From assembly GCA_027008645.1 (NCBI GenBank), contig JALVEE010000267.1, forward strand, positions 1 to 64,000: a stretch of DNA of 64,000 nt. Reading direction: 5' to 3'. A program made the translations under genes and the position numbers. Shown here piece after piece: positions 1-64,000 of the stretch. Position 1 is the stretch's first letter. Every line of letters begins with the position of its first letter. This DNA is from Saprospiraceae bacterium (lineage in GTDB: Bacteria > Bacteroidota > Bacteroidia > Chitinophagales > Saprospiraceae). The notes under the pieces were generated by a model, which had not been told where the DNA came from, did no database searches, and saw nothing but the letters and a program-made list of their open reading frames with translations.

Positions 1-585
1 AAAGGTATGCAAACAGCATTTGAATACTGGGGAAAAGGTGAAAATGATAAAGCAATTGCCACTTTCAACAGAATTGCTCAAGTAGAAAAAACAAATTGGA
101 TACCATATTACTATTCTGCTCAAGTCGGAATAACAAGCTCTTTTGGTGAGGAAGACAATACAAAAAGAGAGCTTTTGATGCAAAATGCATCTGTTGTAAT
201 TGATACATTGATGAAAATTGCACCTGATAACTCTGAAGTTTATACTTTGAAGGGTTTATTATTGACAGCTGAAGTCGCCTACAACCCAATGGTAAATGGA
301 GCTAAATTGTCCGGAAAGACGATTATGACCTATGAAAAAGCGATAGCACTCGACTCTACGAATCCTAGACCTTACTACCTAAAAGCACAATTTCAAATGG
401 GAGCAGCCAGATTTTTCAAACAAGATTTGAAACCATTTTGTCTTGAGGTAGAAAACTCTATTGAAAAGTTTGATAGCTTTCAAGTTAAAGCTAAGTATTT
501 TCCAAATTGGGGAAAAGAGCAAGCTCTCAGCATATTAAATAGTGACGATTGTTCGGTTAAAGAAGTGAAAAAACAAAATAAATAA
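1..585 (+). CDS. TPR-like protein, probably 5'-truncated by the window edge
   Basis: Open frame from the window start (K-G-M-Q...), helical repeat pattern (ALDSTNPRPYYLKAQFQMG); the ATG at 7 is probably internal. Confidence 0.6.
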   Translation, partial: KGMQTAFEYWGKGENDKAIATFNRIAQVEKTNWIPYYYSAQVGITSSFGEEDNTKRELLMQNASVVIDTLMKIAPDNSEVYTLKGLLLTAEVAYNPMVNGAKLSGKTIMTYEKAIALDSTNPRPYYLKAQFQMGAARFFKQDLKPFCLEVENSIEKFDSFQVKAKYFPNWGKEQALSILNSDDCSVKEVKKQNK

Positions 586-629
586 TTATATTCGTTTAAA
601 AAAATGAAATACAGCCAATAAAACAACTG

Positions 630-1667
630 ATGAGTAATATAAAAAATATAAAATTAAATCTCTTGAGAGAACTGATTATTGCGGTGGTAATAGGAGTTGT
701 TGTATTTATTTTTTTATATCTGTTTTTATGGATTGGCGTTGTCAATAAGAGCAATGTTATCCAGTATTTGAGTATATCCATTTTGTATTCTATCGCAGGA
801 TATGTACCCAATAAATATCTTGCTGTATATCTCAATTATAGGATTCCTTGGGAAAAACACCCCGGAAAAAGATTATTTTATGGGATTATTTGGGGGATTA
901 TTTTGACTATTATTACATTTCTATTTATTAATTATTTACAGGTTTGGTTTTATTTTGGTAAGAGTATTGGAGAATACTTTTCAGCAATGAGTTTTTCGCA
1001 ATTCAAATTACCAATTTATATATCATTAGTGATGTTTCTTTTCTTTTACTTGTTTTATTTTTACCGTGAAGTACAGAAATTGAAGCTTAAGGAAGCAAAA
1101 CTTCAAACTGAAAACGCCAAGGCAAAGTTCAATGCAATAAAGAACCAAATCGATCCTCATTTTTTATTTAATAATCTCAATGTTTTGTACTCTATCATCG
1201 ATGAAAACCCCAAGAATGCAAAGAAATTTGTAAAAAATCTATCATCTATTTACAGGTATATTTTGGAACACAAGGATGTTGATTTAATCTCTTTGGACAA
1301 TGAAATAGATTTTGCAAAAAGATATTTGGAGTTATTGAAATTTAGATTTGAAGATTCATTGAATTATACTATAAAAATAGAAAGAAGTAATGTGAAAATA
1401 GTTTCTTTAGCAACTCAGATTTTATTGGAAAATGCTATTAAGCACAATAAAATTACCGATGAAGAACCTTTGTTTATCAATATTTTTTCAGAGGATGACT
1501 ATTTGGTAATTGAAAACAATTATAACCCGATATACGGTAAAAAAAGCACTAAGACAGGCTTAAAAAGCATAAATGATCGGTGTAAATTTTTATTAAAAAA
1601 AGAAATCGAAATAATAAAAACAGAAAAGAAATACAAAATAAAAGTACCTATAACGTATAATATATAG
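630..1667 (+). CDS. LytS/YehU-type sensor histidine kinase (His_kinase family, membrane N-terminus)
   Basis: Four hydrophobic N-terminal segments, then NQIDPHFLFNNLNVLYSII motif and a HATPase-like tail. Confidence 0.9.
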   Translation: MSNIKNIKLNLLRELIIAVVIGVVVFIFLYLFLWIGVVNKSNVIQYLSISILYSIAGYVPNKYLAVYLNYRIPWEKHPGKRLFYGIIWGIILTIITFLFINYLQVWFYFGKSIGEYFSAMSFSQFKLPIYISLVMFLFFYLFYFYREVQKLKLKEAKLQTENAKAKFNAIKNQIDPHFLFNNLNVLYSIIDENPKNAKKFVKNLSSIYRYILEHKDVDLISLDNEIDFAKRYLELLKFRFEDSLNYTIKIERSNVKIVSLATQILLENAIKHNKITDEEPLFINIFSEDDYLVIENNYNPIYGKKSTKTGLKSINDRCKFLLKKEIEIIKTEKKYKIKVPITYNI

Positions 1668-1690
1668 AAATAACTAAATAAAAATGATTA

Positions 1691-1774
1691 GGTGTATTTT
1701 TTTTTCGTCTTGCGGGTAAGATTCTCCTTTAGGAGTTAGAGGCAGAGAGTGGAATAAACGAAAAAATGAAATAC
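1691..1774 (-). repeat. Palindromic intergenic element, copy A (reverse orientation relative to the 49274 and 52651 copies)
   Basis: Contains gattctcctttaggagttagaggca, the near reverse complement of tgcctctgactcctaaaggagaatc in the other copies; ends cgaaaaaatgaaatac. Confidence 0.8.
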
Positions 1775-1821
1775 TAAAATGATTTGAGAAAATATATGAA
1801 ATTGAGGATTAAATAACTACT

Positions 1822-2568
1822 ATGAGAGCTATTATTATAGAAGACGAAAAACCTGCTGCCAGAAGTTTGGCTAGAATACTGGATAACCAAGGGGTTAAAA
1901 TTGAGGCGATGCTACATTCTGTAGAAGACGCTATCAATTGGATTGCGGCAAATGAACAACCCGATTTAGGCTTTTTTGACATACGTCTGGGAGATGGTTT
2001 GTCTTTTGAAATATTTGATGCTTTGAATATCGATTTTCCGGTAGTTTTCACGACTGCATATGATGAATATGCGATAAAGGCTTTCAAAGTAAATAGTATC
2101 GACTATTTGTTAAAGCCAATAGATGAAGATGAATTGGAGGGAGCATTGGGGAAATATCACAAACTAAAAAAAAATAATAATCAAATTCAAAATTTCGATA
2201 AAATAGCCAAGTTATTAAGTCCAACCGACTATAAAAAACGTTTCACAATCAAAATCGGTAGAAAAATCAAGCTTATCAATTCAGGTGATATTGCGTGTTT
2301 TTACAGCAAAGATAAAGCAACTTATATCAAAACCAAGGATAATAAAACACATATGATTGACTATCCACTGGACAAACTTGTTAAAATGCTTGATCCTGAA
2401 TTATTTTTCAGAATAAGCAGACAATTTATTATCGAAGCGGATTCTATCGAGGAAATATATGCATACTCAAATAGTAGATTGGGTATAAAATTGAGTGGAA
2501 TTAATATCGACGATATAATAGTAAGTAGAGAAAAAGTAAAGTCATTTAAGGAATGGCTTGAAAAATAA
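1822..2568 (+). CDS. LytTR-family response regulator
   Basis: REC domain (IIIEDEKPAARSL, FFDIRLGDGLSFEIF, VVFTTAYDEYAIKAF, DYLLKPID) and LytTR DNA-binding domain. Confidence 0.93.
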   Translation: MRAIIIEDEKPAARSLARILDNQGVKIEAMLHSVEDAINWIAANEQPDLGFFDIRLGDGLSFEIFDALNIDFPVVFTTAYDEYAIKAFKVNSIDYLLKPIDEDELEGALGKYHKLKKNNNQIQNFDKIAKLLSPTDYKKRFTIKIGRKIKLINSGDIACFYSKDKATYIKTKDNKTHMIDYPLDKLVKMLDPELFFRISRQFIIEADSIEEIYAYSNSRLGIKLSGINIDDIIVSREKVKSFKEWLEK

Positions 2569-2586
2569 CAGGTGCATTAGGTGTAT

Positions 2587-3291
2587 TTAATTATTTTTCA
2601 AATCAAAAATAAATGTAAACTTTCCATATTGTATTTTTGGTGCAGAATAATCTGATTCAAACCGGTACATTAATATCATTTTAAGGGCTTTTACCAATAA
2701 ATCACGATCTGAAATTGTGCTTTTCTCTTTATTAATTGCAGCACCTATGACCTTTCCTTTTCTGTTTATTGCAATATTAATCGATATTTTCCCATCCATT
2801 TCAGCTATTTTCTTTATTGGAGCGTGATATATTACTTTTCTTCCAAAAACACCCTCTCCATCAAAATCCAAAGAACCCAAAGCAGCACCTGTTAACATTT
2901 GCCCCTCATCGCTATCTCCTGCGGTATCGGAACTTTCATTTTTATCCTCATCTGAGATGTTTTTTGACACTTTTGTTTTTGTGTTATCCACTACAACTTC
3001 GCTTTCAGCTTCTTCAAGTGGCTCCACCTTTATAGTTTTATCTTCAATAGCTCTGGCAGTAGGCTTTTCTTTGGGAAGTTTCTCGAGAGTCTTCTTGGTT
3101 GATCCCATACCTGATGATTTACTGGTATTGGTAAATTGAATTTCAATAAAATTTGTTTGCTCCATTTCAACTGCCTTATTTATACTTTTAACAGTATAAA
3201 AAGTGGTCATTGCCGCAACGATAAGCGATAAGTGAAATAATACAGAAAATCCTAAAATTCTTTTTCTCAATAAAACTTCCTTCGTTTTCAT
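2587..3291 (-). CDS. TonB-like energy transducer protein
   Basis: Single N-terminal TM, charged linker, C-terminal TonB-like fold (GKISINIAINRKGKVIGAAINKEKST). Confidence 0.7.
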   Translation of the reverse strand: MKTKEVLLRKRILGFSVLFHLSLIVAAMTTFYTVKSINKAVEMEQTNFIEIQFTNTSKSSGMGSTKKTLEKLPKEKPTARAIEDKTIKVEPLEEAESEVVVDNTKTKVSKNISDEDKNESSDTAGDSDEGQMLTGAALGSLDFDGEGVFGRKVIYHAPIKKIAEMDGKISINIAINRKGKVIGAAINKEKSTISDRDLLVKALKMILMYRFESDYSAPKIQYGKFTFIFDLKNN

Positions 3292-3518
3292 AATTACTTT
3301 TTTTTATTTTGATAATAATTGATGTGCCACGCAAAAAATGACTAGATTTATGCACTTATTTCTTTGTTTGACGTCTAACATTCGATTATGTTAAATCAAT
3401 TTGTATTAAGGTTTTCATAAAGTTTTTAGAAAAATTGTTAATATTTGTTAATATTTTTCTACTTTTATAGAATCACTTTGGTTTTTGGAGTGATAAGTTT
3501 AAAAAATGGCTATTAAAT

Positions 3519-4058
3519 TTGGATTGGGTAAAAGAAATAAAAGAAAACGAAAACAGGGCGTTAAAACTTTTGTATAAAACTTACCGGACAGATGTTTTTT
3601 CGTGGTTAAAAAAAACTTATAGTCTTGACTATGAAACCAGTGCTGATATTTTCCAACAAGCTGTTATAATAATTTATGATAAGGTCATTCAAAATAGACT
3701 GTCAGAAGAGACAGACAATGTTAAGTCATATCTTTATGGAATTTGTAAAAACAAAGCATTGGAACATATAAAATATATTAAAAAAGAGCATGATAAAAAA
3801 CAGAATTATTTGACCGGTTCTATAGTAGAAAATAAAGACCAAGAAAGTGATTTTAAACAAAAAAATATTAAAATCATTCAAAAAATTTTAGAAAAAATCG
3901 GACATCCTTGTAAAGAGATTTTGGAATTATTTTATTACAAATCATGGGATTTTGAGGAAATTTGTGAGAAAATGGGCTATAAAAACACAAATACAACAAA
4001 AAATTTAAAATATAGGTGCTTAAAAAGGTTACGATTACTGTTTTTTGACCATGTATAA
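3519..4058 (+). CDS. ECF-type RNA polymerase sigma factor
   Basis: Region 2 (ALKLLYKTYRTDVFSWLKKTYSLDYETSADIFQQAVIIIYDK) and region 4 (CKEILELFYYKSWDFEEICEKMGYKNTNTTKNLKYRCLKRL); TTG start, no in-frame ATG. Confidence 0.87.
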   Translation: MDWVKEIKENENRALKLLYKTYRTDVFSWLKKTYSLDYETSADIFQQAVIIIYDKVIQNRLSEETDNVKSYLYGICKNKALEHIKYIKKEHDKKQNYLTGSIVENKDQESDFKQKNIKIIQKILEKIGHPCKEILELFYYKSWDFEEICEKMGYKNTNTTKNLKYRCLKRLRLLFFDHV

Positions 4059-4106
4059 GTAGAAAGAGTTATCGGATGCCGGAAAATATTTTTTCCGGTT
4101 AAAAAA

Positions 4107-4847
4107 ATGGCAAAAAAAATTGATATGACAAATGAAAGGATTGATATAGATCATATAGACCGTTATCTACAAAACGAGTTAGATAACAAAGAGAAAACTT
4201 TATTTGAAGAACGATTGAAAAACGATGCCGAATTTAATGAATTGTTTTTATTTTTGAAAACACTAAAGGAGAGTGTCAGGTATAGTGTTTTAAAAGAAAA
4301 AGCCGATCTACTAAAGGAATACGAATCATATATCCAAAATAATAAGCCAGGTAAAAACGGTAAGTTGAAAATATTATATTTTGCAGTTTCTGTAGCAGCA
4401 ATATTTCTAATACTTATATTTTTTGTTCCGGATATGATGAATTTCAAAAACAAAAACCAACCCATTTCACAATACTTTGAAGCCTATCCAGCACATGTTT
4501 TAAAAAGAAGCAGCAAACAAGATATATCAAAATTAAAACAAAAAGCATATGCCTATTACGGCATAGCAGATTATAAAAAGGCGTCTTCGCTCTTAGCTGA
4601 ATTATGTGATTCCGGCGATAAGGAAAGTTGCTTCTATACAGGTGTGGCATTACTCGGTTCAGGAAATCCCTCTAAAGCTTTGGTGTTTTTTGAGATAGAA
4701 AATTTACCATTTGATAAATCGACTATATTTTGGTACAGAGGATTATGCTATTGGGAGTTGGGTAAAAAACAAAAAGCAAAAAGCATTTGGAAGAATATTG
4801 ACAAAACCAGTCCTTATTTTAATAAAGTGAATAAAATTAATAAATGA
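4107..4847 (+). CDS. Anti-sigma-factor-like membrane protein with C-terminal TPR-like region
   Basis: N-terminal helical IDRYLQNELDNKEKTLFEERLKNDAEF segment, single TM (ILYFAVSVAAIFLILIFFV), TPR-like ectodomain; directly downstream of the sigma factor. Confidence 0.65.
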   Translation: MAKKIDMTNERIDIDHIDRYLQNELDNKEKTLFEERLKNDAEFNELFLFLKTLKESVRYSVLKEKADLLKEYESYIQNNKPGKNGKLKILYFAVSVAAIFLILIFFVPDMMNFKNKNQPISQYFEAYPAHVLKRSSKQDISKLKQKAYAYYGIADYKKASSLLAELCDSGDKESCFYTGVALLGSGNPSKALVFFEIENLPFDKSTIFWYRGLCYWELGKKQKAKSIWKNIDKTSPYFNKVNKINK

Positions 4848-4851
4848 TACT

Positions 4852-5391
4852 ATGATAGAAAATAAAAGTAAATGTAAACCCGGTACACCGGCTATTTCCT
4901 CTCAAATAGTCAGCTGTATAATCAAGCAAAAAGCACTAAATAATAATTTTGGTATAGTCACGATTAACGGCACTGATGTTGCGTATTTTAATTATAATAA
5001 TATTTATTCTTACAATGTAGGAGATTCCGTATTTTGCTTTGCTTCGGATAATGCAGGAATAGATATTTTCATCTCGGGAAATCTTATTCCATATCCTGCC
5101 GGAATAAATAAAATAGCGTACAATTTGCATACTCCGAAAAAATCATTGGCTGTTTACGGAGGTCCTCGGAAAGGAACTAAAAAGGATTTACCACCGGAAA
5201 TACCGGAAGAAGGGAGTAATTCCAACGGTTTGGTCTATATTTTCAATGACTGTGGAGAAACGGCTGTTATGAATGAAAATCCCAATATGGCAAATACATG
5301 GGACAGGGGTGAATTAGTTGTGGTAGGTGCACACAAAAACTTTGTATTATATGATTACGTAGGACCAACGGCGGGTTCTTGGCAACCATAA
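4852..5391 (+). CDS. Hypothetical protein of 179 aa, no recognised domain
   Basis: Starts 4 nt after the preceding stop; no signal peptide; coding-like composition. Confidence 0.7.
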   Translation: MIENKSKCKPGTPAISSQIVSCIIKQKALNNNFGIVTINGTDVAYFNYNNIYSYNVGDSVFCFASDNAGIDIFISGNLIPYPAGINKIAYNLHTPKKSLAVYGGPRKGTKKDLPPEIPEEGSNSNGLVYIFNDCGETAVMNENPNMANTWDRGELVVVGAHKNFVLYDYVGPTAGSWQP

Positions 5392-5397
5392 TAAAGT

Positions 5398-8175
5398 TTA
5401 CTTATAGAGAACAAGACTACCGATATATGATCTTTTCTGATTGTTGTTTCTAATAGTTTCCAAATATGACAATTTAGCTTTTCTCAATGCCTTGGAATAA
5501 TGTATGAAATTCTCATTTCTAATAGTTTGATAAAAAGAATCAATTATGCTTTTTGATGCTTCATCATCCAAATCCCACAAAGAAGATATGACTTTTTGAG
5601 CTCCACCGGCATAAAATGATTTTGCTATACTATACATAGATTCCTGATTATAGGCTTTCCCTCTTGCAGATTGGCAACTGCTTAGTACCATTAGATCCGG
5701 ATTAATATCGTGATTCATCAATTCGTAAGGATATAAGGGAGATATTTTCTTACCATCTCTAAAGTAGATGCAACTTCTGAACCTGGAGTTTTCATCCGCT
5801 TTACCGTGTAGTGCCAAATGAATTATCGAATAGTCTTTTGCATAGTCAAAAAAATTATTCTTTGTTGACTCCATACCTGAAAAAACCATGCATTTATCTT
5901 TAAACATTTTTTTTATGCCCTGTACTTCCCTGAAACCACCCGGTAATTCAGTAAGACTGTCGATGTCCCAATCTGAAATGGTTTTGCTATCGGAGTATGA
6001 GAAAGCTAAAACCGTATTGGTCTTTTCTTTTACACCGGAATATAAAAGAAGATTTCTAATAGAAAAAGAATATGAAACATCAAAATCTTCAATAAGCATT
6101 TTATTGCTTCTCATATCGGTTACCAATAATTCAAATGGTATATTATATAAATTTCTATCCGGAATTATAAGTAAGGAATTTGTATTTTGTTTTTTGAAAT
6201 CATCATTAACAAAAAACAACAATTTGTCATACAAATATGCAAGTTTTAGGTTTAAAATAGAATCCTTGGAACTAAATCCCGAAAGCATCTGATATGTAGA
6301 ATCGGTTTGTTTCAATACATTTGATACATTATCAATGGAATAGATTTTTGACAAATTACCATCAGAGACAAATACATATCCTTTATCGGTATCAAAATCA
6401 CCAAATGGGAAAAAATAATCAACTAAAATTTGATTGTTTAAACGGCAATACTCTTCGATTTCTCCCAATGTATTTGTATTGGATAATCCTGTTTGTAATG
6501 GAAGTTTATAATTTTCCAATCGCTTTAATTCTCTATTCAATAATGCGTTGATAGAGTCTGATTTAGTCTTTTTTTCGTTAAGTTTAAATCTTATTTTCTC
6601 TATTTTTTGTTTCAATTCTTTTAATTCGCTATTAAAACTATTATAAGCCATCCTTTCTTTCAATAGAGTCATCCCTTTGTATTTACTAAGGATATCTATC
6701 GCCATAGTGAAATATTTTTTATCCCTTGTTTTATTGTACAAAGTATAGCAAAAATCAAAATAATGATAATAATACAAATCAAGGCTTTGTTGATTGATCA
6801 ATGTGACATCTTGATCGACGGAATTATAAAAACCGGAAATCAGACTATCTACCAAAGCGTATTTTTCGAGGGCGTATTTATGGGAAACCAAAATATTTTC
6901 CACTTTTGCCTTATCTGAATAAATAAAGGCAATATTGGATAAATATTTTATCAATACCGGATCGCTGTAAAATGCATTCAAATCACTATTATTATCTTTT
7001 AAAAGGGCTTGGATACAACGATTACCATAATAGATAGCTTTATCATAATTTCCTTCTACTCTTAATTTATCGCTGTACAGATAACATGTTTCAGCAAGGT
7101 GATAATAATTAGGATTTTTAGTAGAATTATATATATCAAATGCTTTTTTAAAAAATCTATCTGCTTTATCAAATTCATCGGATTCTAAAGATAAAATACC
7201 TTTTAGTTTGTACGAGAGAGCTTTTGTATCATTATCGTCTTTAGACAGGGACAAAAGTTTATTTATATATCGATTAGCCTGTTTTATACTGTCCAATTGT
7301 GTTAAGGCATTGATAATACCGATATAGAAATTTTTCATATAATAAGCTGATATATTTATTTGCTCTCCCAATTCAATTGCTTTTCTTGAATAATTTACAG
7401 ACCTATTATATTTTTCGTATTCGTAAAGCACATTTGATTTAAGATCATAAGCCAAAGCTATACTTAATTTATTTTTAATCTCATTTGTCATAATATTCAG
7501 AGCCATATCAAGGTATGTCAAACTCAATTGATACTTGTGCAATCTCCTGTAAATAGTGGCTTGAGTATAATAATTCTTATATTTTAATTTACTAAAAACA
7601 GAGTCTTTTGTAAATAATTTTTCCTGCTTTTCCAAATAGTATTTTGCAGAATCAAGACAACCACCATAGTATGTACATGCTATTCCAATGTCGCTCAATG
7701 CTTTTACTCTTTCAAAGCAATCACCATTTCTTAAAGATTCATCATTAAAGGCAATCTTTTTGAGATAAAAAATGCAGGAATCTAACGATCCTTTTTCTAA
7801 GAAAAAATTAGATTTTTTGTTATAAAAATCCATTTTGAGTGATATATCAATATCCTTATTGGAAGACAATATTGAGTCATTTAGAGAAATATAATGCAAA
7901 ATACTATCATAATCAAATTTATACTTGTATTGTTCCAACATCAAATTAGATAAAAACACTCTTTCTTCCGTATTAAAACCGGAATCAAAATATATAGAAT
8001 TTAGTTCGGAATAATCATGTTTATTTACCAATGAATCAATTTTCACCAAAGTAGTATCTTCCGGTTTATATATACAATTTGCAATACGATTCACTCTCTT
8101 AGCCTTTTGTTTGCCGGGTTTTGAACACGATAAAGCGAATAGTAAAGTTAATAATATAAAAAATCTAAAAGGCAT
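5398..8175 (-). CDS. TPR-CHAT domain protein (caspase-like peptidase) with lipoprotein-type signal
   Basis: N-terminus MPFRFFILLTLLFALSCSKPG (lipobox-like LFALSC); TPR-like helical repeats; CHAT motifs HLALHG (His codon 5806-5808) and LMVLSSCQSARG (Cys codon 5674-5676). Confidence 0.9.
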   Translation of the reverse strand: MPFRFFILLTLLFALSCSKPGKQKAKRVNRIANCIYKPEDTTLVKIDSLVNKHDYSELNSIYFDSGFNTEERVFLSNLMLEQYKYKFDYDSILHYISLNDSILSSNKDIDISLKMDFYNKKSNFFLEKGSLDSCIFYLKKIAFNDESLRNGDCFERVKALSDIGIACTYYGGCLDSAKYYLEKQEKLFTKDSVFSKLKYKNYYTQATIYRRLHKYQLSLTYLDMALNIMTNEIKNKLSIALAYDLKSNVLYEYEKYNRSVNYSRKAIELGEQINISAYYMKNFYIGIINALTQLDSIKQANRYINKLLSLSKDDNDTKALSYKLKGILSLESDEFDKADRFFKKAFDIYNSTKNPNYYHLAETCYLYSDKLRVEGNYDKAIYYGNRCIQALLKDNNSDLNAFYSDPVLIKYLSNIAFIYSDKAKVENILVSHKYALEKYALVDSLISGFYNSVDQDVTLINQQSLDLYYYHYFDFCYTLYNKTRDKKYFTMAIDILSKYKGMTLLKERMAYNSFNSELKELKQKIEKIRFKLNEKKTKSDSINALLNRELKRLENYKLPLQTGLSNTNTLGEIEEYCRLNNQILVDYFFPFGDFDTDKGYVFVSDGNLSKIYSIDNVSNVLKQTDSTYQMLSGFSSKDSILNLKLAYLYDKLLFFVNDDFKKQNTNSLLIIPDRNLYNIPFELLVTDMRSNKMLIEDFDVSYSFSIRNLLLYSGVKEKTNTVLAFSYSDSKTISDWDIDSLTELPGGFREVQGIKKMFKDKCMVFSGMESTKNNFFDYAKDYSIIHLALHGKADENSRFRSCIYFRDGKKISPLYPYELMNHDINPDLMVLSSCQSARGKAYNQESMYSIAKSFYAGGAQKVISSLWDLDDEASKSIIDSFYQTIRNENFIHYSKALRKAKLSYLETIRNNNQKRSYIGSLVLYK

Positions 8176-8304
8176 TGGTCAAGTTTATTTTGGGTCGTGT
8201 TTTTATTAGTGCTCTGCGAAATAAAATTAACCTGCAAATTACGATATATTAGCCGGATTTAAAAAGAAATGCATTTAATTATAAGTTAATATTCGCAATG
8301 ATTT

Positions 8305-8312
8305 TATCTTTG
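8305..8312 (+). promoter_or_regulatory. Bacteroidota -7 box TATCTTTG
   Basis: Matches TAnnTTTG, 24 nt upstream of the GTG start at 8337. Confidence 0.5.
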
Positions 8313-8336
8313 TGTCTTGAAAAATAATAAAATAAA

Positions 8337-9068
8337 GTGAGAATAATACAGATAACAGATCTTCATATCCACCATGTAGATGAAGTTGTAAATGGCGTAA
8401 ATACCAAAAACAATTTTATCAACATATTGAAAATAGTGGCCAAAATGGACTACGATTTATTGGTTATTACCGGTGATCTAAGCTTTTTTGACGGAAATGA
8501 ACAGGTGTATTTTTGGATAAAACAACAGTTGGAAAAGTATAATATAAATAATTATCATGTAATCGGAGGTAATCATGACAATGCCGCCATAATGGCTGAA
8601 GTATTTGAAAAAAAACAAAATTTATATAATGATGAATTGTATTACTTCATAGAACCCAATATTGTATTCTTAGATACTATAAAGGGATATTGTAGCGATA
8701 AGCAAATGGATTGGTTTAAAGCTAAAATAAAAGGGATAAAAGGTATTGATCCTGTTGTTTTTATGCATCATCCTCCATTCAAATCAGGTGTTCCACATAT
8801 GGATAGTAAGTATGCATTTCAACAGCCGGAAGAATTCGAAAATATTTGTAAACTGAATTCAAAAAAAATATTTGTTTTCTGCGGACATTATCACAATGAG
8901 ATTTCAATTGTCAAGGACAAAATAAATATGTTTATTACACCATCAGCATATGTACAAATAGATATGTTCAATGAAGAATTTGAAGTTTACCACACTGTTC
9001 CTGCTTTTAGAATCATTGATATTGATGATTCACAACTAAAAACAACCGTCAGATATGTTTTTGATTAA
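8337..9068 (+). CDS. Calcineurin-like metallophosphoesterase (CpdA-like)
   Basis: ITDLHIHH, VITGDLSFFDG, GGNHDN, MHHPP, CGHYHNE metallophosphoesterase motifs; GTG start. Confidence 0.9.
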   Translation: MRIIQITDLHIHHVDEVVNGVNTKNNFINILKIVAKMDYDLLVITGDLSFFDGNEQVYFWIKQQLEKYNINNYHVIGGNHDNAAIMAEVFEKKQNLYNDELYYFIEPNIVFLDTIKGYCSDKQMDWFKAKIKGIKGIDPVVFMHHPPFKSGVPHMDSKYAFQQPEEFENICKLNSKKIFVFCGHYHNEISIVKDKINMFITPSAYVQIDMFNEEFEVYHTVPAFRIIDIDDSQLKTTVRYVFD

Positions 9069-9684
9069 AGATATAATTATTAGCGACTCTCTTTTTGAGG
9101 AATATTTTCAATGCGACATGGAAAAATGCAAGGGAGCTTGCTGTTGGGAGGGAGATTATGGAGCACCAATGACACATGGCGAAATAAGGGAAATAGAGAA
9201 GATTTTGGACAAAGTTTTACCGCTTTTACCCGGGAAACACCGGGAAAAAATCAATAGTGAAGGATTCTCCAAATACTATGAAATACCCAAAGATGTGACT
9301 CTCCAAAGTGGTAGAGGTGGTACAGGCGGAGTAGAAAAAGATTTTATCGGTACCAATTTAATGGAAGACGGTTCTTGTGTTTTTTTAGTAAAAAACAATG
9401 AGGGAATTGGGCTTTGTGCTCTTGAAACTCTGTATAGACAAGGTAAAACAGATTGGAAAAAGCCAATTTCCTGTGAATTATTCCCTGTCAGAGTAAACAA
9501 AAGTGAAATACAAGGATTTGAAGCTCTCAACTATTATGAATGGGATTTGTGCAACCAAGCTTGTGGATTGGGCAAAAAGAATAAAATGCCTGTATTTAAG
9601 TTTGTAAAAAACGCAATCATCAGGAAGTATGGTGAGGACTTTTATCACGAAATGGAGATTGCTTTTGAAGAGAGCAAAAAATAA
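9055..9684 (+). CDS. DUF3109 family protein
   Basis: Cys-rich N-terminus (FQCDMEKCKGACCWEGDYGAPMT) typical of the family. Confidence 0.85.
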   Translation: MFLIKDIIISDSLFEEYFQCDMEKCKGACCWEGDYGAPMTHGEIREIEKILDKVLPLLPGKHREKINSEGFSKYYEIPKDVTLQSGRGGTGGVEKDFIGTNLMEDGSCVFLVKNNEGIGLCALETLYRQGKTDWKKPISCELFPVRVNKSEIQGFEALNYYEWDLCNQACGLGKKNKMPVFKFVKNAIIRKYGEDFYHEMEIAFEESKK

Positions 9685-9702
9685 AAGTGCTATTCAATCC
9701 GG

Positions 9703-10707
9703 ATGAAGAAAAGAAACACCATATGGATATTGATAATTGTATTTCTCCTGCTTTTGCTGATTGGAGTAGTATTTTTGGCTTTATCTGTTGGTCAAATAAA
9801 TTTTTCATTTGCTCAAATATTGGATATTTTATCAAAAAAAGAAGGTGTTGAATATTCTGTATTAGCAAATATACGACTACCAAGGATATTGTTGAGTTTC
9901 GCTGTCGGTGGAGCATTGAGTATTTCCGGTTTGGTTTTGCAGGGAATTTACCGTAATCCATTGGTTGAACCTTATACTTTAGGAATATCCGGAGGTGCGG
10001 CACTTGGTGTTTCTTTTGCTATAGTTTTTGGATTGCAAAATATGTTTTCAGGATTGACATTGCCGGTTTTCGGAATTATTGGAGCTATTGCTATGATAAT
10101 ATTATTGTATGTATTAAGCCTGAGAAAAGAATATCTGAATATCAACAAGGTTTTGCTGACAGGAGTAATGATTAGCTTTATGACATCCTCTATGATTATG
10201 TTTATTATGGCTACTACGACCTCTGAAAATCTACAAAGTATAGTTTTTTGGACTATGGGATCCTTAGAAGAGCCAAATGATTTATTGATTTACTTGGTTT
10301 TTGGAATATCTTTGGTGGGACTGGTCGTCATTTACTTATTCTCCGGTCATCTAAACGCCTTGCGGTTGGGAGAGGCAAATGCAAGATATCTCGGCATTAA
10401 TTCCAGGGCTACTATCAAGATTCTATTTGTTATAGCCTCTATATTAACAGGGGTTAGTGTTTCTATCGCAGGGGTCATTGGATTTGTAGGCTTGATAATA
10501 CCGCAATTATTGAGATATTTGATTGGGTCTGATTTTAGAATTTTGATTATTACAACATATTTGGGTGGAGCTATTTTTTTGATACTTTCAGATATTGTTG
10601 CAAGGACTATTATCGCTCCCAATCAGCTACCGATTGGAGTAATTACCGGAATAATAGGGGGAGCTATTTTTATTATTGCCTTGAGTAAATCAAAACAAGG
10701 GATATGA
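9703..10707 (+). CDS. FecCD-family ABC transporter permease (iron/siderophore/B12 type)
   Basis: RLPRILLSFAVGGALSISGLVLQGIYRNPLVEPYTLGISGGAALG; multi-TM. Confidence 0.93.
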   Translation: MKKRNTIWILIIVFLLLLLIGVVFLALSVGQINFSFAQILDILSKKEGVEYSVLANIRLPRILLSFAVGGALSISGLVLQGIYRNPLVEPYTLGISGGAALGVSFAIVFGLQNMFSGLTLPVFGIIGAIAMIILLYVLSLRKEYLNINKVLLTGVMISFMTSSMIMFIMATTTSENLQSIVFWTMGSLEEPNDLLIYLVFGISLVGLVVIYLFSGHLNALRLGEANARYLGINSRATIKILFVIASILTGVSVSIAGVIGFVGLIIPQLLRYLIGSDFRILIITTYLGGAIFLILSDIVARTIIAPNQLPIGVITGIIGGAIFIIALSKSKQGI

Positions 10708-11507
10708 GTGTACAGATGAAAATAGAAAAAATCGTATGCGGCTACTCCGGTAGTTTTCTACTGAAAGAGGTGAGTTTTGATATTGAAAAAGGGTTATTCA
10801 CAGGAATAATAGGACCAAATGGTTCCGGTAAAACAACGCTTTTCAGGGGTATTACCGGAGATATTGGGCTAAAATCAGGAAATATTTATTTTGAAGGCAA
10901 AAACCTTACATCATTTACGGGCAAACAAAGAGCAAGGAGATTTGCAATAGTTACACAAAAAATAGAAGTCGCAAATATTACAGTTGAGGAATTTGTATTA
11001 CTGGGAAGATTTCCTTACAAAAAACCATTTCAGTTTTTAGAGACAGAAGAAGATTATAGGCTTGCCGGGAAGTATATGAAAATGACAGGTGTCTATAAAT
11101 ATAAAGACAAACTATTTTCAGAACTTAGCGGTGGAGAACAACAATTGGTTTCCATAGCAAAAGCTTTGACACAAGAGCCGGATATTTTGCTTTTGGATGA
11201 GCCTACATCTCATTTGGATATAGCACATCAGGTGAAAATATTGAATCTATTGCAAAAGCTTAATAAAACATTTAAGTTAACTGTAATAATGATTATTCAC
11301 GATTTGAATCTTGCCGGAGAATACTGTGACCATATCATAATGCTTGACAATGGCAGAATACATACCTCAGGATCAGCAAAAGAAGTTCTCAACTACAAAA
11401 ATATCGAAGAAGTGTATAAAACTCCCGTTGTAACCAGGGAAAATCCGATTTCAAAGAAACCGGCAATATTCTTGATTTCCGAGAGGGTATTAAAGGGGAA
11501 AATGTAA
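10704..11507 (+). CDS. ABC transporter ATP-binding protein (FecE/BtuD-like)
   Basis: Walker A GPNGSGKTT, signature LSGGEQQ, Walker B ILLLDEPTSHLD; ATGA overlap with the permease. Confidence 0.93.
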   Translation: MSVQMKIEKIVCGYSGSFLLKEVSFDIEKGLFTGIIGPNGSGKTTLFRGITGDIGLKSGNIYFEGKNLTSFTGKQRARRFAIVTQKIEVANITVEEFVLLGRFPYKKPFQFLETEEDYRLAGKYMKMTGVYKYKDKLFSELSGGEQQLVSIAKALTQEPDILLLDEPTSHLDIAHQVKILNLLQKLNKTFKLTVIMIIHDLNLAGEYCDHIIMLDNGRIHTSGSAKEVLNYKNIEEVYKTPVVTRENPISKKPAIFLISERVLKGKM

Positions 11508-11629
11508 TTAGTGTTAAAAAAACATTAAAATCTCTATTCCTCTTTAACTAATAATGATTATATACGTCTATATAGTGTATTTATCTACCGGAAAACAAAT
11601 TTATTTTATAAAATTTAAAGTTGAATAAT

Positions 11630-12013
11630 ATGAAAATTTTAAGTGTTTTTGCTAGTTTTATCTTTGTTGCATTATTTTTACAAAATTCACATGCACAAAT
11701 CGTCTGCCATGTAAATGACGGATACTATTATCATCATAATCATCACAGACATTATAAAAACAAATACAGGTATGACAGAAATTCCATAATTGAATTCAGA
11801 AAACGAATTGACCAAGGAGTATGGTCAGGGGAATTGACTAGAAGTGAAGAAAACTATTTGAAAAGAAAATTGAATCGTTTGGTCAAATACGAAAACAAAG
11901 CTTATAGAAACGGACATATCACAAGGTATGAAAGAAGAAAAATCGAAAAAAGAAAGAGAAATTTAGATAAAGCCATTTACGAGAAAAAACACAATTCGAG
12001 GACGAGATACTGA
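11630..12013 (+). CDS. Small secreted His-rich basic protein
   Basis: Signal peptide MKILSVFASFIFVALFLQNSHAQ, then YYYHHNHHRHYKNKYRY; ATG at 11630 preferred over the ORF-track TTG at 11621. Confidence 0.65.
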   Translation: MKILSVFASFIFVALFLQNSHAQIVCHVNDGYYYHHNHHRHYKNKYRYDRNSIIEFRKRIDQGVWSGELTRSEENYLKRKLNRLVKYENKAYRNGHITRYERRKIEKRKRNLDKAIYEKKHNSRTRY

Positions 12014-12180
12014 TTGGTGGTTGAACAAAAACAGGCATTATTCACAGGTATTCTATTTAAGTATATTTCGTTTTTTCGTATATCCTGACTTTCTTTACTT
12101 TACAAACCTATTGACATATATGGATTTAAAGATGAAAGATCTATAAAACAATTTTATAATATGGTATGGAGCGTTGCTAC

Positions 12181-12231
12181 TTCCCCCTATCATTTTTCGT
12201 AACATAGTAAGAAAAATTATAAGGGGGAGCG
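12181..12231. repeat. Imperfect inverted repeat (hairpin)
   Basis: ttccccctatcatttttc ... gaaaaattataagggggag around gtaacatagtaa. Confidence 0.6.
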
Positions 12232-12286
12232 CTGAGCTTTTGCGTGATGGATGAGGGGGCAGTTGTGCAGAGAAACAAAAACCTAA

Positions 12287-13120
12287 TCAAACTTTGAGTC
12301 TAATTCCTTCTGCTTCCAGTTCTATAAACTTTTGCTTGTACAAATTGCCCACACCTCTTTTAAAAGCTTTTTTGCTCAAGCCCAAAACCTTTTGGATCAA
12401 TTGAGGAGAGCTCTTATCGGTTATTGCTATAAAACCATTATTTTTCTTTAGAGCATTTATTATAATCTCCGTATTCTTATCAATGCTTTTTCTGTACCCT
12501 ATTGGTTCAAGCATAATATCCAACTTACCATCTGACCTTATCTTCTTAACAAAAGCTTTTATATGTTCTCCCTCCTCAATATGCTTATGAATATTTGTTT
12601 TGAAAATCAAACCCCGGTATTTGTTTTCGACTATTACATTCATACCCAACTCTGTCATGCCAAAAGGTAGGATATCAACCTCTTGACCCACTTTCAGCGC
12701 GATATTTTCAAAACTCAAAAACTTATTTATTTTGCTTGAGCCAATCAATCTCCCCGTGCTTTCATCTTGCAATAAATATACCGGATAAAATTTTCCTACT
12801 TCCATTTTTCTTCCTTGCTCTGCAAAAGGAACCAGCAGATCTTTTGGCAATCCCCAATCCATAAATGCCCCGTAACTATTGACATCAATCGCTTCCAAGT
12901 ACCCGAATTCACCCAGTTTGATTTTTGGGTTCAATATTGTAGCAACTACTCTATCCTCCGAATCTAAATATATAAATACATCCGTTTCTTCTCCCAGAAC
13001 TACATCTTTTGACAAATATGCATTTGGCAGCAAAACCTCATTTTCTTCCTCATCGATCAATATAAAACCGTATTCAGTCGGTCTTGCTGCAACCAATGTA
13101 TTTATTTTCCCGATTTCCAT
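12287..13120 (-). CDS. S1-like RNA-binding protein (CvfB family)
   Basis: Tandem S1-like segments (GEFGYLEAIDVNSYGAFMDWGLPKDLLVPFAEQ; GLIFKTNIHKHIEEGEHIKAFVKKIRSDGKLDIMLEP). Confidence 0.85.
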   Translation of the reverse strand: MEIGKINTLVAARPTEYGFILIDEEENEVLLPNAYLSKDVVLGEETDVFIYLDSEDRVVATILNPKIKLGEFGYLEAIDVNSYGAFMDWGLPKDLLVPFAEQGRKMEVGKFYPVYLLQDESTGRLIGSSKINKFLSFENIALKVGQEVDILPFGMTELGMNVIVENKYRGLIFKTNIHKHIEEGEHIKAFVKKIRSDGKLDIMLEPIGYRKSIDKNTEIIINALKKNNGFIAITDKSSPQLIQKVLGLSKKAFKRGVGNLYKQKFIELEAEGIRLKV

Positions 13121-13125
13121 TGTAG

Positions 13126-14055
13126 TTAACCTTCCTTTTCAGCTAAATACCTCTCTGCATCAAGGGCTGCCATACAACCTGTACCGGCAGCTGATACTGC
13201 TTGTCTATAAACTTTGTCTTGAACATCTCCACAAGCGAAGACTCCTTCAACATTAGTTTTCATCGTAGATTTTTCAGTAATAATATATCCTTGGTCATCC
13301 AAATCGATATAATCTTTGAAAATATCCGTATTGGGTTTATGTCCAATTGCAACAAAAACCGCTGCAACTTCGATATTTTTTATTTCATCGGTTTTGTTGT
13401 TTCTGACATCAATACTCTCCACGAATTGATCTCCCAAAATTTCTTTAATTTCAGTATTCCAAAGAACTTCAATTTTATCATTTTCAATAACCCTCTTTTG
13501 CATTATCTTTGAGGCTCTCAATTCATCTCTTCTCACAAGCATATATACTTTTTTTACTATTTTTGACAAGTACAATGCTTCTTCTGCTGCTGTATCACCA
13601 CCTCCAACAAGTGCCACATATTGGTCTCTAAAGAAAAAACCATCGCATACTGCGCAGGCAGAAACTCCTTTGTTCATTAGCCTTTTTTCTGATTCCAATC
13701 CTAACCATTTAGCACTCGCTCCTGTAGCTATAATCACAGATTCTGCTTCGATTTCATGCCCCATTTCAGTTACAACCTTATGAGTTTTACCGTTAAAATC
13801 CACACTTGTGATTACTTCCATTCTGACTTCAGCGCCTACTTTTTCCGCCTGCTTTTTGAAATCTTCCATCATTTCAGGTCCCATTACTCCTTCAGGATAA
13901 CCCGGAAAGTTTTCAACATCAGTTGTCATCATCAATTGTCCCCCGGGTTCAGGACCTGTGTAAACAACAGGATTCAAACCTGCTCTTGAAGTATAAATAG
14001 CTGCGGTATATCCGGCAGGACCGCTCCCGATTATCAAACATTTAATTTTTTCCAT
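13126..14055 (-). CDS. trxB: Thioredoxin-disulfide reductase
   Basis: GSGPAGYTAAIYTSRAGL, redox motif CAVCDG, GGGDTAAEEALYL, GVFACGDVQDKVYRQAVSAAGTGCMAALDAERYL. Confidence 0.96.
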   Translation of the reverse strand: MEKIKCLIIGSGPAGYTAAIYTSRAGLNPVVYTGPEPGGQLMMTTDVENFPGYPEGVMGPEMMEDFKKQAEKVGAEVRMEVITSVDFNGKTHKVVTEMGHEIEAESVIIATGASAKWLGLESEKRLMNKGVSACAVCDGFFFRDQYVALVGGGDTAAEEALYLSKIVKKVYMLVRRDELRASKIMQKRVIENDKIEVLWNTEIKEILGDQFVESIDVRNNKTDEIKNIEVAAVFVAIGHKPNTDIFKDYIDLDDQGYIITEKSTMKTNVEGVFACGDVQDKVYRQAVSAAGTGCMAALDAERYLAEKEG

Positions 14056-14213
14056 ATTCTCATTAAAATTTATTCTTAAATATTTTATTTAGTTCAATAC
14101 ATTATGCTTGTTAAACACATTCTTATTTAAATTGTTTTACAGCTATTGAATAAAATGAAACCGAACTGCTCTTTAATAATACCTGAAAGAAAAAAAAGAA
14201 ATACAGCTAATCA

Positions 14214-14569
14214 GGTGCATTTCATTTTTTCGCTTTTCCCTAATAAATCCATAGAAAGATACTATTGCCATTTTTTTATAGATAGTTTGGTTTATATATG
14301 AGAGAGCAAAACCACGACTGTGGTTTAATATGATTAGCCCCGTATGAAATGCGGGGTAAATTTGAGAGGGGATATGAACGCCGAAAGGTGTTCAATTATG
14401 AATTATTATGTTGTGTGGATATTCAACATTCAACCCCTTTGGAGTTGTATTATACTTGCTCGGATACCGCTGGCTTCACGGTTATTCACATTTATCCCCT
14501 GTCGGGGAAATTTTATCTTTCCATAAAATCTATGGATAGAACTCACAATGCGAAAAAATGAAATACACC
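14214..14569. repeat. Long palindromic element, copy B: shared outer inverted repeat enclosing an array of small hairpins
   Basis: Outer ggtgcatttcattttttcgc / gcgaaaaaatgaaatacacc; inner arms atccatag-aaagata; small hairpins at 14308-14325, 14338-14356, 14376-14393, 14431-14447, 14495-14508. Confidence 0.8.
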
Positions 14570-14608
14570 CCTAATCAAAATGAATAGGTGTATTTCATAA
14601 AAATTGTA

Positions 14609-14616
14609 TATATTTG
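14609..14616 (+). promoter_or_regulatory. Bacteroidota -7 box TATATTTG
   Basis: Matches TAnnTTTG, 47 nt upstream of the ATG at 14664. Confidence 0.5.
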
Positions 14617-14663
14617 TATATTATTTGGTATAAGTTTATTTTGTAGTTATAAGATACAGATTA

Positions 14664-15248
14664 ATGAAAAAAATTAAATTGGAAATAATAGCTCTATCTC
14701 ATAGTGTGACTCACTCACATAATTATGCGATTATATTGGGAGAAGTCGGTGGCACCAAAAGATTACCAATAGTGATAGGTGGATTTGAAGCACAAGCTAT
14801 TGCTGTAGCTCTTGAGAATATGATTCCTAACCGTCCTCTAACACACGATTTATTCAAAAACACTTTGGAATCATTCAATATCACTATTAAAGAAGTTATT
14901 ATTCATCAATTAACTGAGGGTATTTTTTATTCAAGCCTAATATGTGAAAAAGACGGAATGGAATACACAATTGATTCCCGGACTTCTGATGCTATCGCAA
15001 TGGCCGTTAGATTCAAAGCACCTATTTATACATATAGCTCTATTATGGAAATTGCAGGGGTAACAATGGAAGATCCTCAAATGGAAAAACCAACTAAAGC
15101 TAAACCTGAAAAAGAAAAACCCAAAACAAAAGATATTTCTGAAATGTCAGTAAAAGCATTAGAAGCCCTATTGGAAAAAGCTCTCCAAAGAGAAGATTAT
15201 GAACACGCAGCAAAGCTTAGAGATGAACTCAATAAAAGAAAGAAATAA
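14664..15248 (+). CDS. Bifunctional nuclease (BFN/DUF151) domain protein with C-terminal UVR motif
   Basis: LPIVIGGFEAQAIAVALENMIPNRPLTHDLF, DSRTSDAIAMAVRFKAPIY, then ALEKALQREDYEHAAKLRDELNKRKK. Confidence 0.92.
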   Translation: MKKIKLEIIALSHSVTHSHNYAIILGEVGGTKRLPIVIGGFEAQAIAVALENMIPNRPLTHDLFKNTLESFNITIKEVIIHQLTEGIFYSSLICEKDGMEYTIDSRTSDAIAMAVRFKAPIYTYSSIMEIAGVTMEDPQMEKPTKAKPEKEKPKTKDISEMSVKALEALLEKALQREDYEHAAKLRDELNKRKK

Positions 15249-15427
15249 ATAATAGTATCACCCGCTTTATTCACGGGTTTTCATAACGATAGTTAAAATA
15301 GACAATATTATCTTTCTATTGATTTAATAAGGGAATGTGAAAAAATGAAATGTACCCAAAATTTTTACCAAGTAAATAGACACTTCTTTTTTCTATGTAA
15401 AATATTTCTTCCTGGGTATTTAAAACA

Positions 15428-15466
15428 AAAAGAGGAGATTCACTAAAAAAATGCTCTCCTCTTATC
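15428..15466. terminator. Hairpin between convergent genes
   Basis: aagaggaga ... tctcctctt 9-bp inverted repeat. Confidence 0.45.
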
Positions 15467-15485
15467 AATAATTTTTAAACAATTC

Positions 15486-16076
15486 TTAAAAACTGTATCT
15501 ATATCCTATATTAAATCTATGGTATAAAACGCTTAAGTCTTGTACTTTGGGGTTATAATTCAACTCTTTTGGTGTCTTAGCATTCATATTGAAAGAATAA
15601 GACAAATTGAATCCACTAACAACAAATCCCAACTCCAAATGAGCTCCTAAACCACCTCTTTTTTTCCCTTTGATCAATTCTCCGTTTACTGTTACATCAG
15701 GAGTTCCTGACTGGCTAAAACCAAGACCCAATCCGGCATATGGTTTAAAATTCCCCGTCATAAAAGTGTACCATGCTTTTGCATAATAGGAAGGCAAAGA
15801 ATAAACATTTAATCCCAAAAGACCTGAATTCAATGAAGTGTCAATCGCAACTGTTGCGGTTTTTGTGTATCCTAAACCCACAGCAAAATTGTCGTTCAAT
15901 GAATAACCTATTTCCCCGGTATAAGTTAAACCTCCTTTTGCATAATCAGAAAAATCGCCAATAGGTTTTGCATATCCAATTGTACCTCCAACAAATAATT
16001 TTTCCAAATCAAATTGCGCACTTGCAGTGCTAAAAAATGTAATAAACATTATTACAGCAAAAATAAATTTTTTCAT
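15486..16076 (-). CDS. Outer-membrane beta-barrel protein
   Basis: Signal peptide MKKFIFAVIMFITFFSTASAQ, alternating beta-strand pattern, terminal Phe (NIGYRYSF); ATG at 16076 preferred. Confidence 0.8.
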   Translation of the reverse strand: MKKFIFAVIMFITFFSTASAQFDLEKLFVGGTIGYAKPIGDFSDYAKGGLTYTGEIGYSLNDNFAVGLGYTKTATVAIDTSLNSGLLGLNVYSLPSYYAKAWYTFMTGNFKPYAGLGLGFSQSGTPDVTVNGELIKGKKRGGLGAHLELGFVVSGFNLSYSFNMNAKTPKELNYNPKVQDLSVLYHRFNIGYRYSF

Positions 16077-16253
16077 AAGTAAAAGTTTTAGTTTTAAAAT
16101 AATTTGCAATGATATAATTATTTTTTTAATATCATCTATATATAATCATTTTTAACATTTATAAAACAATTACATGGTTTTATATTATACCAATATCCAA
16201 ACTTATCTTAATCCTTTTTATAACAATCATCGCGTATAATCATCACGCTAGTT

Positions 16254-18728
16254 TTAATCTTCTTCATCAAATATCTCTTCTTCCTCTTGAGTATTGTCTT
16301 GAGTTTTGAGTTTTTCATATACTTCGCAATCCAATTCGATATCGATTTTCTCCTCAGGCTTTAAAAATTGAACATTGGGGTTATAATCTATATTTGGTGT
16401 TTTTTCAAGCCCTTGCATAAACTTTTCAAATATTGGTCTTGCCATATACCCTCCTTGACCAAATCTGATACTTCTGAACTTTATCCATTGGTCATCGCCA
16501 CCAACCCAAGTACCTACAACTAAATCCGGGCTTATTCCCATAAACCAACCATCGCGATAATCATTGGTAGTACCGGTTTTACCGCCTATTGGAGTTTTTA
16601 TTTTTGGCTGAATTATACTTCCGGCATTTCTCAACATGGTTACCATCACATAGTTATGATTGGTAGCCAATGCTCTTTTTTGCTCTGAAATATTATTGTA
16701 AATCACTTTACCGTCTTTGTCTTCTATTCTTGTCACAAATATAGGTTTGTTATAAATCCCATCATTTGAAAAAACAGAATAAGCACCCGTCATTTGCATT
16801 ACTGATAAATCTGCTGCTCCTAAACAAATTGTGGGATAGGGAGGAATATCATCCCCGTTTATACCCATATTCACAACCAATTCTTTGACTACATCAACAT
16901 TTCCCAAGAGCTTCATCAGATATACTGAAACTGAATTTTTAGACTTTTTCAAACCTTGGTACAGGGTCAATTCCTGATTTGAAAATTTCTCTGCATTACC
17001 CGGTGCCCAAGATTTGGACAATTTAAAATTGCCTTCTCCGGGATGAATAACATATTGTTGGTCTTTTACTTTCATACAAGGAGATATACCTTTTTCAGAA
17101 ATAGCTGTTGCGTATATAAACGGCTTAAATGTAGAACCTACTTGTCTTTTTGTATTAATATGGTCAAATTTGAAATACTTAAAATTGACTCCTCCAACCC
17201 ATGCTTTGATATATCCGGAGTGAGGGTCTATCGCCAACATACCTGTTTGTAAAATACTTTTGTGGTACTTTATCGAATCCAATGGTGTCATGACCACTTC
17301 TTTTTCTCCTGTAGGAGTATAAGCGAAAACCTTCATTTTTGTCTTTTTGTTAAAGGATTTTCGCACTGCGATGTTTAATTCTTTTTGCTTAGCTTTTAAT
17401 GTTTTCCAAAACTTGCTTTTAAGTATTTTTTTATAAGTCTCAATTTGCTCATTTTTGACAAAATGCAATTTTTTTAATCCTTTAAGATAGTTTTTATCCT
17501 TTTCCTGGTTTAGCATTCGCTGGATATCGGTATCGAGCAGTCTGGCATTTGGAAACTGTTGTTTTATCGAATCGATAATTGGGCTCAATATTCTATCCCT
17601 TAATTCTCTAAATCTTTCTGACTCCTTAATATAACGATTAATCGCCTTTTTTCTTGATTTCAACTGTTTTTTATTTGCTCCATATACCCAAGGATCTTTA
17701 CCTTTCCATACCCTGTCAAAATCTTTTTGCAGGGATTTCATTCTTTCAAAAACCGCTTTTTCAGCAATTTTCTGATAATCCAAATCAATCGTTGTATAAA
17801 TCTTCAATCCATCCAAATAGATATTGTATTTTGTTCCATCCGGCTTTCTATATTTATCTTTATTCAGAATTTCCTTAACCCATTTAGCCAATTCCGCTTT
17901 AAAATAAGGTGCATGCCCCTTGTAGTAAGCTGCTTCTTTAAAATGAGAAGAATCCAATTTTTTTTGCTTTAATTTCTCGCACTGCTCCTCAGTGAGATAG
18001 CCATATTTTTTCATTTGATTCAAAACGACATTCCTTCTCTGCTTTGACTTATCCGGATGCCTTTTGGGATTGTACTTCCTCGGCCATTTCAGCATTGCTA
18101 TCAATGTAGCTGCTTCGTCAATTGTCAAATCTTTTTGCGATTTGCCGAAATAAGTTTTTGCTGCGGATTGAATCCCGTATGAATTGTACAAAAAATCAAA
18201 TTTATTGAGATACATAGCCAAAATTTCTTCTTTAGTATATCTCTTTTCAAGTTCAATAGCAATAAGCCATTCTTGAATTTTTTGCCATAATCTGGTAATG
18301 ATATTATTGGCTCTATCTGTAAAAAACAACTTTGCCAATTGCTGTGAAATTGTGCTTGCACCTCCTTTTTTTCCCAAATAAAAAAATGCTCTGAGTGTCC
18401 CCCTGAAATCAATACCACTATGACTGTAAAATCTGGCATCCTCTGTCGATATAAGTGCATTTACCAAAGCGGGATTGAGCTCTTCAAAAGTTATCCAATC
18501 CCGGTTATAACGGTAATATTTGCCTAACTCCCTGTTTTTAGAATCATAAATAATGGTAGAAAACTCGTATTTTGGATTTTCCAATTCACTGATATCGGGC
18601 AATTTGGAATACTTTACTATTGTGAATATAGCAGCTACTACGATGAGTGCTGAGATAGCCAAAGCCCACATCCAAAATATAAACTTTCTATTGGGATTAG
18701 TTTTTTTTGTCTTTCTTTTAGTAGCCAT
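16254..18728 (-). CDS. Class A penicillin-binding protein (PBP1A-like)
   Basis: GT51 (STEDARFYSHSGIDFRGTLRAFF, GGASTISQQLAKLFF) and transpeptidase motifs (STFKPF, SKNS, GGKTGTTNDYRDGWFMG). Confidence 0.95.
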   Translation of the reverse strand: MATKRKTKKTNPNRKFIFWMWALAISALIVVAAIFTIVKYSKLPDISELENPKYEFSTIIYDSKNRELGKYYRYNRDWITFEELNPALVNALISTEDARFYSHSGIDFRGTLRAFFYLGKKGGASTISQQLAKLFFTDRANNIITRLWQKIQEWLIAIELEKRYTKEEILAMYLNKFDFLYNSYGIQSAAKTYFGKSQKDLTIDEAATLIAMLKWPRKYNPKRHPDKSKQRRNVVLNQMKKYGYLTEEQCEKLKQKKLDSSHFKEAAYYKGHAPYFKAELAKWVKEILNKDKYRKPDGTKYNIYLDGLKIYTTIDLDYQKIAEKAVFERMKSLQKDFDRVWKGKDPWVYGANKKQLKSRKKAINRYIKESERFRELRDRILSPIIDSIKQQFPNARLLDTDIQRMLNQEKDKNYLKGLKKLHFVKNEQIETYKKILKSKFWKTLKAKQKELNIAVRKSFNKKTKMKVFAYTPTGEKEVVMTPLDSIKYHKSILQTGMLAIDPHSGYIKAWVGGVNFKYFKFDHINTKRQVGSTFKPFIYATAISEKGISPCMKVKDQQYVIHPGEGNFKLSKSWAPGNAEKFSNQELTLYQGLKKSKNSVSVYLMKLLGNVDVVKELVVNMGINGDDIPPYPTICLGAADLSVMQMTGAYSVFSNDGIYNKPIFVTRIEDKDGKVIYNNISEQKRALATNHNYVMVTMLRNAGSIIQPKIKTPIGGKTGTTNDYRDGWFMGISPDLVVGTWVGGDDQWIKFRSIRFGQGGYMARPIFEKFMQGLEKTPNIDYNPNVQFLKPEEKIDIELDCEVYEKLKTQDNTQEEEEIFDEED

Positions 18729-18738
18729 ATATATTTAG

Positions 18739-19032
18739 TCAAGATTTGAATAAAGAAGTTGTACTCCAAGCTTGTGGTTTATCATTAAAGAGGACTTTTG
18801 TCTTTGACCAAGTTTGTTGGAATAACTCTGAACTTCTATATTTCTCTAAATTTGTTTGTTCCTTCCATCTACTAATGGTAAAAAATATATTTTTATTGTC
18901 TTCATCTCTAACTAATTCAAGGTATTCACAACCTTCAAATCCTGCTATTAAATCTTTAGAGCCGTTAAAAACATCAATAAATTCTTCGACTTTATCAGGT
19001 AAAAATGACATTTTGACTATTCTGGTAATCAT
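18739..19032 (-). CDS. ABM (antibiotic biosynthesis monooxygenase)-fold protein
   Basis: ITRIVKMSFLPDKVEEFIDVFNGSKDLIAGFEGCEYLELVRDEDNKNIFFTISRWKEQ. Confidence 0.8.
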   Translation of the reverse strand: MITRIVKMSFLPDKVEEFIDVFNGSKDLIAGFEGCEYLELVRDEDNKNIFFTISRWKEQTNLEKYRSSELFQQTWSKTKVLFNDKPQAWSTTSLFKS

Positions 19033-19077
19033 TATTTTTTGTTTACTATATTCAAAGTGGATACAAAAAAAGGCGTC

Positions 19078-21780
19078 TTATTGGCTAATAGACTTAAATA
19101 GAATAACTAAAGTCATAATGGTTGAAATCTGAGCAACAGAGTTATTGATGATTTTATTCCAATCGATGTCTTTTTTATCTTTCTCTCCTTTTTTCTTTTT
19201 CTTTTTGTAATTTACTTTTATAATTGACCCCTTTCTTACTTTTGGATATACTTTAAATAAGCCGTAATTATTTGTTTTAGCTATTTCCCCGTTTGGATGT
19301 TCTACTATTATATTTTTCCTGCTTCCTTCATCACTTACGCCTCCTGCATATTTATTTATATAATACATCGCTCTTTTACCCTTATGAAAAGGAATATTAA
19401 TTCCTGTTTTATTATAAGCAACTTTATCTTTGTATTTTTCAAAAGCTTTAGTCGCTCCCTGAATTGTCACAAAGTCCCGTTGTTTCGGTACATCTATTAT
19501 ATCTCCATTTTTAAGAATATAATTAAATTTTGAATACTTGTTTTTTAAAGCCTCCTTGAGATTTAATACTATATACCCAATTTGGTCTTCACTTCGATAT
19601 ATAGTAGCACCTTCTGAGAAAGCTTCTTCGCTTAGTCCTCCGGCCCTCTTTATCAAATCGGAAATTTTTTCATTATTTGAAATCAAAGTATATTCCCCCG
19701 GATATTTTACTTCTCCGGTAAGAGTTACCATTTTTTGCATTTCAAAATCAGGTACATTTCTTACCATTACGATATCATAAGGCTCTAATGCAAATGAGGA
19801 TTTATCATCGCTAAAACCCTTATTTCTGTCTATATTTATCTTGGCAACTGTTACTTCCGTAGGCTTATTGTTTTTGATAATTATTCTGGAAACTTCAATA
19901 TTGTTTGTAGCCGCTTCAAGCCTGAATCCTCCTGCCAAAACCAATAAATCATTTAACGTCATACCTGTTCCGTATTGAAAAGTATCAGGATTATTGACTG
20001 CTCCATTGATGATGACAAAGGTTTTTTGATTAAATCCGTTTTCTGTCAATACTTCAAGTCTATCAAAAGGCTTTAATTTGATATTATCACCTGATTCAGG
20101 ATTGTCAAATACCTTTTGCAAATCTATTTTTATATATTGTTTTTCGAAAGGTCTCATAGGATCTTGTCTGTGCAAAACAGCCAAATTTGAAGCATTTCGA
20201 GCCAATCCTCCTGCTAATTTGATAGCATCTGTTACTTTGATAGACTCAACTGATCCATAAGTATATTTTTTAGCGTCTCTGACAGCTCCTCCAACTGTTA
20301 TGTACATTTTGTCAGAATACCTGGCTTTTGACCAAATCGTAATCAGATCTTTATTTTCCAGATCAAAATCAATGTTTTTGTTACCAATATTCTTCAATAC
20401 TTTATCAATATTAAGGCTGATATATCTTTTAGTCCCGTCGTCATTAAATCTTGTTAGCATTGCAAAATCTGTTTTAGCATCTTTTTTTAGCCCTGCTTTC
20501 CGGAGTATATCCGAGATTTTCAGATTGTCTTTTATCTCATATTTTCCGGGATTAAACACACTTCCTTTTATTTCAACAAAGTTTTCATATTCAGTCGTTA
20601 TTTTATTGACAAAAATACTATCTCCGTCTTTTAAACTGAAATCTCTTAATCTGCCATTATCATTGAAAAGGTCGATTTCGATAAATTTTCTTTGTTTATC
20701 AACATATCTTACCAATTGGATTTTGTTTTTTATAGCATCTTTATTGAAGCCGCCGGCATAATTAATCAACTCTTTTAACCCCTCTTCTTTCAAAAGTTCA
20801 AAGGTAAGATTACGTTTTACAGCTCCCGTAATCGAAACCAATTTGTTTGCCACAGGAACGTGAATAATATCATTATCTCCCAAAAAGAAACCGTCTTTAT
20901 ATCCGGGATTATCAAGGTATTTATACAAATCAAAAACACTGTTTTCTCCTGTCGGTTTAATCAATTTAATATACCTTACGGAGGCTATGTCAGTCACACC
21001 TTTGGCAAAACCAATGCCCTCAAATACAGTATTGGTCGCATTAGTACTATAAGCGCCGGGTTTATTGACTTCTCCATATACAGAGATATTGATATTTCTG
21101 GAAGATTTCAGTGATATATCGTAGTCTCCGGAATTAAAAACCAAATGCTTTGATAAGATTTTAATGATTTTTTTCTTAGCTTTATCCAATGTTAATCCCT
21201 TTAAAAATATCCGTTTTCTTATCCCGGGAGTCTCAATTTTGATATAACCGTCACGATCTATTTTGAATATTTTATCAAATTGAGAAATTGACCAGACGGA
21301 AATGGAGATTTTATCACCAAAACCCAAAATATAATTTTCACTAATCCCAATAGAACTTTTCTCGTCCGGAATAAAGCTATTCAATATATCATGCCCGTAA
21401 ATTTTCATCTCTTTTACCTCGTTTAAGGTATCTGCTTCATCCTTTTTTTGAGTTTTATCCTCAATTTTCAGAGTATCATTCTGCATTTTTTCTTCTGCGA
21501 CATCTTCTTGTTTCACTTCTGCTTCTGTTTTTTTCTTCTCTTGAAGTTCTTGGATTATCCTCTGTATTTCTATCAACTGCTCAGGAGTGGCATTTTCTAT
21601 ATTTTCAGGGTCAATGCCATTTTCCAACAATGCTTTGCTAACTTCCTCCTCCGTAAGTCCCCTTTTTTCCAATTCCGCCTTAACTTCCTCCTCATTTGTA
21701 GGTATATTTTGAGCATAAACAGAATTTCCTGCAAATAATACTATTGCAAAAACCAGTAGAATTAAAATATTTTTATTCAT
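19078..21780 (-). CDS. Multi-SLBB polysaccharide biosynthesis/export protein
   Basis: Poly_export-like segment (NYILGFGDKISISVW) followed by repeated SLBB units (ITGAVKR, VEIKGSVFNPGKYEI, ITVGGAVRDAKKYTY, VIINGAVNNPDTFQY, VTLTGEVKYPGEYTL). Confidence 0.92.
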   Translation of the reverse strand: MNKNILILLVFAIVLFAGNSVYAQNIPTNEEEVKAELEKRGLTEEEVSKALLENGIDPENIENATPEQLIEIQRIIQELQEKKKTEAEVKQEDVAEEKMQNDTLKIEDKTQKKDEADTLNEVKEMKIYGHDILNSFIPDEKSSIGISENYILGFGDKISISVWSISQFDKIFKIDRDGYIKIETPGIRKRIFLKGLTLDKAKKKIIKILSKHLVFNSGDYDISLKSSRNINISVYGEVNKPGAYSTNATNTVFEGIGFAKGVTDIASVRYIKLIKPTGENSVFDLYKYLDNPGYKDGFFLGDNDIIHVPVANKLVSITGAVKRNLTFELLKEEGLKELINYAGGFNKDAIKNKIQLVRYVDKQRKFIEIDLFNDNGRLRDFSLKDGDSIFVNKITTEYENFVEIKGSVFNPGKYEIKDNLKISDILRKAGLKKDAKTDFAMLTRFNDDGTKRYISLNIDKVLKNIGNKNIDFDLENKDLITIWSKARYSDKMYITVGGAVRDAKKYTYGSVESIKVTDAIKLAGGLARNASNLAVLHRQDPMRPFEKQYIKIDLQKVFDNPESGDNIKLKPFDRLEVLTENGFNQKTFVIINGAVNNPDTFQYGTGMTLNDLLVLAGGFRLEAATNNIEVSRIIIKNNKPTEVTVAKINIDRNKGFSDDKSSFALEPYDIVMVRNVPDFEMQKMVTLTGEVKYPGEYTLISNNEKISDLIKRAGGLSEEAFSEGATIYRSEDQIGYIVLNLKEALKNKYSKFNYILKNGDIIDVPKQRDFVTIQGATKAFEKYKDKVAYNKTGINIPFHKGKRAMYYINKYAGGVSDEGSRKNIIVEHPNGEIAKTNNYGLFKVYPKVRKGSIIKVNYKKKKKKGEKDKKDIDWNKIINNSVAQISTIMTLVILFKSISQ

Positions 21781-22109
21781 TATTAATTTTTTAATTTTAA
21801 TAAACTCACTGTATCAAATGAAAACCAAAATACACAATAAATTCCCAATCTTTTTATATTCTGTTGCTTTTAAAATACTTTTCCATGATTATGCAAAGAA
21901 TTTTAAAATTTGAATAAAAAAATATTTAGAATTTATTCAATTCACTTGGTATCAGAGCGTAATTGCAAAAGTAATAATTTTTGATTAGATATTATAGAAT
22001 TATATATTTAATAAATAAATATGTTTATAATCTTTTGTATAATTGCAAACAAATTTTTGTTATTTTCGTATTATAGTTTAATTATTAAGTTTCAATATAC
22101 TTACATTAT

Positions 22110-22871
22110 ATGCAAAAAATATATACTTTTTCCGCTGTAATTTTCTTTCTGCTTTTACTGAATTTTGCTCCGTTAAGTGCTCAAAATAATAAAGAACCGA
22201 AATTAAATCCAGGATTTATAATCGGGTTTTCATACGGATATGAAATGCCTGCCGGAGATATAGCAAAACTATACGGTAGCAACTTTAAAGTGGATATAAC
22301 TCCTAGCTACTATTTTAAGAAATCCAATATAGCTGTAGGGCTGGAACTCAGCTATCTTTTTGGTGGTAAAGTAAAGCAAAACACTTTTCTTAATCTATTG
22401 ACATTTGATAATCATATTATCGGGGTAGAAGGGGCTTTTGCAAATATCCAAACAAGTGAAAGGGGAGTGATTGCAGGAGCTTTGGTGAGTAAAATAGTAC
22501 CATTTAATAAAAATCTGAGGTCGGGTATCAGGATAGAGGCCGGTGCATATATGATAAGACATTGGATAAATTTTAAAATAGTCGGCGAAATCCCCCAACT
22601 CAAGTCTGAATATCTAAAGGGTTATGATAGATTGACAGGAGGATTTGCATTAAAAGAGTTTGTCGGATATCAATATCTGGAAGAAGATAGCAAAATAAAT
22701 TTTTATGCAGGATTTGAGCTATATCAAGCTTTTACCAAAAACCTGAGAGGCTTTAATTATGATACCGCACAAATAGATGATAGTCCAAAACACGACTATT
22801 TATTTGGAGTGAAAATAGGGTGGATTTTACCGCTTTATATCGATAAAAACCCGGAAGAAATCTACTATTAA
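22110..22871 (+). CDS. Putative outer-membrane protein
   Basis: Signal peptide (IYTFSAVIFFLLLLNFAPLSAQ) and beta-rich pattern. Confidence 0.6.
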   Translation: MQKIYTFSAVIFFLLLLNFAPLSAQNNKEPKLNPGFIIGFSYGYEMPAGDIAKLYGSNFKVDITPSYYFKKSNIAVGLELSYLFGGKVKQNTFLNLLTFDNHIIGVEGAFANIQTSERGVIAGALVSKIVPFNKNLRSGIRIEAGAYMIRHWINFKIVGEIPQLKSEYLKGYDRLTGGFALKEFVGYQYLEEDSKINFYAGFELYQAFTKNLRGFNYDTAQIDDSPKHDYLFGVKIGWILPLYIDKNPEEIYY

Positions 22872-22872
22872 A

Positions 22873-24096
22873 ATGAGTTTACTGTACAATTTTCTAATCT
22901 ATATCTACGGAATCGCAATAAAAATAGTAGCATTTTTTAACGATAAAGCAGAGATGTGGGTAAATGGTAGAAAGGCACAAAGCATTCCTGATCTTAAAAA
23001 TAAAAAAGTAATATGGATGCATTGTTCATCTTTGGGTGAATTTGAACAAGGACGACCGGTTTTTGAAAAATTAAAACATCAACTACCGGATTATATTTTT
23101 GTACTGAGTTTTTTCTCACCCTCGGGTTTTAACAGCATGAAAAATTATAAATATGCCGATTATATCCTGTATTTACCCTTAGATTTACCGGCTAATGTCA
23201 AAAAATTTATAGATAAAATAAATCCGGAAATAAGCATTTTTGTAAAATATGATTTTTGGTATAATTACTTGAAATATTTGAATGATAAAAAGCGTAAAGT
23301 GGTATTTATTTCTGTGCTTTTGGAAGAAAATCATCGCTTATTCAAATCAATAAATAAAATAATTCTCAATCAACTGCGCAAAGTTGATAAGATATTTACT
23401 CAAGATATAACTACGGTTTCAGTTTTAAAAAATCACGATTTCAATAATGTTGAAAAAGCCGGCGACACAAGAATAGATAGAGTGGTAGAAATCACGCAAC
23501 AAAGCTTTAGTGACAAAACAATAGTACAATTTATCTCTAATAAAAAGGAAGTTTTTATTTGTGGTAGCACTTGGGAAAAAGATATAGATATTCTGTCAGC
23601 AAATAAAGAATTATTAGTAAAAAAATACAATCTAATCATTGCTCCTCACGAAATCTCCGAAAAACAAATCAATCACATAATCCAAAATTTTTCGGGATAC
23701 AAAATCAATAAGTATAGCGAAAACAACACGGGGAAATACGATATCCTCATTGTTGATAAGATAGGAATACTTTCACGAATATACAGATATGCAGATATCG
23801 CATATATAGGTGGGGGATTTGGAAAGAGTATCCACAATACACTCGAACCCGGAGCATATATGATACCTGTTATTTTTGGTCCTAATTACAAAAGATTCAC
23901 GGAAGCAAACTATCTGGTATCCAACAATTCCTTTTTTTCTATCAATGATGCAAATCAATTTGAAGAAATTATTATATCTTTGAGTAATAAAGATTTTTAC
24001 AAAGAAGTTCAAAACAGAATCGGAGATTACTTTGAAAAGAATAAAAATGCAAGTTCACAAATCGTCCGGTATATCAAAACGCAAACGAATAGTTGA
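22873..24096 (+). CDS. waaA: 3-deoxy-D-manno-octulosonic acid (Kdo) transferase
   Basis: WMHCSSLGEFEQGRPVFEKLK, AGDTRIDRV, ICGSTWEKD, YIGGGFGKSIHNTLEPGAYMIPVIFGPNYKRF. Confidence 0.93.
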   Translation: MSLLYNFLIYIYGIAIKIVAFFNDKAEMWVNGRKAQSIPDLKNKKVIWMHCSSLGEFEQGRPVFEKLKHQLPDYIFVLSFFSPSGFNSMKNYKYADYILYLPLDLPANVKKFIDKINPEISIFVKYDFWYNYLKYLNDKKRKVVFISVLLEENHRLFKSINKIILNQLRKVDKIFTQDITTVSVLKNHDFNNVEKAGDTRIDRVVEITQQSFSDKTIVQFISNKKEVFICGSTWEKDIDILSANKELLVKKYNLIIAPHEISEKQINHIIQNFSGYKINKYSENNTGKYDILIVDKIGILSRIYRYADIAYIGGGFGKSIHNTLEPGAYMIPVIFGPNYKRFTEANYLVSNNSFFSINDANQFEEIIISLSNKDFYKEVQNRIGDYFEKNKNASSQIVRYIKTQTNS

Positions 24097-25070
24097 TGGA
24101 TAATAAAATAAAATCATATAATGTACTTATCATAGGGGATATTATGCTTGACCGGTATCTAAAAGGAAAAGTAAGTAGAATATCTCCTGAAGCACCCGTA
24201 CCTATTTTGGAAAAAATAAATATAGAAATAATGCCCGGAGGTGCGGCAAACGTTGCTCTAAATATAAAATCTCTTGGCTCGAATCCTCTTTTGCTCAGCA
24301 TTGTTGGAGATGATAATAATGGCGAAAAACTTATAGATTGTATTGCGGAAAACGATATTTCCACCGAGTATATTATGACAGACAAAACCCGCCAAACTAC
24401 CGTAAAAACCCGTATAATGTCCAAGGGGCAACATATTTTGAGAATTGATGAAGAAGATGTTGAAACCCTCGATGAAAATACTAAAAAGCAACTGCTGAAT
24501 ACATTTAACCATATTGTTGAGAATAATGATGTAGATGCAGTAATCATACAGGATTATGATAAGGGGCTTTTGGATGATCATATGATTCAGAATATAATTA
24601 ACACAGCAAAGGGAAAGGGTATTTTTATCTCTGTTGATCCTAAATTTGATAATTTTTTCAGCTATAAAAACGTAGATCTCTTCAAGCCAAACCTTAAAGA
24701 GGTAAGTTCTGCATTGAACAAACAAATCGCTCCCATTAAGGATTCTCTGGATAAAACCGCTAAGGAATTGTATGAGAAACTACAGTATAAAAACCTGTTT
24801 ATAACCCTTAGTTCAAAAGGAATTTACTATTCTAAAGGCGATAAAAATTCGGAAATTATTCCTACAAAACTCAGGGATGTAGTTGATGTTAGTGGAGCCG
24901 GAGATGTAGTACTAAGTGTAGCAACTCTTTTCTTTATATCGGGATACAATCCCTCCGAAGTTGCTTGTTTTGCCAATATAGCAGGAGGATTGGCTTGTGG
25001 AAAAATCGGTGTTGCAACTGTAGGAAAAGACAGATTGATTGAGGAAATAAATAAATCACAAAATTCATGA
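24096..25070 (+). CDS. PfkB-family heptose-7-phosphate kinase (RfaE domain I/HldA-like)
   Basis: VLIIGDIMLDRYLKGKVSRISPEAPVPILE, MPGGAANVALNIKSLG, VVDVSGAGDVVLS; TGATG coupling to waaA; no nucleotidyltransferase domain. Confidence 0.88.
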   Translation: MDNKIKSYNVLIIGDIMLDRYLKGKVSRISPEAPVPILEKINIEIMPGGAANVALNIKSLGSNPLLLSIVGDDNNGEKLIDCIAENDISTEYIMTDKTRQTTVKTRIMSKGQHILRIDEEDVETLDENTKKQLLNTFNHIVENNDVDAVIIQDYDKGLLDDHMIQNIINTAKGKGIFISVDPKFDNFFSYKNVDLFKPNLKEVSSALNKQIAPIKDSLDKTAKELYEKLQYKNLFITLSSKGIYYSKGDKNSEIIPTKLRDVVDVSGAGDVVLSVATLFFISGYNPSEVACFANIAGGLACGKIGVATVGKDRLIEEINKSQNS

Positions 25071-25639
25071 TTAAAAAAATAATAAAAAATAGCATTGAAG
25101 TAAAAACAGCTATTTTGAATAGTGAAATCATACTGAAAACGATCGATGAGGTAGTCGCTATGGTTACGGATGTCTTTCAAAAGGATGGAAAAGTATTTTT
25201 TTGTGGAAATGGAGGAAGTGCAGCGGATGCTCAGCATTTGGCAGCTGAATTTTCAGGCAGATTTTATTTTGACAGACCACCATTATTTGCCGAGGCACTA
25301 CACGTCAATACCTCATATCTGACTGCTGTCGGAAATGACTATGGCTATGAATATATATTTTCGAGATTAATTCAAGCAAAAGGAAGAAAAGGAGATATTC
25401 TATTCGGTCTATCTACATCAGGAAATTCCGAGAATATTGTCCGTGCATTTGAGCAAGCAAAATCTCAAGCTGTAATCACAATAGGATTGACAGGTGAGAA
25501 AGGTGGTAAGATGAGGGAAGTATCGGATTTCTTGATAGCAGTGCCCTCAAAAGATACTCCGAGAATTCAAGAATCACATATAATGATTGGGCATATTATA
25601 TGTGAATTGGTCGAAAAGAACTTATTTGGAAAAAGTTAA
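25067..25639 (+). CDS. gmhA: Phosphoheptose isomerase (SIS domain)
   Basis: FFCGNGGSAADAQHLAAEFSGRF, LTAVGNDYGYEYIFSRLI, GLSTSGNSENIV; ATGA overlap with upstream gene. Confidence 0.92.
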   Translation: MIKKIIKNSIEVKTAILNSEIILKTIDEVVAMVTDVFQKDGKVFFCGNGGSAADAQHLAAEFSGRFYFDRPPLFAEALHVNTSYLTAVGNDYGYEYIFSRLIQAKGRKGDILFGLSTSGNSENIVRAFEQAKSQAVITIGLTGEKGGKMREVSDFLIAVPSKDTPRIQESHIMIGHIICELVEKNLFGKS

Positions 25640-25725
25640 AATCTGTTAATTTAATGAATTACTTACGCTTTAATACAAGTTTTTTATAGATTTTTTAGTT
25701 AAATATACGGGTCAATATTACACAG

Positions 25726-27810
25726 ATGAAAAAACTATACACTATAATATTTTTTGTATTTTATTCTTTGACTTTACCACAAGGCTTGATAGGACAATAC
25801 ACATTTGACAATTGTCAGTATGCCAAATTTATCAGTTTTACAGACGGGTATTGCTCTGAATCAGGAGAATTTACCAATGTCGGAGCAACAGCCGACCCTG
25901 AATTTCCAAATAGTTGTGTTTTTCTAAAATTTCAAAATGGAGTCTGGTTTAGTTTTATACCAAAAAAAACCGCTGTTTCTATTAGAGTTTTCGGTAAAGG
26001 GCTTGGTGGTACAATGAGAAGCCCAAAAATACTTGTCTTCAATGATTGTAATTCCTTTTTGGCATGCTCGGGAGGCAGTACGGAATCAACGGATGAACTT
26101 GTAGTTGATCATTTGATAATAGGTAAGACATATTATATCATGATAGAGTCGAGTGTAGGAGGTGAAGGCAGTTTTAAGCTTTGTATCGATGAATTTACCC
26201 CGGTTCCAAGCCCTGAAAGCGATTGTAAAGACGGTGTGGTACTTTGTGATAAATCCAGCTTTCTAATAGAAAGTCTAGTAGGAGCAGGAAATGATAAAAA
26301 TGAAATAGACCCAACTTCATGTATTGAAGAAGAATTTGCTTCTTCTTGGTATAAATGGACTTGCGACAAATCCGGAACACTAACATTTACATTGACTCCT
26401 AATAACAATGAACTCAAAGTAACAGATGACTTGGATTTTGCCGTTTATGAATTGCCAAACGGAATCGATGATTGTACAGGTAAAAAAATGATAAGATGTA
26501 TGGCTTCAGGGGCAAATGGAGATGGAAATGGAAATGCTTTACCTGTAGAACAATGGGCTGCTTGTAACGGACCAACCGGTTTGAGGGTAGGTGAGAAAGA
26601 TAAAACAGAAGCCCCCGGATGCAATAATAATTCGAATAATTTCATAGCTCCAATCGATATGGTTTCGGGAAAATCATATGTATTGGTGGTCAATAATTAT
26701 AGTCGCTCCGGATTGGGATTCAAAATAGATTTTGGTGGAACCGGAACATTTCTGGGACCAAACGCTGATTTTACCATTGATGCACTAAATGAATTTGAAT
26801 GCGATAAAACTATTAGATTTACCAATCAATCCGATTCAGAAACCGACCCGATAGTAAATTTCACTTGGGCTTTTGGTAATGGTGCAAACCCGATTAGTTC
26901 AAATAATATCGGCCCACACGATGTGATTTACGATTCTTTTGGAGATAAAATTGTCGCTCTAACAATAGAAAGTTCCCGTGGATGCCTTGTAACAAAGCTA
27001 TTGCCTATATATGTTGAACCTTGCTGTGCAGATTTCACTCTCAAAGTAGATGGTGAGAGTACCAATCCCATTTGTGCCCACGATAAAAACGGTACTATCT
27101 TGGGTAAAGGAAGCGCAGGAAATCCCCCCTATCAGTTTAGTATTGACGGAAAGAATTTTCAGACCATACCAATATTTTATGATTTGCAGGCAGGAGATTA
27201 CGACCTGTTTATTCAAGATAAAAAAGGTTGTAGAGATTCTATAAATATCGAAATTATAGATCCAAAGGAGATTTTAGTTGATGCCGGTCCTGACCAGACC
27301 ATAGATTTGGGAGATATGACATCCTTAAATGGTAAGTATTTACCACCCGAATATGATGTGACTTATGTTTGGACTCCAAACTACAATATGAGTGATTCCT
27401 CTGAATTGGATACGGATGTTTTTCCTTACCACGACCAAAAATATACGCTTACAGTAGTCCAAGATGTAACAGGATGTACGGCAAGAGATGATATGACCGT
27501 ATTTGTTAATAAAAAAAGAAAGATAAGAATCCCTAATGTTTTTACTCCTAACGGAGATGGAAAAAACGATAATTTTACTGCTTACAACGTAAAAGCTGCT
27601 GTTGAAATAGACCAAATGTTTATCTATGACAGATGGGGAGAGTTGATATACAAAGCCGATAATATACCATTGGGTGAAGCATATCTCGGTTGGGATGGCA
27701 ACTTCAAAGGTCAAAAAGTTAATCCCGGAGTATATGTTTACCTCTTTATGATAAGGTTCTTGGATGACGAAATATTGCCTTTTTCAGGAGATATTACCGT
27801 AATTAGATGA
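25726..27810 (+). CDS. Secreted protein with gliding-motility-associated (T9SS type B) C-terminal domain
   Basis: Signal peptide; PKD-like segment; C-terminus RKIRIPNVFTPNGDGKNDNFTAYNV...MFIYDRWGELIY...GWDGNFKGQKVNPGVYVYLFMI. Confidence 0.92.
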   Translation: MKKLYTIIFFVFYSLTLPQGLIGQYTFDNCQYAKFISFTDGYCSESGEFTNVGATADPEFPNSCVFLKFQNGVWFSFIPKKTAVSIRVFGKGLGGTMRSPKILVFNDCNSFLACSGGSTESTDELVVDHLIIGKTYYIMIESSVGGEGSFKLCIDEFTPVPSPESDCKDGVVLCDKSSFLIESLVGAGNDKNEIDPTSCIEEEFASSWYKWTCDKSGTLTFTLTPNNNELKVTDDLDFAVYELPNGIDDCTGKKMIRCMASGANGDGNGNALPVEQWAACNGPTGLRVGEKDKTEAPGCNNNSNNFIAPIDMVSGKSYVLVVNNYSRSGLGFKIDFGGTGTFLGPNADFTIDALNEFECDKTIRFTNQSDSETDPIVNFTWAFGNGANPISSNNIGPHDVIYDSFGDKIVALTIESSRGCLVTKLLPIYVEPCCADFTLKVDGESTNPICAHDKNGTILGKGSAGNPPYQFSIDGKNFQTIPIFYDLQAGDYDLFIQDKKGCRDSINIEIIDPKEILVDAGPDQTIDLGDMTSLNGKYLPPEYDVTYVWTPNYNMSDSSELDTDVFPYHDQKYTLTVVQDVTGCTARDDMTVFVNKKRKIRIPNVFTPNGDGKNDNFTAYNVKAAVEIDQMFIYDRWGELIYKADNIPLGEAYLGWDGNFKGQKVNPGVYVYLFMIRFLDDEILPFSGDITVIR

Positions 27811-27840
27811 TGAAGTACGCTAAAGCGCACTATGCAAAAA

Positions 27841-28060
27841 TAACGCGTTATACACAATCCCCCCAAATAAATTTGGGGGCTAAGCTTATGATGCACTCAC
27901 AAACCTTATAGGTTTCGAAAACCTATAAGGTCTATAAGGTTTAGACAATCAAAGCATAAGAATAACCCCCTACTTCAGTTAGGGGATTGGTTAATCCTCC
28001 CCAATTATAGCATACTTCCCCTTTATTAGAATTATACAAGATGACAATGTGGGGAAAATG
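27841..28060. repeat. Cluster of palindromes/hairpins between convergent genes
   Basis: TAACGCGTTA 27841-27850; cccccaaat/atttggggg 27860-27879; accttataggttt/aaacctataaggt 27903-27931; ccccta/tagggg 27967-27985. Confidence 0.75.
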
Positions 28061-28073
28061 ACAGCTAATTATA

Positions 28074-28520
28074 TTACTGCTTTACAAATTTCCTGTAGAA
28101 TTGAAACTGAAGCGTGTCTGCTCCCACTTCCGAAGATGTTCCCCAATATTTGAACATAACTTCAAGTGTTTGATCGGTTAAGGACATAACTTGCCATTTG
28201 TATGATTTCTTGAAGCCCAAATCTCCATATGTAGAAGTATCAGGTACAAATGTTATTGTCTCAGATGACTCATCATAATCCCATTCTCCGTTTACCTTTA
28301 TTCCCCAAGGAACCTCATCGATAGTTTCATATCTCCCATCATCAAAAAACTTGTAAATTATATTCGTATAACTTACAGAGTCAATAACTCCATTCACTGC
28401 AGCAACACCATCGTAAGACGCTACATCCTTCCATGTTCCATAAAATTGCTCATTAGTATTTTCAGTTTTTGAACATGCCAAAATATTGACTAATAATAAA
28501 AGAAATAATAATTTTTTCAT
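28074..28520 (-). CDS. Lipocalin-like lipoprotein
   Basis: MKKLLFLLLLVNILACSKTENTNEQFYGTWKDV; lipobox and strand pattern; ATG at 28520 preferred over the longer ORF. Confidence 0.65.
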   Translation of the reverse strand: MKKLLFLLLLVNILACSKTENTNEQFYGTWKDVASYDGVAAVNGVIDSVSYTNIIYKFFDDGRYETIDEVPWGIKVNGEWDYDESSETITFVPDTSTYGDLGFKKSYKWQVMSLTDQTLEVMFKYWGTSSEVGADTLQFQFYRKFVKQ

Positions 28521-28548
28521 TTTTACTATGTTTGATTTTAAAAAATAT

Positions 28549-31500
28549 TTATTGTTTAACGATTTTTTGAATTTTAATAATTTCACCACCTTTTTTAATT
28601 GTGCAAATATACACACCTTCCGGCAATTTAGAAGTCTCAATTGTATGATTATTAGAGTAAATTTTATCTACTATCAATGTTTGACCAATAATTGAGGATA
28701 TTTCAACCGTGATATTTGAATTTATTACATCTAAATTATTTATATTAATTGACAGCTCATTACTAAAAGGACTTGGTAAAATACTTATATTGTATTTTAT
28801 ATTAGCATTATTGTTATTTGAACTAATATGCATGCTTTCTACTGCTTTATCTCCACAATTCTTAGTGGAACAATCAAGTTCAGTAAGCCGTTTGCTTTTT
28901 TCAAATGGATAAACCGAAATTGTATCACTTTGTTGCATAATATCTTCAAGCAAAGCCGTATAGTCTTCCATAAATAGTGTATCGGACAATCCCTCTGCAA
29001 TCAACATAGTACTTGTACTATCTATATCATCTAAAATTGAATCTGATCTTAGAATATATTCAAGTTCATTCAACCTTATTGATGATGAAATTAAACCTTC
29101 ACCGGGACCTTTACCTCCACAATTTGAATCACCAGCAGGATAAAAAGCATAAACATAGTAATAATCACCAATTATACAAACATCAATATAATAACACTGA
29201 TAACAATTAGGACAAATCTGAAGATAATAATAACCAGTAATCCGATTACCATATTGCACCACTTCCCAACTATAACCATTCGGACATAAACCCATAAGGG
29301 CACAATAATACCAATCAAGCTTATATTGCAAGTAATCTACATAATAACTACCCACATAACCATCTGTCACAGGGCAATAACAGTTTACTCTAGTACACTC
29401 AAAAGGGTCATAAACACAATCTAACAAACCATCATAAGTGGTAAAGTGCGTGTTATGACCATTACAAGAGTACTGCCATCCACATGGGTTTGTGCTTGGG
29501 GTTTCGACTTCGTCCACATTTCCTGAAACTGTAAAACATTTAGTGCTTTGACAACCACTTTTGTCTGTTACTGTTACACAATATTGCCCAACGGCTAAAT
29601 TATTTATAGTACTTGAAGCACCACCATTACTCCAACTGTATGTATAAGGTGCACTTCCACCACTCACCGAAATTGAAATAGATCCATAACTATAGCCACT
29701 ACATGTATTGGTTACATTTCCTTGGATAACAAATTGAATACTGCTACAATCCTCAATTACATAACAATCGCTGTGAGTATTACATCCATCTGTAACAGTA
29801 ACACAATATTCACCAACACCAAGATTATAAATATCTTCTGTATATTTTTTAAATCCATTCGGTCCTGTCCACGAATACACTACGGATGGATGTGAACCAC
29901 TTTGAACCCATGTGACAGTTAAATCTATCCAACCATCATTACTTGTGGATGAGGCAACAGCATGAACATCTGCCGAAAGGCTAAAATCATTCTGATTAGT
30001 CTCATTTTCATTGTTGTAGCATGATACATCACTATTATCATCGTCATCAACTAAAAAATCGCAACAGCAAATTCTTATAGGATCTGACTCAATAGTACAA
30101 CCTGATGAATGGGTTACTGTTACTCTATACACCCCCGGGCATAAATCTTGAGGATCTTCTTCAGTACTGCTCCAACTTGAATCCTCAATATTTTCCCATT
30201 GATAAGTATAAGGACCATCACTTCCTTCAACCTCAATATCTATTAATCCGTCACATGAATTTAAATCATCTCGCGGCCCACACTCAGAATTATTAATAAC
30301 GTCTGTGACAATCACCTCACTATTGTCACTAAGCACTTTAAAACAATCCTGTGCTTCACCACACATAGCATCTGTCACGGTAACACAGTATTCTCCCGAA
30401 AATACTCCATTTAAATCTTCTGTAGTAGCTCCATTACTCCATTCATATTCATAAGGAGGAACACCGCCATTTACCGTCAAATCAACTGTTCCGTTATTGC
30501 ATTGAGGAGTAAATGTATTGGTGGTAGTTGCGCTAAGCTCAAGTTCCCCTCCATTAACATATATTATAGTTTCTCCGGTTGGAGAAGATCGCATCGCATA
30601 TTCATTAGATTCATCTCTAGATGGTTGACCATCGAAACATGCAAACAATAACCGATGAATTTTATCTACTCCATAAGTTAATTGGGGACTATTATCATCT
30701 TTCCATTCTGTTTTACTCTTCCTTGTGGGAACATAAATATTTCTATCTCTGTGAGATTCATCAAATGCAATTAAATCATTGCCATTATAATCCTTACCAC
30801 TAAAGTGAAATATCACATCAACACCTATAACTATTTCAGTTTGTTCTATTTCAAAAACAAAATAGTCTTTATTTGATCCGATACTTATTGGCGATCTGTT
30901 ACTTATTCCATAAGCGGGTACACTCATTTTAAGATCCTGTAATGGTTCACTTGTTTTTTCTACATATACTTTCATCCCATCGCTAAAATCCACTGAATTG
31001 ACCTCAGTTTCTATATCATTTTTACTGAATTTAATATATTCATTGTCAAAACAAGACCAATCTTCATGATAAATATCCTGATTGTTATAACTGGTTTTAA
31101 TTCTAACCTCTTGTACATAAGGCTTGAAATTGTCAAGGGTGAAATCTATGAAATTGCAAGATCCCCCAGTAGCAGTCGTAGGTCCTATAAAATAATTAGA
31201 TCTAATATCTTCAACTATAACTTGTAATTGATATTCACCATCATTGTATCTTGCATTTTCGGGGCAATTAGCTATTTTTTTTGAACCATCCATTGGATCA
31301 TCCTTGTGAATGCGAGTGACAAAGTCTGAATAATGATAAATATCATAAGGTTGCTTTGGATATGTAGCGCTATATGCTCTTGAGTCAACACCTGTAGTTT
31401 GCCAATTTCCAAAATTTGGATTGGGGTGATTTTTAACTTCATACCCCAATTTTCCTCCTAATTGAATAAATGCCATTGTATTTGGACCTTTAATCTGATC

Positions 31501-32409
31501 AAAACCATCATCAGAGTAAATATTCTTAATTTGCCAATATACTCTGTTAACATCAAAAATATGATCATATCTTTTATTATTCTTACCACTAACAGTTGTA
31601 ATCATTTCAATTTTTGATGCTATCGGCGATATCTTATTTCCCGGATACTGAACCTCAAATGTATTAAATGGATTGTCTTTTGAATGAATATCAATTATAT
31701 AATTTGCTTTATCGTAATTAATATAAGCTAAAGGATTACTTCCATATGTATCAATTCCAGTTCCAGTTGAATAATCATAAGATGTAGGTATTGTATTTAA
31801 ATGAAGATGCGCAGCATCCTTAGCGGAAGACTCGCCAAGTGGAACAATTGGATGCCCGGCTGTGATTTTATTGGTGGTCGTATAAGTAACATTATTGTAT
31901 GTAACAGTGCCTTCAACTTGTCCATATACGTATGTAAGTCCATTTATGTTTAATATTTCAGCCCAACGATCATTATCTGGAGAATCCATATACTTTAAAG
32001 TAACTGTATTTCCACTTTTGCCAAGATACGTCTCGGATTTTTCATCATAAACATGTCCAAATATTAACCTATAGTTCTCTCCATCAACTTCGTAACATAA
32101 TTGTTTGTATTTATACTTTGATGTACACAATCGATTTTCTCCATCTACAATGGTTCCGTTAAATGGTGCTAATATCATATCCCATTTATCACCATTATTA
32201 TCATCCTGTGATGAATTGTAATCAATTCCGCGATGAAATTTAAGATCTCCAGATCTTCGAGGTCCAAAATCTTCAGCGACTGCATCTGCCGGGAATGTTG
32301 TTGGTTGTCCATAGTTACCAGAGCCATAATACTCTTTAAATTGAATCTCTTGCGCATTTAAAAGCAAGGACATTAAAACTAATATGAGTAAACTTATTAT
32401 TTTATTCAT
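28549..32409 (-). CDS. Large secreted protein: M23-like peptidase region, SprB-type repeats, Cys/Tyr-rich segment, T9SS type A C-terminus
   Basis: FHRGIDY and HLHLN motifs; GGVPPYEYEWSNGATTEDL...YCVTVTD and GGSAPYTYSWSNGGASSTINNL...YCVTVTD repeats; C-terminal ILPSPFSNELSININ...GVYICTIKKGGEIIKIQKIVKQ. Confidence 0.85.
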   Translation of the reverse strand: MNKIISLLILVLMSLLLNAQEIQFKEYYGSGNYGQPTTFPADAVAEDFGPRRSGDLKFHRGIDYNSSQDDNNGDKWDMILAPFNGTIVDGENRLCTSKYKYKQLCYEVDGENYRLIFGHVYDEKSETYLGKSGNTVTLKYMDSPDNDRWAEILNINGLTYVYGQVEGTVTYNNVTYTTTNKITAGHPIVPLGESSAKDAAHLHLNTIPTSYDYSTGTGIDTYGSNPLAYINYDKANYIIDIHSKDNPFNTFEVQYPGNKISPIASKIEMITTVSGKNNKRYDHIFDVNRVYWQIKNIYSDDGFDQIKGPNTMAFIQLGGKLGYEVKNHPNPNFGNWQTTGVDSRAYSATYPKQPYDIYHYSDFVTRIHKDDPMDGSKKIANCPENARYNDGEYQLQVIVEDIRSNYFIGPTTATGGSCNFIDFTLDNFKPYVQEVRIKTSYNNQDIYHEDWSCFDNEYIKFSKNDIETEVNSVDFSDGMKVYVEKTSEPLQDLKMSVPAYGISNRSPISIGSNKDYFVFEIEQTEIVIGVDVIFHFSGKDYNGNDLIAFDESHRDRNIYVPTRKSKTEWKDDNSPQLTYGVDKIHRLLFACFDGQPSRDESNEYAMRSSPTGETIIYVNGGELELSATTTNTFTPQCNNGTVDLTVNGGVPPYEYEWSNGATTEDLNGVFSGEYCVTVTDAMCGEAQDCFKVLSDNSEVIVTDVINNSECGPRDDLNSCDGLIDIEVEGSDGPYTYQWENIEDSSWSSTEEDPQDLCPGVYRVTVTHSSGCTIESDPIRICCCDFLVDDDDNSDVSCYNNENETNQNDFSLSADVHAVASSTSNDGWIDLTVTWVQSGSHPSVVYSWTGPNGFKKYTEDIYNLGVGEYCVTVTDGCNTHSDCYVIEDCSSIQFVIQGNVTNTCSGYSYGSISISVSGGSAPYTYSWSNGGASSTINNLAVGQYCVTVTDKSGCQSTKCFTVSGNVDEVETPSTNPCGWQYSCNGHNTHFTTYDGLLDCVYDPFECTRVNCYCPVTDGYVGSYYVDYLQYKLDWYYCALMGLCPNGYSWEVVQYGNRITGYYYLQICPNCYQCYYIDVCIIGDYYYVYAFYPAGDSNCGGKGPGEGLISSSIRLNELEYILRSDSILDDIDSTSTMLIAEGLSDTLFMEDYTALLEDIMQQSDTISVYPFEKSKRLTELDCSTKNCGDKAVESMHISSNNNNANIKYNISILPSPFSNELSININNLDVINSNITVEISSIIGQTLIVDKIYSNNHTIETSKLPEGVYICTIKKGGEIIKIQKIVKQ

Positions 32410-33646
32410 CTTTCAATACTTTTATTTTATAATCAAATATTTTAATCAGATTTGGAAAACTTTTATATTTTGTTTTCCAATTCATTGAAATATCTTTCCA
32501 TTCATCCGTTGAAAACACTCTTGAGTAAAGAATTTTACTTTTGGGATCAAACGCATATTCCTTTTTAGAAATCTCCTTTGAATTTGGGTAATAATAATTA
32601 ATTATTAATAAACCTGAATTTGGCGTAATAAAAGGTTCCCCTATTCTCATATTGGGATCATCATTTCTTTCGGAATAAATTTGCTTATTTCGTTGAATAT
32701 TCCATATTTCAAATCCTTCTTCTTGGTGGTTTTTTATTCCGGCATTAGAGGTTGTTTCTATTGTTAGTATTGAAAAAATTGCATACTTCCCGTCTCTACT
32801 GATTACAGGAAAAGAAGTTTCTTCGGAACAAGTATGATTAAAAATTTGATTTCCCAGTGTATCCAAAACAACCATATTATTAGTTGCAGAAAGAATTTGC
32901 CCATAATCCGATACTGAATATTTTTCATAGAGTACTTTACTATATCCATCTTGAAATTCCATAATAGTCCACAAATGGTACTCCTTGACTATTTCTTTTC
33001 CTGTTCGTTGTGATTTTGGTAAAAATTCGGTATCTTCTGCATCAAAATATTGCATACGTACTCTTATATCCGGAGGTACATTTTTTAAAAATGGATTATT
33101 TTTATCAATGTCGAAAGAGTTTATCAAGGTATAATCCTTATCAAAAAATTCAATTTTGTCGGGTACTACCATACCATTTTTTTCAGGAATCTTATCCTTG
33201 CTTCCATCATAATCACTTTTAATTGTCTTTTTATAAAAAACAATTCCGGGTTTAACCTCTTCGATAAATTTCACTTTTTCATAATATTCAGGACTATACC
33301 AAAAGTAATGTCCATCTAAAAAAAAATCCATTTTTTTACCTTCAACAGTCCTCGTGATTCTTTTTTTCTTTAAAGGAATTGTATCAACAGATTTTATTTT
33401 TGAAAATCGTTGCTCAGGTTCATTACTATCTGATTTGACTTTTACCTGTTTGTGTTTTACCGTATCATTTATCTTTTGTATCTTTTCATCTTTTTTCGTA
33501 TTTTCATTCATTACGGTTTTATTGTCAACAGTCATTACAGTCTTATTGTCAACAGTGGGTTTTGCCTTTTCTGTTACCTTGGTTCCGCCGCAAGCCATTA
33601 TCGAAGCTAAGCCTCCTATGAATAAAATATATTTGATGATTTTCAT
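32402..33646 (-). CDS. Hypothetical lipoprotein
   Basis: MKIIKYILFIGGLASIMACGGTK lipobox; stop overlaps the start of the downstream gene. Confidence 0.75.
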   Translation of the reverse strand: MKIIKYILFIGGLASIMACGGTKVTEKAKPTVDNKTVMTVDNKTVMNENTKKDEKIQKINDTVKHKQVKVKSDSNEPEQRFSKIKSVDTIPLKKKRITRTVEGKKMDFFLDGHYFWYSPEYYEKVKFIEEVKPGIVFYKKTIKSDYDGSKDKIPEKNGMVVPDKIEFFDKDYTLINSFDIDKNNPFLKNVPPDIRVRMQYFDAEDTEFLPKSQRTGKEIVKEYHLWTIMEFQDGYSKVLYEKYSVSDYGQILSATNNMVVLDTLGNQIFNHTCSEETSFPVISRDGKYAIFSILTIETTSNAGIKNHQEEGFEIWNIQRNKQIYSERNDDPNMRIGEPFITPNSGLLIINYYYPNSKEISKKEYAFDPKSKILYSRVFSTDEWKDISMNWKTKYKSFPNLIKIFDYKIKVLKDE

Positions 33647-33712
33647 ATTGATTAGTATTATAATTGAATCAAAAACAAGAATTTATTTTCAAAGTACTGC
33701 TATATTTTATAA

Positions 33713-33913
33713 AAAATCAAGTTTTTATGGAATAAAAGTATTCGTATTTGGAATTATTTTAATGAAATATCGGTTTCTAACGGACAAGTTGGCTTAGGCA
33801 ACACCTTATATATTTCGTATTCGGAAGAAGTAAGAAAACTATGTATCAAAACTATTGACTTATTGAAAGAAGAAATATCTTATTTTAAAAAAATATTGGA
33901 TAAAATTAAATGA
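33713..33913 (+). pseudogene. Orphan 66-codon C-terminal-like fragment without start codon
   Basis: Frame after TAA 33710-33712 reads KIKFLWNKSIRIWNYFNEISVSNGQVGLGNTLYISYSEEVRKLCIKTIDLLKEEISYFKKILDKIK*; no ATG. Confidence 0.35.
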
Positions 33914-33981
33914 AGACCAAAAATGGACCTCTTTCAATCAAGAAAACTCTTTGCGTCTTAGTAGCTTTGTGATAAATATAC

Positions 33982-33989
33982 TAACTTTG
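33982..33989 (+). promoter_or_regulatory. Bacteroidota -7 box TAACTTTG
   Basis: Matches TAnnTTTG, 34 nt upstream of the ATG at 34024. Confidence 0.5.
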
Positions 33990-34023
33990 CATCTTATCGC
34001 CTTTACAAGAAAAATAAACACCA

Positions 34024-36081
34024 ATGAAAAATACATTACTTACTCTTGTATCCCTTTTCTTTTTTAGCATAATTAGTGCTCAACCTGTCAATGATGATTG
34101 TGCATCTGCCATAATTATAAATAATGTAAAGGATTGGTGTTCTGACAAAGGACAATTCAATAATATTGACGCTACAGATAGCGGAGAACTTGTACCCTCA
34201 TGCTGGGACAATACCGACAATGATGTGTGGTTTAGATTTACTGCAATTGCCAATGCTGTAGATATAATCATTAGCGGCAATGGAGATGATGGTACTCTTA
34301 AAAAACCAATGGTATCGCTTCATGTTGATAACGGATGCTTTGGAGGGCTTAGCGGTTATTCCCAATGCAAGAAAGATATTAAAGGTGACAATGTGGTAGA
34401 ATTGCTCTCAGGAGGACTGATAATCGGAGAATCATATTTGGTGAGAGTTGATGGGGAAAATGGCAATACGGGGACATTTAAGTTATGTATAAAAAACTTC
34501 TTCCCTCCGGTTGAACCCGGTCAAGATTGCAAAACAGCTTCTTTGCTATGTGATAAATCACCTTTTGTGGTAAAAAATATTCCAGGAGTGGGGGAAGATC
34601 CTGATGAAACAACAGAGACTTGTATTCATGTAGAAAGGCATAGCACTTGGTTCAAATGGATTGCTAAAAACGATGGAACTCTCACCTTTACTCTTACTCC
34701 TCTTCAGGATATCGATGATTTGGATTTTGTAGTTTACGAATTACCAGGAGGAATAGATGACTGTGCAAATCGTGTTATCCTACGTTGTGGGGCTGCCTTT
34801 GGTGGAAACCACGTGAGTTGTGGCCCTTTGACAGGATTAAGTTTGGATGCAACAGATATTCAAGAGTTGGGTGGATGTGATAATACCAAAGACGGATTTC
34901 TCAGATATCTGGATATGAAAAAAGGTAAAACCTATTGCCTTATAGTAAATAATTTTTCTCCCTCCGACATAGGTTTTGGTATTGAATTTGGAGGAACGGG
35001 AGAATTTGAGGGACCAGAACCGGATTTTACTTTTGATCCTCCAACAGGTTTAAGGTGTGAGGATTCTATTCAAGTGACTGATCTTACCGAATACAATTTA
35101 GGTTCTATCGTTAGTTATGATTGGACTTTTGGTAGAGATGCCAATCCACAAATAAAAAACGGAGTAGGTCCAACAAAGATATTTTATGATTCGTATGGGT
35201 GGAAATCTATTTCCCTCACAGTCAAAAGCGATAAAGGATGTGTAAGCACGATTGTAAAAGACATTTGGATGGAGCCCTGTTGTGAGGATTTACCCATTGA
35301 CGAAAGATTGAAGATTGTAGTGGACAGCATCAAAATCCCGGATTGTCCCGGAGATGATAATGCTTTTATCAGCGTATCCGGCATTAGAGGCGACCCGTAT
35401 TATCAATTTAGTATCCAAGACACAAACTATAATTACAATCCTAAATTTAACGGTTTGACCGAGGGAGAGTATAAAATTTATATAGTGGATAAAAAAGGTT
35501 GTCTGGATTCAGTGATAGTCAATATTGATGATCCGGAACCTTTGGTAGCGGATGCAGGTCCTGATCAAAATATCGAATTGGGTGATATAACATCAATGAA
35601 TGGTAAATATTATCCCGATAAGTATGAAGTCACTCAATTGTGGACTCCACCCTATAATATGATTGATTCTACCGATTTTACAACCGATGTGTTTCCGTAT
35701 AAAAATACTACTTACACACTTACAGTCACTCAAATCAACGGTGGGTGTACAGCTGAAGACGAAATGACCATTTATGTAAAAGATACCAGGAAAATCAGAA
35801 TACCAAATGTATTTACTCCCAATGGTGATGGTGCTAATGATCACTTTACTGCATATGATGTACATGCAGCACTCAGAATAGAAAAAATGCTGATATATGA
35901 TAGATGGGGTGAGCTTATTTACAGTACTCAAAATATACCTATGGGAGATCCATTCAGCGGTTGGGACGGAACTTATAAGGGACAAAAAGTAAATCCCGGA
36001 GTTTATGTTTATCTCATAATGGTTAGGTTTATAGACAATAAAGTGTTGCCGTTTTCAGGGGATATAACAGTATTGAGATAG
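34024..36081 (+). CDS. Secreted protein with gliding-motility-associated (T9SS type B) C-terminal domain; paralog of 25726..27810
   Basis: Same layout and C-terminus RKIRIPNVFTPNGDGANDHFTAYDV...IYDRWGELIY...GWDGTYKGQKVNPGVYVYLIMV. Confidence 0.92.
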   Translation: MKNTLLTLVSLFFFSIISAQPVNDDCASAIIINNVKDWCSDKGQFNNIDATDSGELVPSCWDNTDNDVWFRFTAIANAVDIIISGNGDDGTLKKPMVSLHVDNGCFGGLSGYSQCKKDIKGDNVVELLSGGLIIGESYLVRVDGENGNTGTFKLCIKNFFPPVEPGQDCKTASLLCDKSPFVVKNIPGVGEDPDETTETCIHVERHSTWFKWIAKNDGTLTFTLTPLQDIDDLDFVVYELPGGIDDCANRVILRCGAAFGGNHVSCGPLTGLSLDATDIQELGGCDNTKDGFLRYLDMKKGKTYCLIVNNFSPSDIGFGIEFGGTGEFEGPEPDFTFDPPTGLRCEDSIQVTDLTEYNLGSIVSYDWTFGRDANPQIKNGVGPTKIFYDSYGWKSISLTVKSDKGCVSTIVKDIWMEPCCEDLPIDERLKIVVDSIKIPDCPGDDNAFISVSGIRGDPYYQFSIQDTNYNYNPKFNGLTEGEYKIYIVDKKGCLDSVIVNIDDPEPLVADAGPDQNIELGDITSMNGKYYPDKYEVTQLWTPPYNMIDSTDFTTDVFPYKNTTYTLTVTQINGGCTAEDEMTIYVKDTRKIRIPNVFTPNGDGANDHFTAYDVHAALRIEKMLIYDRWGELIYSTQNIPMGDPFSGWDGTYKGQKVNPGVYVYLIMVRFIDNKVLPFSGDITVLR

Positions 36082-36082
36082 A

Positions 36083-39000
36083 TTAGGACAATAGTATATT
36101 TTCTATTTTATCAATAAGCTCCTTTTTAGGTTTATTGTAATATACTCCTGTATTCTTACTATCTCTCAATCCTCTTAAAAATAAATAATATGCACCACCA
36201 AAATGCTTATTATAATCAAAGTCTTTGATTTTGTTCTCTAAAAATCTTTTGACTGCAATGGTGTAAACAATATATTGTAGATGGTAATTGTTTTCCGTCA
36301 TCGCCTCTTCGAGTTTATCCGTTGTATAATTATCCAAAGTATAGCCCAAATGATTGGATTTCCAGTCAAGAATGTAAAATTTGCCCTTATACTCAAATAA
36401 TAAATCTATAAAACCATGCATTATTCCAGTGATATTACTATCATTGATATTGATTTTGGGAAATAATTTTTTGATTTCGTAAGGATTCCAATTTTCAAAG
36501 GAAAAATAAAATTCCAATTCGTTGAATCTATTATCAAAAGGTATATTTGCCAACGAAAAGTTATTAGGAAAAAGTTTGGCTTTTACCGTGTTTTGTACCA
36601 AACGCAAATAATTTTTCATTTCTGTATCGGTATTTTCCCTACCATATACTTTCAGATTTTTGTCTATCTCCCGTTCCCAGAAAGTATTATCGGCAAAATC
36701 TATTTTCTCAAATATATTGTGAAGTATTAGCCCTGTCTGAGCACCTTTTTTTAAAGTACTGAATATAAATTTATCGTACTCATTTTGTTCCTCATTATTC
36801 AAATTCTTCTCCCGGCTATATGTAGAACTATGAGTATCCAATGCCGAGTAACTGGTCAATCTCCAAGTATCATCGAGTGAGCTATTAAAGATTAGAGGTT
36901 CTTTTTTGATTTGCTTATTTATACTGTCTGAATATCTGAAATCAAAGTCTTGCTTAGGTGCTCTATGACAAATACTAGCATTATCCTGATTGATATTGGG
37001 GATAAAACTCTGCAATGTTCCCTTTTGATCATTGTAATGAATAACACATTTGTACACCGCTCTGGTAATAGCAACATACAGAAGTCGTCTATTTTCTTGT
37101 TCACTCTGGAATCTGTATCGTTCTAATTCCTCTTGTGTTTTGTGATATGAAATATAGAATCCGTTTTCTGTCAAATAGCTAACCGGTTCATTTTGATTGA
37201 TTGATCTCACTTTAAGATTGATATATGGAAGCACTACGATATCGAAAGAAAGCCCCTTACTCTTGTGAATAGTCATGATCTCAACAGCATCTTTATCGCT
37301 TTCTATCCTCTGCTCATATTCATTAAGCGATTCAAGTCTTTCTCTGGATTTTTGAAACCAATCCAACAGGTTTTCGGGGGAATAATTATTATTAAATTCT
37401 TTTTCGTTGAGTATTTCGGCCAATTGCATCAAATTGGTATATATTCTGTTTCCTTGTGGATTATCACTATCCAAAAGATTTTTTCTTATATCAAATTTGG
37501 AAATAAAATTCAAAATCGTGGAGTAAACACCGTCTTTTGCCCAAATATCCTGCAAATCTAAAAATAACAATCTATAGTAATCAAAATCCAATACTTCAAT
37601 ATCATCGATTCCGAATCCTGTAAAAGAGCTCAAAAGCGCGCGGGATAAACTCCCCGTATCAATATTAAGGACAGCATAAAGCATATAAAACAAATCCCTC
37701 GCCTCATTGGTCTCCATAATTTTTGTATCATCAACAATAATAGCCGGAATGCTATACTTCGTCAATACATTTTTCATCAGTTTTGTATCTGCTTTATTTC
37801 TCAAAAGCACACAAATATTCTCCGGTTTAACCTTTACCTTGAGACCGTCCTTAAGCAAATAGTGATTCGCCAATAAATCTGCTATTTCCACCCCGGCACT
37901 ATCAAACAGATATTGCTTTTTACTTAATTTTTTGTCATGATAGATGATGTCAAAAGCAGTTGCGGGATTATTTTTGTCATATAATTCCGCCAAATTTTTA
38001 TTGCCGGGCTCCACTATTTCATAATCTATATCAGGTGAACAAAAGGGGTCGGAATCCTGTAAATATTCCTCACTACAAGAGACTCCTGCCGGAAAAAAAT
38101 CATTCATTGCTGAAATCAATTGGGCGGTAGATCTAAAATTGTTCTTCATTGTGTACTTGCGGTCACCAAGATTTTTCTGCGCTCTGACATATGTTTGTAG
38201 ATCAGCACCACGCCAAGCGTAAATAGACTGTTTTGGATCACCTATAAAGAAAACCGTAGAATCGCAATCCTCGATAAAAGCCTTATGAAAAATCTCATAT
38301 TGCAAGTGATCGGTATCCTGAAATTCATCGATAAAAACCGCTTTGTATTTATTGCACAAGTCTTGTTTGAGCCGTTTATTATCTTCTTTTACCAAGTTAG
38401 TATGCAATTTTTCTATCAGATCATTGAATGATAAAACTTGATTGCGATTTTTCTTTTTTTCAACATCTTCCCTGATAAATATTTCTGCACTTGCTAAAAA
38501 GTCATTAAACACATCAAATTTATAGGTATCAAATGCCGTATCTAACAAAAACAATTCTTCCAAATCACTAAATAAAAAACCAAGATTTGTAAGTGAATTC
38601 GCTCCGGGATTAGCAGAATAAGCCTTTATCAATTCCGATTTGAATTGGGATTGACCCTTGGATATTGATTTGTATAGATTTGAGCTTTTATGAATTTTTG
38701 TATTTATTATAGTACTCCAATTCTCATCGATAGAAGTACTCAATTTTTCATCGGCTATTTTGATTTCTTCTTTAAATCTATTGATCTCGGAAAGAATAAG
38801 AGCTCTATCGATACTATTTCTAATGCTCAATTTTTTGCCTGAAAATATATTCTTAGCAAAGTCTATTAATAATTCTCTAGAAAGTGATTTTTCTTTTAAA
38901 ACTGCGATAATAAGCGGGTCGAGAATGGTTATTTTTTTTCTCCAAAATTCATTTACACTATTCTCAATTAGTTTTTTTTGATTTTCTACCAATTCTGTAT

Positions 39001-39418
39001 TGAACAATTGTTTTGTATCAAAAGCAAATTCGGACAAAGTGAGTTGACAAAAGCCGTGAATGGTGTATATTGCAGATTCATCGAGAAACAAAATAGCTTC
39101 GGACAATAGCTTTTCTACTTCATTTACACCTTTGTCTTTTATGGCTCTATCTATTACATCTTTTATTGTCAAATCAATTTTATCATCTGAAGAAATTGAT
39201 TTCAGAGCATCTTTTAAAAATTTTCTGATTCTGATTTCCAATTCGGCAACTGCCGCATTGGTAAAAGTCACCATTAATATCTCTTGGATCTTGATATCTT
39301 TTTCAAGCAAAAGCCTTAATGCCAAAATACCGATAGAATAAGTTTTGCCTGTACCGGCACTAGCTTCGATAAGATTATTACTTTCCAATTTTATATTTAA
39401 TGCATCGAATACTTTCAT
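36083..39418 (-). CDS. recB: Exodeoxyribonuclease V beta subunit (RecB helicase-nuclease)
   Basis: Walker A IEASAGTGKTYSIG, FIDEFQDTDHLQYEIF, GDPKQSIYAWRGADL, C-terminal nuclease motif GFIDLLFEYKGKFYILDWKSNHLG. Confidence 0.92.
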   Translation of the reverse strand: MKVFDALNIKLESNNLIEASAGTGKTYSIGILALRLLLEKDIKIQEILMVTFTNAAVAELEIRIRKFLKDALKSISSDDKIDLTIKDVIDRAIKDKGVNEVEKLLSEAILFLDESAIYTIHGFCQLTLSEFAFDTKQLFNTELVENQKKLIENSVNEFWRKKITILDPLIIAVLKEKSLSRELLIDFAKNIFSGKKLSIRNSIDRALILSEINRFKEEIKIADEKLSTSIDENWSTIINTKIHKSSNLYKSISKGQSQFKSELIKAYSANPGANSLTNLGFLFSDLEELFLLDTAFDTYKFDVFNDFLASAEIFIREDVEKKKNRNQVLSFNDLIEKLHTNLVKEDNKRLKQDLCNKYKAVFIDEFQDTDHLQYEIFHKAFIEDCDSTVFFIGDPKQSIYAWRGADLQTYVRAQKNLGDRKYTMKNNFRSTAQLISAMNDFFPAGVSCSEEYLQDSDPFCSPDIDYEIVEPGNKNLAELYDKNNPATAFDIIYHDKKLSKKQYLFDSAGVEIADLLANHYLLKDGLKVKVKPENICVLLRNKADTKLMKNVLTKYSIPAIIVDDTKIMETNEARDLFYMLYAVLNIDTGSLSRALLSSFTGFGIDDIEVLDFDYYRLLFLDLQDIWAKDGVYSTILNFISKFDIRKNLLDSDNPQGNRIYTNLMQLAEILNEKEFNNNYSPENLLDWFQKSRERLESLNEYEQRIESDKDAVEIMTIHKSKGLSFDIVVLPYINLKVRSINQNEPVSYLTENGFYISYHKTQEELERYRFQSEQENRRLLYVAITRAVYKCVIHYNDQKGTLQSFIPNINQDNASICHRAPKQDFDFRYSDSINKQIKKEPLIFNSSLDDTWRLTSYSALDTHSSTYSREKNLNNEEQNEYDKFIFSTLKKGAQTGLILHNIFEKIDFADNTFWEREIDKNLKVYGRENTDTEMKNYLRLVQNTVKAKLFPNNFSLANIPFDNRFNELEFYFSFENWNPYEIKKLFPKININDSNITGIMHGFIDLLFEYKGKFYILDWKSNHLGYTLDNYTTDKLEEAMTENNYHLQYIVYTIAVKRFLENKIKDFDYNKHFGGAYYLFLRGLRDSKNTGVYYNKPKKELIDKIENILLS

Positions 39419-39427
39419 TTATTCCAA

Positions 39428-42400
39428 TTATATTTCATCATCAAAAAACAATTTTGCCAATCTCAAAATATCATTTTCGGTCTCATCATATTTATCAAAT
39501 ATATTTTCCTCTAAAGCTTTTTCGATATACTGATCGTACTTTGATTTTTCATCTAATATTTTTAAAAATACTTCAAACGGAGTTCCTGCTTTTCCTGATT
39601 TTCTCTTGACCTTACGCAAATATTCATAACCGGCCTTTGGTATAAACGGTGCTATTTTCTCAAGAGAATTATTGAAATATTCAACAGTCATTTTTAACCT
39701 TTCAATGGCATATTCTTTAGAGATTTTTTCTACTTCTTTTGTTTCTAATGTTTTATTATCTTTTAAATACAATAGTAAAAACTTGTGGACAGGAATATCT
39801 GTCGCACTACAAATCCAACTTATCAATTTCAATATTGCTAATGACTTAAAATGGGATGAACTCAAATTAACCACAATGATGTCATTGTCAAATACATTAT
39901 TGATTTTACCGCGGATAATACTATCTCCAATGGGCAATTCAAATTCGATTTCTCTTGGGGTTTTACCGGAAACAAGACCATTGTAGTAGTCCAAAACCGG
40001 CTTTAATTCTTCAATTGTGATTTCCAATTCAAAATAAGCCATATTTTTCAAGGGCAATTCTCCTTTTATCATTTTCTTTTTAATGCTTTCAGGATGAAAC
40101 CGGGAATTTTGATGTTTGATTATTTCATTTTTCAATTTGTACTTTTCAAGCCTGTCCAATTCAAATATCTCTGTTTCAGGTAGTAAAATCGAATTTTCAT
40201 AATAATTGATATTCAAGGACTTAGTGAAATACCATTTGACAGGGTTTTCTATAAATTTTTTCAATCCGGTAAAATCTATATATTTTATTGGTGTGATAGA
40301 TTGATTTTCAGATTTTTTTTCAAAATTCAAAATGTCTTTACCATGTCCATAAGTCAAATATGTATAGTATTTGGAGTCTGTATCACTATAATATTTATTA
40401 TCATAATTGTCGATAGCATGCCTTAAAATCACATTTGAGCTACTAATATCAACTTTAGTTTTTAAAGAGATATAGTCAATTAGTTCATCTAATACCGGAG
40501 ATGGTGGCAACTCACTATTGTCTTTTGCATTTATCCCGATATAACTCAGATAAAGTTTTTCCCTTGCTGACAATAATGTTTCAAAAAATAGATATTTATC
40601 AGACTCTTTAAGGTTTCTATCTCCTTTTCTGTGTTCAAAACGCATAAGGTCAAAACTAATATCAGTTTGTTTTCTTGGGAAAGTTTTTGCATTTAACCCC
40701 AATACGGCAACCACTTTATAGGGTATGCTTCTCATAGGAATCATTGAACAAAAGGTAATTTTACCCGAAATAAATTTACTGCTTCGATTATTGGCATACA
40801 GTGAATCTATAAATGCATTGGAAAAAACTTCATAAGAAATTTTTTCATCCAAAATATCGATTATTTCATCTGAGAACGAGAGTTTTTTGAAAATATAATT
40901 CAGTTCATTAATACTATCATCGCCAATCGCCAATATTTGTTCAATATATTCAAAAATGTATTCTCTCCACTCTGAAATCGACCTGTGCTTTGATCGACTA
41001 TTAACAAAGTGAATCAATGTATCGACAAAAGACTTTAGTTTTAAGCCCTCCTTAGCAAAGTCTCCCTCTGCTATTTCCAATGGTAAAATTTCATAATCCC
41101 TGTTTGGCAAAGTGATTAGCGAATCAGTTTTCATGGCATATCCGAGCAAAATCCTTTCCAGACCATAGTTCCAACTAACAAAAACCGTATCATTTTGGGG
41201 ACTACCATTTATGCCGTGACGAATATTGGCCATTTTTACCAATATCCTGATAGTTCTTATATTAGAGATGTCAAATTTTCTGCGGATTGCTGCAAAATCC
41301 AAAAGCTGCAGAATATCTTCTGAGCTAAACTCATCTTTTTGAAGAGATAAAAGCTGTTTCAATATACCGATGAGATTGTCATTACCGGCATATGATCTAT
41401 CAGCGATTGAGTAAGGTATTTTTACTTTTGCATTATCAAAAACAGCCTTTATTATAGGTGTATATAAATCAATATCGGTTGTCTGAACGATTATATCTTT
41501 GAGTTTATAATCATTTTCTTCGATTTGTTTTAACAGATAACTGTACAAATTTTCTACCTCTCTTACCTCAGTATAATTACTCGCGATTGTTATCGACCCG
41601 TCATTTAATAATTTTTCCGGAATAATATCGCGATTTACATTGGGGATATTATAATAAACTTCATTTTGGATTGTGTGTAACAATGAATCTTTGACCGGTG
41701 GATTTACATAGGATTCATTATCCACTATATTGAATATCTCATCGATATCGAAGAGCATATTGTACAAATCCTTTGCAGTCCTGCCTTGGTTCATCAGAAG
41801 TTGATTTCCTACGACAAGTTTTAGTTCTCCGGTAGATATGCCGGAGCTTTTTTCGATTTTCACCCTTGTTTTCTCTTTTATATCTTTAAACCAATAATCT
41901 TCGGGAGAGGGATTAGTTAGGTAAAAATCCACATCTATTACTCCTTTAAGAGCACTGATAAAGACTTCGATGTGAAATAGTGTAAACAATGAAAATCCAA
42001 AAAGAGAAATGCGGGGAAAATTGGATTTTACTTTAGATATAAAATTTTCATCATCGAATTTTTTGATAAGTGCATCACGCATTTGTACTTTATCAATAGC
42101 TTTATCCCCTATTTTTTCCTTAATTTTCTGCCAAATCCATTTTTGCCATTTTTCGTGATTAGCAAGATAAGTTTTTATTTCAGGAGACTTATTTTCATTC
42201 CAAAGTCTGATATAGTCAGGTCTATAGATTACATACTGGTCATAAAGGTCGGCAATTTTTGTTGCAAGTTGAAGCTGTTTTATCTTATCATTTTGAAAAT
42301 ACAGATAAACATGGTAGAATCTTGATTTGAATTCTTGTTCACTTAAAATATCAAAAATAATCCATTTGAGATTATTGGTGTCAAAGATTCCGGAATTGTA

Positions 42401-42637
42401 TATTCCTGCAAGGCGAAATAATTCAAATAGTAAATTATTAGGTGATAGAAATGAAAAATTTGAAAAAATTTTATTGTTTTCAGTTAGTTTTAACGAAATC
42501 CAACTGCTCATTCCGTCTGTTTGTACAACAATGGTTTCTTTTTGGTACAACTCAAGAGGATTGGACTCAATATTGCTTGCCAGTTTTAGGGCAAGTTTAT
42601 TAATATCATTAGAAATATACAGCTTTAGAGACATCAA
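39428..42637 (-). CDS. recC: Exodeoxyribonuclease V gamma subunit (RecC)
   Basis: N-terminal ETIVVQTDGMSSWISLKL, NNLLFELF; VVAVLGLNAKTFPRKQTDISFDLM; adjacent to recB. Confidence 0.9.
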   Translation of the reverse strand: MMSLKLYISNDINKLALKLASNIESNPLELYQKETIVVQTDGMSSWISLKLTENNKIFSNFSFLSPNNLLFELFRLAGIYNSGIFDTNNLKWIIFDILSEQEFKSRFYHVYLYFQNDKIKQLQLATKIADLYDQYVIYRPDYIRLWNENKSPEIKTYLANHEKWQKWIWQKIKEKIGDKAIDKVQMRDALIKKFDDENFISKVKSNFPRISLFGFSLFTLFHIEVFISALKGVIDVDFYLTNPSPEDYWFKDIKEKTRVKIEKSSGISTGELKLVVGNQLLMNQGRTAKDLYNMLFDIDEIFNIVDNESYVNPPVKDSLLHTIQNEVYYNIPNVNRDIIPEKLLNDGSITIASNYTEVREVENLYSYLLKQIEENDYKLKDIIVQTTDIDLYTPIIKAVFDNAKVKIPYSIADRSYAGNDNLIGILKQLLSLQKDEFSSEDILQLLDFAAIRRKFDISNIRTIRILVKMANIRHGINGSPQNDTVFVSWNYGLERILLGYAMKTDSLITLPNRDYEILPLEIAEGDFAKEGLKLKSFVDTLIHFVNSRSKHRSISEWREYIFEYIEQILAIGDDSINELNYIFKKLSFSDEIIDILDEKISYEVFSNAFIDSLYANNRSSKFISGKITFCSMIPMRSIPYKVVAVLGLNAKTFPRKQTDISFDLMRFEHRKGDRNLKESDKYLFFETLLSAREKLYLSYIGINAKDNSELPPSPVLDELIDYISLKTKVDISSSNVILRHAIDNYDNKYYSDTDSKYYTYLTYGHGKDILNFEKKSENQSITPIKYIDFTGLKKFIENPVKWYFTKSLNINYYENSILLPETEIFELDRLEKYKLKNEIIKHQNSRFHPESIKKKMIKGELPLKNMAYFELEITIEELKPVLDYYNGLVSGKTPREIEFELPIGDSIIRGKINNVFDNDIIVVNLSSSHFKSLAILKLISWICSATDIPVHKFLLLYLKDNKTLETKEVEKISKEYAIERLKMTVEYFNNSLEKIAPFIPKAGYEYLRKVKRKSGKAGTPFEVFLKILDEKSKYDQYIEKALEENIFDKYDETENDILRLAKLFFDDEI

Positions 42638-42723
42638 ATTCTATTATATTCACAAATTTAGTTAATTATTCAATTAAACGATATAAATTTAAAAGTTTCC
42701 AATATTGTTTTTAAAAAAGTTTA

Positions 42724-42731
42724 TATCTTTG
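42724..42731 (+). promoter_or_regulatory. Bacteroidota -7 box TATCTTTG
   Basis: Matches TAnnTTTG, 39 nt upstream of the ATG at 42771; TTG about 20 nt upstream. Confidence 0.55.
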
Positions 42732-42770
42732 GCTTTCTCTTAATTTCAATAATTAATTAAATTTAGAATT

Positions 42771-45299
42771 ATGTTAAAAAATTACACTATTAAAGGATTT
42801 GCTATCGCAATAATAGCATTTTTTAGTTTACAAGGAATTTCACAAGACGCATTTAATTTCAGTGATGATTTTGAAAGCTATGATGTCGGAAGTTATTTAG
42901 CTCAAAGTTCTGATACTTGGACTACCTGGTCAAACAAACCCGGATCAAGTGAAGACGCTAAGATATCCGATGTTCAGGCTAAATCAGGTACAAAATCTGT
43001 TTATTTAAAGTCAGTACAAGCAAACGGGGGTCCTACGGATTTGGTATTTCCAGCACCTCAAGTTTATGAAACAGGTATAATTACAGTTGAGACAAAGGTG
43101 TTTGTTGATAAGGATAAAGGAGGATATTTCAACTTTCAAGGAGCAAGCAAATTGGGTGATGCATATACTTTTGATGTCTATATGGTCAATGGTGGTAAGT
43201 TTTATGTAACTCAAAGTGGTAATAGTATAATTTCAATTAACAGCACATATCCGACTAATACTTGGTTTAACTTGAAAATAGTTGGGGATTTGACCATAAA
43301 TTTATGGACAGTTGAAATCGATGGAGAGGTTGTAGGAAGTTTTGCTTCAGCTATTAACAAGTTCTCAGCAATAGACTTTTACCCTGTAAATAGTAAATCT
43401 GTTGGAGGAAACGAACAATCATCTTACTATATTGATGATTTTAGTTTTGATTTTGCACCATTTGTTCCACTACAAAAAGATGGAGCTTTACTCAATGCTT
43501 CAGCCGAAAATACTTTGGGATTGACAGGGATGAAGAGTAGCATTTCCGGTGAATTAATCAATGTTGGTATTGATACTATAACCGGTTTTGAGGCGAAATG
43601 GACTTATGGAGCGCAAAGCGGAACTAAAACATTTGATGAGCTTGCATTAAAGACTTTAGATAGATATACATTTGAGTTTGATGATTCTATCTCCTTAATC
43701 GCAGGTGAAAATCTCTTGAATATTGAAATTTTAACCATAAATGGCAATGCGGATGACAATATTGAAAATAATAAAAAATATGTAACAACTGTAGCTGTTG
43801 TTCCTGCTGCTGAAAAAAAATATGTTGGCGAGGAATTGACAGGAACATGGTGTGGATGGTGTCCTAGAGGGGCTGTTGCATTAGATTATATGGCTAATAA
43901 ATATCCCGATTATTTTATTGGAATCGCTGTACACAACGGTGATCCAATGGAAGAAAGTGAGAAATATTATCCTGGGTCAGCCAAATTAGCCTCTAAGCTT
44001 ACTAATAATGATTGGGGGTTTCCCGGAATGTTGTCAATGAGAAATAAAGAATTAGATCCGGGCAATGTTGAGAGTTTGTTCCTTGAAGAAATTCAAAAGC
44101 CAACTACCGGTAAAATGCTTATAGGTTCTGATTTTGATGAAAACTCCCGAAAACTTAGAGTATCCGTTTCTACATCATTTCTAAATGATAATACCGATAA
44201 ATACCGTGTATCTGTAATCTTAGTAGAAAACGGTTTGAAAGGAACCGGTTCCGGTTGGAATCAAGCAAATTATTACTCAGGTAGAAAGCCTGCTTTAATA
44301 GGTGCGGGACACAATTGGCAAACTGAACCCAATCCTGTTCCAGCATCTAAAATGACATATAATGAAGTGGGACGTGCTTGTTTGGGAAAGTATGAAGGAG
44401 AACCACTTAAAAACTCACACAATACTACAGATGTTGAAGTGCTGAATTTTAATTATACTGTTCCTGATGGATATAAGACTGAAAATATGGAAATAGTGGC
44501 ACTTTTATTAAAAGAAGATGGATCGGTAGAAAATGCAGAGGAAGTCAATTTTAAAGAAGCATTGGAAAACGGTTTTGTGAAAGTCATAGAGAATGTAAAT
44601 TGGCACGATGTGGTGATAAATGAATTTCTTGCCAGTAATGACTCATTAAGTGGAATCGCTGACCAAGATGGTGAATTTGACGATTGGATAGAACTTTATA
44701 ACAATACGAATCACGATATAGACTTGTCAAATGTTTATCTCTCTGATAAATTCAGTAAACCGCAAGCTTGGCAATTTCCAGCTGATACATTTATTGAGGC
44801 AAACTCTTATTTGATTGTTTGGGCTGATAAGGATACCGACCAAAAAGGTCTTCACGCAAAAATAAAATTGAGTTCCAAAGGAGAAAATTTGTTATTGACC
44901 AATGAGGACGGATCATTTATTGATTCATTGACTTTTGGAGAGCAAACTACAAATGTAGCTTATGCGAGAGTACCTAATGGAACCGGAGACTTTATATTCA
45001 AAGCACCAACATTCAATGGTACTAATGTGCCTGAGGCTACGATAGAACTCAACGACGATAATATCGCAAAAGTCTATCCTGTTCCAACAGATAATTATTT
45101 GACAGTTGAGTTTGAGGAAAATAATATTGATTATCAAGTTAAGGTTTTGAATACTATGGGGCAAGTATTTTTGTCTGAAAATTTGAGCAATAAAAAGAAT
45201 ATGTTGGATATTTCAAGATTGAGAACCGGACAATATATTCTTCAGATATACTCAAAAGGAAGATTGAAAGGAAATACAAGGTTTATTATTGTTAAATAA
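42771..45299 (+). CDS. Secreted multidomain protein: thioredoxin-fold/Omp28-like region with CxxC, lamin-tail domain, T9SS type A C-terminus
   Basis: GEELTGTWCGWCPRGAVALDYM; VVINEFLASNDSL...DDWIELYNNTNHDIDLSNVYLSD; KVYPVPTDNYLTVEF...GQYILQIYSKGRLKGNTRFIIVK. Confidence 0.85.
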   Translation: MLKNYTIKGFAIAIIAFFSLQGISQDAFNFSDDFESYDVGSYLAQSSDTWTTWSNKPGSSEDAKISDVQAKSGTKSVYLKSVQANGGPTDLVFPAPQVYETGIITVETKVFVDKDKGGYFNFQGASKLGDAYTFDVYMVNGGKFYVTQSGNSIISINSTYPTNTWFNLKIVGDLTINLWTVEIDGEVVGSFASAINKFSAIDFYPVNSKSVGGNEQSSYYIDDFSFDFAPFVPLQKDGALLNASAENTLGLTGMKSSISGELINVGIDTITGFEAKWTYGAQSGTKTFDELALKTLDRYTFEFDDSISLIAGENLLNIEILTINGNADDNIENNKKYVTTVAVVPAAEKKYVGEELTGTWCGWCPRGAVALDYMANKYPDYFIGIAVHNGDPMEESEKYYPGSAKLASKLTNNDWGFPGMLSMRNKELDPGNVESLFLEEIQKPTTGKMLIGSDFDENSRKLRVSVSTSFLNDNTDKYRVSVILVENGLKGTGSGWNQANYYSGRKPALIGAGHNWQTEPNPVPASKMTYNEVGRACLGKYEGEPLKNSHNTTDVEVLNFNYTVPDGYKTENMEIVALLLKEDGSVENAEEVNFKEALENGFVKVIENVNWHDVVINEFLASNDSLSGIADQDGEFDDWIELYNNTNHDIDLSNVYLSDKFSKPQAWQFPADTFIEANSYLIVWADKDTDQKGLHAKIKLSSKGENLLLTNEDGSFIDSLTFGEQTTNVAYARVPNGTGDFIFKAPTFNGTNVPEATIELNDDNIAKVYPVPTDNYLTVEFEENNIDYQVKVLNTMGQVFLSENLSNKKNMLDISRLRTGQYILQIYSKGRLKGNTRFIIVK

Positions 45300-45346
45300 A
45301 ATGCTTCTGCTATTTCTTTTTAGTCAGAACAATTATAATAAAAAAA

Positions 45347-45370
45347 AATAGGGGCTTTCGAGCCTCTATT
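45347..45370. terminator. Bidirectional intrinsic terminator
   Basis: aataggggct-TTCG-agcctctatt stem with A-run upstream and T-run downstream, between convergent genes. Confidence 0.8.
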
Positions 45371-45377
45371 TTTTTAT

Positions 45378-45394
45378 GTGTATTTCATTTTTTC
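45378..45394. repeat. Half-site of the palindromic element family
   Basis: gtgtatttcattttttc, same as the terminal repeat of the full copies. Confidence 0.45.
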
Positions 45395-45411
45395 TATAAT
45401 GGAATTTTTCA

Positions 45412-47424
45412 TCAAAGTTTCTTTTTTAGTGCTGCTATTTCATCACGAAAATGAGCTGCTGAAATAAAATCTAAGTCTTTCGCAGCCTTTTTCATCTTAA
45501 TTTCAGTGTCATTTATCAATTTTTTTATTTGGTCTTTATTCATATATCCAATGACGGGATCTGCAGCGATACCGGGTTTTTCAGGTTCAATATAGGCTTT
45601 GGGCTCAACACCACGAATATCAAGTATTGATTTCTTTGAAAGAATCTCTTCTCTTGTTTTATTCAATGATGTAGGAATAATACCGTGTTTTTCGTTGTAT
45701 TCTTTCTGGATCGCTCTTCTTCTATTCGTCTCGTCTATTGTATTTTCCATGCTTTTGGTTATTTTATCAGCATAGAAAATGACCAATCCATTTACATTTC
45801 TTGCGGCTCTACCGGCAGTTTGGGTAAGCGATTTTTCATTTCTCAAAAAACCTTCTTTATCAGCATCAAGAATTGCAACTAAGGAGACTTCGGGCATATC
45901 AAGTCCTTCTCTCAAGAGATTTACTCCTACTAAAACATCAAATTCACCCAGCCTCAAATCCCTGATTATCTCCACTCTTTCCATTGTATCAACATCGGAG
46001 TGAATGTATTTTGTTTTTATATCTAAGGAGTCAAGGTATTTGGTAAGTTCCTCTGCCATTCTTTTGGTCAAAGTTGTAACCAATGTACGTTCATTTTTCT
46101 TAATTCTATCGTTTATCTCTCCAAGTAAATCATCGATTTGGCTGATACTCGGTCTTACTTCAATCTTTGGGTCCAAGAGTCCTGTTGGTCTTACTATTTG
46201 TTCAACGATAACTCCGCCTGTTTTTTCCAACTCATAATCTCCCGGAGTAGCACTTGCATAAATCAATTGATTGGTTATGCTTTCGAATTCTTCAAAATTG
46301 AGAGGTCTGTTATCTATCGCTGATGGAAGTCTGAATCCAAAATTGACCAAATTCAGTTTTCTTGATCTGTCCCCTCCCCACATCCCTCTAACTTGAGGTA
46401 TGGTAACATGACTTTCATCAACAATCATAAGATAATCATCGGGAAAATAATCTAAAAGAGTAAAAGGTCTGGTTCCGGGTTTTCGATTATCAAAGAACCT
46501 TGAATAATTCTCAATACCACTACAATAACCCAACTCCCTAATCATCTCCAAGTCAAAAGTAGTCCTTTCTTTTATCCGGTTTGCTTCTTGATATCGACCT
46601 TCACTTTCAAAATACACCACTTGTGCGTGGAGTTCATCTTCGATATCACGAATTATCTCTTTCATCCTATCCCTGTTAGCTATATAAAGATTGGCGGGAT
46701 ATATCAAAGCGGTATCTATTTCTTCATATCTCTTACCTGAAATGGGGTCAATTATTTCGATACTATCAATTTCATCTCCCCATAGAGAAATTCTATAACC
46801 ATACTCTACATAAGGAAGATTTATGTCGATAGTATCGCCTTTTACCCTGAAAGTACTTCTTGAAAAATCAGAAACCGTTCTGGAATAAAGGGCATCCACA
46901 AGTTTATGTAAAAGTCCGTTACGGCTTATTTTTTGACCTTTTGATATACTGATAATACCCTTTTTATAGTCTTCGGGATTACCCATACCGTATATACAAG
47001 AAACCGAAGCAACCACGATAATATCCCGTCTTCCTGACAATAAAGATGAAGTAGCCCTAAGTCTGAGTTTGTCAACCTCTTCATTGATAGAAAGGTCTTT
47101 TTCAATATAAGTATCAGATGTACTTATATAAGCCTCCGGTTGATAGTAATCATAATACGAAACAAAATATTCAACAGCATTATCAGGAAAAAATTCTTTA
47201 AATTCACCATATAATTGTGCGGTTAATGTCTTATTGTGGGTCAGAATAATCGTAGGTCTGCCCAGTTCTGCAATAACATTTGCTAAAGTAAAAGTTTTTC
47301 CCGAACCGGTCACTCCAAGCAATACTTGATCCCTTTCATTTCTTTTTATTCCATTTACCAATTCAGAGATAGCTTTTGGTTGATCTCCCGTGGGTTTATA
47401 TTTTGATGTTAATTTAAAAGCCAT
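45412..47424 (-). CDS. uvrB: Excinuclease ABC subunit B
   Basis: LLGVTGSGKTFTLANVI, YFVSYYDYYQPEAYISTSDTYIEKD, ATPGDYEL, QTAGRAARNVNG, C-terminal UVR motif. Confidence 0.97.
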   Translation of the reverse strand: MAFKLTSKYKPTGDQPKAISELVNGIKRNERDQVLLGVTGSGKTFTLANVIAELGRPTIILTHNKTLTAQLYGEFKEFFPDNAVEYFVSYYDYYQPEAYISTSDTYIEKDLSINEEVDKLRLRATSSLLSGRRDIIVVASVSCIYGMGNPEDYKKGIISISKGQKISRNGLLHKLVDALYSRTVSDFSRSTFRVKGDTIDINLPYVEYGYRISLWGDEIDSIEIIDPISGKRYEEIDTALIYPANLYIANRDRMKEIIRDIEDELHAQVVYFESEGRYQEANRIKERTTFDLEMIRELGYCSGIENYSRFFDNRKPGTRPFTLLDYFPDDYLMIVDESHVTIPQVRGMWGGDRSRKLNLVNFGFRLPSAIDNRPLNFEEFESITNQLIYASATPGDYELEKTGGVIVEQIVRPTGLLDPKIEVRPSISQIDDLLGEINDRIKKNERTLVTTLTKRMAEELTKYLDSLDIKTKYIHSDVDTMERVEIIRDLRLGEFDVLVGVNLLREGLDMPEVSLVAILDADKEGFLRNEKSLTQTAGRAARNVNGLVIFYADKITKSMENTIDETNRRRAIQKEYNEKHGIIPTSLNKTREEILSKKSILDIRGVEPKAYIEPEKPGIAADPVIGYMNKDQIKKLINDTEIKMKKAAKDLDFISAAHFRDEIAALKKKL

Positions 47425-47429
47425 AGTTA

Positions 47430-47437
47430 CAAATCTA
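47430..47437 (-). promoter_or_regulatory. -7 box TAGATTTG immediately upstream of uvrB
   Basis: Reverse complement of caaatcta; ends 5 nt before the uvrB ATG. Confidence 0.4.
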
Positions 47438-47801
47438 ACTAAATAATCAATTTTTGAATCGATAAATATTATTTTAATTTCATTTTTTTATCAAAAACGA
47501 AGAATTTCATAAATTTTTATCAAAATTTTTAATTTTTTTTGAAGTTTCAATTGCATTTTTGATGTAATATGTATTTTGAACTATAAGAAAAAGTTAATAG
47601 AATAGATTTGATATTATGCAAATTTTAACATATTTATAATGCCTTATTAACCAATGATATTCAACAAATTAGGATTAGTACTAATTTAAAAAATACACAA
47701 AATTTTTATTGAAATATTTTGTGTTTTTAAAATAATAAAAACTTATCTTTACAAAATAATTTTGGAGAGATCCTAAATTTTAAAAAACAATAACCAAACT
47801 C

Positions 47802-49202
47802 ATGAACGATAATAACAAAAACACGTATCTATTGCAGAATCTTGTTTCGGACTTTGAAGTGCTTATTGAGAGAGGGGAAATTGGTAATTATAACAAAGAA
47901 GAATTTCTTCAGTTAATCAATTTTTACCGTGATAAGTGCAATATTCAAAAATCAATTGAAATAGTAGATTTAGCAATCGAACAGTACAAGTACATAACCG
48001 ATTTTTATATTGTTAAAGGCGACTTATTACTGGAGATTAATAATCCTGAATTGGCTCTTAAGTATATCAGCCATTGCGAGAACATATCACCCTATGCTTT
48101 TGATGTGAAAATTCTTCAAGCTAAAGCGTATGCTATGATGGGTGATATTGATGTTTCAAATGCTTTGTTGGATGAATTGAAATCTTTTTCCAATCTCAAT
48201 TTTAATGTGGAAGTAAATATTATCCGTTCATATATTTACGAGCATTTGGGGGAATATGAGGAGATGTTCAATTTATTGAAAGAGACTTTGATTATCGATC
48301 CCTTAAACAAAGAGGCACTCAAAAGAATTAATACTGCAACTATATTTACGAAAAAATATGAAGAGAGTATTGACTTTCATAAAAAATTAATCGATAGCAT
48401 ACCTTACAATCATTTAGCTTGGTTCAATGTCGGTCAAATATACACGGTGCTATCTGAATATGAAGAAGCGATTGACTCTTTGGAATATTCATTTTTGATT
48501 AATCCTGATTTTGAAGACGGATATTTGGAATATGCCGATTTGTGCAATCAGATTGGAAAATACCAAAAAGCAACGATTGTCTATGAAGAGTATTTGGATA
48601 TATTTGATGGCGATTCGGAATTATACACTAATCTTATCTATGCACATCTGAAGCTAAAAAATCTGGATAATGCCGAGAAATTTGCCATAGAGGCTATAAA
48701 AACAGATTCGTACAATGATGAAGCGTTTTTCTTATTGGGGCAGGTTTATAGAAGTCGCAATAAATGGGAAAAAGCTTTGAATGCTTTTCATAAAGCAATA
48801 GATATAGAATCAGATAGGGAAGAATATTTTGAGGCTTTGGCTGAAATGTATATCAAACTAAATGATAACAAGAAAGCTGAAAAGTTTTTTGATATTATTA
48901 TGTCTATGGACACGCCGGAAGAACAATACTATATTAAATATATCAGATTTCTACTCTCGATCAAAAAGTATGATAAGGCTTATAATATAATAGAAAAATC
49001 TGAAGATATAGTTTACAGCCCACTGTTTAATTACTTGAAATCAATAATATACTTCAAGGCAGATAATAAGAAAGAAGCTTTGCTGATATTGGATTCCGCT
49101 TTGGAAGATAGCTATGAAGATCATGATATGCTATTTGAATTAGCTCCTGAACTAAAAAATGATAAAGAAGTCACTTCAATAATAAATTACTATAAAAGCT
49201 AA
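47802..49202 (+). CDS. TPR-repeat protein
   Basis: Repeated TPR units (AWFNVGQIYTVLSEYEEAIDSLEYSFLINPDF; AFFLLGQVYRSRNKWEKALNAFHKAIDIESDR). Confidence 0.9.
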   Translation: MNDNNKNTYLLQNLVSDFEVLIERGEIGNYNKEEFLQLINFYRDKCNIQKSIEIVDLAIEQYKYITDFYIVKGDLLLEINNPELALKYISHCENISPYAFDVKILQAKAYAMMGDIDVSNALLDELKSFSNLNFNVEVNIIRSYIYEHLGEYEEMFNLLKETLIIDPLNKEALKRINTATIFTKKYEESIDFHKKLIDSIPYNHLAWFNVGQIYTVLSEYEEAIDSLEYSFLINPDFEDGYLEYADLCNQIGKYQKATIVYEEYLDIFDGDSELYTNLIYAHLKLKNLDNAEKFAIEAIKTDSYNDEAFFLLGQVYRSRNKWEKALNAFHKAIDIESDREEYFEALAEMYIKLNDNKKAEKFFDIIMSMDTPEEQYYIKYIRFLLSIKKYDKAYNIIEKSEDIVYSPLFNYLKSIIYFKADNKKEALLILDSALEDSYEDHDMLFELAPELKNDKEVTSIINYYKS

Positions 49203-49234
49203 TAAAGAATTACTCAGTTTTTTAACCAAAACTT

Positions 49235-49271
49235 TAAGCCTTTTCTAAAAATTTAGAAGAGGCTTTTTTTA
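49235..49271 (+). terminator. Intrinsic terminator
   Basis: aagccttttctaaa-aa-tttagaagaggctt 14-bp stem (one wobble) followed by T-run, just after the TPR gene. Confidence 0.8.
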
Positions 49272-49273
49272 TA

Positions 49274-49358
49274 GGTGTATTTCATTTTTTCGCTTTTGCC
49301 ACTCTTTGCCTCTGACTCCTAAAGGAGAATCAACCCGTAATGCTAAAAAATGAAATGC
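49274..49358 (+). repeat. Palindromic intergenic element, copy D
   Basis: ggtgtatttcattttttcgc ... ttgcctctgactcctaaaggagaatcaaccc ... aaaaaatgaaatgc. Confidence 0.85.
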
Positions 49359-49443
49359 GCTCTTTTTTATTTGCTTGTAACTTTTTTAAATCATAGACGT
49401 AATACAACCAAACAACTTATTATTTAATCTAAAATTCTAAAAA

Positions 49444-50319
49444 ATGAAAAATATCATCTTATTAATAGTATTGCTTTTTTCAGTAACAATTGCAAATGCT
49501 CAAAAAGAAAAATCCGATAGTGATACAACAAAAATCAAACTCGGCGATAAAACAATTATAATTGTTGATAAAAATGATAAGACCGAAGATACCATTTCTG
49601 TAAAAGAAGAAATCAAAGATGAGGAAATAACAATCAAACAAAACGAAAAGAAAACAAAAGCCAAAAAATACTACAACTCCAGAAATTATTCCAGATGGGC
49701 AGGATTGTACCTTGGTATAAATCAATTTGGAGATATTAGGGATGGTGGAGAACTAACAGCCAATTTCAAAAATTGGGAAATCAATCCTTGGAAAAGCAGA
49801 ATATGGAATATCAATTTTATGGAGATAAACCTTAGTATTGTTAAAAAACATATACTTTTGACCACCGGTTTTGGATTGGAATATAAAAACTTCTCATTCA
49901 AAAATAATATAGACTTAGTAGAAGAAAACGGGCAAGTGAATCCTGTGGTCAACAATAGTCTAAAATACAAAAAAGATAAGCTACATGTGAGTTATTTCCA
50001 AATGCCTATTTTGCTCGAATTTAATACTTCTTCAAGAGCAAGGAAAGGATTTTATTTAGCAGCCGGCTTTGTAGGGGGATTGAAAATGTATTCAAAACTC
50101 TATCAAAAATACGATTTGGATGACAATACCATTAAGAAAAGAACAAAAAGTGATTTTAATCTAAATCCTTATCAACTTTACGGTACTCTTAGGATTGGAA
50201 TCAACAGATTAACCCTCTATGGCAATTTTGACCTTATGCCTTTATTCAAAGAGGGTGAAAGTACATTGGGAGACAATCTTATGGTAGTAAGCGCAGGAGT
50301 AAAACTGATCGGTTTCTAA
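49444..50319 (+). CDS. Outer-membrane beta-barrel protein
   Basis: Signal peptide MKNIILLIVLLFSVTIANAQ, charged linker, beta-rich C-terminus ending VSAGVKLIGF. Confidence 0.75.
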   Translation: MKNIILLIVLLFSVTIANAQKEKSDSDTTKIKLGDKTIIIVDKNDKTEDTISVKEEIKDEEITIKQNEKKTKAKKYYNSRNYSRWAGLYLGINQFGDIRDGGELTANFKNWEINPWKSRIWNINFMEINLSIVKKHILLTTGFGLEYKNFSFKNNIDLVEENGQVNPVVNNSLKYKKDKLHVSYFQMPILLEFNTSSRARKGFYLAAGFVGGLKMYSKLYQKYDLDDNTIKKRTKSDFNLNPYQLYGTLRIGINRLTLYGNFDLMPLFKEGESTLGDNLMVVSAGVKLIGF

Positions 50320-50324
50320 AAATA

Positions 50325-50483
50325 TACTCAAACCACATAGCTTTTCAGGTTTTTGGCTCTTTCTTTTTCTCACTATCTTCGTTAAAATCAATAGCAATAG
50401 CATTGGCTATTCCGATTGATTTTGCCTCGATATTTAAAAAAATAAATTTGCCAATATTCCCGAAAAGCTAAATGGTTTGAGTA
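50325..50483. mobile_element. MITE-like element with ~25-bp terminal inverted repeats and flanking TA
   Basis: tactcaaaccacatagcttttcagg ... cccgaaaagctaaatggtttgagta, flanked by TA on both sides; no ORF. Confidence 0.65.
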
Positions 50484-50708
50484 TATAAACTCCCGCACAG
50501 AGTTTTTTCATATCACAAGTTGGCACCTGTAATTAATTTTACGGGTGTTTTTTTAATGGGTGTCAAAATGGCGCATTATATGCAATGGTACAGCTTTTGC
50601 ACTAAGGGGTTAATTGGAAGGGTAGTTTTAAATCAATTTAGCATTAAATTGTTTAAAACCACCTTTTATTTAATATAAATTATTACTATTAAAAAAAATA
50701 AAATAGAA

Positions 50709-52595
50709 ATGACGACAGAAAAAATTAAACAAAAAAAAGGACAAATTGGCGTAAGTGCAGATGATATTTTTCCACTTATCAAAAAGTTCCTTTATACAGA
50801 CCAGGAGATATTTTTAAGAGAGCTCATATCAAATGCAGTTGATGCAACGACAAAATTAAAAACTCTAGCATCGAAAGGTGAATTTAAAGGAGAACTTGGT
50901 GATCTCACAATAGATGTGAAACTCGATGAGAAAAATAAGACTATAAGCGTAATCGACAGAGGGATCGGAATGACAGAAGAAGAGGTGATAAAATACTTAA
51001 ATCAAGTCGCATTTTCTTCAGCTCAAGAGTTTTTGGAAAAATATTCCGGAGAAAATATTATAGGTCACTTTGGGCTCGGTTTTTACTCAGCATTTATGGT
51101 TGCTGAAAAGGTTGAAGTAAGAACAAAATCATACAAAGATGACGCAAAAGCCGTAAAATGGGTTTGTGACGGCTCTCCCGAATACACCTTGGAAGAAATT
51201 GATAAAGAATCAAGGGGTACTGAGATAATCTTGCATGTCGGTGAAGAAGGTAAAGACTATTTGAGCAAAAACAGAATTCAAGAATTGCTTGATAAATACT
51301 GTAAATTCTTACCTATACCTATCAGGTTTGGTACTAAAACCGAGTACAAAACAGAAGGGGAAGGAGATGATGCAAAGCAAATAGAAGAGGAAGTTGACAA
51401 TATCATCAATAATCCTAATCCACTATGGAAAAAGTCTCCAAATGAATTGAAAGATGAAGATTATAAGGAGTTTTACCGAGAGTTATTCCCGGGAACTTTC
51501 AATGATCCTGTTTTTTGGATTCATCTAAAGATGGATTACCCATTCAATCTAACGGGCATATTGTATTTCCCGAAAGTAACCAATAATTTCGATATTCAAA
51601 AAAGTAAAATTCACCTTTACAGCAATCAAGTATTTATCACAGATGATGTAAGGGCGATAGTTCCGGAATTTTTAATGCTTTTGCACGGAGTTATTGATTC
51701 TCCCGATATCCCTCTAAATGTTTCCAGAAGCAGTCTTCAAAATGACCAAAGAGTGAAGAAAATCACATCTTATATTACCAAAAAAGTAGCGGAAAAACTA
51801 AAGGGGATTTTCAAAAAAGACAGAAAAGAATTTGAAAATAAATGGGATGATATCAGCACATTTGTGAAATACGGTATGATTACTGAGGAGAAATTTTACG
51901 ATAAAGCATTGGATTTTGTTTTGTTGAAAAATGAAGAGGGCAAATACTTTACATTTGAGGAATACAAAGAAAAGATTAAAGCAAACCAAGTTGATAAACA
52001 CGATAAGACCGTAATAATTTACACAAGTGATGTCAAAGCCCAACACAGTTATATTCAATCTGCTAAAAATTACGGATATGATGTTGTCGTAATGGACAAT
52101 ATTATCGATGTTCATTTTATGCAGCATATGGAAACCAAAGACGGAAGCATTACATTTGTGAGAGTTGATTCAGATACGGTTGATAATTTGGTGCAAAAAG
52201 ATGAGAAGAAAGAATCTGTGATGTCCGAAAAACAACAAGAAAAAGTAAAAACCATATTCACAGAATCTCTAAAGGGAGAGAACAATACTATTGAAATGAA
52301 AGCACTTTCTCCGGATGATTTGCCGGTTGTAATTACCAAACCGGAATTTATGCGTAGATTTAAAGAAATGCAACAATATCAAAGTATGGGTATGGGAGAT
52401 TTGCCCGAAAGTTACAATATCATAATCAATTCCAACAATCCATTGATTGCTGACAAATTGGTCAAGATGAAAAGTCAAGAAAAGAAAGAAAAATTTGCAA
52501 CATATCTATACAAACTGGCAAAATTGAATCAAAATATGCTTACCGGAGAAGAAATGACGGATTTTGTAAAGACAAGTGTAGAGTTTTTGAAATAG
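50709..52595 (+). CDS. htpG: Molecular chaperone HtpG (Hsp90)
   Basis: FLRELISNAVDATTKLK, ISVIDRGIGMTEEEV, IGHFGLGFYSAFMVA, GVIDSPDIPLNVSRSSLQ. Confidence 0.97.
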   Translation: MTTEKIKQKKGQIGVSADDIFPLIKKFLYTDQEIFLRELISNAVDATTKLKTLASKGEFKGELGDLTIDVKLDEKNKTISVIDRGIGMTEEEVIKYLNQVAFSSAQEFLEKYSGENIIGHFGLGFYSAFMVAEKVEVRTKSYKDDAKAVKWVCDGSPEYTLEEIDKESRGTEIILHVGEEGKDYLSKNRIQELLDKYCKFLPIPIRFGTKTEYKTEGEGDDAKQIEEEVDNIINNPNPLWKKSPNELKDEDYKEFYRELFPGTFNDPVFWIHLKMDYPFNLTGILYFPKVTNNFDIQKSKIHLYSNQVFITDDVRAIVPEFLMLLHGVIDSPDIPLNVSRSSLQNDQRVKKITSYITKKVAEKLKGIFKKDRKEFENKWDDISTFVKYGMITEEKFYDKALDFVLLKNEEGKYFTFEEYKEKIKANQVDKHDKTVIIYTSDVKAQHSYIQSAKNYGYDVVVMDNIIDVHFMQHMETKDGSITFVRVDSDTVDNLVQKDEKKESVMSEKQQEKVKTIFTESLKGENNTIEMKALSPDDLPVVITKPEFMRRFKEMQQYQSMGMGDLPESYNIIINSNNPLIADKLVKMKSQEKKEKFATYLYKLAKLNQNMLTGEEMTDFVKTSVEFLK

Positions 52596-52650
52596 GTGTT
52601 TAGTGCGCTACAAGTATAAGAAACTTATAGTGATATGAGAAAAACAACCT

Positions 52651-52735
52651 GTATCATTTTATTTTTTCGCTTTTCCTAACCCTTGCCTCTGACTCCTAAA
52701 GGAGAATCAACCCACAATGCGAAAAAATGAAATAC
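52651..52735 (+). repeat. Palindromic intergenic element, copy E
   Basis: gtatcattttattttttcgc ... ttgcctctgactcctaaaggagaatcaaccc ... gcgaaaaaatgaaatac. Confidence 0.85.
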
Positions 52736-52737
52736 AA

Positions 52738-52770
52738 AAAAAACCTGCATCAAAATGATGTGGGTTTTTT
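52738..52770. terminator. Bidirectional intrinsic terminator
   Basis: aaaaacctgcatc-aaaat-gatgtgggttttttt between convergent genes. Confidence 0.8.
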
Positions 52771-54638
52771 TATTCAAATTCTTCTAATTTCTCCATTAAA
52801 GTTTCCCAGCGATTTTCCAGATTTAATATTTCGTTGTCAAGAGCATTGAGTTTTTTACCCATTTCAGCTATTTTACCGGGATCAGTATCCGTATTTTCTT
52901 CAAAGAACTGATGAACTTTTTGTTTTTCATTTTCTTTTTTTTCAATCTCTTTCAAAGTTCTGGATATTTCATTATCTATTTTCTTTTTTTCTTTGCGCTG
53001 AGCGTTTTTATCCTCTATTGATTGCTTTTTATATTGATTTGCATCTTCTTTTTTACTTAAATTTTTATTTGCACGGTATTCGGTATATGTACCGTTAAAA
53101 TCCTTGATATTTCCCTTTCCGTCCATTATAAACAGATGATCGGTAAGTTTGTCCATAAAATATCTATCGTGAGTGATAATAATCAGATTGCCCTTGAAGC
53201 CCATAAGATAATCTTCCAGTATATTCAATGTGACAATATCCAAATCATTGGTAGGTTCATCGAGAATAAGGAAATTTGGATTTTTCATTAAGACCGTCAG
53301 AAGTTGTAGTCGTCTTTTTTCACCTCCGCTTAATTGTGATACATATACTTGTTGGTGTTTTCTGGAAAAAAGAAAGCGTTCTAATAATTGCTCTGCGGTC
53401 AATTTTTTACCATTGGCCATTGGCAAATATTCGGCGATATCCGTTATCACTTCGAGCACACGTTTATCCTTTGACAATACCAGCCCCCCTTGTGAGAAAT
53501 TTCCAAAATGAACTGTTTCACCTATTACTATCTTACCACTATCAGGACGTACTAATCCTGTTATCATATTGATAAAAGTTGATTTTCCGGCACCGTTATC
53601 ACCGACTATCCCTACTTTTTCAAATCTCTTGAACTTATAGCTAAAGTCATTTAGTATTTTAATATCGCCAAAAGCTTTTTCGACATTGTACAATTCTAAG
53701 ATTTTACCTCCCAGTCTTTGAGTTTCAATATCGATACTGATGGAATCATTGTATATCGCCTTGCTCGCTTTTTCACCAATCTCATGAGCCCTGTCAATTC
53801 TGGATTTTGATTTGGTTGTTCTGGCCTTTGGTTGTCTTTTTAGCCATTCCAATTCTTTTTTATACAATTTCTTTATTTTTTCGGCTGTTACCGATTCATT
53901 GTGTATTCTTTCTGCTTTCTTTTCCAGATATCGTTCATAATTACCGGAATAAACAAACAATTCTCCCCTGTCCAATTCTACAATTCTATTGCAGGTATTT
54001 TCCAAAAAATATCTATCATGGGTAACCATGAACAAAGTTATTTTCTTATTTGAAAGATAGTTTTCCAGCCATTCTATCATATCGATATCCAAGTGATTGG
54101 TAGGCTCGTCAAGAATCAAAAAATCAGGTTCTTGAACAATGATTCTTGCAAGAGCAACACGCTTTTTTTGCCCTCCCGATAATTCTTTTATTTTTTGGTC
54201 AAGCTTAGGAATTTTTAATTTAAAAAGAATTTCTTTAATCTTATTTTCAATATTCCAAGCATCAAGATTATCCAATTTTGCAATAGCGATATCCAATGTT
54301 TCATTGTCATTTTTAATTACTGCCGTTTCATATTGCTTAATAGCATTTATTTTGGGGTCATCTGTATCAAATACCGCATCCAAAACACTAAAATCTTCTT
54401 CGAAAACCGGTTCCTGTTTTAAAAATGCCAATTTAATATCCTTATTTATTATAATTTTGGCTTTCTCACCTTCGGGGCTCTCTTCACCAAAAATCACTCT
54501 GAGGAGTGTGGATTTACCGCTTCCGTTTTTGGCAATTAATCCGATTTTATCCCCTTGGTTAATACTGAGATTAATATTTTCAAACAGGATTTTTTCCCCA
54601 TAAGATTTAGTAACATTTTCTAAAAGCAAGTAATTCAT
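52770..54638 (-). CDS. ABC-F family ATPase (Uup-like)
   Basis: Two ABC domains (GLIAKNGSGKSTLLRVIFG; GIVGDNGAGKSTFINMITG), LSGGQKKRVALARI, LSGGEKRRLQLL, C-terminal coiled coil. Confidence 0.93.
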   Translation of the reverse strand: MNYLLLENVTKSYGEKILFENINLSINQGDKIGLIAKNGSGKSTLLRVIFGEESPEGEKAKIIINKDIKLAFLKQEPVFEEDFSVLDAVFDTDDPKINAIKQYETAVIKNDNETLDIAIAKLDNLDAWNIENKIKEILFKLKIPKLDQKIKELSGGQKKRVALARIIVQEPDFLILDEPTNHLDIDMIEWLENYLSNKKITLFMVTHDRYFLENTCNRIVELDRGELFVYSGNYERYLEKKAERIHNESVTAEKIKKLYKKELEWLKRQPKARTTKSKSRIDRAHEIGEKASKAIYNDSISIDIETQRLGGKILELYNVEKAFGDIKILNDFSYKFKRFEKVGIVGDNGAGKSTFINMITGLVRPDSGKIVIGETVHFGNFSQGGLVLSKDKRVLEVITDIAEYLPMANGKKLTAEQLLERFLFSRKHQQVYVSQLSGGEKRRLQLLTVLMKNPNFLILDEPTNDLDIVTLNILEDYLMGFKGNLIIITHDRYFMDKLTDHLFIMDGKGNIKDFNGTYTEYRANKNLSKKEDANQYKKQSIEDKNAQRKEKKKIDNEISRTLKEIEKKENEKQKVHQFFEENTDTDPGKIAEMGKKLNALDNEILNLENRWETLMEKLEEFE

Positions 54639-54690
54639 CTATCCTTTATTCTTGTATGAATCGCAAAAGTAAGATAATAAACTTAGAATA

Positions 54691-55818
54691 TTAACCAATC
54701 CCGATAAACGATTCGAAATTTTCAGGATTTATCAATTGAAAATCACTATCCGGATAAGTTGAAATAAAAGCTTTTGGTGGTTTAACTTTTGCTTTTTTAT
54801 TCCATTTGAATTCGTAAGCGTGTAATTTCCCGTCATACTCTTCAATATAATCTATTTCTTTTTGTTTAAGCGTTCTCCAAAAATATTTATTTGAATAAAG
54901 ATTGTTATAGTTTGTGTGCTTCATCCTTTCGCTAATAATAAAATTTTCCCACAAAGCACCAACGTCATTGCGCAAGTTTAAAGAATTGAAATTTGCAATT
55001 ATTGCATTTCTAATTCCATTATCATAAAAATAAATTTTCTTAGATTTTTTTAACTCATTTCTTAAATTCCTAGAAAATGAAGGTAATTTAAAAATCACAA
55101 ATGATTTTTGTAGTAAATCTATGTAGCTTTCAACAGTTTCGTTATTCAAGCCAGATAATAAACCTAATTCGGAATAAGAAACCTGATTTCCAACTTGAAA
55201 TGCAAGAGCTTGAAGTAATTTTAATAATTTATCAGATTTTTTTATTTTATTCCAAATGAGAATATCCTTGTAAAGATAATCGGAGGTCAATGAATTCAGC
55301 AATTCAATCTTATCTTTTTTAGCCAAAACAACATCAGGGTAATAACCATATATCATTCTGTTTTCTAACTGATTGTACTCCTCCCAATACCCATGATAAT
55401 CAACCATTTCTTTAAAAGATAACGGAAAAAGATTAAACTCCCATTTTCGTCCTGTCAAAGGTTCATTTACTTTGTTTGCTAATTCAAATGAACTCGAACC
55501 GGAAGCTATCAATTGGACATCCTCGATATAATCAGTTATTAATTTCATTTTAAGCCCGATATCTGAGATCATTTGAGCTTCATCTATGACTATATATTTA
55601 TTATTTCCAATTATATTTTTTAATTTATTCACATTGATATTCTGAAAATTCAATCTGACTTCAGGACTATCACCATTCAACCAAAGCACATTTTTCTTAT
55701 GATGAAATATTGAATTTAATAGGGTAGTTTTTCCAGTTTGTCTCGCTCCTAATACGATTATTGCTTTTTTTGTACCAAGCTTAGATTCTATTTTATTTTC
55801 TATAATTCTTTTTATCAT
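54691..55818 (-). CDS. AAA-family ATPase with DUF4143 C-terminus
   Basis: VLGARQTGKTTLLNSIF, YIVIDEAQMI, LIASGSSSFEL, LTGRKWEFNLFPLSFKE. Confidence 0.93.
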   Translation of the reverse strand: MIKRIIENKIESKLGTKKAIIVLGARQTGKTTLLNSIFHHKKNVLWLNGDSPEVRLNFQNINVNKLKNIIGNNKYIVIDEAQMISDIGLKMKLITDYIEDVQLIASGSSSFELANKVNEPLTGRKWEFNLFPLSFKEMVDYHGYWEEYNQLENRMIYGYYPDVVLAKKDKIELLNSLTSDYLYKDILIWNKIKKSDKLLKLLQALAFQVGNQVSYSELGLLSGLNNETVESYIDLLQKSFVIFKLPSFSRNLRNELKKSKKIYFYDNGIRNAIIANFNSLNLRNDVGALWENFIISERMKHTNYNNLYSNKYFWRTLKQKEIDYIEEYDGKLHAYEFKWNKKAKVKPPKAFISTYPDSDFQLINPENFESFIGIG

Positions 55819-55828
55819 AATTTTTTTG

Positions 55829-55836
55829 CAAATATA
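55829..55836 (-). promoter_or_regulatory. -7 box TATATTTG for the DUF4143 ATPase gene
   Basis: Reverse complement of caaatata, 10 nt upstream of the start codon. Confidence 0.5.
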
Positions 55837-55839
55837 AGC

Positions 55840-55893
55840 ATATTTTGCGTATCTATCCGTAATTTATACCAATATTTTGCGTATTGATCCGCA
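55840..55893. promoter_or_regulatory. Two operator-like direct repeats, 32-bp period
   Basis: atattttgcgtatctatccgta (55840-55861) and atattttgcgtattgatccgca (55872-55893); second contains tttgcg/cgcaaa inverted repeat. Confidence 0.6.
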
Positions 55894-55960
55894 AATTATG
55901 CTATTAATTAAACATTAGTAACTAAAAGTTCACTCGGAAAATTTGGAAATATTTTTATGT

Positions 55961-56779
55961 TTACAAATAATTATCTATCCATTCACCCAATAGTTCCATT
56001 AAGATATGTTCTGATTTTTTTACCATTTTGACTACATCTTGATGAGTTGTTTCTTTAATTCGCTCAGGTGGATAGCATTCATTGGAAACCATGGAAAATC
56101 CCGTAACTTTTATACCACCATGTACAGCTGCGATTGTTTCAAAAACAGTTGACATACCGATAAGGTCAGCCCCCATTCTATAAATCATCGAATACTCAGC
56201 CGGAGTTTCCAGACTGGGACCTTGTAGTGCCAAATATATTCCTTGTTTAAGATTATATCCGGTTTTCTTAGAAATCTCTATAAACTCTTTTCGGATATCG
56301 GCATTGTATGCATTAGACATATCGGGAAATCTTGTTCCAAGTTCATCGATATTTTTACCTCTCAGAGGGTGATCCGGAATCATATTGATATGGTCTTTTA
56401 GTAATATCACATCACCTGCGTTGAAATCCGGGTTTATTCCACCGGCAGCATTAGTTAAAATCAAATTTTTTGCACCCATATATTGCATTACGCGTACAGG
56501 ATAAGTGACCTCTTTTGCAGAATAACCTTCATAATAATGCATTCTACCCGAAAATAAATATATATTAGTTCCATTTCTTTTCCCAATTACCAATTCACCT
56601 TTGTGGTTTTGCACGGTACTTGTTTTGAAATGAGGAATCTCACGATAAGGAATTTTTTTTACAATCTCATCCAAAAGTTCTTCACTACTTAATCCCGAAC
56701 CAAAAACAATAGCTAAGTGAGGTTTTACATCCGTTAGGGATTCAATAAATTTTGTAGTTTCCTTGAGTTTTTCTATCAT
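55961..56779 (-). CDS. punA: Purine-nucleoside phosphorylase
   Basis: LAIVFGSGLSSEELLDEI, VQNHKGELVIGKRNG, SGRMHYYEGYSAKEVTYPVRVMQYMGAKNLILTNAAGGINPDF, LQGPSLETPAEYSM. Confidence 0.93.
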   Translation of the reverse strand: MIEKLKETTKFIESLTDVKPHLAIVFGSGLSSEELLDEIVKKIPYREIPHFKTSTVQNHKGELVIGKRNGTNIYLFSGRMHYYEGYSAKEVTYPVRVMQYMGAKNLILTNAAGGINPDFNAGDVILLKDHINMIPDHPLRGKNIDELGTRFPDMSNAYNADIRKEFIEISKKTGYNLKQGIYLALQGPSLETPAEYSMIYRMGADLIGMSTVFETIAAVHGGIKVTGFSMVSNECYPPERIKETTHQDVVKMVKKSEHILMELLGEWIDNYL

Positions 56780-56867
56780 TTTTAGTAATTTTATAATATA
56801 AATTCGTCAAAATTAAAACTTTAGTAAGAAAAAGAGGCAAATTATTATTAAAAAATGTAAAAAGCCT

Positions 56868-56875
56868 TATATTTG
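56868..56875 (+). promoter_or_regulatory. -7 box TATATTTG of the rimP-nusA-infB operon
   Basis: Matches TAnnTTTG, followed by GC; upstream of leader hairpin. Confidence 0.55.
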
Positions 56876-56892
56876 CGCATGATTTAAAGGGA

Positions 56893-56920
56893 GAGGGAGC
56901 GTATTAGCTCCCTCTTTTTT
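56893..56920 (+). terminator. Leader terminator/attenuator-like hairpin upstream of rimP
   Basis: gagggagc-gtatta-gctccctc perfect 8-bp stem followed by six T. Confidence 0.75.
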
Positions 56921-56931
56921 ATAAAGGTAAT

Positions 56932-57393
56932 ATGATAGAAGAGAAATTAATACCGGTTATTGAACAAAAGTTATCTGAAGAAGGCTTTGAAGATTGCTTT
57001 ATAGTTGATATTGTAGTAAGCAAAAACTCCAAGGTTGTAGTGTATGTGGATTGTGATTCCGGTGTACCTATCAGAAAATGTGTTAGTATTAGTAGAAGAA
57101 TAGAGCATTATCTCGATGAAACCTTATTGTTAGGAGAAAAATACACACTTGAAGTTTCATCTCCGGGACTGGATAAGCCACTTGTCAGAAGACAATACAA
57201 AAAGAATATAGGCAGAGATTTAAAGGTAAAACTACCTGACAATGTTAAAATAAAAGGTACGCTCATTGAGGTTGATGAATTTGGTATAGTATTGGAAGTA
57301 TCTGAAAAGAAAAATGTAAAAAAAATAGAATTGAAATTTGAGGATATCCTCGAATCAAAAGTAATTGTAAAATTTAATAAAAAGAAAAAATGA
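56932..57393 (+). CDS. rimP: Ribosome maturation factor RimP
   Basis: VYVDCDSGVPIRKCVSISRRIEHYLDE, LEVSSPGLDKPL; upstream of nusA. Confidence 0.93.
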   Translation: MIEEKLIPVIEQKLSEEGFEDCFIVDIVVSKNSKVVVYVDCDSGVPIRKCVSISRRIEHYLDETLLLGEKYTLEVSSPGLDKPLVRRQYKKNIGRDLKVKLPDNVKIKGTLIEVDEFGIVLEVSEKKNVKKIELKFEDILESKVIVKFNKKKK

Positions 57394-58628
57394 ATTTAAT
57401 AGAATCTTTTTCTCAATTTAAAGCGGGGAAAAACATGGACAGACCGACATTGGTTAGGGTCTTGGAAGATGTTTTCAGAACGCTAATTAAAAAGAAATAT
57501 GGCTCTGATGATAATTTTGAAGTCATTGTAAATACGACTAATGGTGACCTTGAATTGTGGAAAGTACGGGAGATTGTTCCTGACGGGGAAGTTACAGATG
57601 TACTTACTCAAATATCTTTTTCCGAAGCACAATTAATCGATGAAGATTATGAAGTGGGAGAGGAATGTTATGAACAATTGGACGTTGAGTCATTTGGTAG
57701 AAGGGCTATAATGGCTGCAAGGCAAACTTTGGTTTCAAGAATATCAGAATTGGAAAAGGAAGACGTTTACAAAAAATACAAGGACAGAGCAGGAGAATTG
57801 GTTTTAGGTGAAGTGGGACAGATTATGAAAAAAGATTTATTGGTGATAGACGATGCTACCGACAATGAATTGATTTTGCCCAGAAGCGAAATGATAAAGG
57901 GTGACTTTTTCAGAAAAGGTGATATGATAAAGGCTGTAATCAAGCATGTTGAAATGAAAAACAACAATCCGATTATCATTATTTCCAGAACTGACAGCAA
58001 GTTTCTTGAAAAACTGATGGAGCAAGAAGTTCCGGAGATAGAAGACGGGTTAATCACAATAAAAGATATTGTTAGAATACCGGGTATCAGAGCAAAAGTA
58101 GCAGTTGAATCTTATGATGATAGAATCGATCCAGTTGGGGCATGTGTTGGAATGAAAGGGTCAAGGATACATGGAATTGTTCGTGAATTGAGAAATGAAA
58201 ATATTGACATAATCAATTATACCAATAATACCATACTGTATATCCAAAGATCTTTGACTCCGGCTAAAGTTTCAAAAATCGAGTTGGATGATGAAAATAT
58301 GAAAGCTGCAGTTTACTTAAAACCGGATCAGGTATCAATGGCGATTGGTAAAAACGGTGCCAATATAAAACTTGCCAGCAGATTGACAAAATATGAAATC
58401 GATATATACAGAGAAGTTGACGAAAACTTAATCGATGATGTAGATTTGGATGAATTTAGCGATGAAATAGAAGAGTGGATTATAGATCAATTTAAAAATA
58501 TCGGCTGCGATACGGCTAAAAGTGTATTGGAATTAAACAGAGAAGAATTGGCGAGAAGAACAGATCTTGAAGAAGAGACAATTGATGAAGTGTTGAATAT
58601 TTTACAATCGGAATTTGAAGAAAATTAG
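57390..58628 (+). CDS. nusA: Transcription termination/antitermination factor NusA
   Basis: RAIMAARQTLVSRISELEKEDVYKKYKDRAGELVLGEV (S1 region), DRIDPVGACVGMKGSRIHGIVRELRNENIDII, AIGKNGANIKLASRLTKYEIDI (KH). Confidence 0.96.
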   Translation: MNLIESFSQFKAGKNMDRPTLVRVLEDVFRTLIKKKYGSDDNFEVIVNTTNGDLELWKVREIVPDGEVTDVLTQISFSEAQLIDEDYEVGEECYEQLDVESFGRRAIMAARQTLVSRISELEKEDVYKKYKDRAGELVLGEVGQIMKKDLLVIDDATDNELILPRSEMIKGDFFRKGDMIKAVIKHVEMKNNNPIIIISRTDSKFLEKLMEQEVPEIEDGLITIKDIVRIPGIRAKVAVESYDDRIDPVGACVGMKGSRIHGIVRELRNENIDIINYTNNTILYIQRSLTPAKVSKIELDDENMKAAVYLKPDQVSMAIGKNGANIKLASRLTKYEIDIYREVDENLIDDVDLDEFSDEIEEWIIDQFKNIGCDTAKSVLELNREELARRTDLEEETIDEVLNILQSEFEEN

Positions 58629-58711
58629 AGTTTTTCCCGGTAGTAAAAGTATTTTTTTGATTTTTAATGAGGAGCTAAACCTTTAACAAAACATAGAACT
58701 AAATATTGATA

Positions 58712-61486
58712 ATGGCGTACAAGTTATTCAAAATTGCGAAAGAATTAAATGTTGGAACAAGTACAATTGTAGAATACCTACATTCGCAGGGTATTGAAAT
58801 TGCTAATAAACCTATAGCAAAAATATCCGATGAGGTACATGCTTTGTTGCTTACTAGATTCAGCAATTCAATTGCAGAAAAAGAGGAGGCTGAAGCTTTG
58901 CTTGCTGAAAGAAGACAACGAAAAGAAGAAGAGGTAAAAGCAAGAGAGAAAATTGAGGAAAAAAAGAAAAAAGTAGAGAAGACTGATATTGAAGCTCCAA
59001 AGAAAAAAGAAACAAAAGAAGAGCCTAAGGAAGAGAAGGTAGAAAAAGAAATTGAAGAAAAAATAACAGTTTCTGAAACAGAGAAGAAAGATACTAAAGA
59101 AGAAGAAAAGGAAGAAAACAAAACCGGTCTTACGGTTTTAGGCAAAGTTGATTTGGATAAAATAAACAAAAAGCCTAAAAAGAAGAAAGAAAAAGTATCA
59201 AAAGCCAAAGAAGAAAAACCCGAAATAAAAGAACCTGTAAAAGAAGAAAAGAAAGTTGAAAAAGTAGAAGCAGAAGAAATAGAGACACCTAAAAAGAAAA
59301 ATCTACCCGAAGAGGTTGAGATGATGAGAGCGGAAACACCAAAGTTGAAAGGACTAAAAAAACTGGGCAAAATCGATGTTTCTAAATTTGAAACAAGAAA
59401 AAAATCTAAACCTAAAGCTACCGCCGATAAGAGTAAAGAGACTAAAAAAGCTGACAGTAGCGGTGGTGAAAGCAGAAGAAAGAGAAAAAGAAGAAAAATC
59501 AATCCTAATCAGGTCTTAAGAAATCAAAAAAAGAATCAAAAAAAGAAAGAAGAGGTTACAGAAATATCCGAAAAGGAAATAGAGGACAAAATCAAAGCTA
59601 CAATGGCCAAACTTAAGTCCGGAGGAACCGGCAAAAGTAGGAGATCAAAAATACGCCGTGAGAGTAAAGCCATAAAGAGAGAAAAGAATGTAGTTGAAGA
59701 AAATGTAGAAACAAATGTAATAGAAGTAAGTGAATTTATCAGCGTTTCCGAATTATCCAATTTGATGGATGTACCGGTGACTGATATTATAATGACCTGT
59801 ATGAATTTGGGCGTTATAGTGTCGATTAACCAAAGAATTGAGAAGGAGATTATTGAATTAGTGGCTGATGAATTTAATTATGAAGTTAAGTTTATAAGTG
59901 CGGATGAGATTGATGATGACGATGATGATATAGAAGACAATGAAGAAGATTTAGTACCAAGAGCTCCTGTTGTTACTGTAATGGGACACGTTGATCATGG
60001 AAAGACATCATTGCTTGATTATATCCGGGAAACCAATGTTGCCGGAGGAGAAGCTGGAGGTATCACACAACATGTTGGAGCATACGAAGTTGATTTGGGT
60101 GAAGGTAAAAAAATCACTTTCCTTGATACGCCGGGACACGAGGCTTTTACTGCGATGAGAGCCAGAGGAGCTAAAGTAACTGACTTCGTGATTATTGTGA
60201 TAGCAGCAGACGACAAGATAATGCCTCAAACAAAAGAGGCAATCAGTCACTCGCAAGCAGCAGGAGTACCAATGATTTTTGCTATTAATAAAATCGATAA
60301 ACCCGGTGCAGATCCCGAAAGAATCAAACAAGAACTTGCATCGATGAACCTGTTGATAGAAGAATGGGGCGGTAAGTATCAATCACAAGATATCTCCGCA
60401 AAAACAGGTAAAGGAGTTAAAGAGCTATTAGAAAAAGTATTTTTAGAGGCAGAACTTTTGGAGTTGAAGGCTAATCCAAACAGATTGGCAGCAGGATCGG
60501 TTCTTGAAGCTACTTTGGATAAAGGTAAAGGATATATAACCAATGTTTTGGTTCAAAAAGGAACATTAAAGATAGGTTCTGTTATTCTGGCAGGTCATTA
60601 TTCGGGAAAAGTAAAAGCTATGATAAATGCTGCCGGTAAGAGAATTAAATCTGCAGGTCCCTCCACGCCTGTAAAGGTTTTAGGAATGAATGGTGCAGCT
60701 CAAGCAGGTGAAACTTTCAAAGAATACGAAAATGAAAGAGATGCTCGAGATATCGCAACTAAAAGAGCTATAATTGCCAGGGAGCAATCAACAAGAACTA
60801 AAAAACGCGTTAGTTTGGAAGAAATCGGAAGAAGATTAAAACTTGACGATTTCAAAGAATTGAATTTAATAGTTAAAGCTGATACCGACGGTACGGCTGA
60901 AGCTTTGTCAGATTCTTTGATAAAACTTTCAATTCCTGAATTGCAAGTAAATGTAATTCACAAAAGTGTTGGACAAATTTCTGAATCTGACGTTCTCTTA
61001 GCTACGGTATCAGATGCGATTATTATTGGTTTCCAAGTGAGACCATCCGGAACTGCCAGAAAACTGGCTGAAAAAGACGGTGTGGAAATAAAACACTATT
61101 CTGTTATCTACAAAGCAATAGACGAAGTGAAACTCGCTATGAAAGGTATGCTTGCTCCTACAGAGGAAGAAAAAATTACCGGAATGCTCGAAGTTAGAAA
61201 TATATTTAAAATTAGTAAAGTCGGTACAATTGCCGGCTGTTATGTACAAGAGGGTGAAATTACAAGAAATTCAACTATTCGTTTGATAAGAGAAGGTATA
61301 GTTGTTTATCCTGCAAAAGATACACAAACAGCACATTTGAGTTCATTGAAACGATTTAAAAACGATGCAAAAGAAGTAAAAGCCGGTATGGAATGTGGTC
61401 TTACAATCGAAAATTTCAATGATATCAAAGTTGGAGACCAAATTGAAGTATATAAGATTATCGAGATTGAGAAAGAGTTAGAATAA
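58712..61486 (+). CDS. infB: Translation initiation factor IF-2
   Basis: K/E-rich N-terminus, GTPase motifs [52 protein letters not shown] at 58712 ([15 protein letters not shown]). Confidence 0.97.
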
Positions 61487-61505
61487 TCTACTAAACAACC
61501 TTGTG

Positions 61506-62234
61506 ATGTTAACCGCTGATAATGTTGTAAAATCTTTAAAAGAATTTGCCTCTGAAAAAAGGAAAAAGACCAATGAATGGTTTTTTAAAACCGGTAAAGG
61601 AGAATACGGTGAGGGAGATATTTTCATCGGTGTTTCAATGCCGGATACCAGAAAAGCTATTAAGCCCTATTTAAAATTAAGTTTTGAAGAGATTAGACAG
61701 CTGCTGGAATCACCACTTCACGAGGTCAGGATGGCTGGAGTATTGATACTAACCGAGAATGCAAAAAAAGCAAGTAAAAAACAGGATAAAAATCAACTGA
61801 AGGACATAGCAAATTTTTACCTAAAGCATAGAAAAGGCATTAATAATTGGGATTTGGTAGATGTTTCCGTACACTATATTTTGGGTAATGCTATCTCATA
61901 TGGAATCTTCGATTTGGACTTATTGGATGAATTGAGCTCTTCCGAATCACTTTGGGACAGACGAATGTCAATAGTTGCAACTTGGGCTTTCATACGCAAA
62001 TCAGACATTTACCCCACGATTACTCTTGCAAAAAAACTTTTGGATAATAAAGAGGACTTGATGCACAAAGCAATCGGTTGGATGCTAAGAGAATCCTGGA
62101 AAAGAGAACCTGAAATTATTGAAGATTTTCTCCTTGATAATTACCATCAATTGCCACGCACCACTCTCAGATATTCAATAGAGAGAATGGAAGAAACCAA
62201 AAGAAAGCATTTTTTGTATCTGGGAAAAAAATAA
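61506..62234 (+). CDS. DNA alkylation repair (AlkD-like HEAT-repeat) protein
   Basis: FFKTGKGEYGEGDIFIGVSMPDTRKAIKPYLKLS, NNWDLVDVSVHYILG, HKAIGWMLRESWKREP. Confidence 0.92.
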   Translation: MLTADNVVKSLKEFASEKRKKTNEWFFKTGKGEYGEGDIFIGVSMPDTRKAIKPYLKLSFEEIRQLLESPLHEVRMAGVLILTENAKKASKKQDKNQLKDIANFYLKHRKGINNWDLVDVSVHYILGNAISYGIFDLDLLDELSSSESLWDRRMSIVATWAFIRKSDIYPTITLAKKLLDNKEDLMHKAIGWMLRESWKREPEIIEDFLLDNYHQLPRTTLRYSIERMEETKRKHFLYLGKK

Positions 62235-62272
62235 CAATAAGAATCAATTAACCAGTCGAATTGACTCCTAAG

Positions 62273-64000
62273 CTACAATACCGTCACATCACCTTTCACT
62301 ATCACTTCCTTACCATCTCTTCCTTTATATTTGAAGTAATATACAAATACTCCTGTGTTTACTTTCTTTCCTTTGAATATGCCATCCCAGTTTACATTTG
62401 GTACATTGTGCCATTCTGCTACCTTTTCGCCCCATCTGTCAAATATTGCTGCTTCGATTATCATCGGATGATAGTCTTTGAATGTAATATACCATGTGTC
62501 ATTAAATCCATCTCCATCTGGTGAAAAAATATTGGGAACGTATATATCTTCATTGAAATCTATGTTTATTGTGAATGTTTTGGTATAAATACATCCTGAA
62601 CTATGTGTTAATTTAATCGTGATTTCTACATTTTCTGTTGCATTTATCTCTACGCCCATACAAGATGGACAATCTATTATTTCAATGGGTGACCATTCCA
62701 CTTGCCATTCATCAGAATTTAAGTCTAATTGCAATGATATTGTCGATAAAGGATTGATCAATGTATCTGCAAAATACGGCAATTGTGACAAATCAGGTAA
62801 CTCCGGAACGTGAAAGTCGTACTTCAATTGACAATCAGGTTCTGCTTTTAGTAATACATTGGCATCTTCTCCACCTTGATAGTTGGTAATTGATGTTGTA
62901 TCGCCATTGCTCCATTGAATATTCCAAGCTCCAACTTTTATAATTCTAGCATTGACTTTTGGTTTATCACAATCAATTTCCAGCTCAGGACCATTAGGTG
63001 CAACTAATTTTTCTACATTAGCTATATATAGCGAATCACATCCTGATTGTGCAATCAATTTATAAATATATTGTCCCGATTCTTTTATCCATTTCCCTCC
63101 TATTCGAACTGAATCTTGTGGACATAATGTAAAATATTCAGTATTTTCTATTAAATCTATTACTTTTAAATCTAGATTTATTGTACTATCACATCCGGCT
63201 TTTGATGTTAGGTCTATGGTATGCAATCCCGAAGAATTCCACCATTTACCTCCCACATAAATTGAATCCCCTGCGCATATACTCTCGGATAAATCTACAA
63301 CTTTTGGCTCTATTACCTCAAGATTGAGTGTGTATATGCTGTCACAAACATTTATTGTGTGTTGATATGTACCTGAATTATACAATATTTTATCAAAGAA
63401 CTCAACACTATCTCCTCTGCATATACTTATAGAAACATCAACCTCTACAGGGGTTTTAACGTAGATTTGCACAGTATCGCTATTAAAACATCCATCTTTT
63501 TCTCCTTGCACTATCAATAAAAAAGGTTCATCCGAACTCACATTTATAGATGTACATGTATGACAATCTACCAACTCAGGAGGAAACCAATTAACTTCAT
63601 CATAATCTCCCAACACCTTAAATTCCAAACTATCTCCAGCACATAACTCATATATATTTCCATCTATTTGTGGCTTTTCGATACTGTAACTTGTAACTTC
63701 AACTGTATCTCTATATATTCTGCCACATTTATCTGTCGTTTCAAGATAGTATATACCATCTTCTGAAGTAGTAAAAGTACTATCAGTCGAACCGTCACTC
63801 CATAGATATGTACTAAAATCCCCCGACACATGAAAAGTTACTACTCCGGTCTCACATCGTTGAATATCATCACCAATATTCAATTTTAATTCTTCAATAT
63901 TTATCTCCACACTATCCACATTGTTCAGATAGTCGCATTCTGCTATACTGGAAAGAGGTATCTCAAGCGGTGTGGTAGCATCTTTTTTAGTATTGACCAC
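62273..64000 (-). CDS. Secreted repeat protein with gliding-motility-associated (T9SS type B) C-terminal domain, truncated by window end
   Basis: C-terminus EDIYVPNIFSPDGDGFNDTWYITFKDY...AAIFDRWGEKVAEWHN...WDGIFKGKKVNTGVFVYYFKYKGRDGKEVIVKGDVTVL; repeated IGGKW...GCDS modules. Confidence 0.9.
   Translation of the reverse strand: MVNTKKDATTPLEIPLSSIAECDYLNNVDSVEINIEELKLNIGDDIQRCETGVVTFHVSGDFSTYLWSDGSTDSTFTTSEDGIYYLETTDKCGRIYRDTVEVTSYSIEKPQIDGNIYELCAGDSLEFKVLGDYDEVNWFPPELVDCHTCTSINVSSDEPFLLIVQGEKDGCFNSDTVQIYVKTPVEVDVSISICRGDSVEFFDKILYNSGTYQHTINVCDSIYTLNLEVIEPKVVDLSESICAGDSIYVGGKWWNSSGLHTIDLTSKAGCDSTINLDLKVIDLIENTEYFTLCPQDSVRIGGKWIKESGQYIYKLIAQSGCDSLYIANVEKLVAPNGPELEIDCDKPKVNARIIKVGAWNIQWSNGDTTSITNYQGGEDANVLLKAEPDCQLKYDFHVPELPDLSQLPYFADTLINPLSTISLQLDLNSDEWQVEWSPIEIIDCPSCMGVEINATENVEITIKLTHSSGCIYTKTFTINIDFNEDIYVPNIFSPDGDGFNDTWYITFKDYHPMIIEAAIFDRWGEKVAEWHNVPNVNWDGIFKGKKVNTGVFVYYFKYKGRDGKEVIVKGDVTVL

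Follow-up and report, generated by a model that had tools for sequence, protein, structure and literature searches.

A probable protease-gated ECF sigma factor module with an exported TPR-CHAT protein in a Saprospiraceae bacterium

The locus lies at positions 3519-8175 of the window, a stretch of 64,000 nucleotides from a Saprospiraceae bacterium (GCA_027008645.1, contig JALVEE010000267.1, positions 1 to 64,000 of the forward strand). Four open reading frames were found where the original prediction had placed them, as confirmed by their positions and translations (Table 1). The CHAT gene is convergent with the sigma factor and antisigma genes. A comparison of all four genes with the PADLOC profiles revealed no match to known anti-phage defence systems, and a role in defence was dropped for this reason.

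Table 1. Genes and features of the locus, with positions in the window
Feature	Position	Strand	Basis
ECF sigma factor, 179 aa, TTG start	3519..4058	+	TIGR02937; directly upstream of antisigma gene
Membrane antisigma-like protein, 246 aa, one TM	4107..4847	+	AlphaFold, hydropathy, family topology
Predicted transmembrane helix, residues 87-109	4365..4433	+	hydropathy, AlphaFold
Conserved membrane-proximal motif YFEAYP	4473..4490	+	family alignment; ordered in model
Candidate cleavage site R134/S135	4506..4511	+	site pattern, low pLDDT, mutual information
Genus-restricted orphan, 179 aa	4852..5391	+	no export signal; no profile match
TPR-CHAT protein, 925 aa, predicted exported	5398..8175	-	Pfam; AlphaFold fold matches
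CHAT domain, residues 647-915	5431..6237	-	Pfam, model secondary structure, alignments
D871 codon, putative S1-pocket acid	5563..5565	-	top mutual information with antisigma site class
Helical TPR region, residues 41-554	6514..8055	-	Pfam TPR_12, AlphaFold
N-terminal export signal ending LFALSC, possible lipobox, C17	8125..8175	-	sequence; same-genus homologue

The first gene product matches the sigma70-ECF model TIGR02937 with 58.8 bits (cut-off 42.9); the separate Pfam models of regions 2 and 4 remain below cut-off. In 154 of 179 family members, the antisigma gene is immediately preceded by an ECF gene in the same orientation. The antisigma protein is predicted to consist of cytosolic helices (residues 7-78), the transmembrane helix, a linker and a TPR ectodomain (residues 142-245). 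Its AlphaFold model has an overall pLDDT of 82.7, and in the ectodomain, where pLDDT exceeds 90, it forms a helical repeat whose fold matches are TPR proteins, in agreement with the TPR-like ectodomain originally assigned to this one-TM protein; the Pfam TPR matches are weak (24.6 bits). A single transmembrane segment is present in 165 of 168 family members, and the positive-inside charge bias indicates a cytoplasmic N-terminus in 150 members and the opposite orientation in 5. The family consensus of the membrane-proximal motif is YFEPYP, and the block has a pLDDT of 87 in the window protein. None of the curated anti-sigma profiles was reached by the window protein, and the relative L066 scores 19.3 bits against NF052375, whose cut-off is 100. 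The zinc motif HxxxCxxC occurs in 8 of 168 relatives and is absent from the window protein. Gene order and predicted domains make the protein antisigma-like, and it would act as the anti-sigma factor of the adjacent ECF protein.

The CHAT domain scores 134 bits against the Pfam cut-off of 24, and TPR_12 scores 48 bits. The catalytic His and Cys motifs (HLALHG and LSSCQSARG) are intact, as had been claimed, and all 124 linked pairs retain the dyad formed by H790 and C834. S832 lies in L4, and D871 starts alpha4 after L5. The best matches of a Foldseek search with the AlphaFold model were Csx29 (8eey, E=2.1e-13), DdvA (8rw5, 6.7e-12) and human separase (9hn5, 2.8e-10). The best sequence match in the PDB is DdvA (E=1.8e-8), as determined with an alignment of the CHAT core, the full-length profile being swamped by TPR matches. 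Profile, dyad and caspase-like/separase fold all fit membership in the clan CD peptidases, and peptidase activity is predicted.

Sequence signals place the CHAT protein outside the cytoplasm, on the side of the antisigma ectodomain. This location was part of the original prediction and agrees with the N-terminal signal found in 109 of 114 complete linked CHAT proteins. A C-terminal transmembrane segment occurs in 95 of them, 93 of which carry a positively charged tail. The window protein differs from this usual anchor in having a lipobox-like end instead. The LFALSC sequence is compatible with a relaxed lipobox and resembles the LFWSC of a homologue from the same genus (L054). The lipoprotein-type signal previously proposed is plausible, and the protein may be lipidated.

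Whether these genes co-occur beyond chance across Bacteroidota had been posed as a question, and they do. In a first sample of 61 genomes, 50 of 96 antisigma matches had a CHAT match at most 8 kb away, compared with an expected 1.66. Of the 84 ECF-antisigma modules flanked on each side by 6 kb of sequence or more, 61 have a CHAT gene at a distance of at most 6 kb, and about a quarter have none at that distance. The trio is found throughout the phylum, frequently with several copies in one genome. Since the layouts vary (43 convergent, 38 divergent, 30 same strand), the linkage does not reflect a single inherited block.

Just outside the membrane, the antisigma linker contains one conserved site, where a basic residue (Arg or Lys) or, less often, Met precedes a small residue; in the window protein the site is R134. 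Residues 134-137 have a pLDDT below 50 and form a disordered loop in the AlphaFold model. A basic-small or Met-small site is present in 159 of 168 modules, the site being called by pattern; the linker is two residues longer in about 20 modules, and the L087 site is M on inspection. The residue at the site varies with the putative S1 pocket of the partner CHAT. Arg/Lys sites accompany a standard pocket (D871/non-T832) in 93 of 94 pairs and Met sites an altered pocket (E/N/S871 or T832) in 17 of 18, in a table that leaves out the ambiguous locus L225, where two antisigma genes share one CHAT. The exceptions are L238, a clean case of a Met site with a standard pocket, and L103, a Lys site with E871. 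CHAT column 871, the first of 150 CHAT columns, and antisigma column 134 are mutually top-ranked by mutual information. The rule for Met sites was set down before loci L223-L242, which include most Met loci, were retrieved, and the pattern then held.

Positions 871 and 832 fall in segments that determine the P1 preference of clan CD proteases. By residue count from the catalytic Cys, Asp2151 of human separase is situated about four residues beyond the D871 counterpart and presumably shares the segment only, probably without being the exact equivalent. In Csx29, the 871-equivalent residue is Ser by alignment, and cleavage of Csx30 was reported at M427 (PMC10028731) and after L407 (PMC9729208); the Ser pocket together with a hydrophobic cleaved residue fits the P1 rule found here. 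Conservation of the site alone is no proof of dependence on CHAT, because the basic site is equally kept in modules without CHAT within 6 kb (Fisher p=0.24). The matched changes in pocket and linker, however, suggest that CHAT most likely cuts the antisigma protein at R134. Of the two substrates originally offered, the ectodomain and the orphan, they favour the former.

With a probability of roughly 0.7, the locus is a protease-gated ECF sigma module in which CHAT cuts the antisigma protein to release the sigma factor. According to this model, the N-terminal helical domain of the antisigma protein would hold the sigma factor in the cytoplasm while the TPR domain faces the periplasm, and the exported, membrane-tethered TPR-CHAT protein would serve as its dedicated protease, with the TPR superhelix as the likely sensor of the activating cue. 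Activated CHAT would cut after R134, a position in the flexible linker some 25 residues from the outer face of the membrane. The S2P protease, of which the genome encodes one, would then remove the stub, as in DegS/RseA, and the sigma factor would be freed. In paralogous modules, the Arg/Lys or Met cleavage site would be matched to the S1 pocket of the module's own CHAT.

Covariation indicates contact, not catalysis, and the CHAT active site might bind the linker without cutting it, as a securin-like pseudosubstrate or docking site. The real substrates would then be other envelope or secreted proteins, for which the T9SS-exported proteins enriched beside the modules are possible candidates. 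Arguing against this unlikely alternative are the site itself, since cleavable sites typically show this pattern of a basic residue or Met before a small residue within a flexible loop, the complete retention of the dyad, and the cleavage of a sigma inhibitor by the homologous Csx29 (PMC10028731). It is improbable that cleavage occurs and switches off or resets the pathway, for instance through the loss of a free sensor domain. The sequence does not reveal the direction of the effect, but inhibitor cleavage activates sigma in DegS/RseA and PrsW/RsiW, as it does in Csx29/Csx30 (PMC10028731).

Slightly less probable still is a shared neighbourhood with another cause, with both genes belonging to the sigma regulon or travelling together and the residue match reflecting common ancestry. 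Most Met-class pairs do form one clade, for the most part in both trees, and by parsimony the site class changed only about 4 times and the pocket state 4-5 times. Independence is nevertheless rejected by correlated-evolution tests on the CHAT tree (LR 25-35, p 4e-5 to 5e-7) and the antisigma tree (LR 36-45). In addition, pairing by adjacency was always right within the four genomes that hold both classes (permutation 0.03, with only these four usable).

The proposed release of the sigma factor by cleavage has parallels in known systems. In DegS/RseP-RseA-sigmaE and PrsW/RasP-RsiW-SigW, a site-1 cut of the ECF anti-sigma factor at the outer face of the membrane is followed by an S2P cut. DegS, a serine protease, and PrsW, a multi-pass protein, are not caspase-like, and these systems are not known to have a dedicated protease per paralogous module, unlike the system proposed here. 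Separase combines a helical-repeat scaffold with a caspase-like domain and has Arg at P1, as proposed for the window CHAT, but it is eukaryotic, acts on cohesin in chromosome segregation and is controlled differently.

The nearest known systems are Csx29/Csx30 and DdvA of Myxococcus. The comparison with Csx29, the best structural match, stands as an analogy: Csx29 is likewise a sigma-linked TPR-CHAT protease, which cuts the sigma inhibitor Csx30 (PMC10028731). Cas7-11 together with target RNA activates Csx29, whereas the 96% complete genome that carries the window has no PF03787 match that would indicate a Cas7-11/RAMP effector. The export of the window CHAT and the membrane location of the inhibitor also differ from type III-E CASP. 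DdvA, absent from the original prediction, is a closer topology precedent. DdvS/DdvA of Myxococcus xanthus (PDB 8rot, 8rw5) consists of an ECF sigma factor and a transmembrane anti-sigma factor whose TPR-CHAT-like region, among the top fold matches to the window CHAT, has intact His and Cys motifs; DdvS is active once DdvA is inactivated (PMC4374960). In DdvA, the CHAT region is inside the antisigma polypeptide, whereas in the window a separate exported CHAT, encoded on the opposite strand, would target, in trans, a short TM-TPR antisigma protein.

In one study, class I anti-sigma factors adjoined only 6% of the ECF sigma factors of Bacteroidetes, compared with an average of 32% over phyla (PMC7406223). 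The module suggests a specific way in which Bacteroidota may control their ECF sigma factors, an exported caspase-like protease with a cleavage site and an S1 pocket whose residues are named. If this is true, the Csx29/Csx30/sigma CRISPR circuit gains a wider, CRISPR-free setting. More tentatively, Bacteroidota may possess an extensive and so far undescribed class of envelope signalling systems that pairs each paralogous ECF sigma factor with an exported caspase-like receptor-protease of its own and with a matched cleavage site (P1 code Arg/Lys or Met), which helps to insulate parallel pathways in one cell, T9SS-exported proteins being partly under the control of these systems; Csx29/Csx30/sigma and the fused DdvA would then be offshoots of an older circuit.

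The orphan sits between the antisigma and CHAT genes, but it is a very improbable CHAT substrate, and was dropped as such, because it is restricted to this genus whereas the trio is phylum-wide, and no export signal was seen in its sequence. It matches no Pfam, NCBIfam or PADLOC profile. Three copies were found, with 45% identity between two species, and the orphan is probably an output gene.

The four open reading frames that the original prediction had placed on this part of contig C267 (draft genome of 4.1 Mb, 96% complete) were recovered at the same positions in an ORF check (see the table). The ECF protein passed the NCBIfam ECF superfamily cut-off. An AlphaFold model of the 246-aa anti-sigma-like protein predicts a helical domain in the cytosol, a single TM helix and an ectodomain made of TPRs. 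The 925-aa protein scored strongly for a CHAT domain, in which H790 and C834 are present. The 179-aa orphan lacks an export signal and is restricted to the window's genus, with a between-species identity of 45%; it is more plausibly an output gene than a core component. The histidine kinase and LytTR genes just upstream are not evidently part of the module, i.e. the ECF and anti-sigma gene pair.

Coordinates of the genes discussed
Gene	Location	Positions	Strand
Sensor histidine kinase (His_kinase family) and LytTR response regulator	window	630-2568	same strand, just upstream
ECF sigma factor	window	3519-4058	+
Anti-sigma-like protein, 246 aa	window	4107-4847	+
Orphan, 179 aa	window	4852-5391	+
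TPR-CHAT protein, 925 aa	window	5398-8175	-
Second anti-sigma-like protein (L076)	window's genome, G000:C314	1098-1847	
Thiol-activated cytolysin family protein (L085)	G020:C38	11147-12970	+

Independent searches of 61 related genomes with the anti-sigma and with the CHAT protein placed 50 of 96 anti-sigma matches within 8 kb of a CHAT match, compared with 1.66 expected by chance. When anti-sigma neighbourhoods were sampled from Saprospiraceae (the family of the window's genome), the wider order and other Bacteroidota, an ECF gene lay immediately upstream of the anti-sigma gene in 154 of 179 cases, and 61 of the 84 modules with at least 6 kb of sequence on both sides had a CHAT gene within 6 kb. 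The CHAT gene was convergent in 43 cases, divergent in 38 and on the same strand in 30; the linkage has therefore been retained across rearrangements. A search of 399 genomes from the order found the anti-sigma family in 274, and its named carriers include Aquimarina, Kordia and Cytophagales; a broader profile matched 166 of 393 genomes of a phylum sample, the weakest of which may be TPR-only matches. Only 21 of 80 loci chosen by CHAT similarity alone had a module within 6 kb, which indicates that CHAT proteins have other roles too. Tandem CHAT genes without a nearby ECF module were seen at L118, L151, L157 (Aquimarina) and L177, and some Bacteroidota contain many unlinked TPR-CHAT genes. At L225 (G150:C171), two tail-to-tail ECF-anti-sigma pairs share one CHAT gene approximately 4-5 kb away.

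By hydropathy, an N-terminal hydrophobic signal is found in 109 of 114 complete linked CHAT proteins and a C-terminal TM segment in 95, followed by a positive tail in 93. These sequence features fit a periplasmic TPR-CHAT protein with an inner-membrane anchor. In the window's genus, as in a few others, the CHAT protein has no C-terminal anchor but its signal has a lipobox-like end. The same approach predicted a single TM segment in 165 of 168 anti-sigma proteins, with a charge bias that places the N-terminus inside, so that the partners should meet in the periplasm. In eight relatives (L086, L092, L107, L296 and four more), unlike most others, the cytosolic domain contains an HxxxCxxC zinc motif; this subset may link the family to the zinc anti-sigma factors.

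Just outside the TM segment of the anti-sigma family, an ordered YFEPYP-like motif is followed by a variable linker with a single conserved position, R134 in the window. Among 168 modules this residue is Arg in 120, Lys in 14 and Met in 25, and the next is mostly Gly, Ser, Asn, Asp, Thr or Ala. Residues 134-137 have a pLDDT below 50 in the AlphaFold model, in which the preceding motif and the following TPRs are ordered. Among the first 61 anti-sigma-CHAT pairs, those with an Arg site all had Asp at CHAT position 871; deviations from this pocket (E871, Q871 or, two residues before the catalytic Cys, Thr at 832) accompanied non-Arg sites. The Met-pocket pattern was recorded as a hypothesis before Met-class loci were retrieved, and nearly all of the newly retrieved Met pairs had E871, T832 or both. 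The final comparison covered 112 pairs: 93 of 94 basic sites occurred with the standard pocket, and 17 of 18 Met sites with an altered one. Ranked by mutual information with the site class, position 871 came first of 150 CHAT columns; reciprocally, position 134 came first of 228 anti-sigma columns when these were ranked by mutual information with CHAT 871. Pagel-type tests gave likelihood ratios of 25-35 on a CHAT tree without the two tested columns and 36-45 on an anti-sigma tree without the linker; as a caveat, the site class switched no more than about four times by parsimony. The window's genome has a second, Met-class anti-sigma gene and, on C58 (L002), a second CHAT gene with E871; they may form a second cognate pair and fit the rule that Met accompanies an altered pocket, though they lie on separate contigs. 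At L275 (G171:C30), the CHAT protein has Ala at 832 and 871 with an intact dyad, and the anti-sigma protein has no recognisable basic or Met site.

In the model of the window's CHAT protein, D871 opens helix alpha4, directly after loop L5. From the same region, P1 Arg is bound by Glu500 of MALT1 (L5) and by Asp1082 of separase (towards the N-terminus of alpha4). P1 specificity in clan CD is located in helix alpha1 and loops L4 and L5 (PMC4357240). The place of S832 is taken by the S1 residues Gln184 in caspase-7 and Asp462 in MALT1 and, in a separase model, by Met1038, part of the pocket base (PMC4626109). Csx29 has, in a weak alignment, Ser at the equivalent of 871 and cuts Csx30 at Met427 (PMC10028731) or, in another study, after Leu407 (PMC9729208). 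The Ser and the hydrophobic cut residues are what the pocket rule leads one to expect, an independent and experimentally grounded check within the limits of that alignment.

The best reading of these data is that the CHAT protein is the dedicated site-1 protease of the anti-sigma protein. Contact of R134 with the CHAT pocket is well supported and cleavage of the anti-sigma protein is likely; by analogy, the effect would be release of the sigma factor. The cut, on the C-terminal side of R134, would lie some 25 residues beyond the TM segment and leave a stub suited to an S2P protease; one M50 protease above the cut-off is encoded in the window's genome. In Csx29, activation is relayed via the TPR domain (PMC10028731); by analogy, the sensor here is likely to be the TPR superhelix. 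The top structural matches of the CHAT model were Csx29 (8eey), DdvA of Myxococcus (8rot, 8rw5) and separase. In DdvA, a transmembrane anti-sigma factor, the CHAT domain lies inside the anti-sigma polypeptide, whereas the protein studied here is separate and is proposed to act in trans. No RAMP protein was found in the window's genome, and the system is therefore not type III-E. A literature search with partial coverage found no description of CHAT proteins with ECF sigma factors in Bacteroidota. The predictions for the module are unusually specific and testable.

Genes encoding a T9SS C-terminal sorting domain were enriched beside modules, at 45 of 299 compared with 41 of 901 at greater distance (odds ratio 3.7, p=1.6e-8), which makes exported proteins probable targets; L066, L071 and L093 are among the loci with such neighbours. 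At L085, the module and its CHAT gene flank a gene for a protein of the thiol-activated cytolysin family (125 bits), possibly an output of that module.
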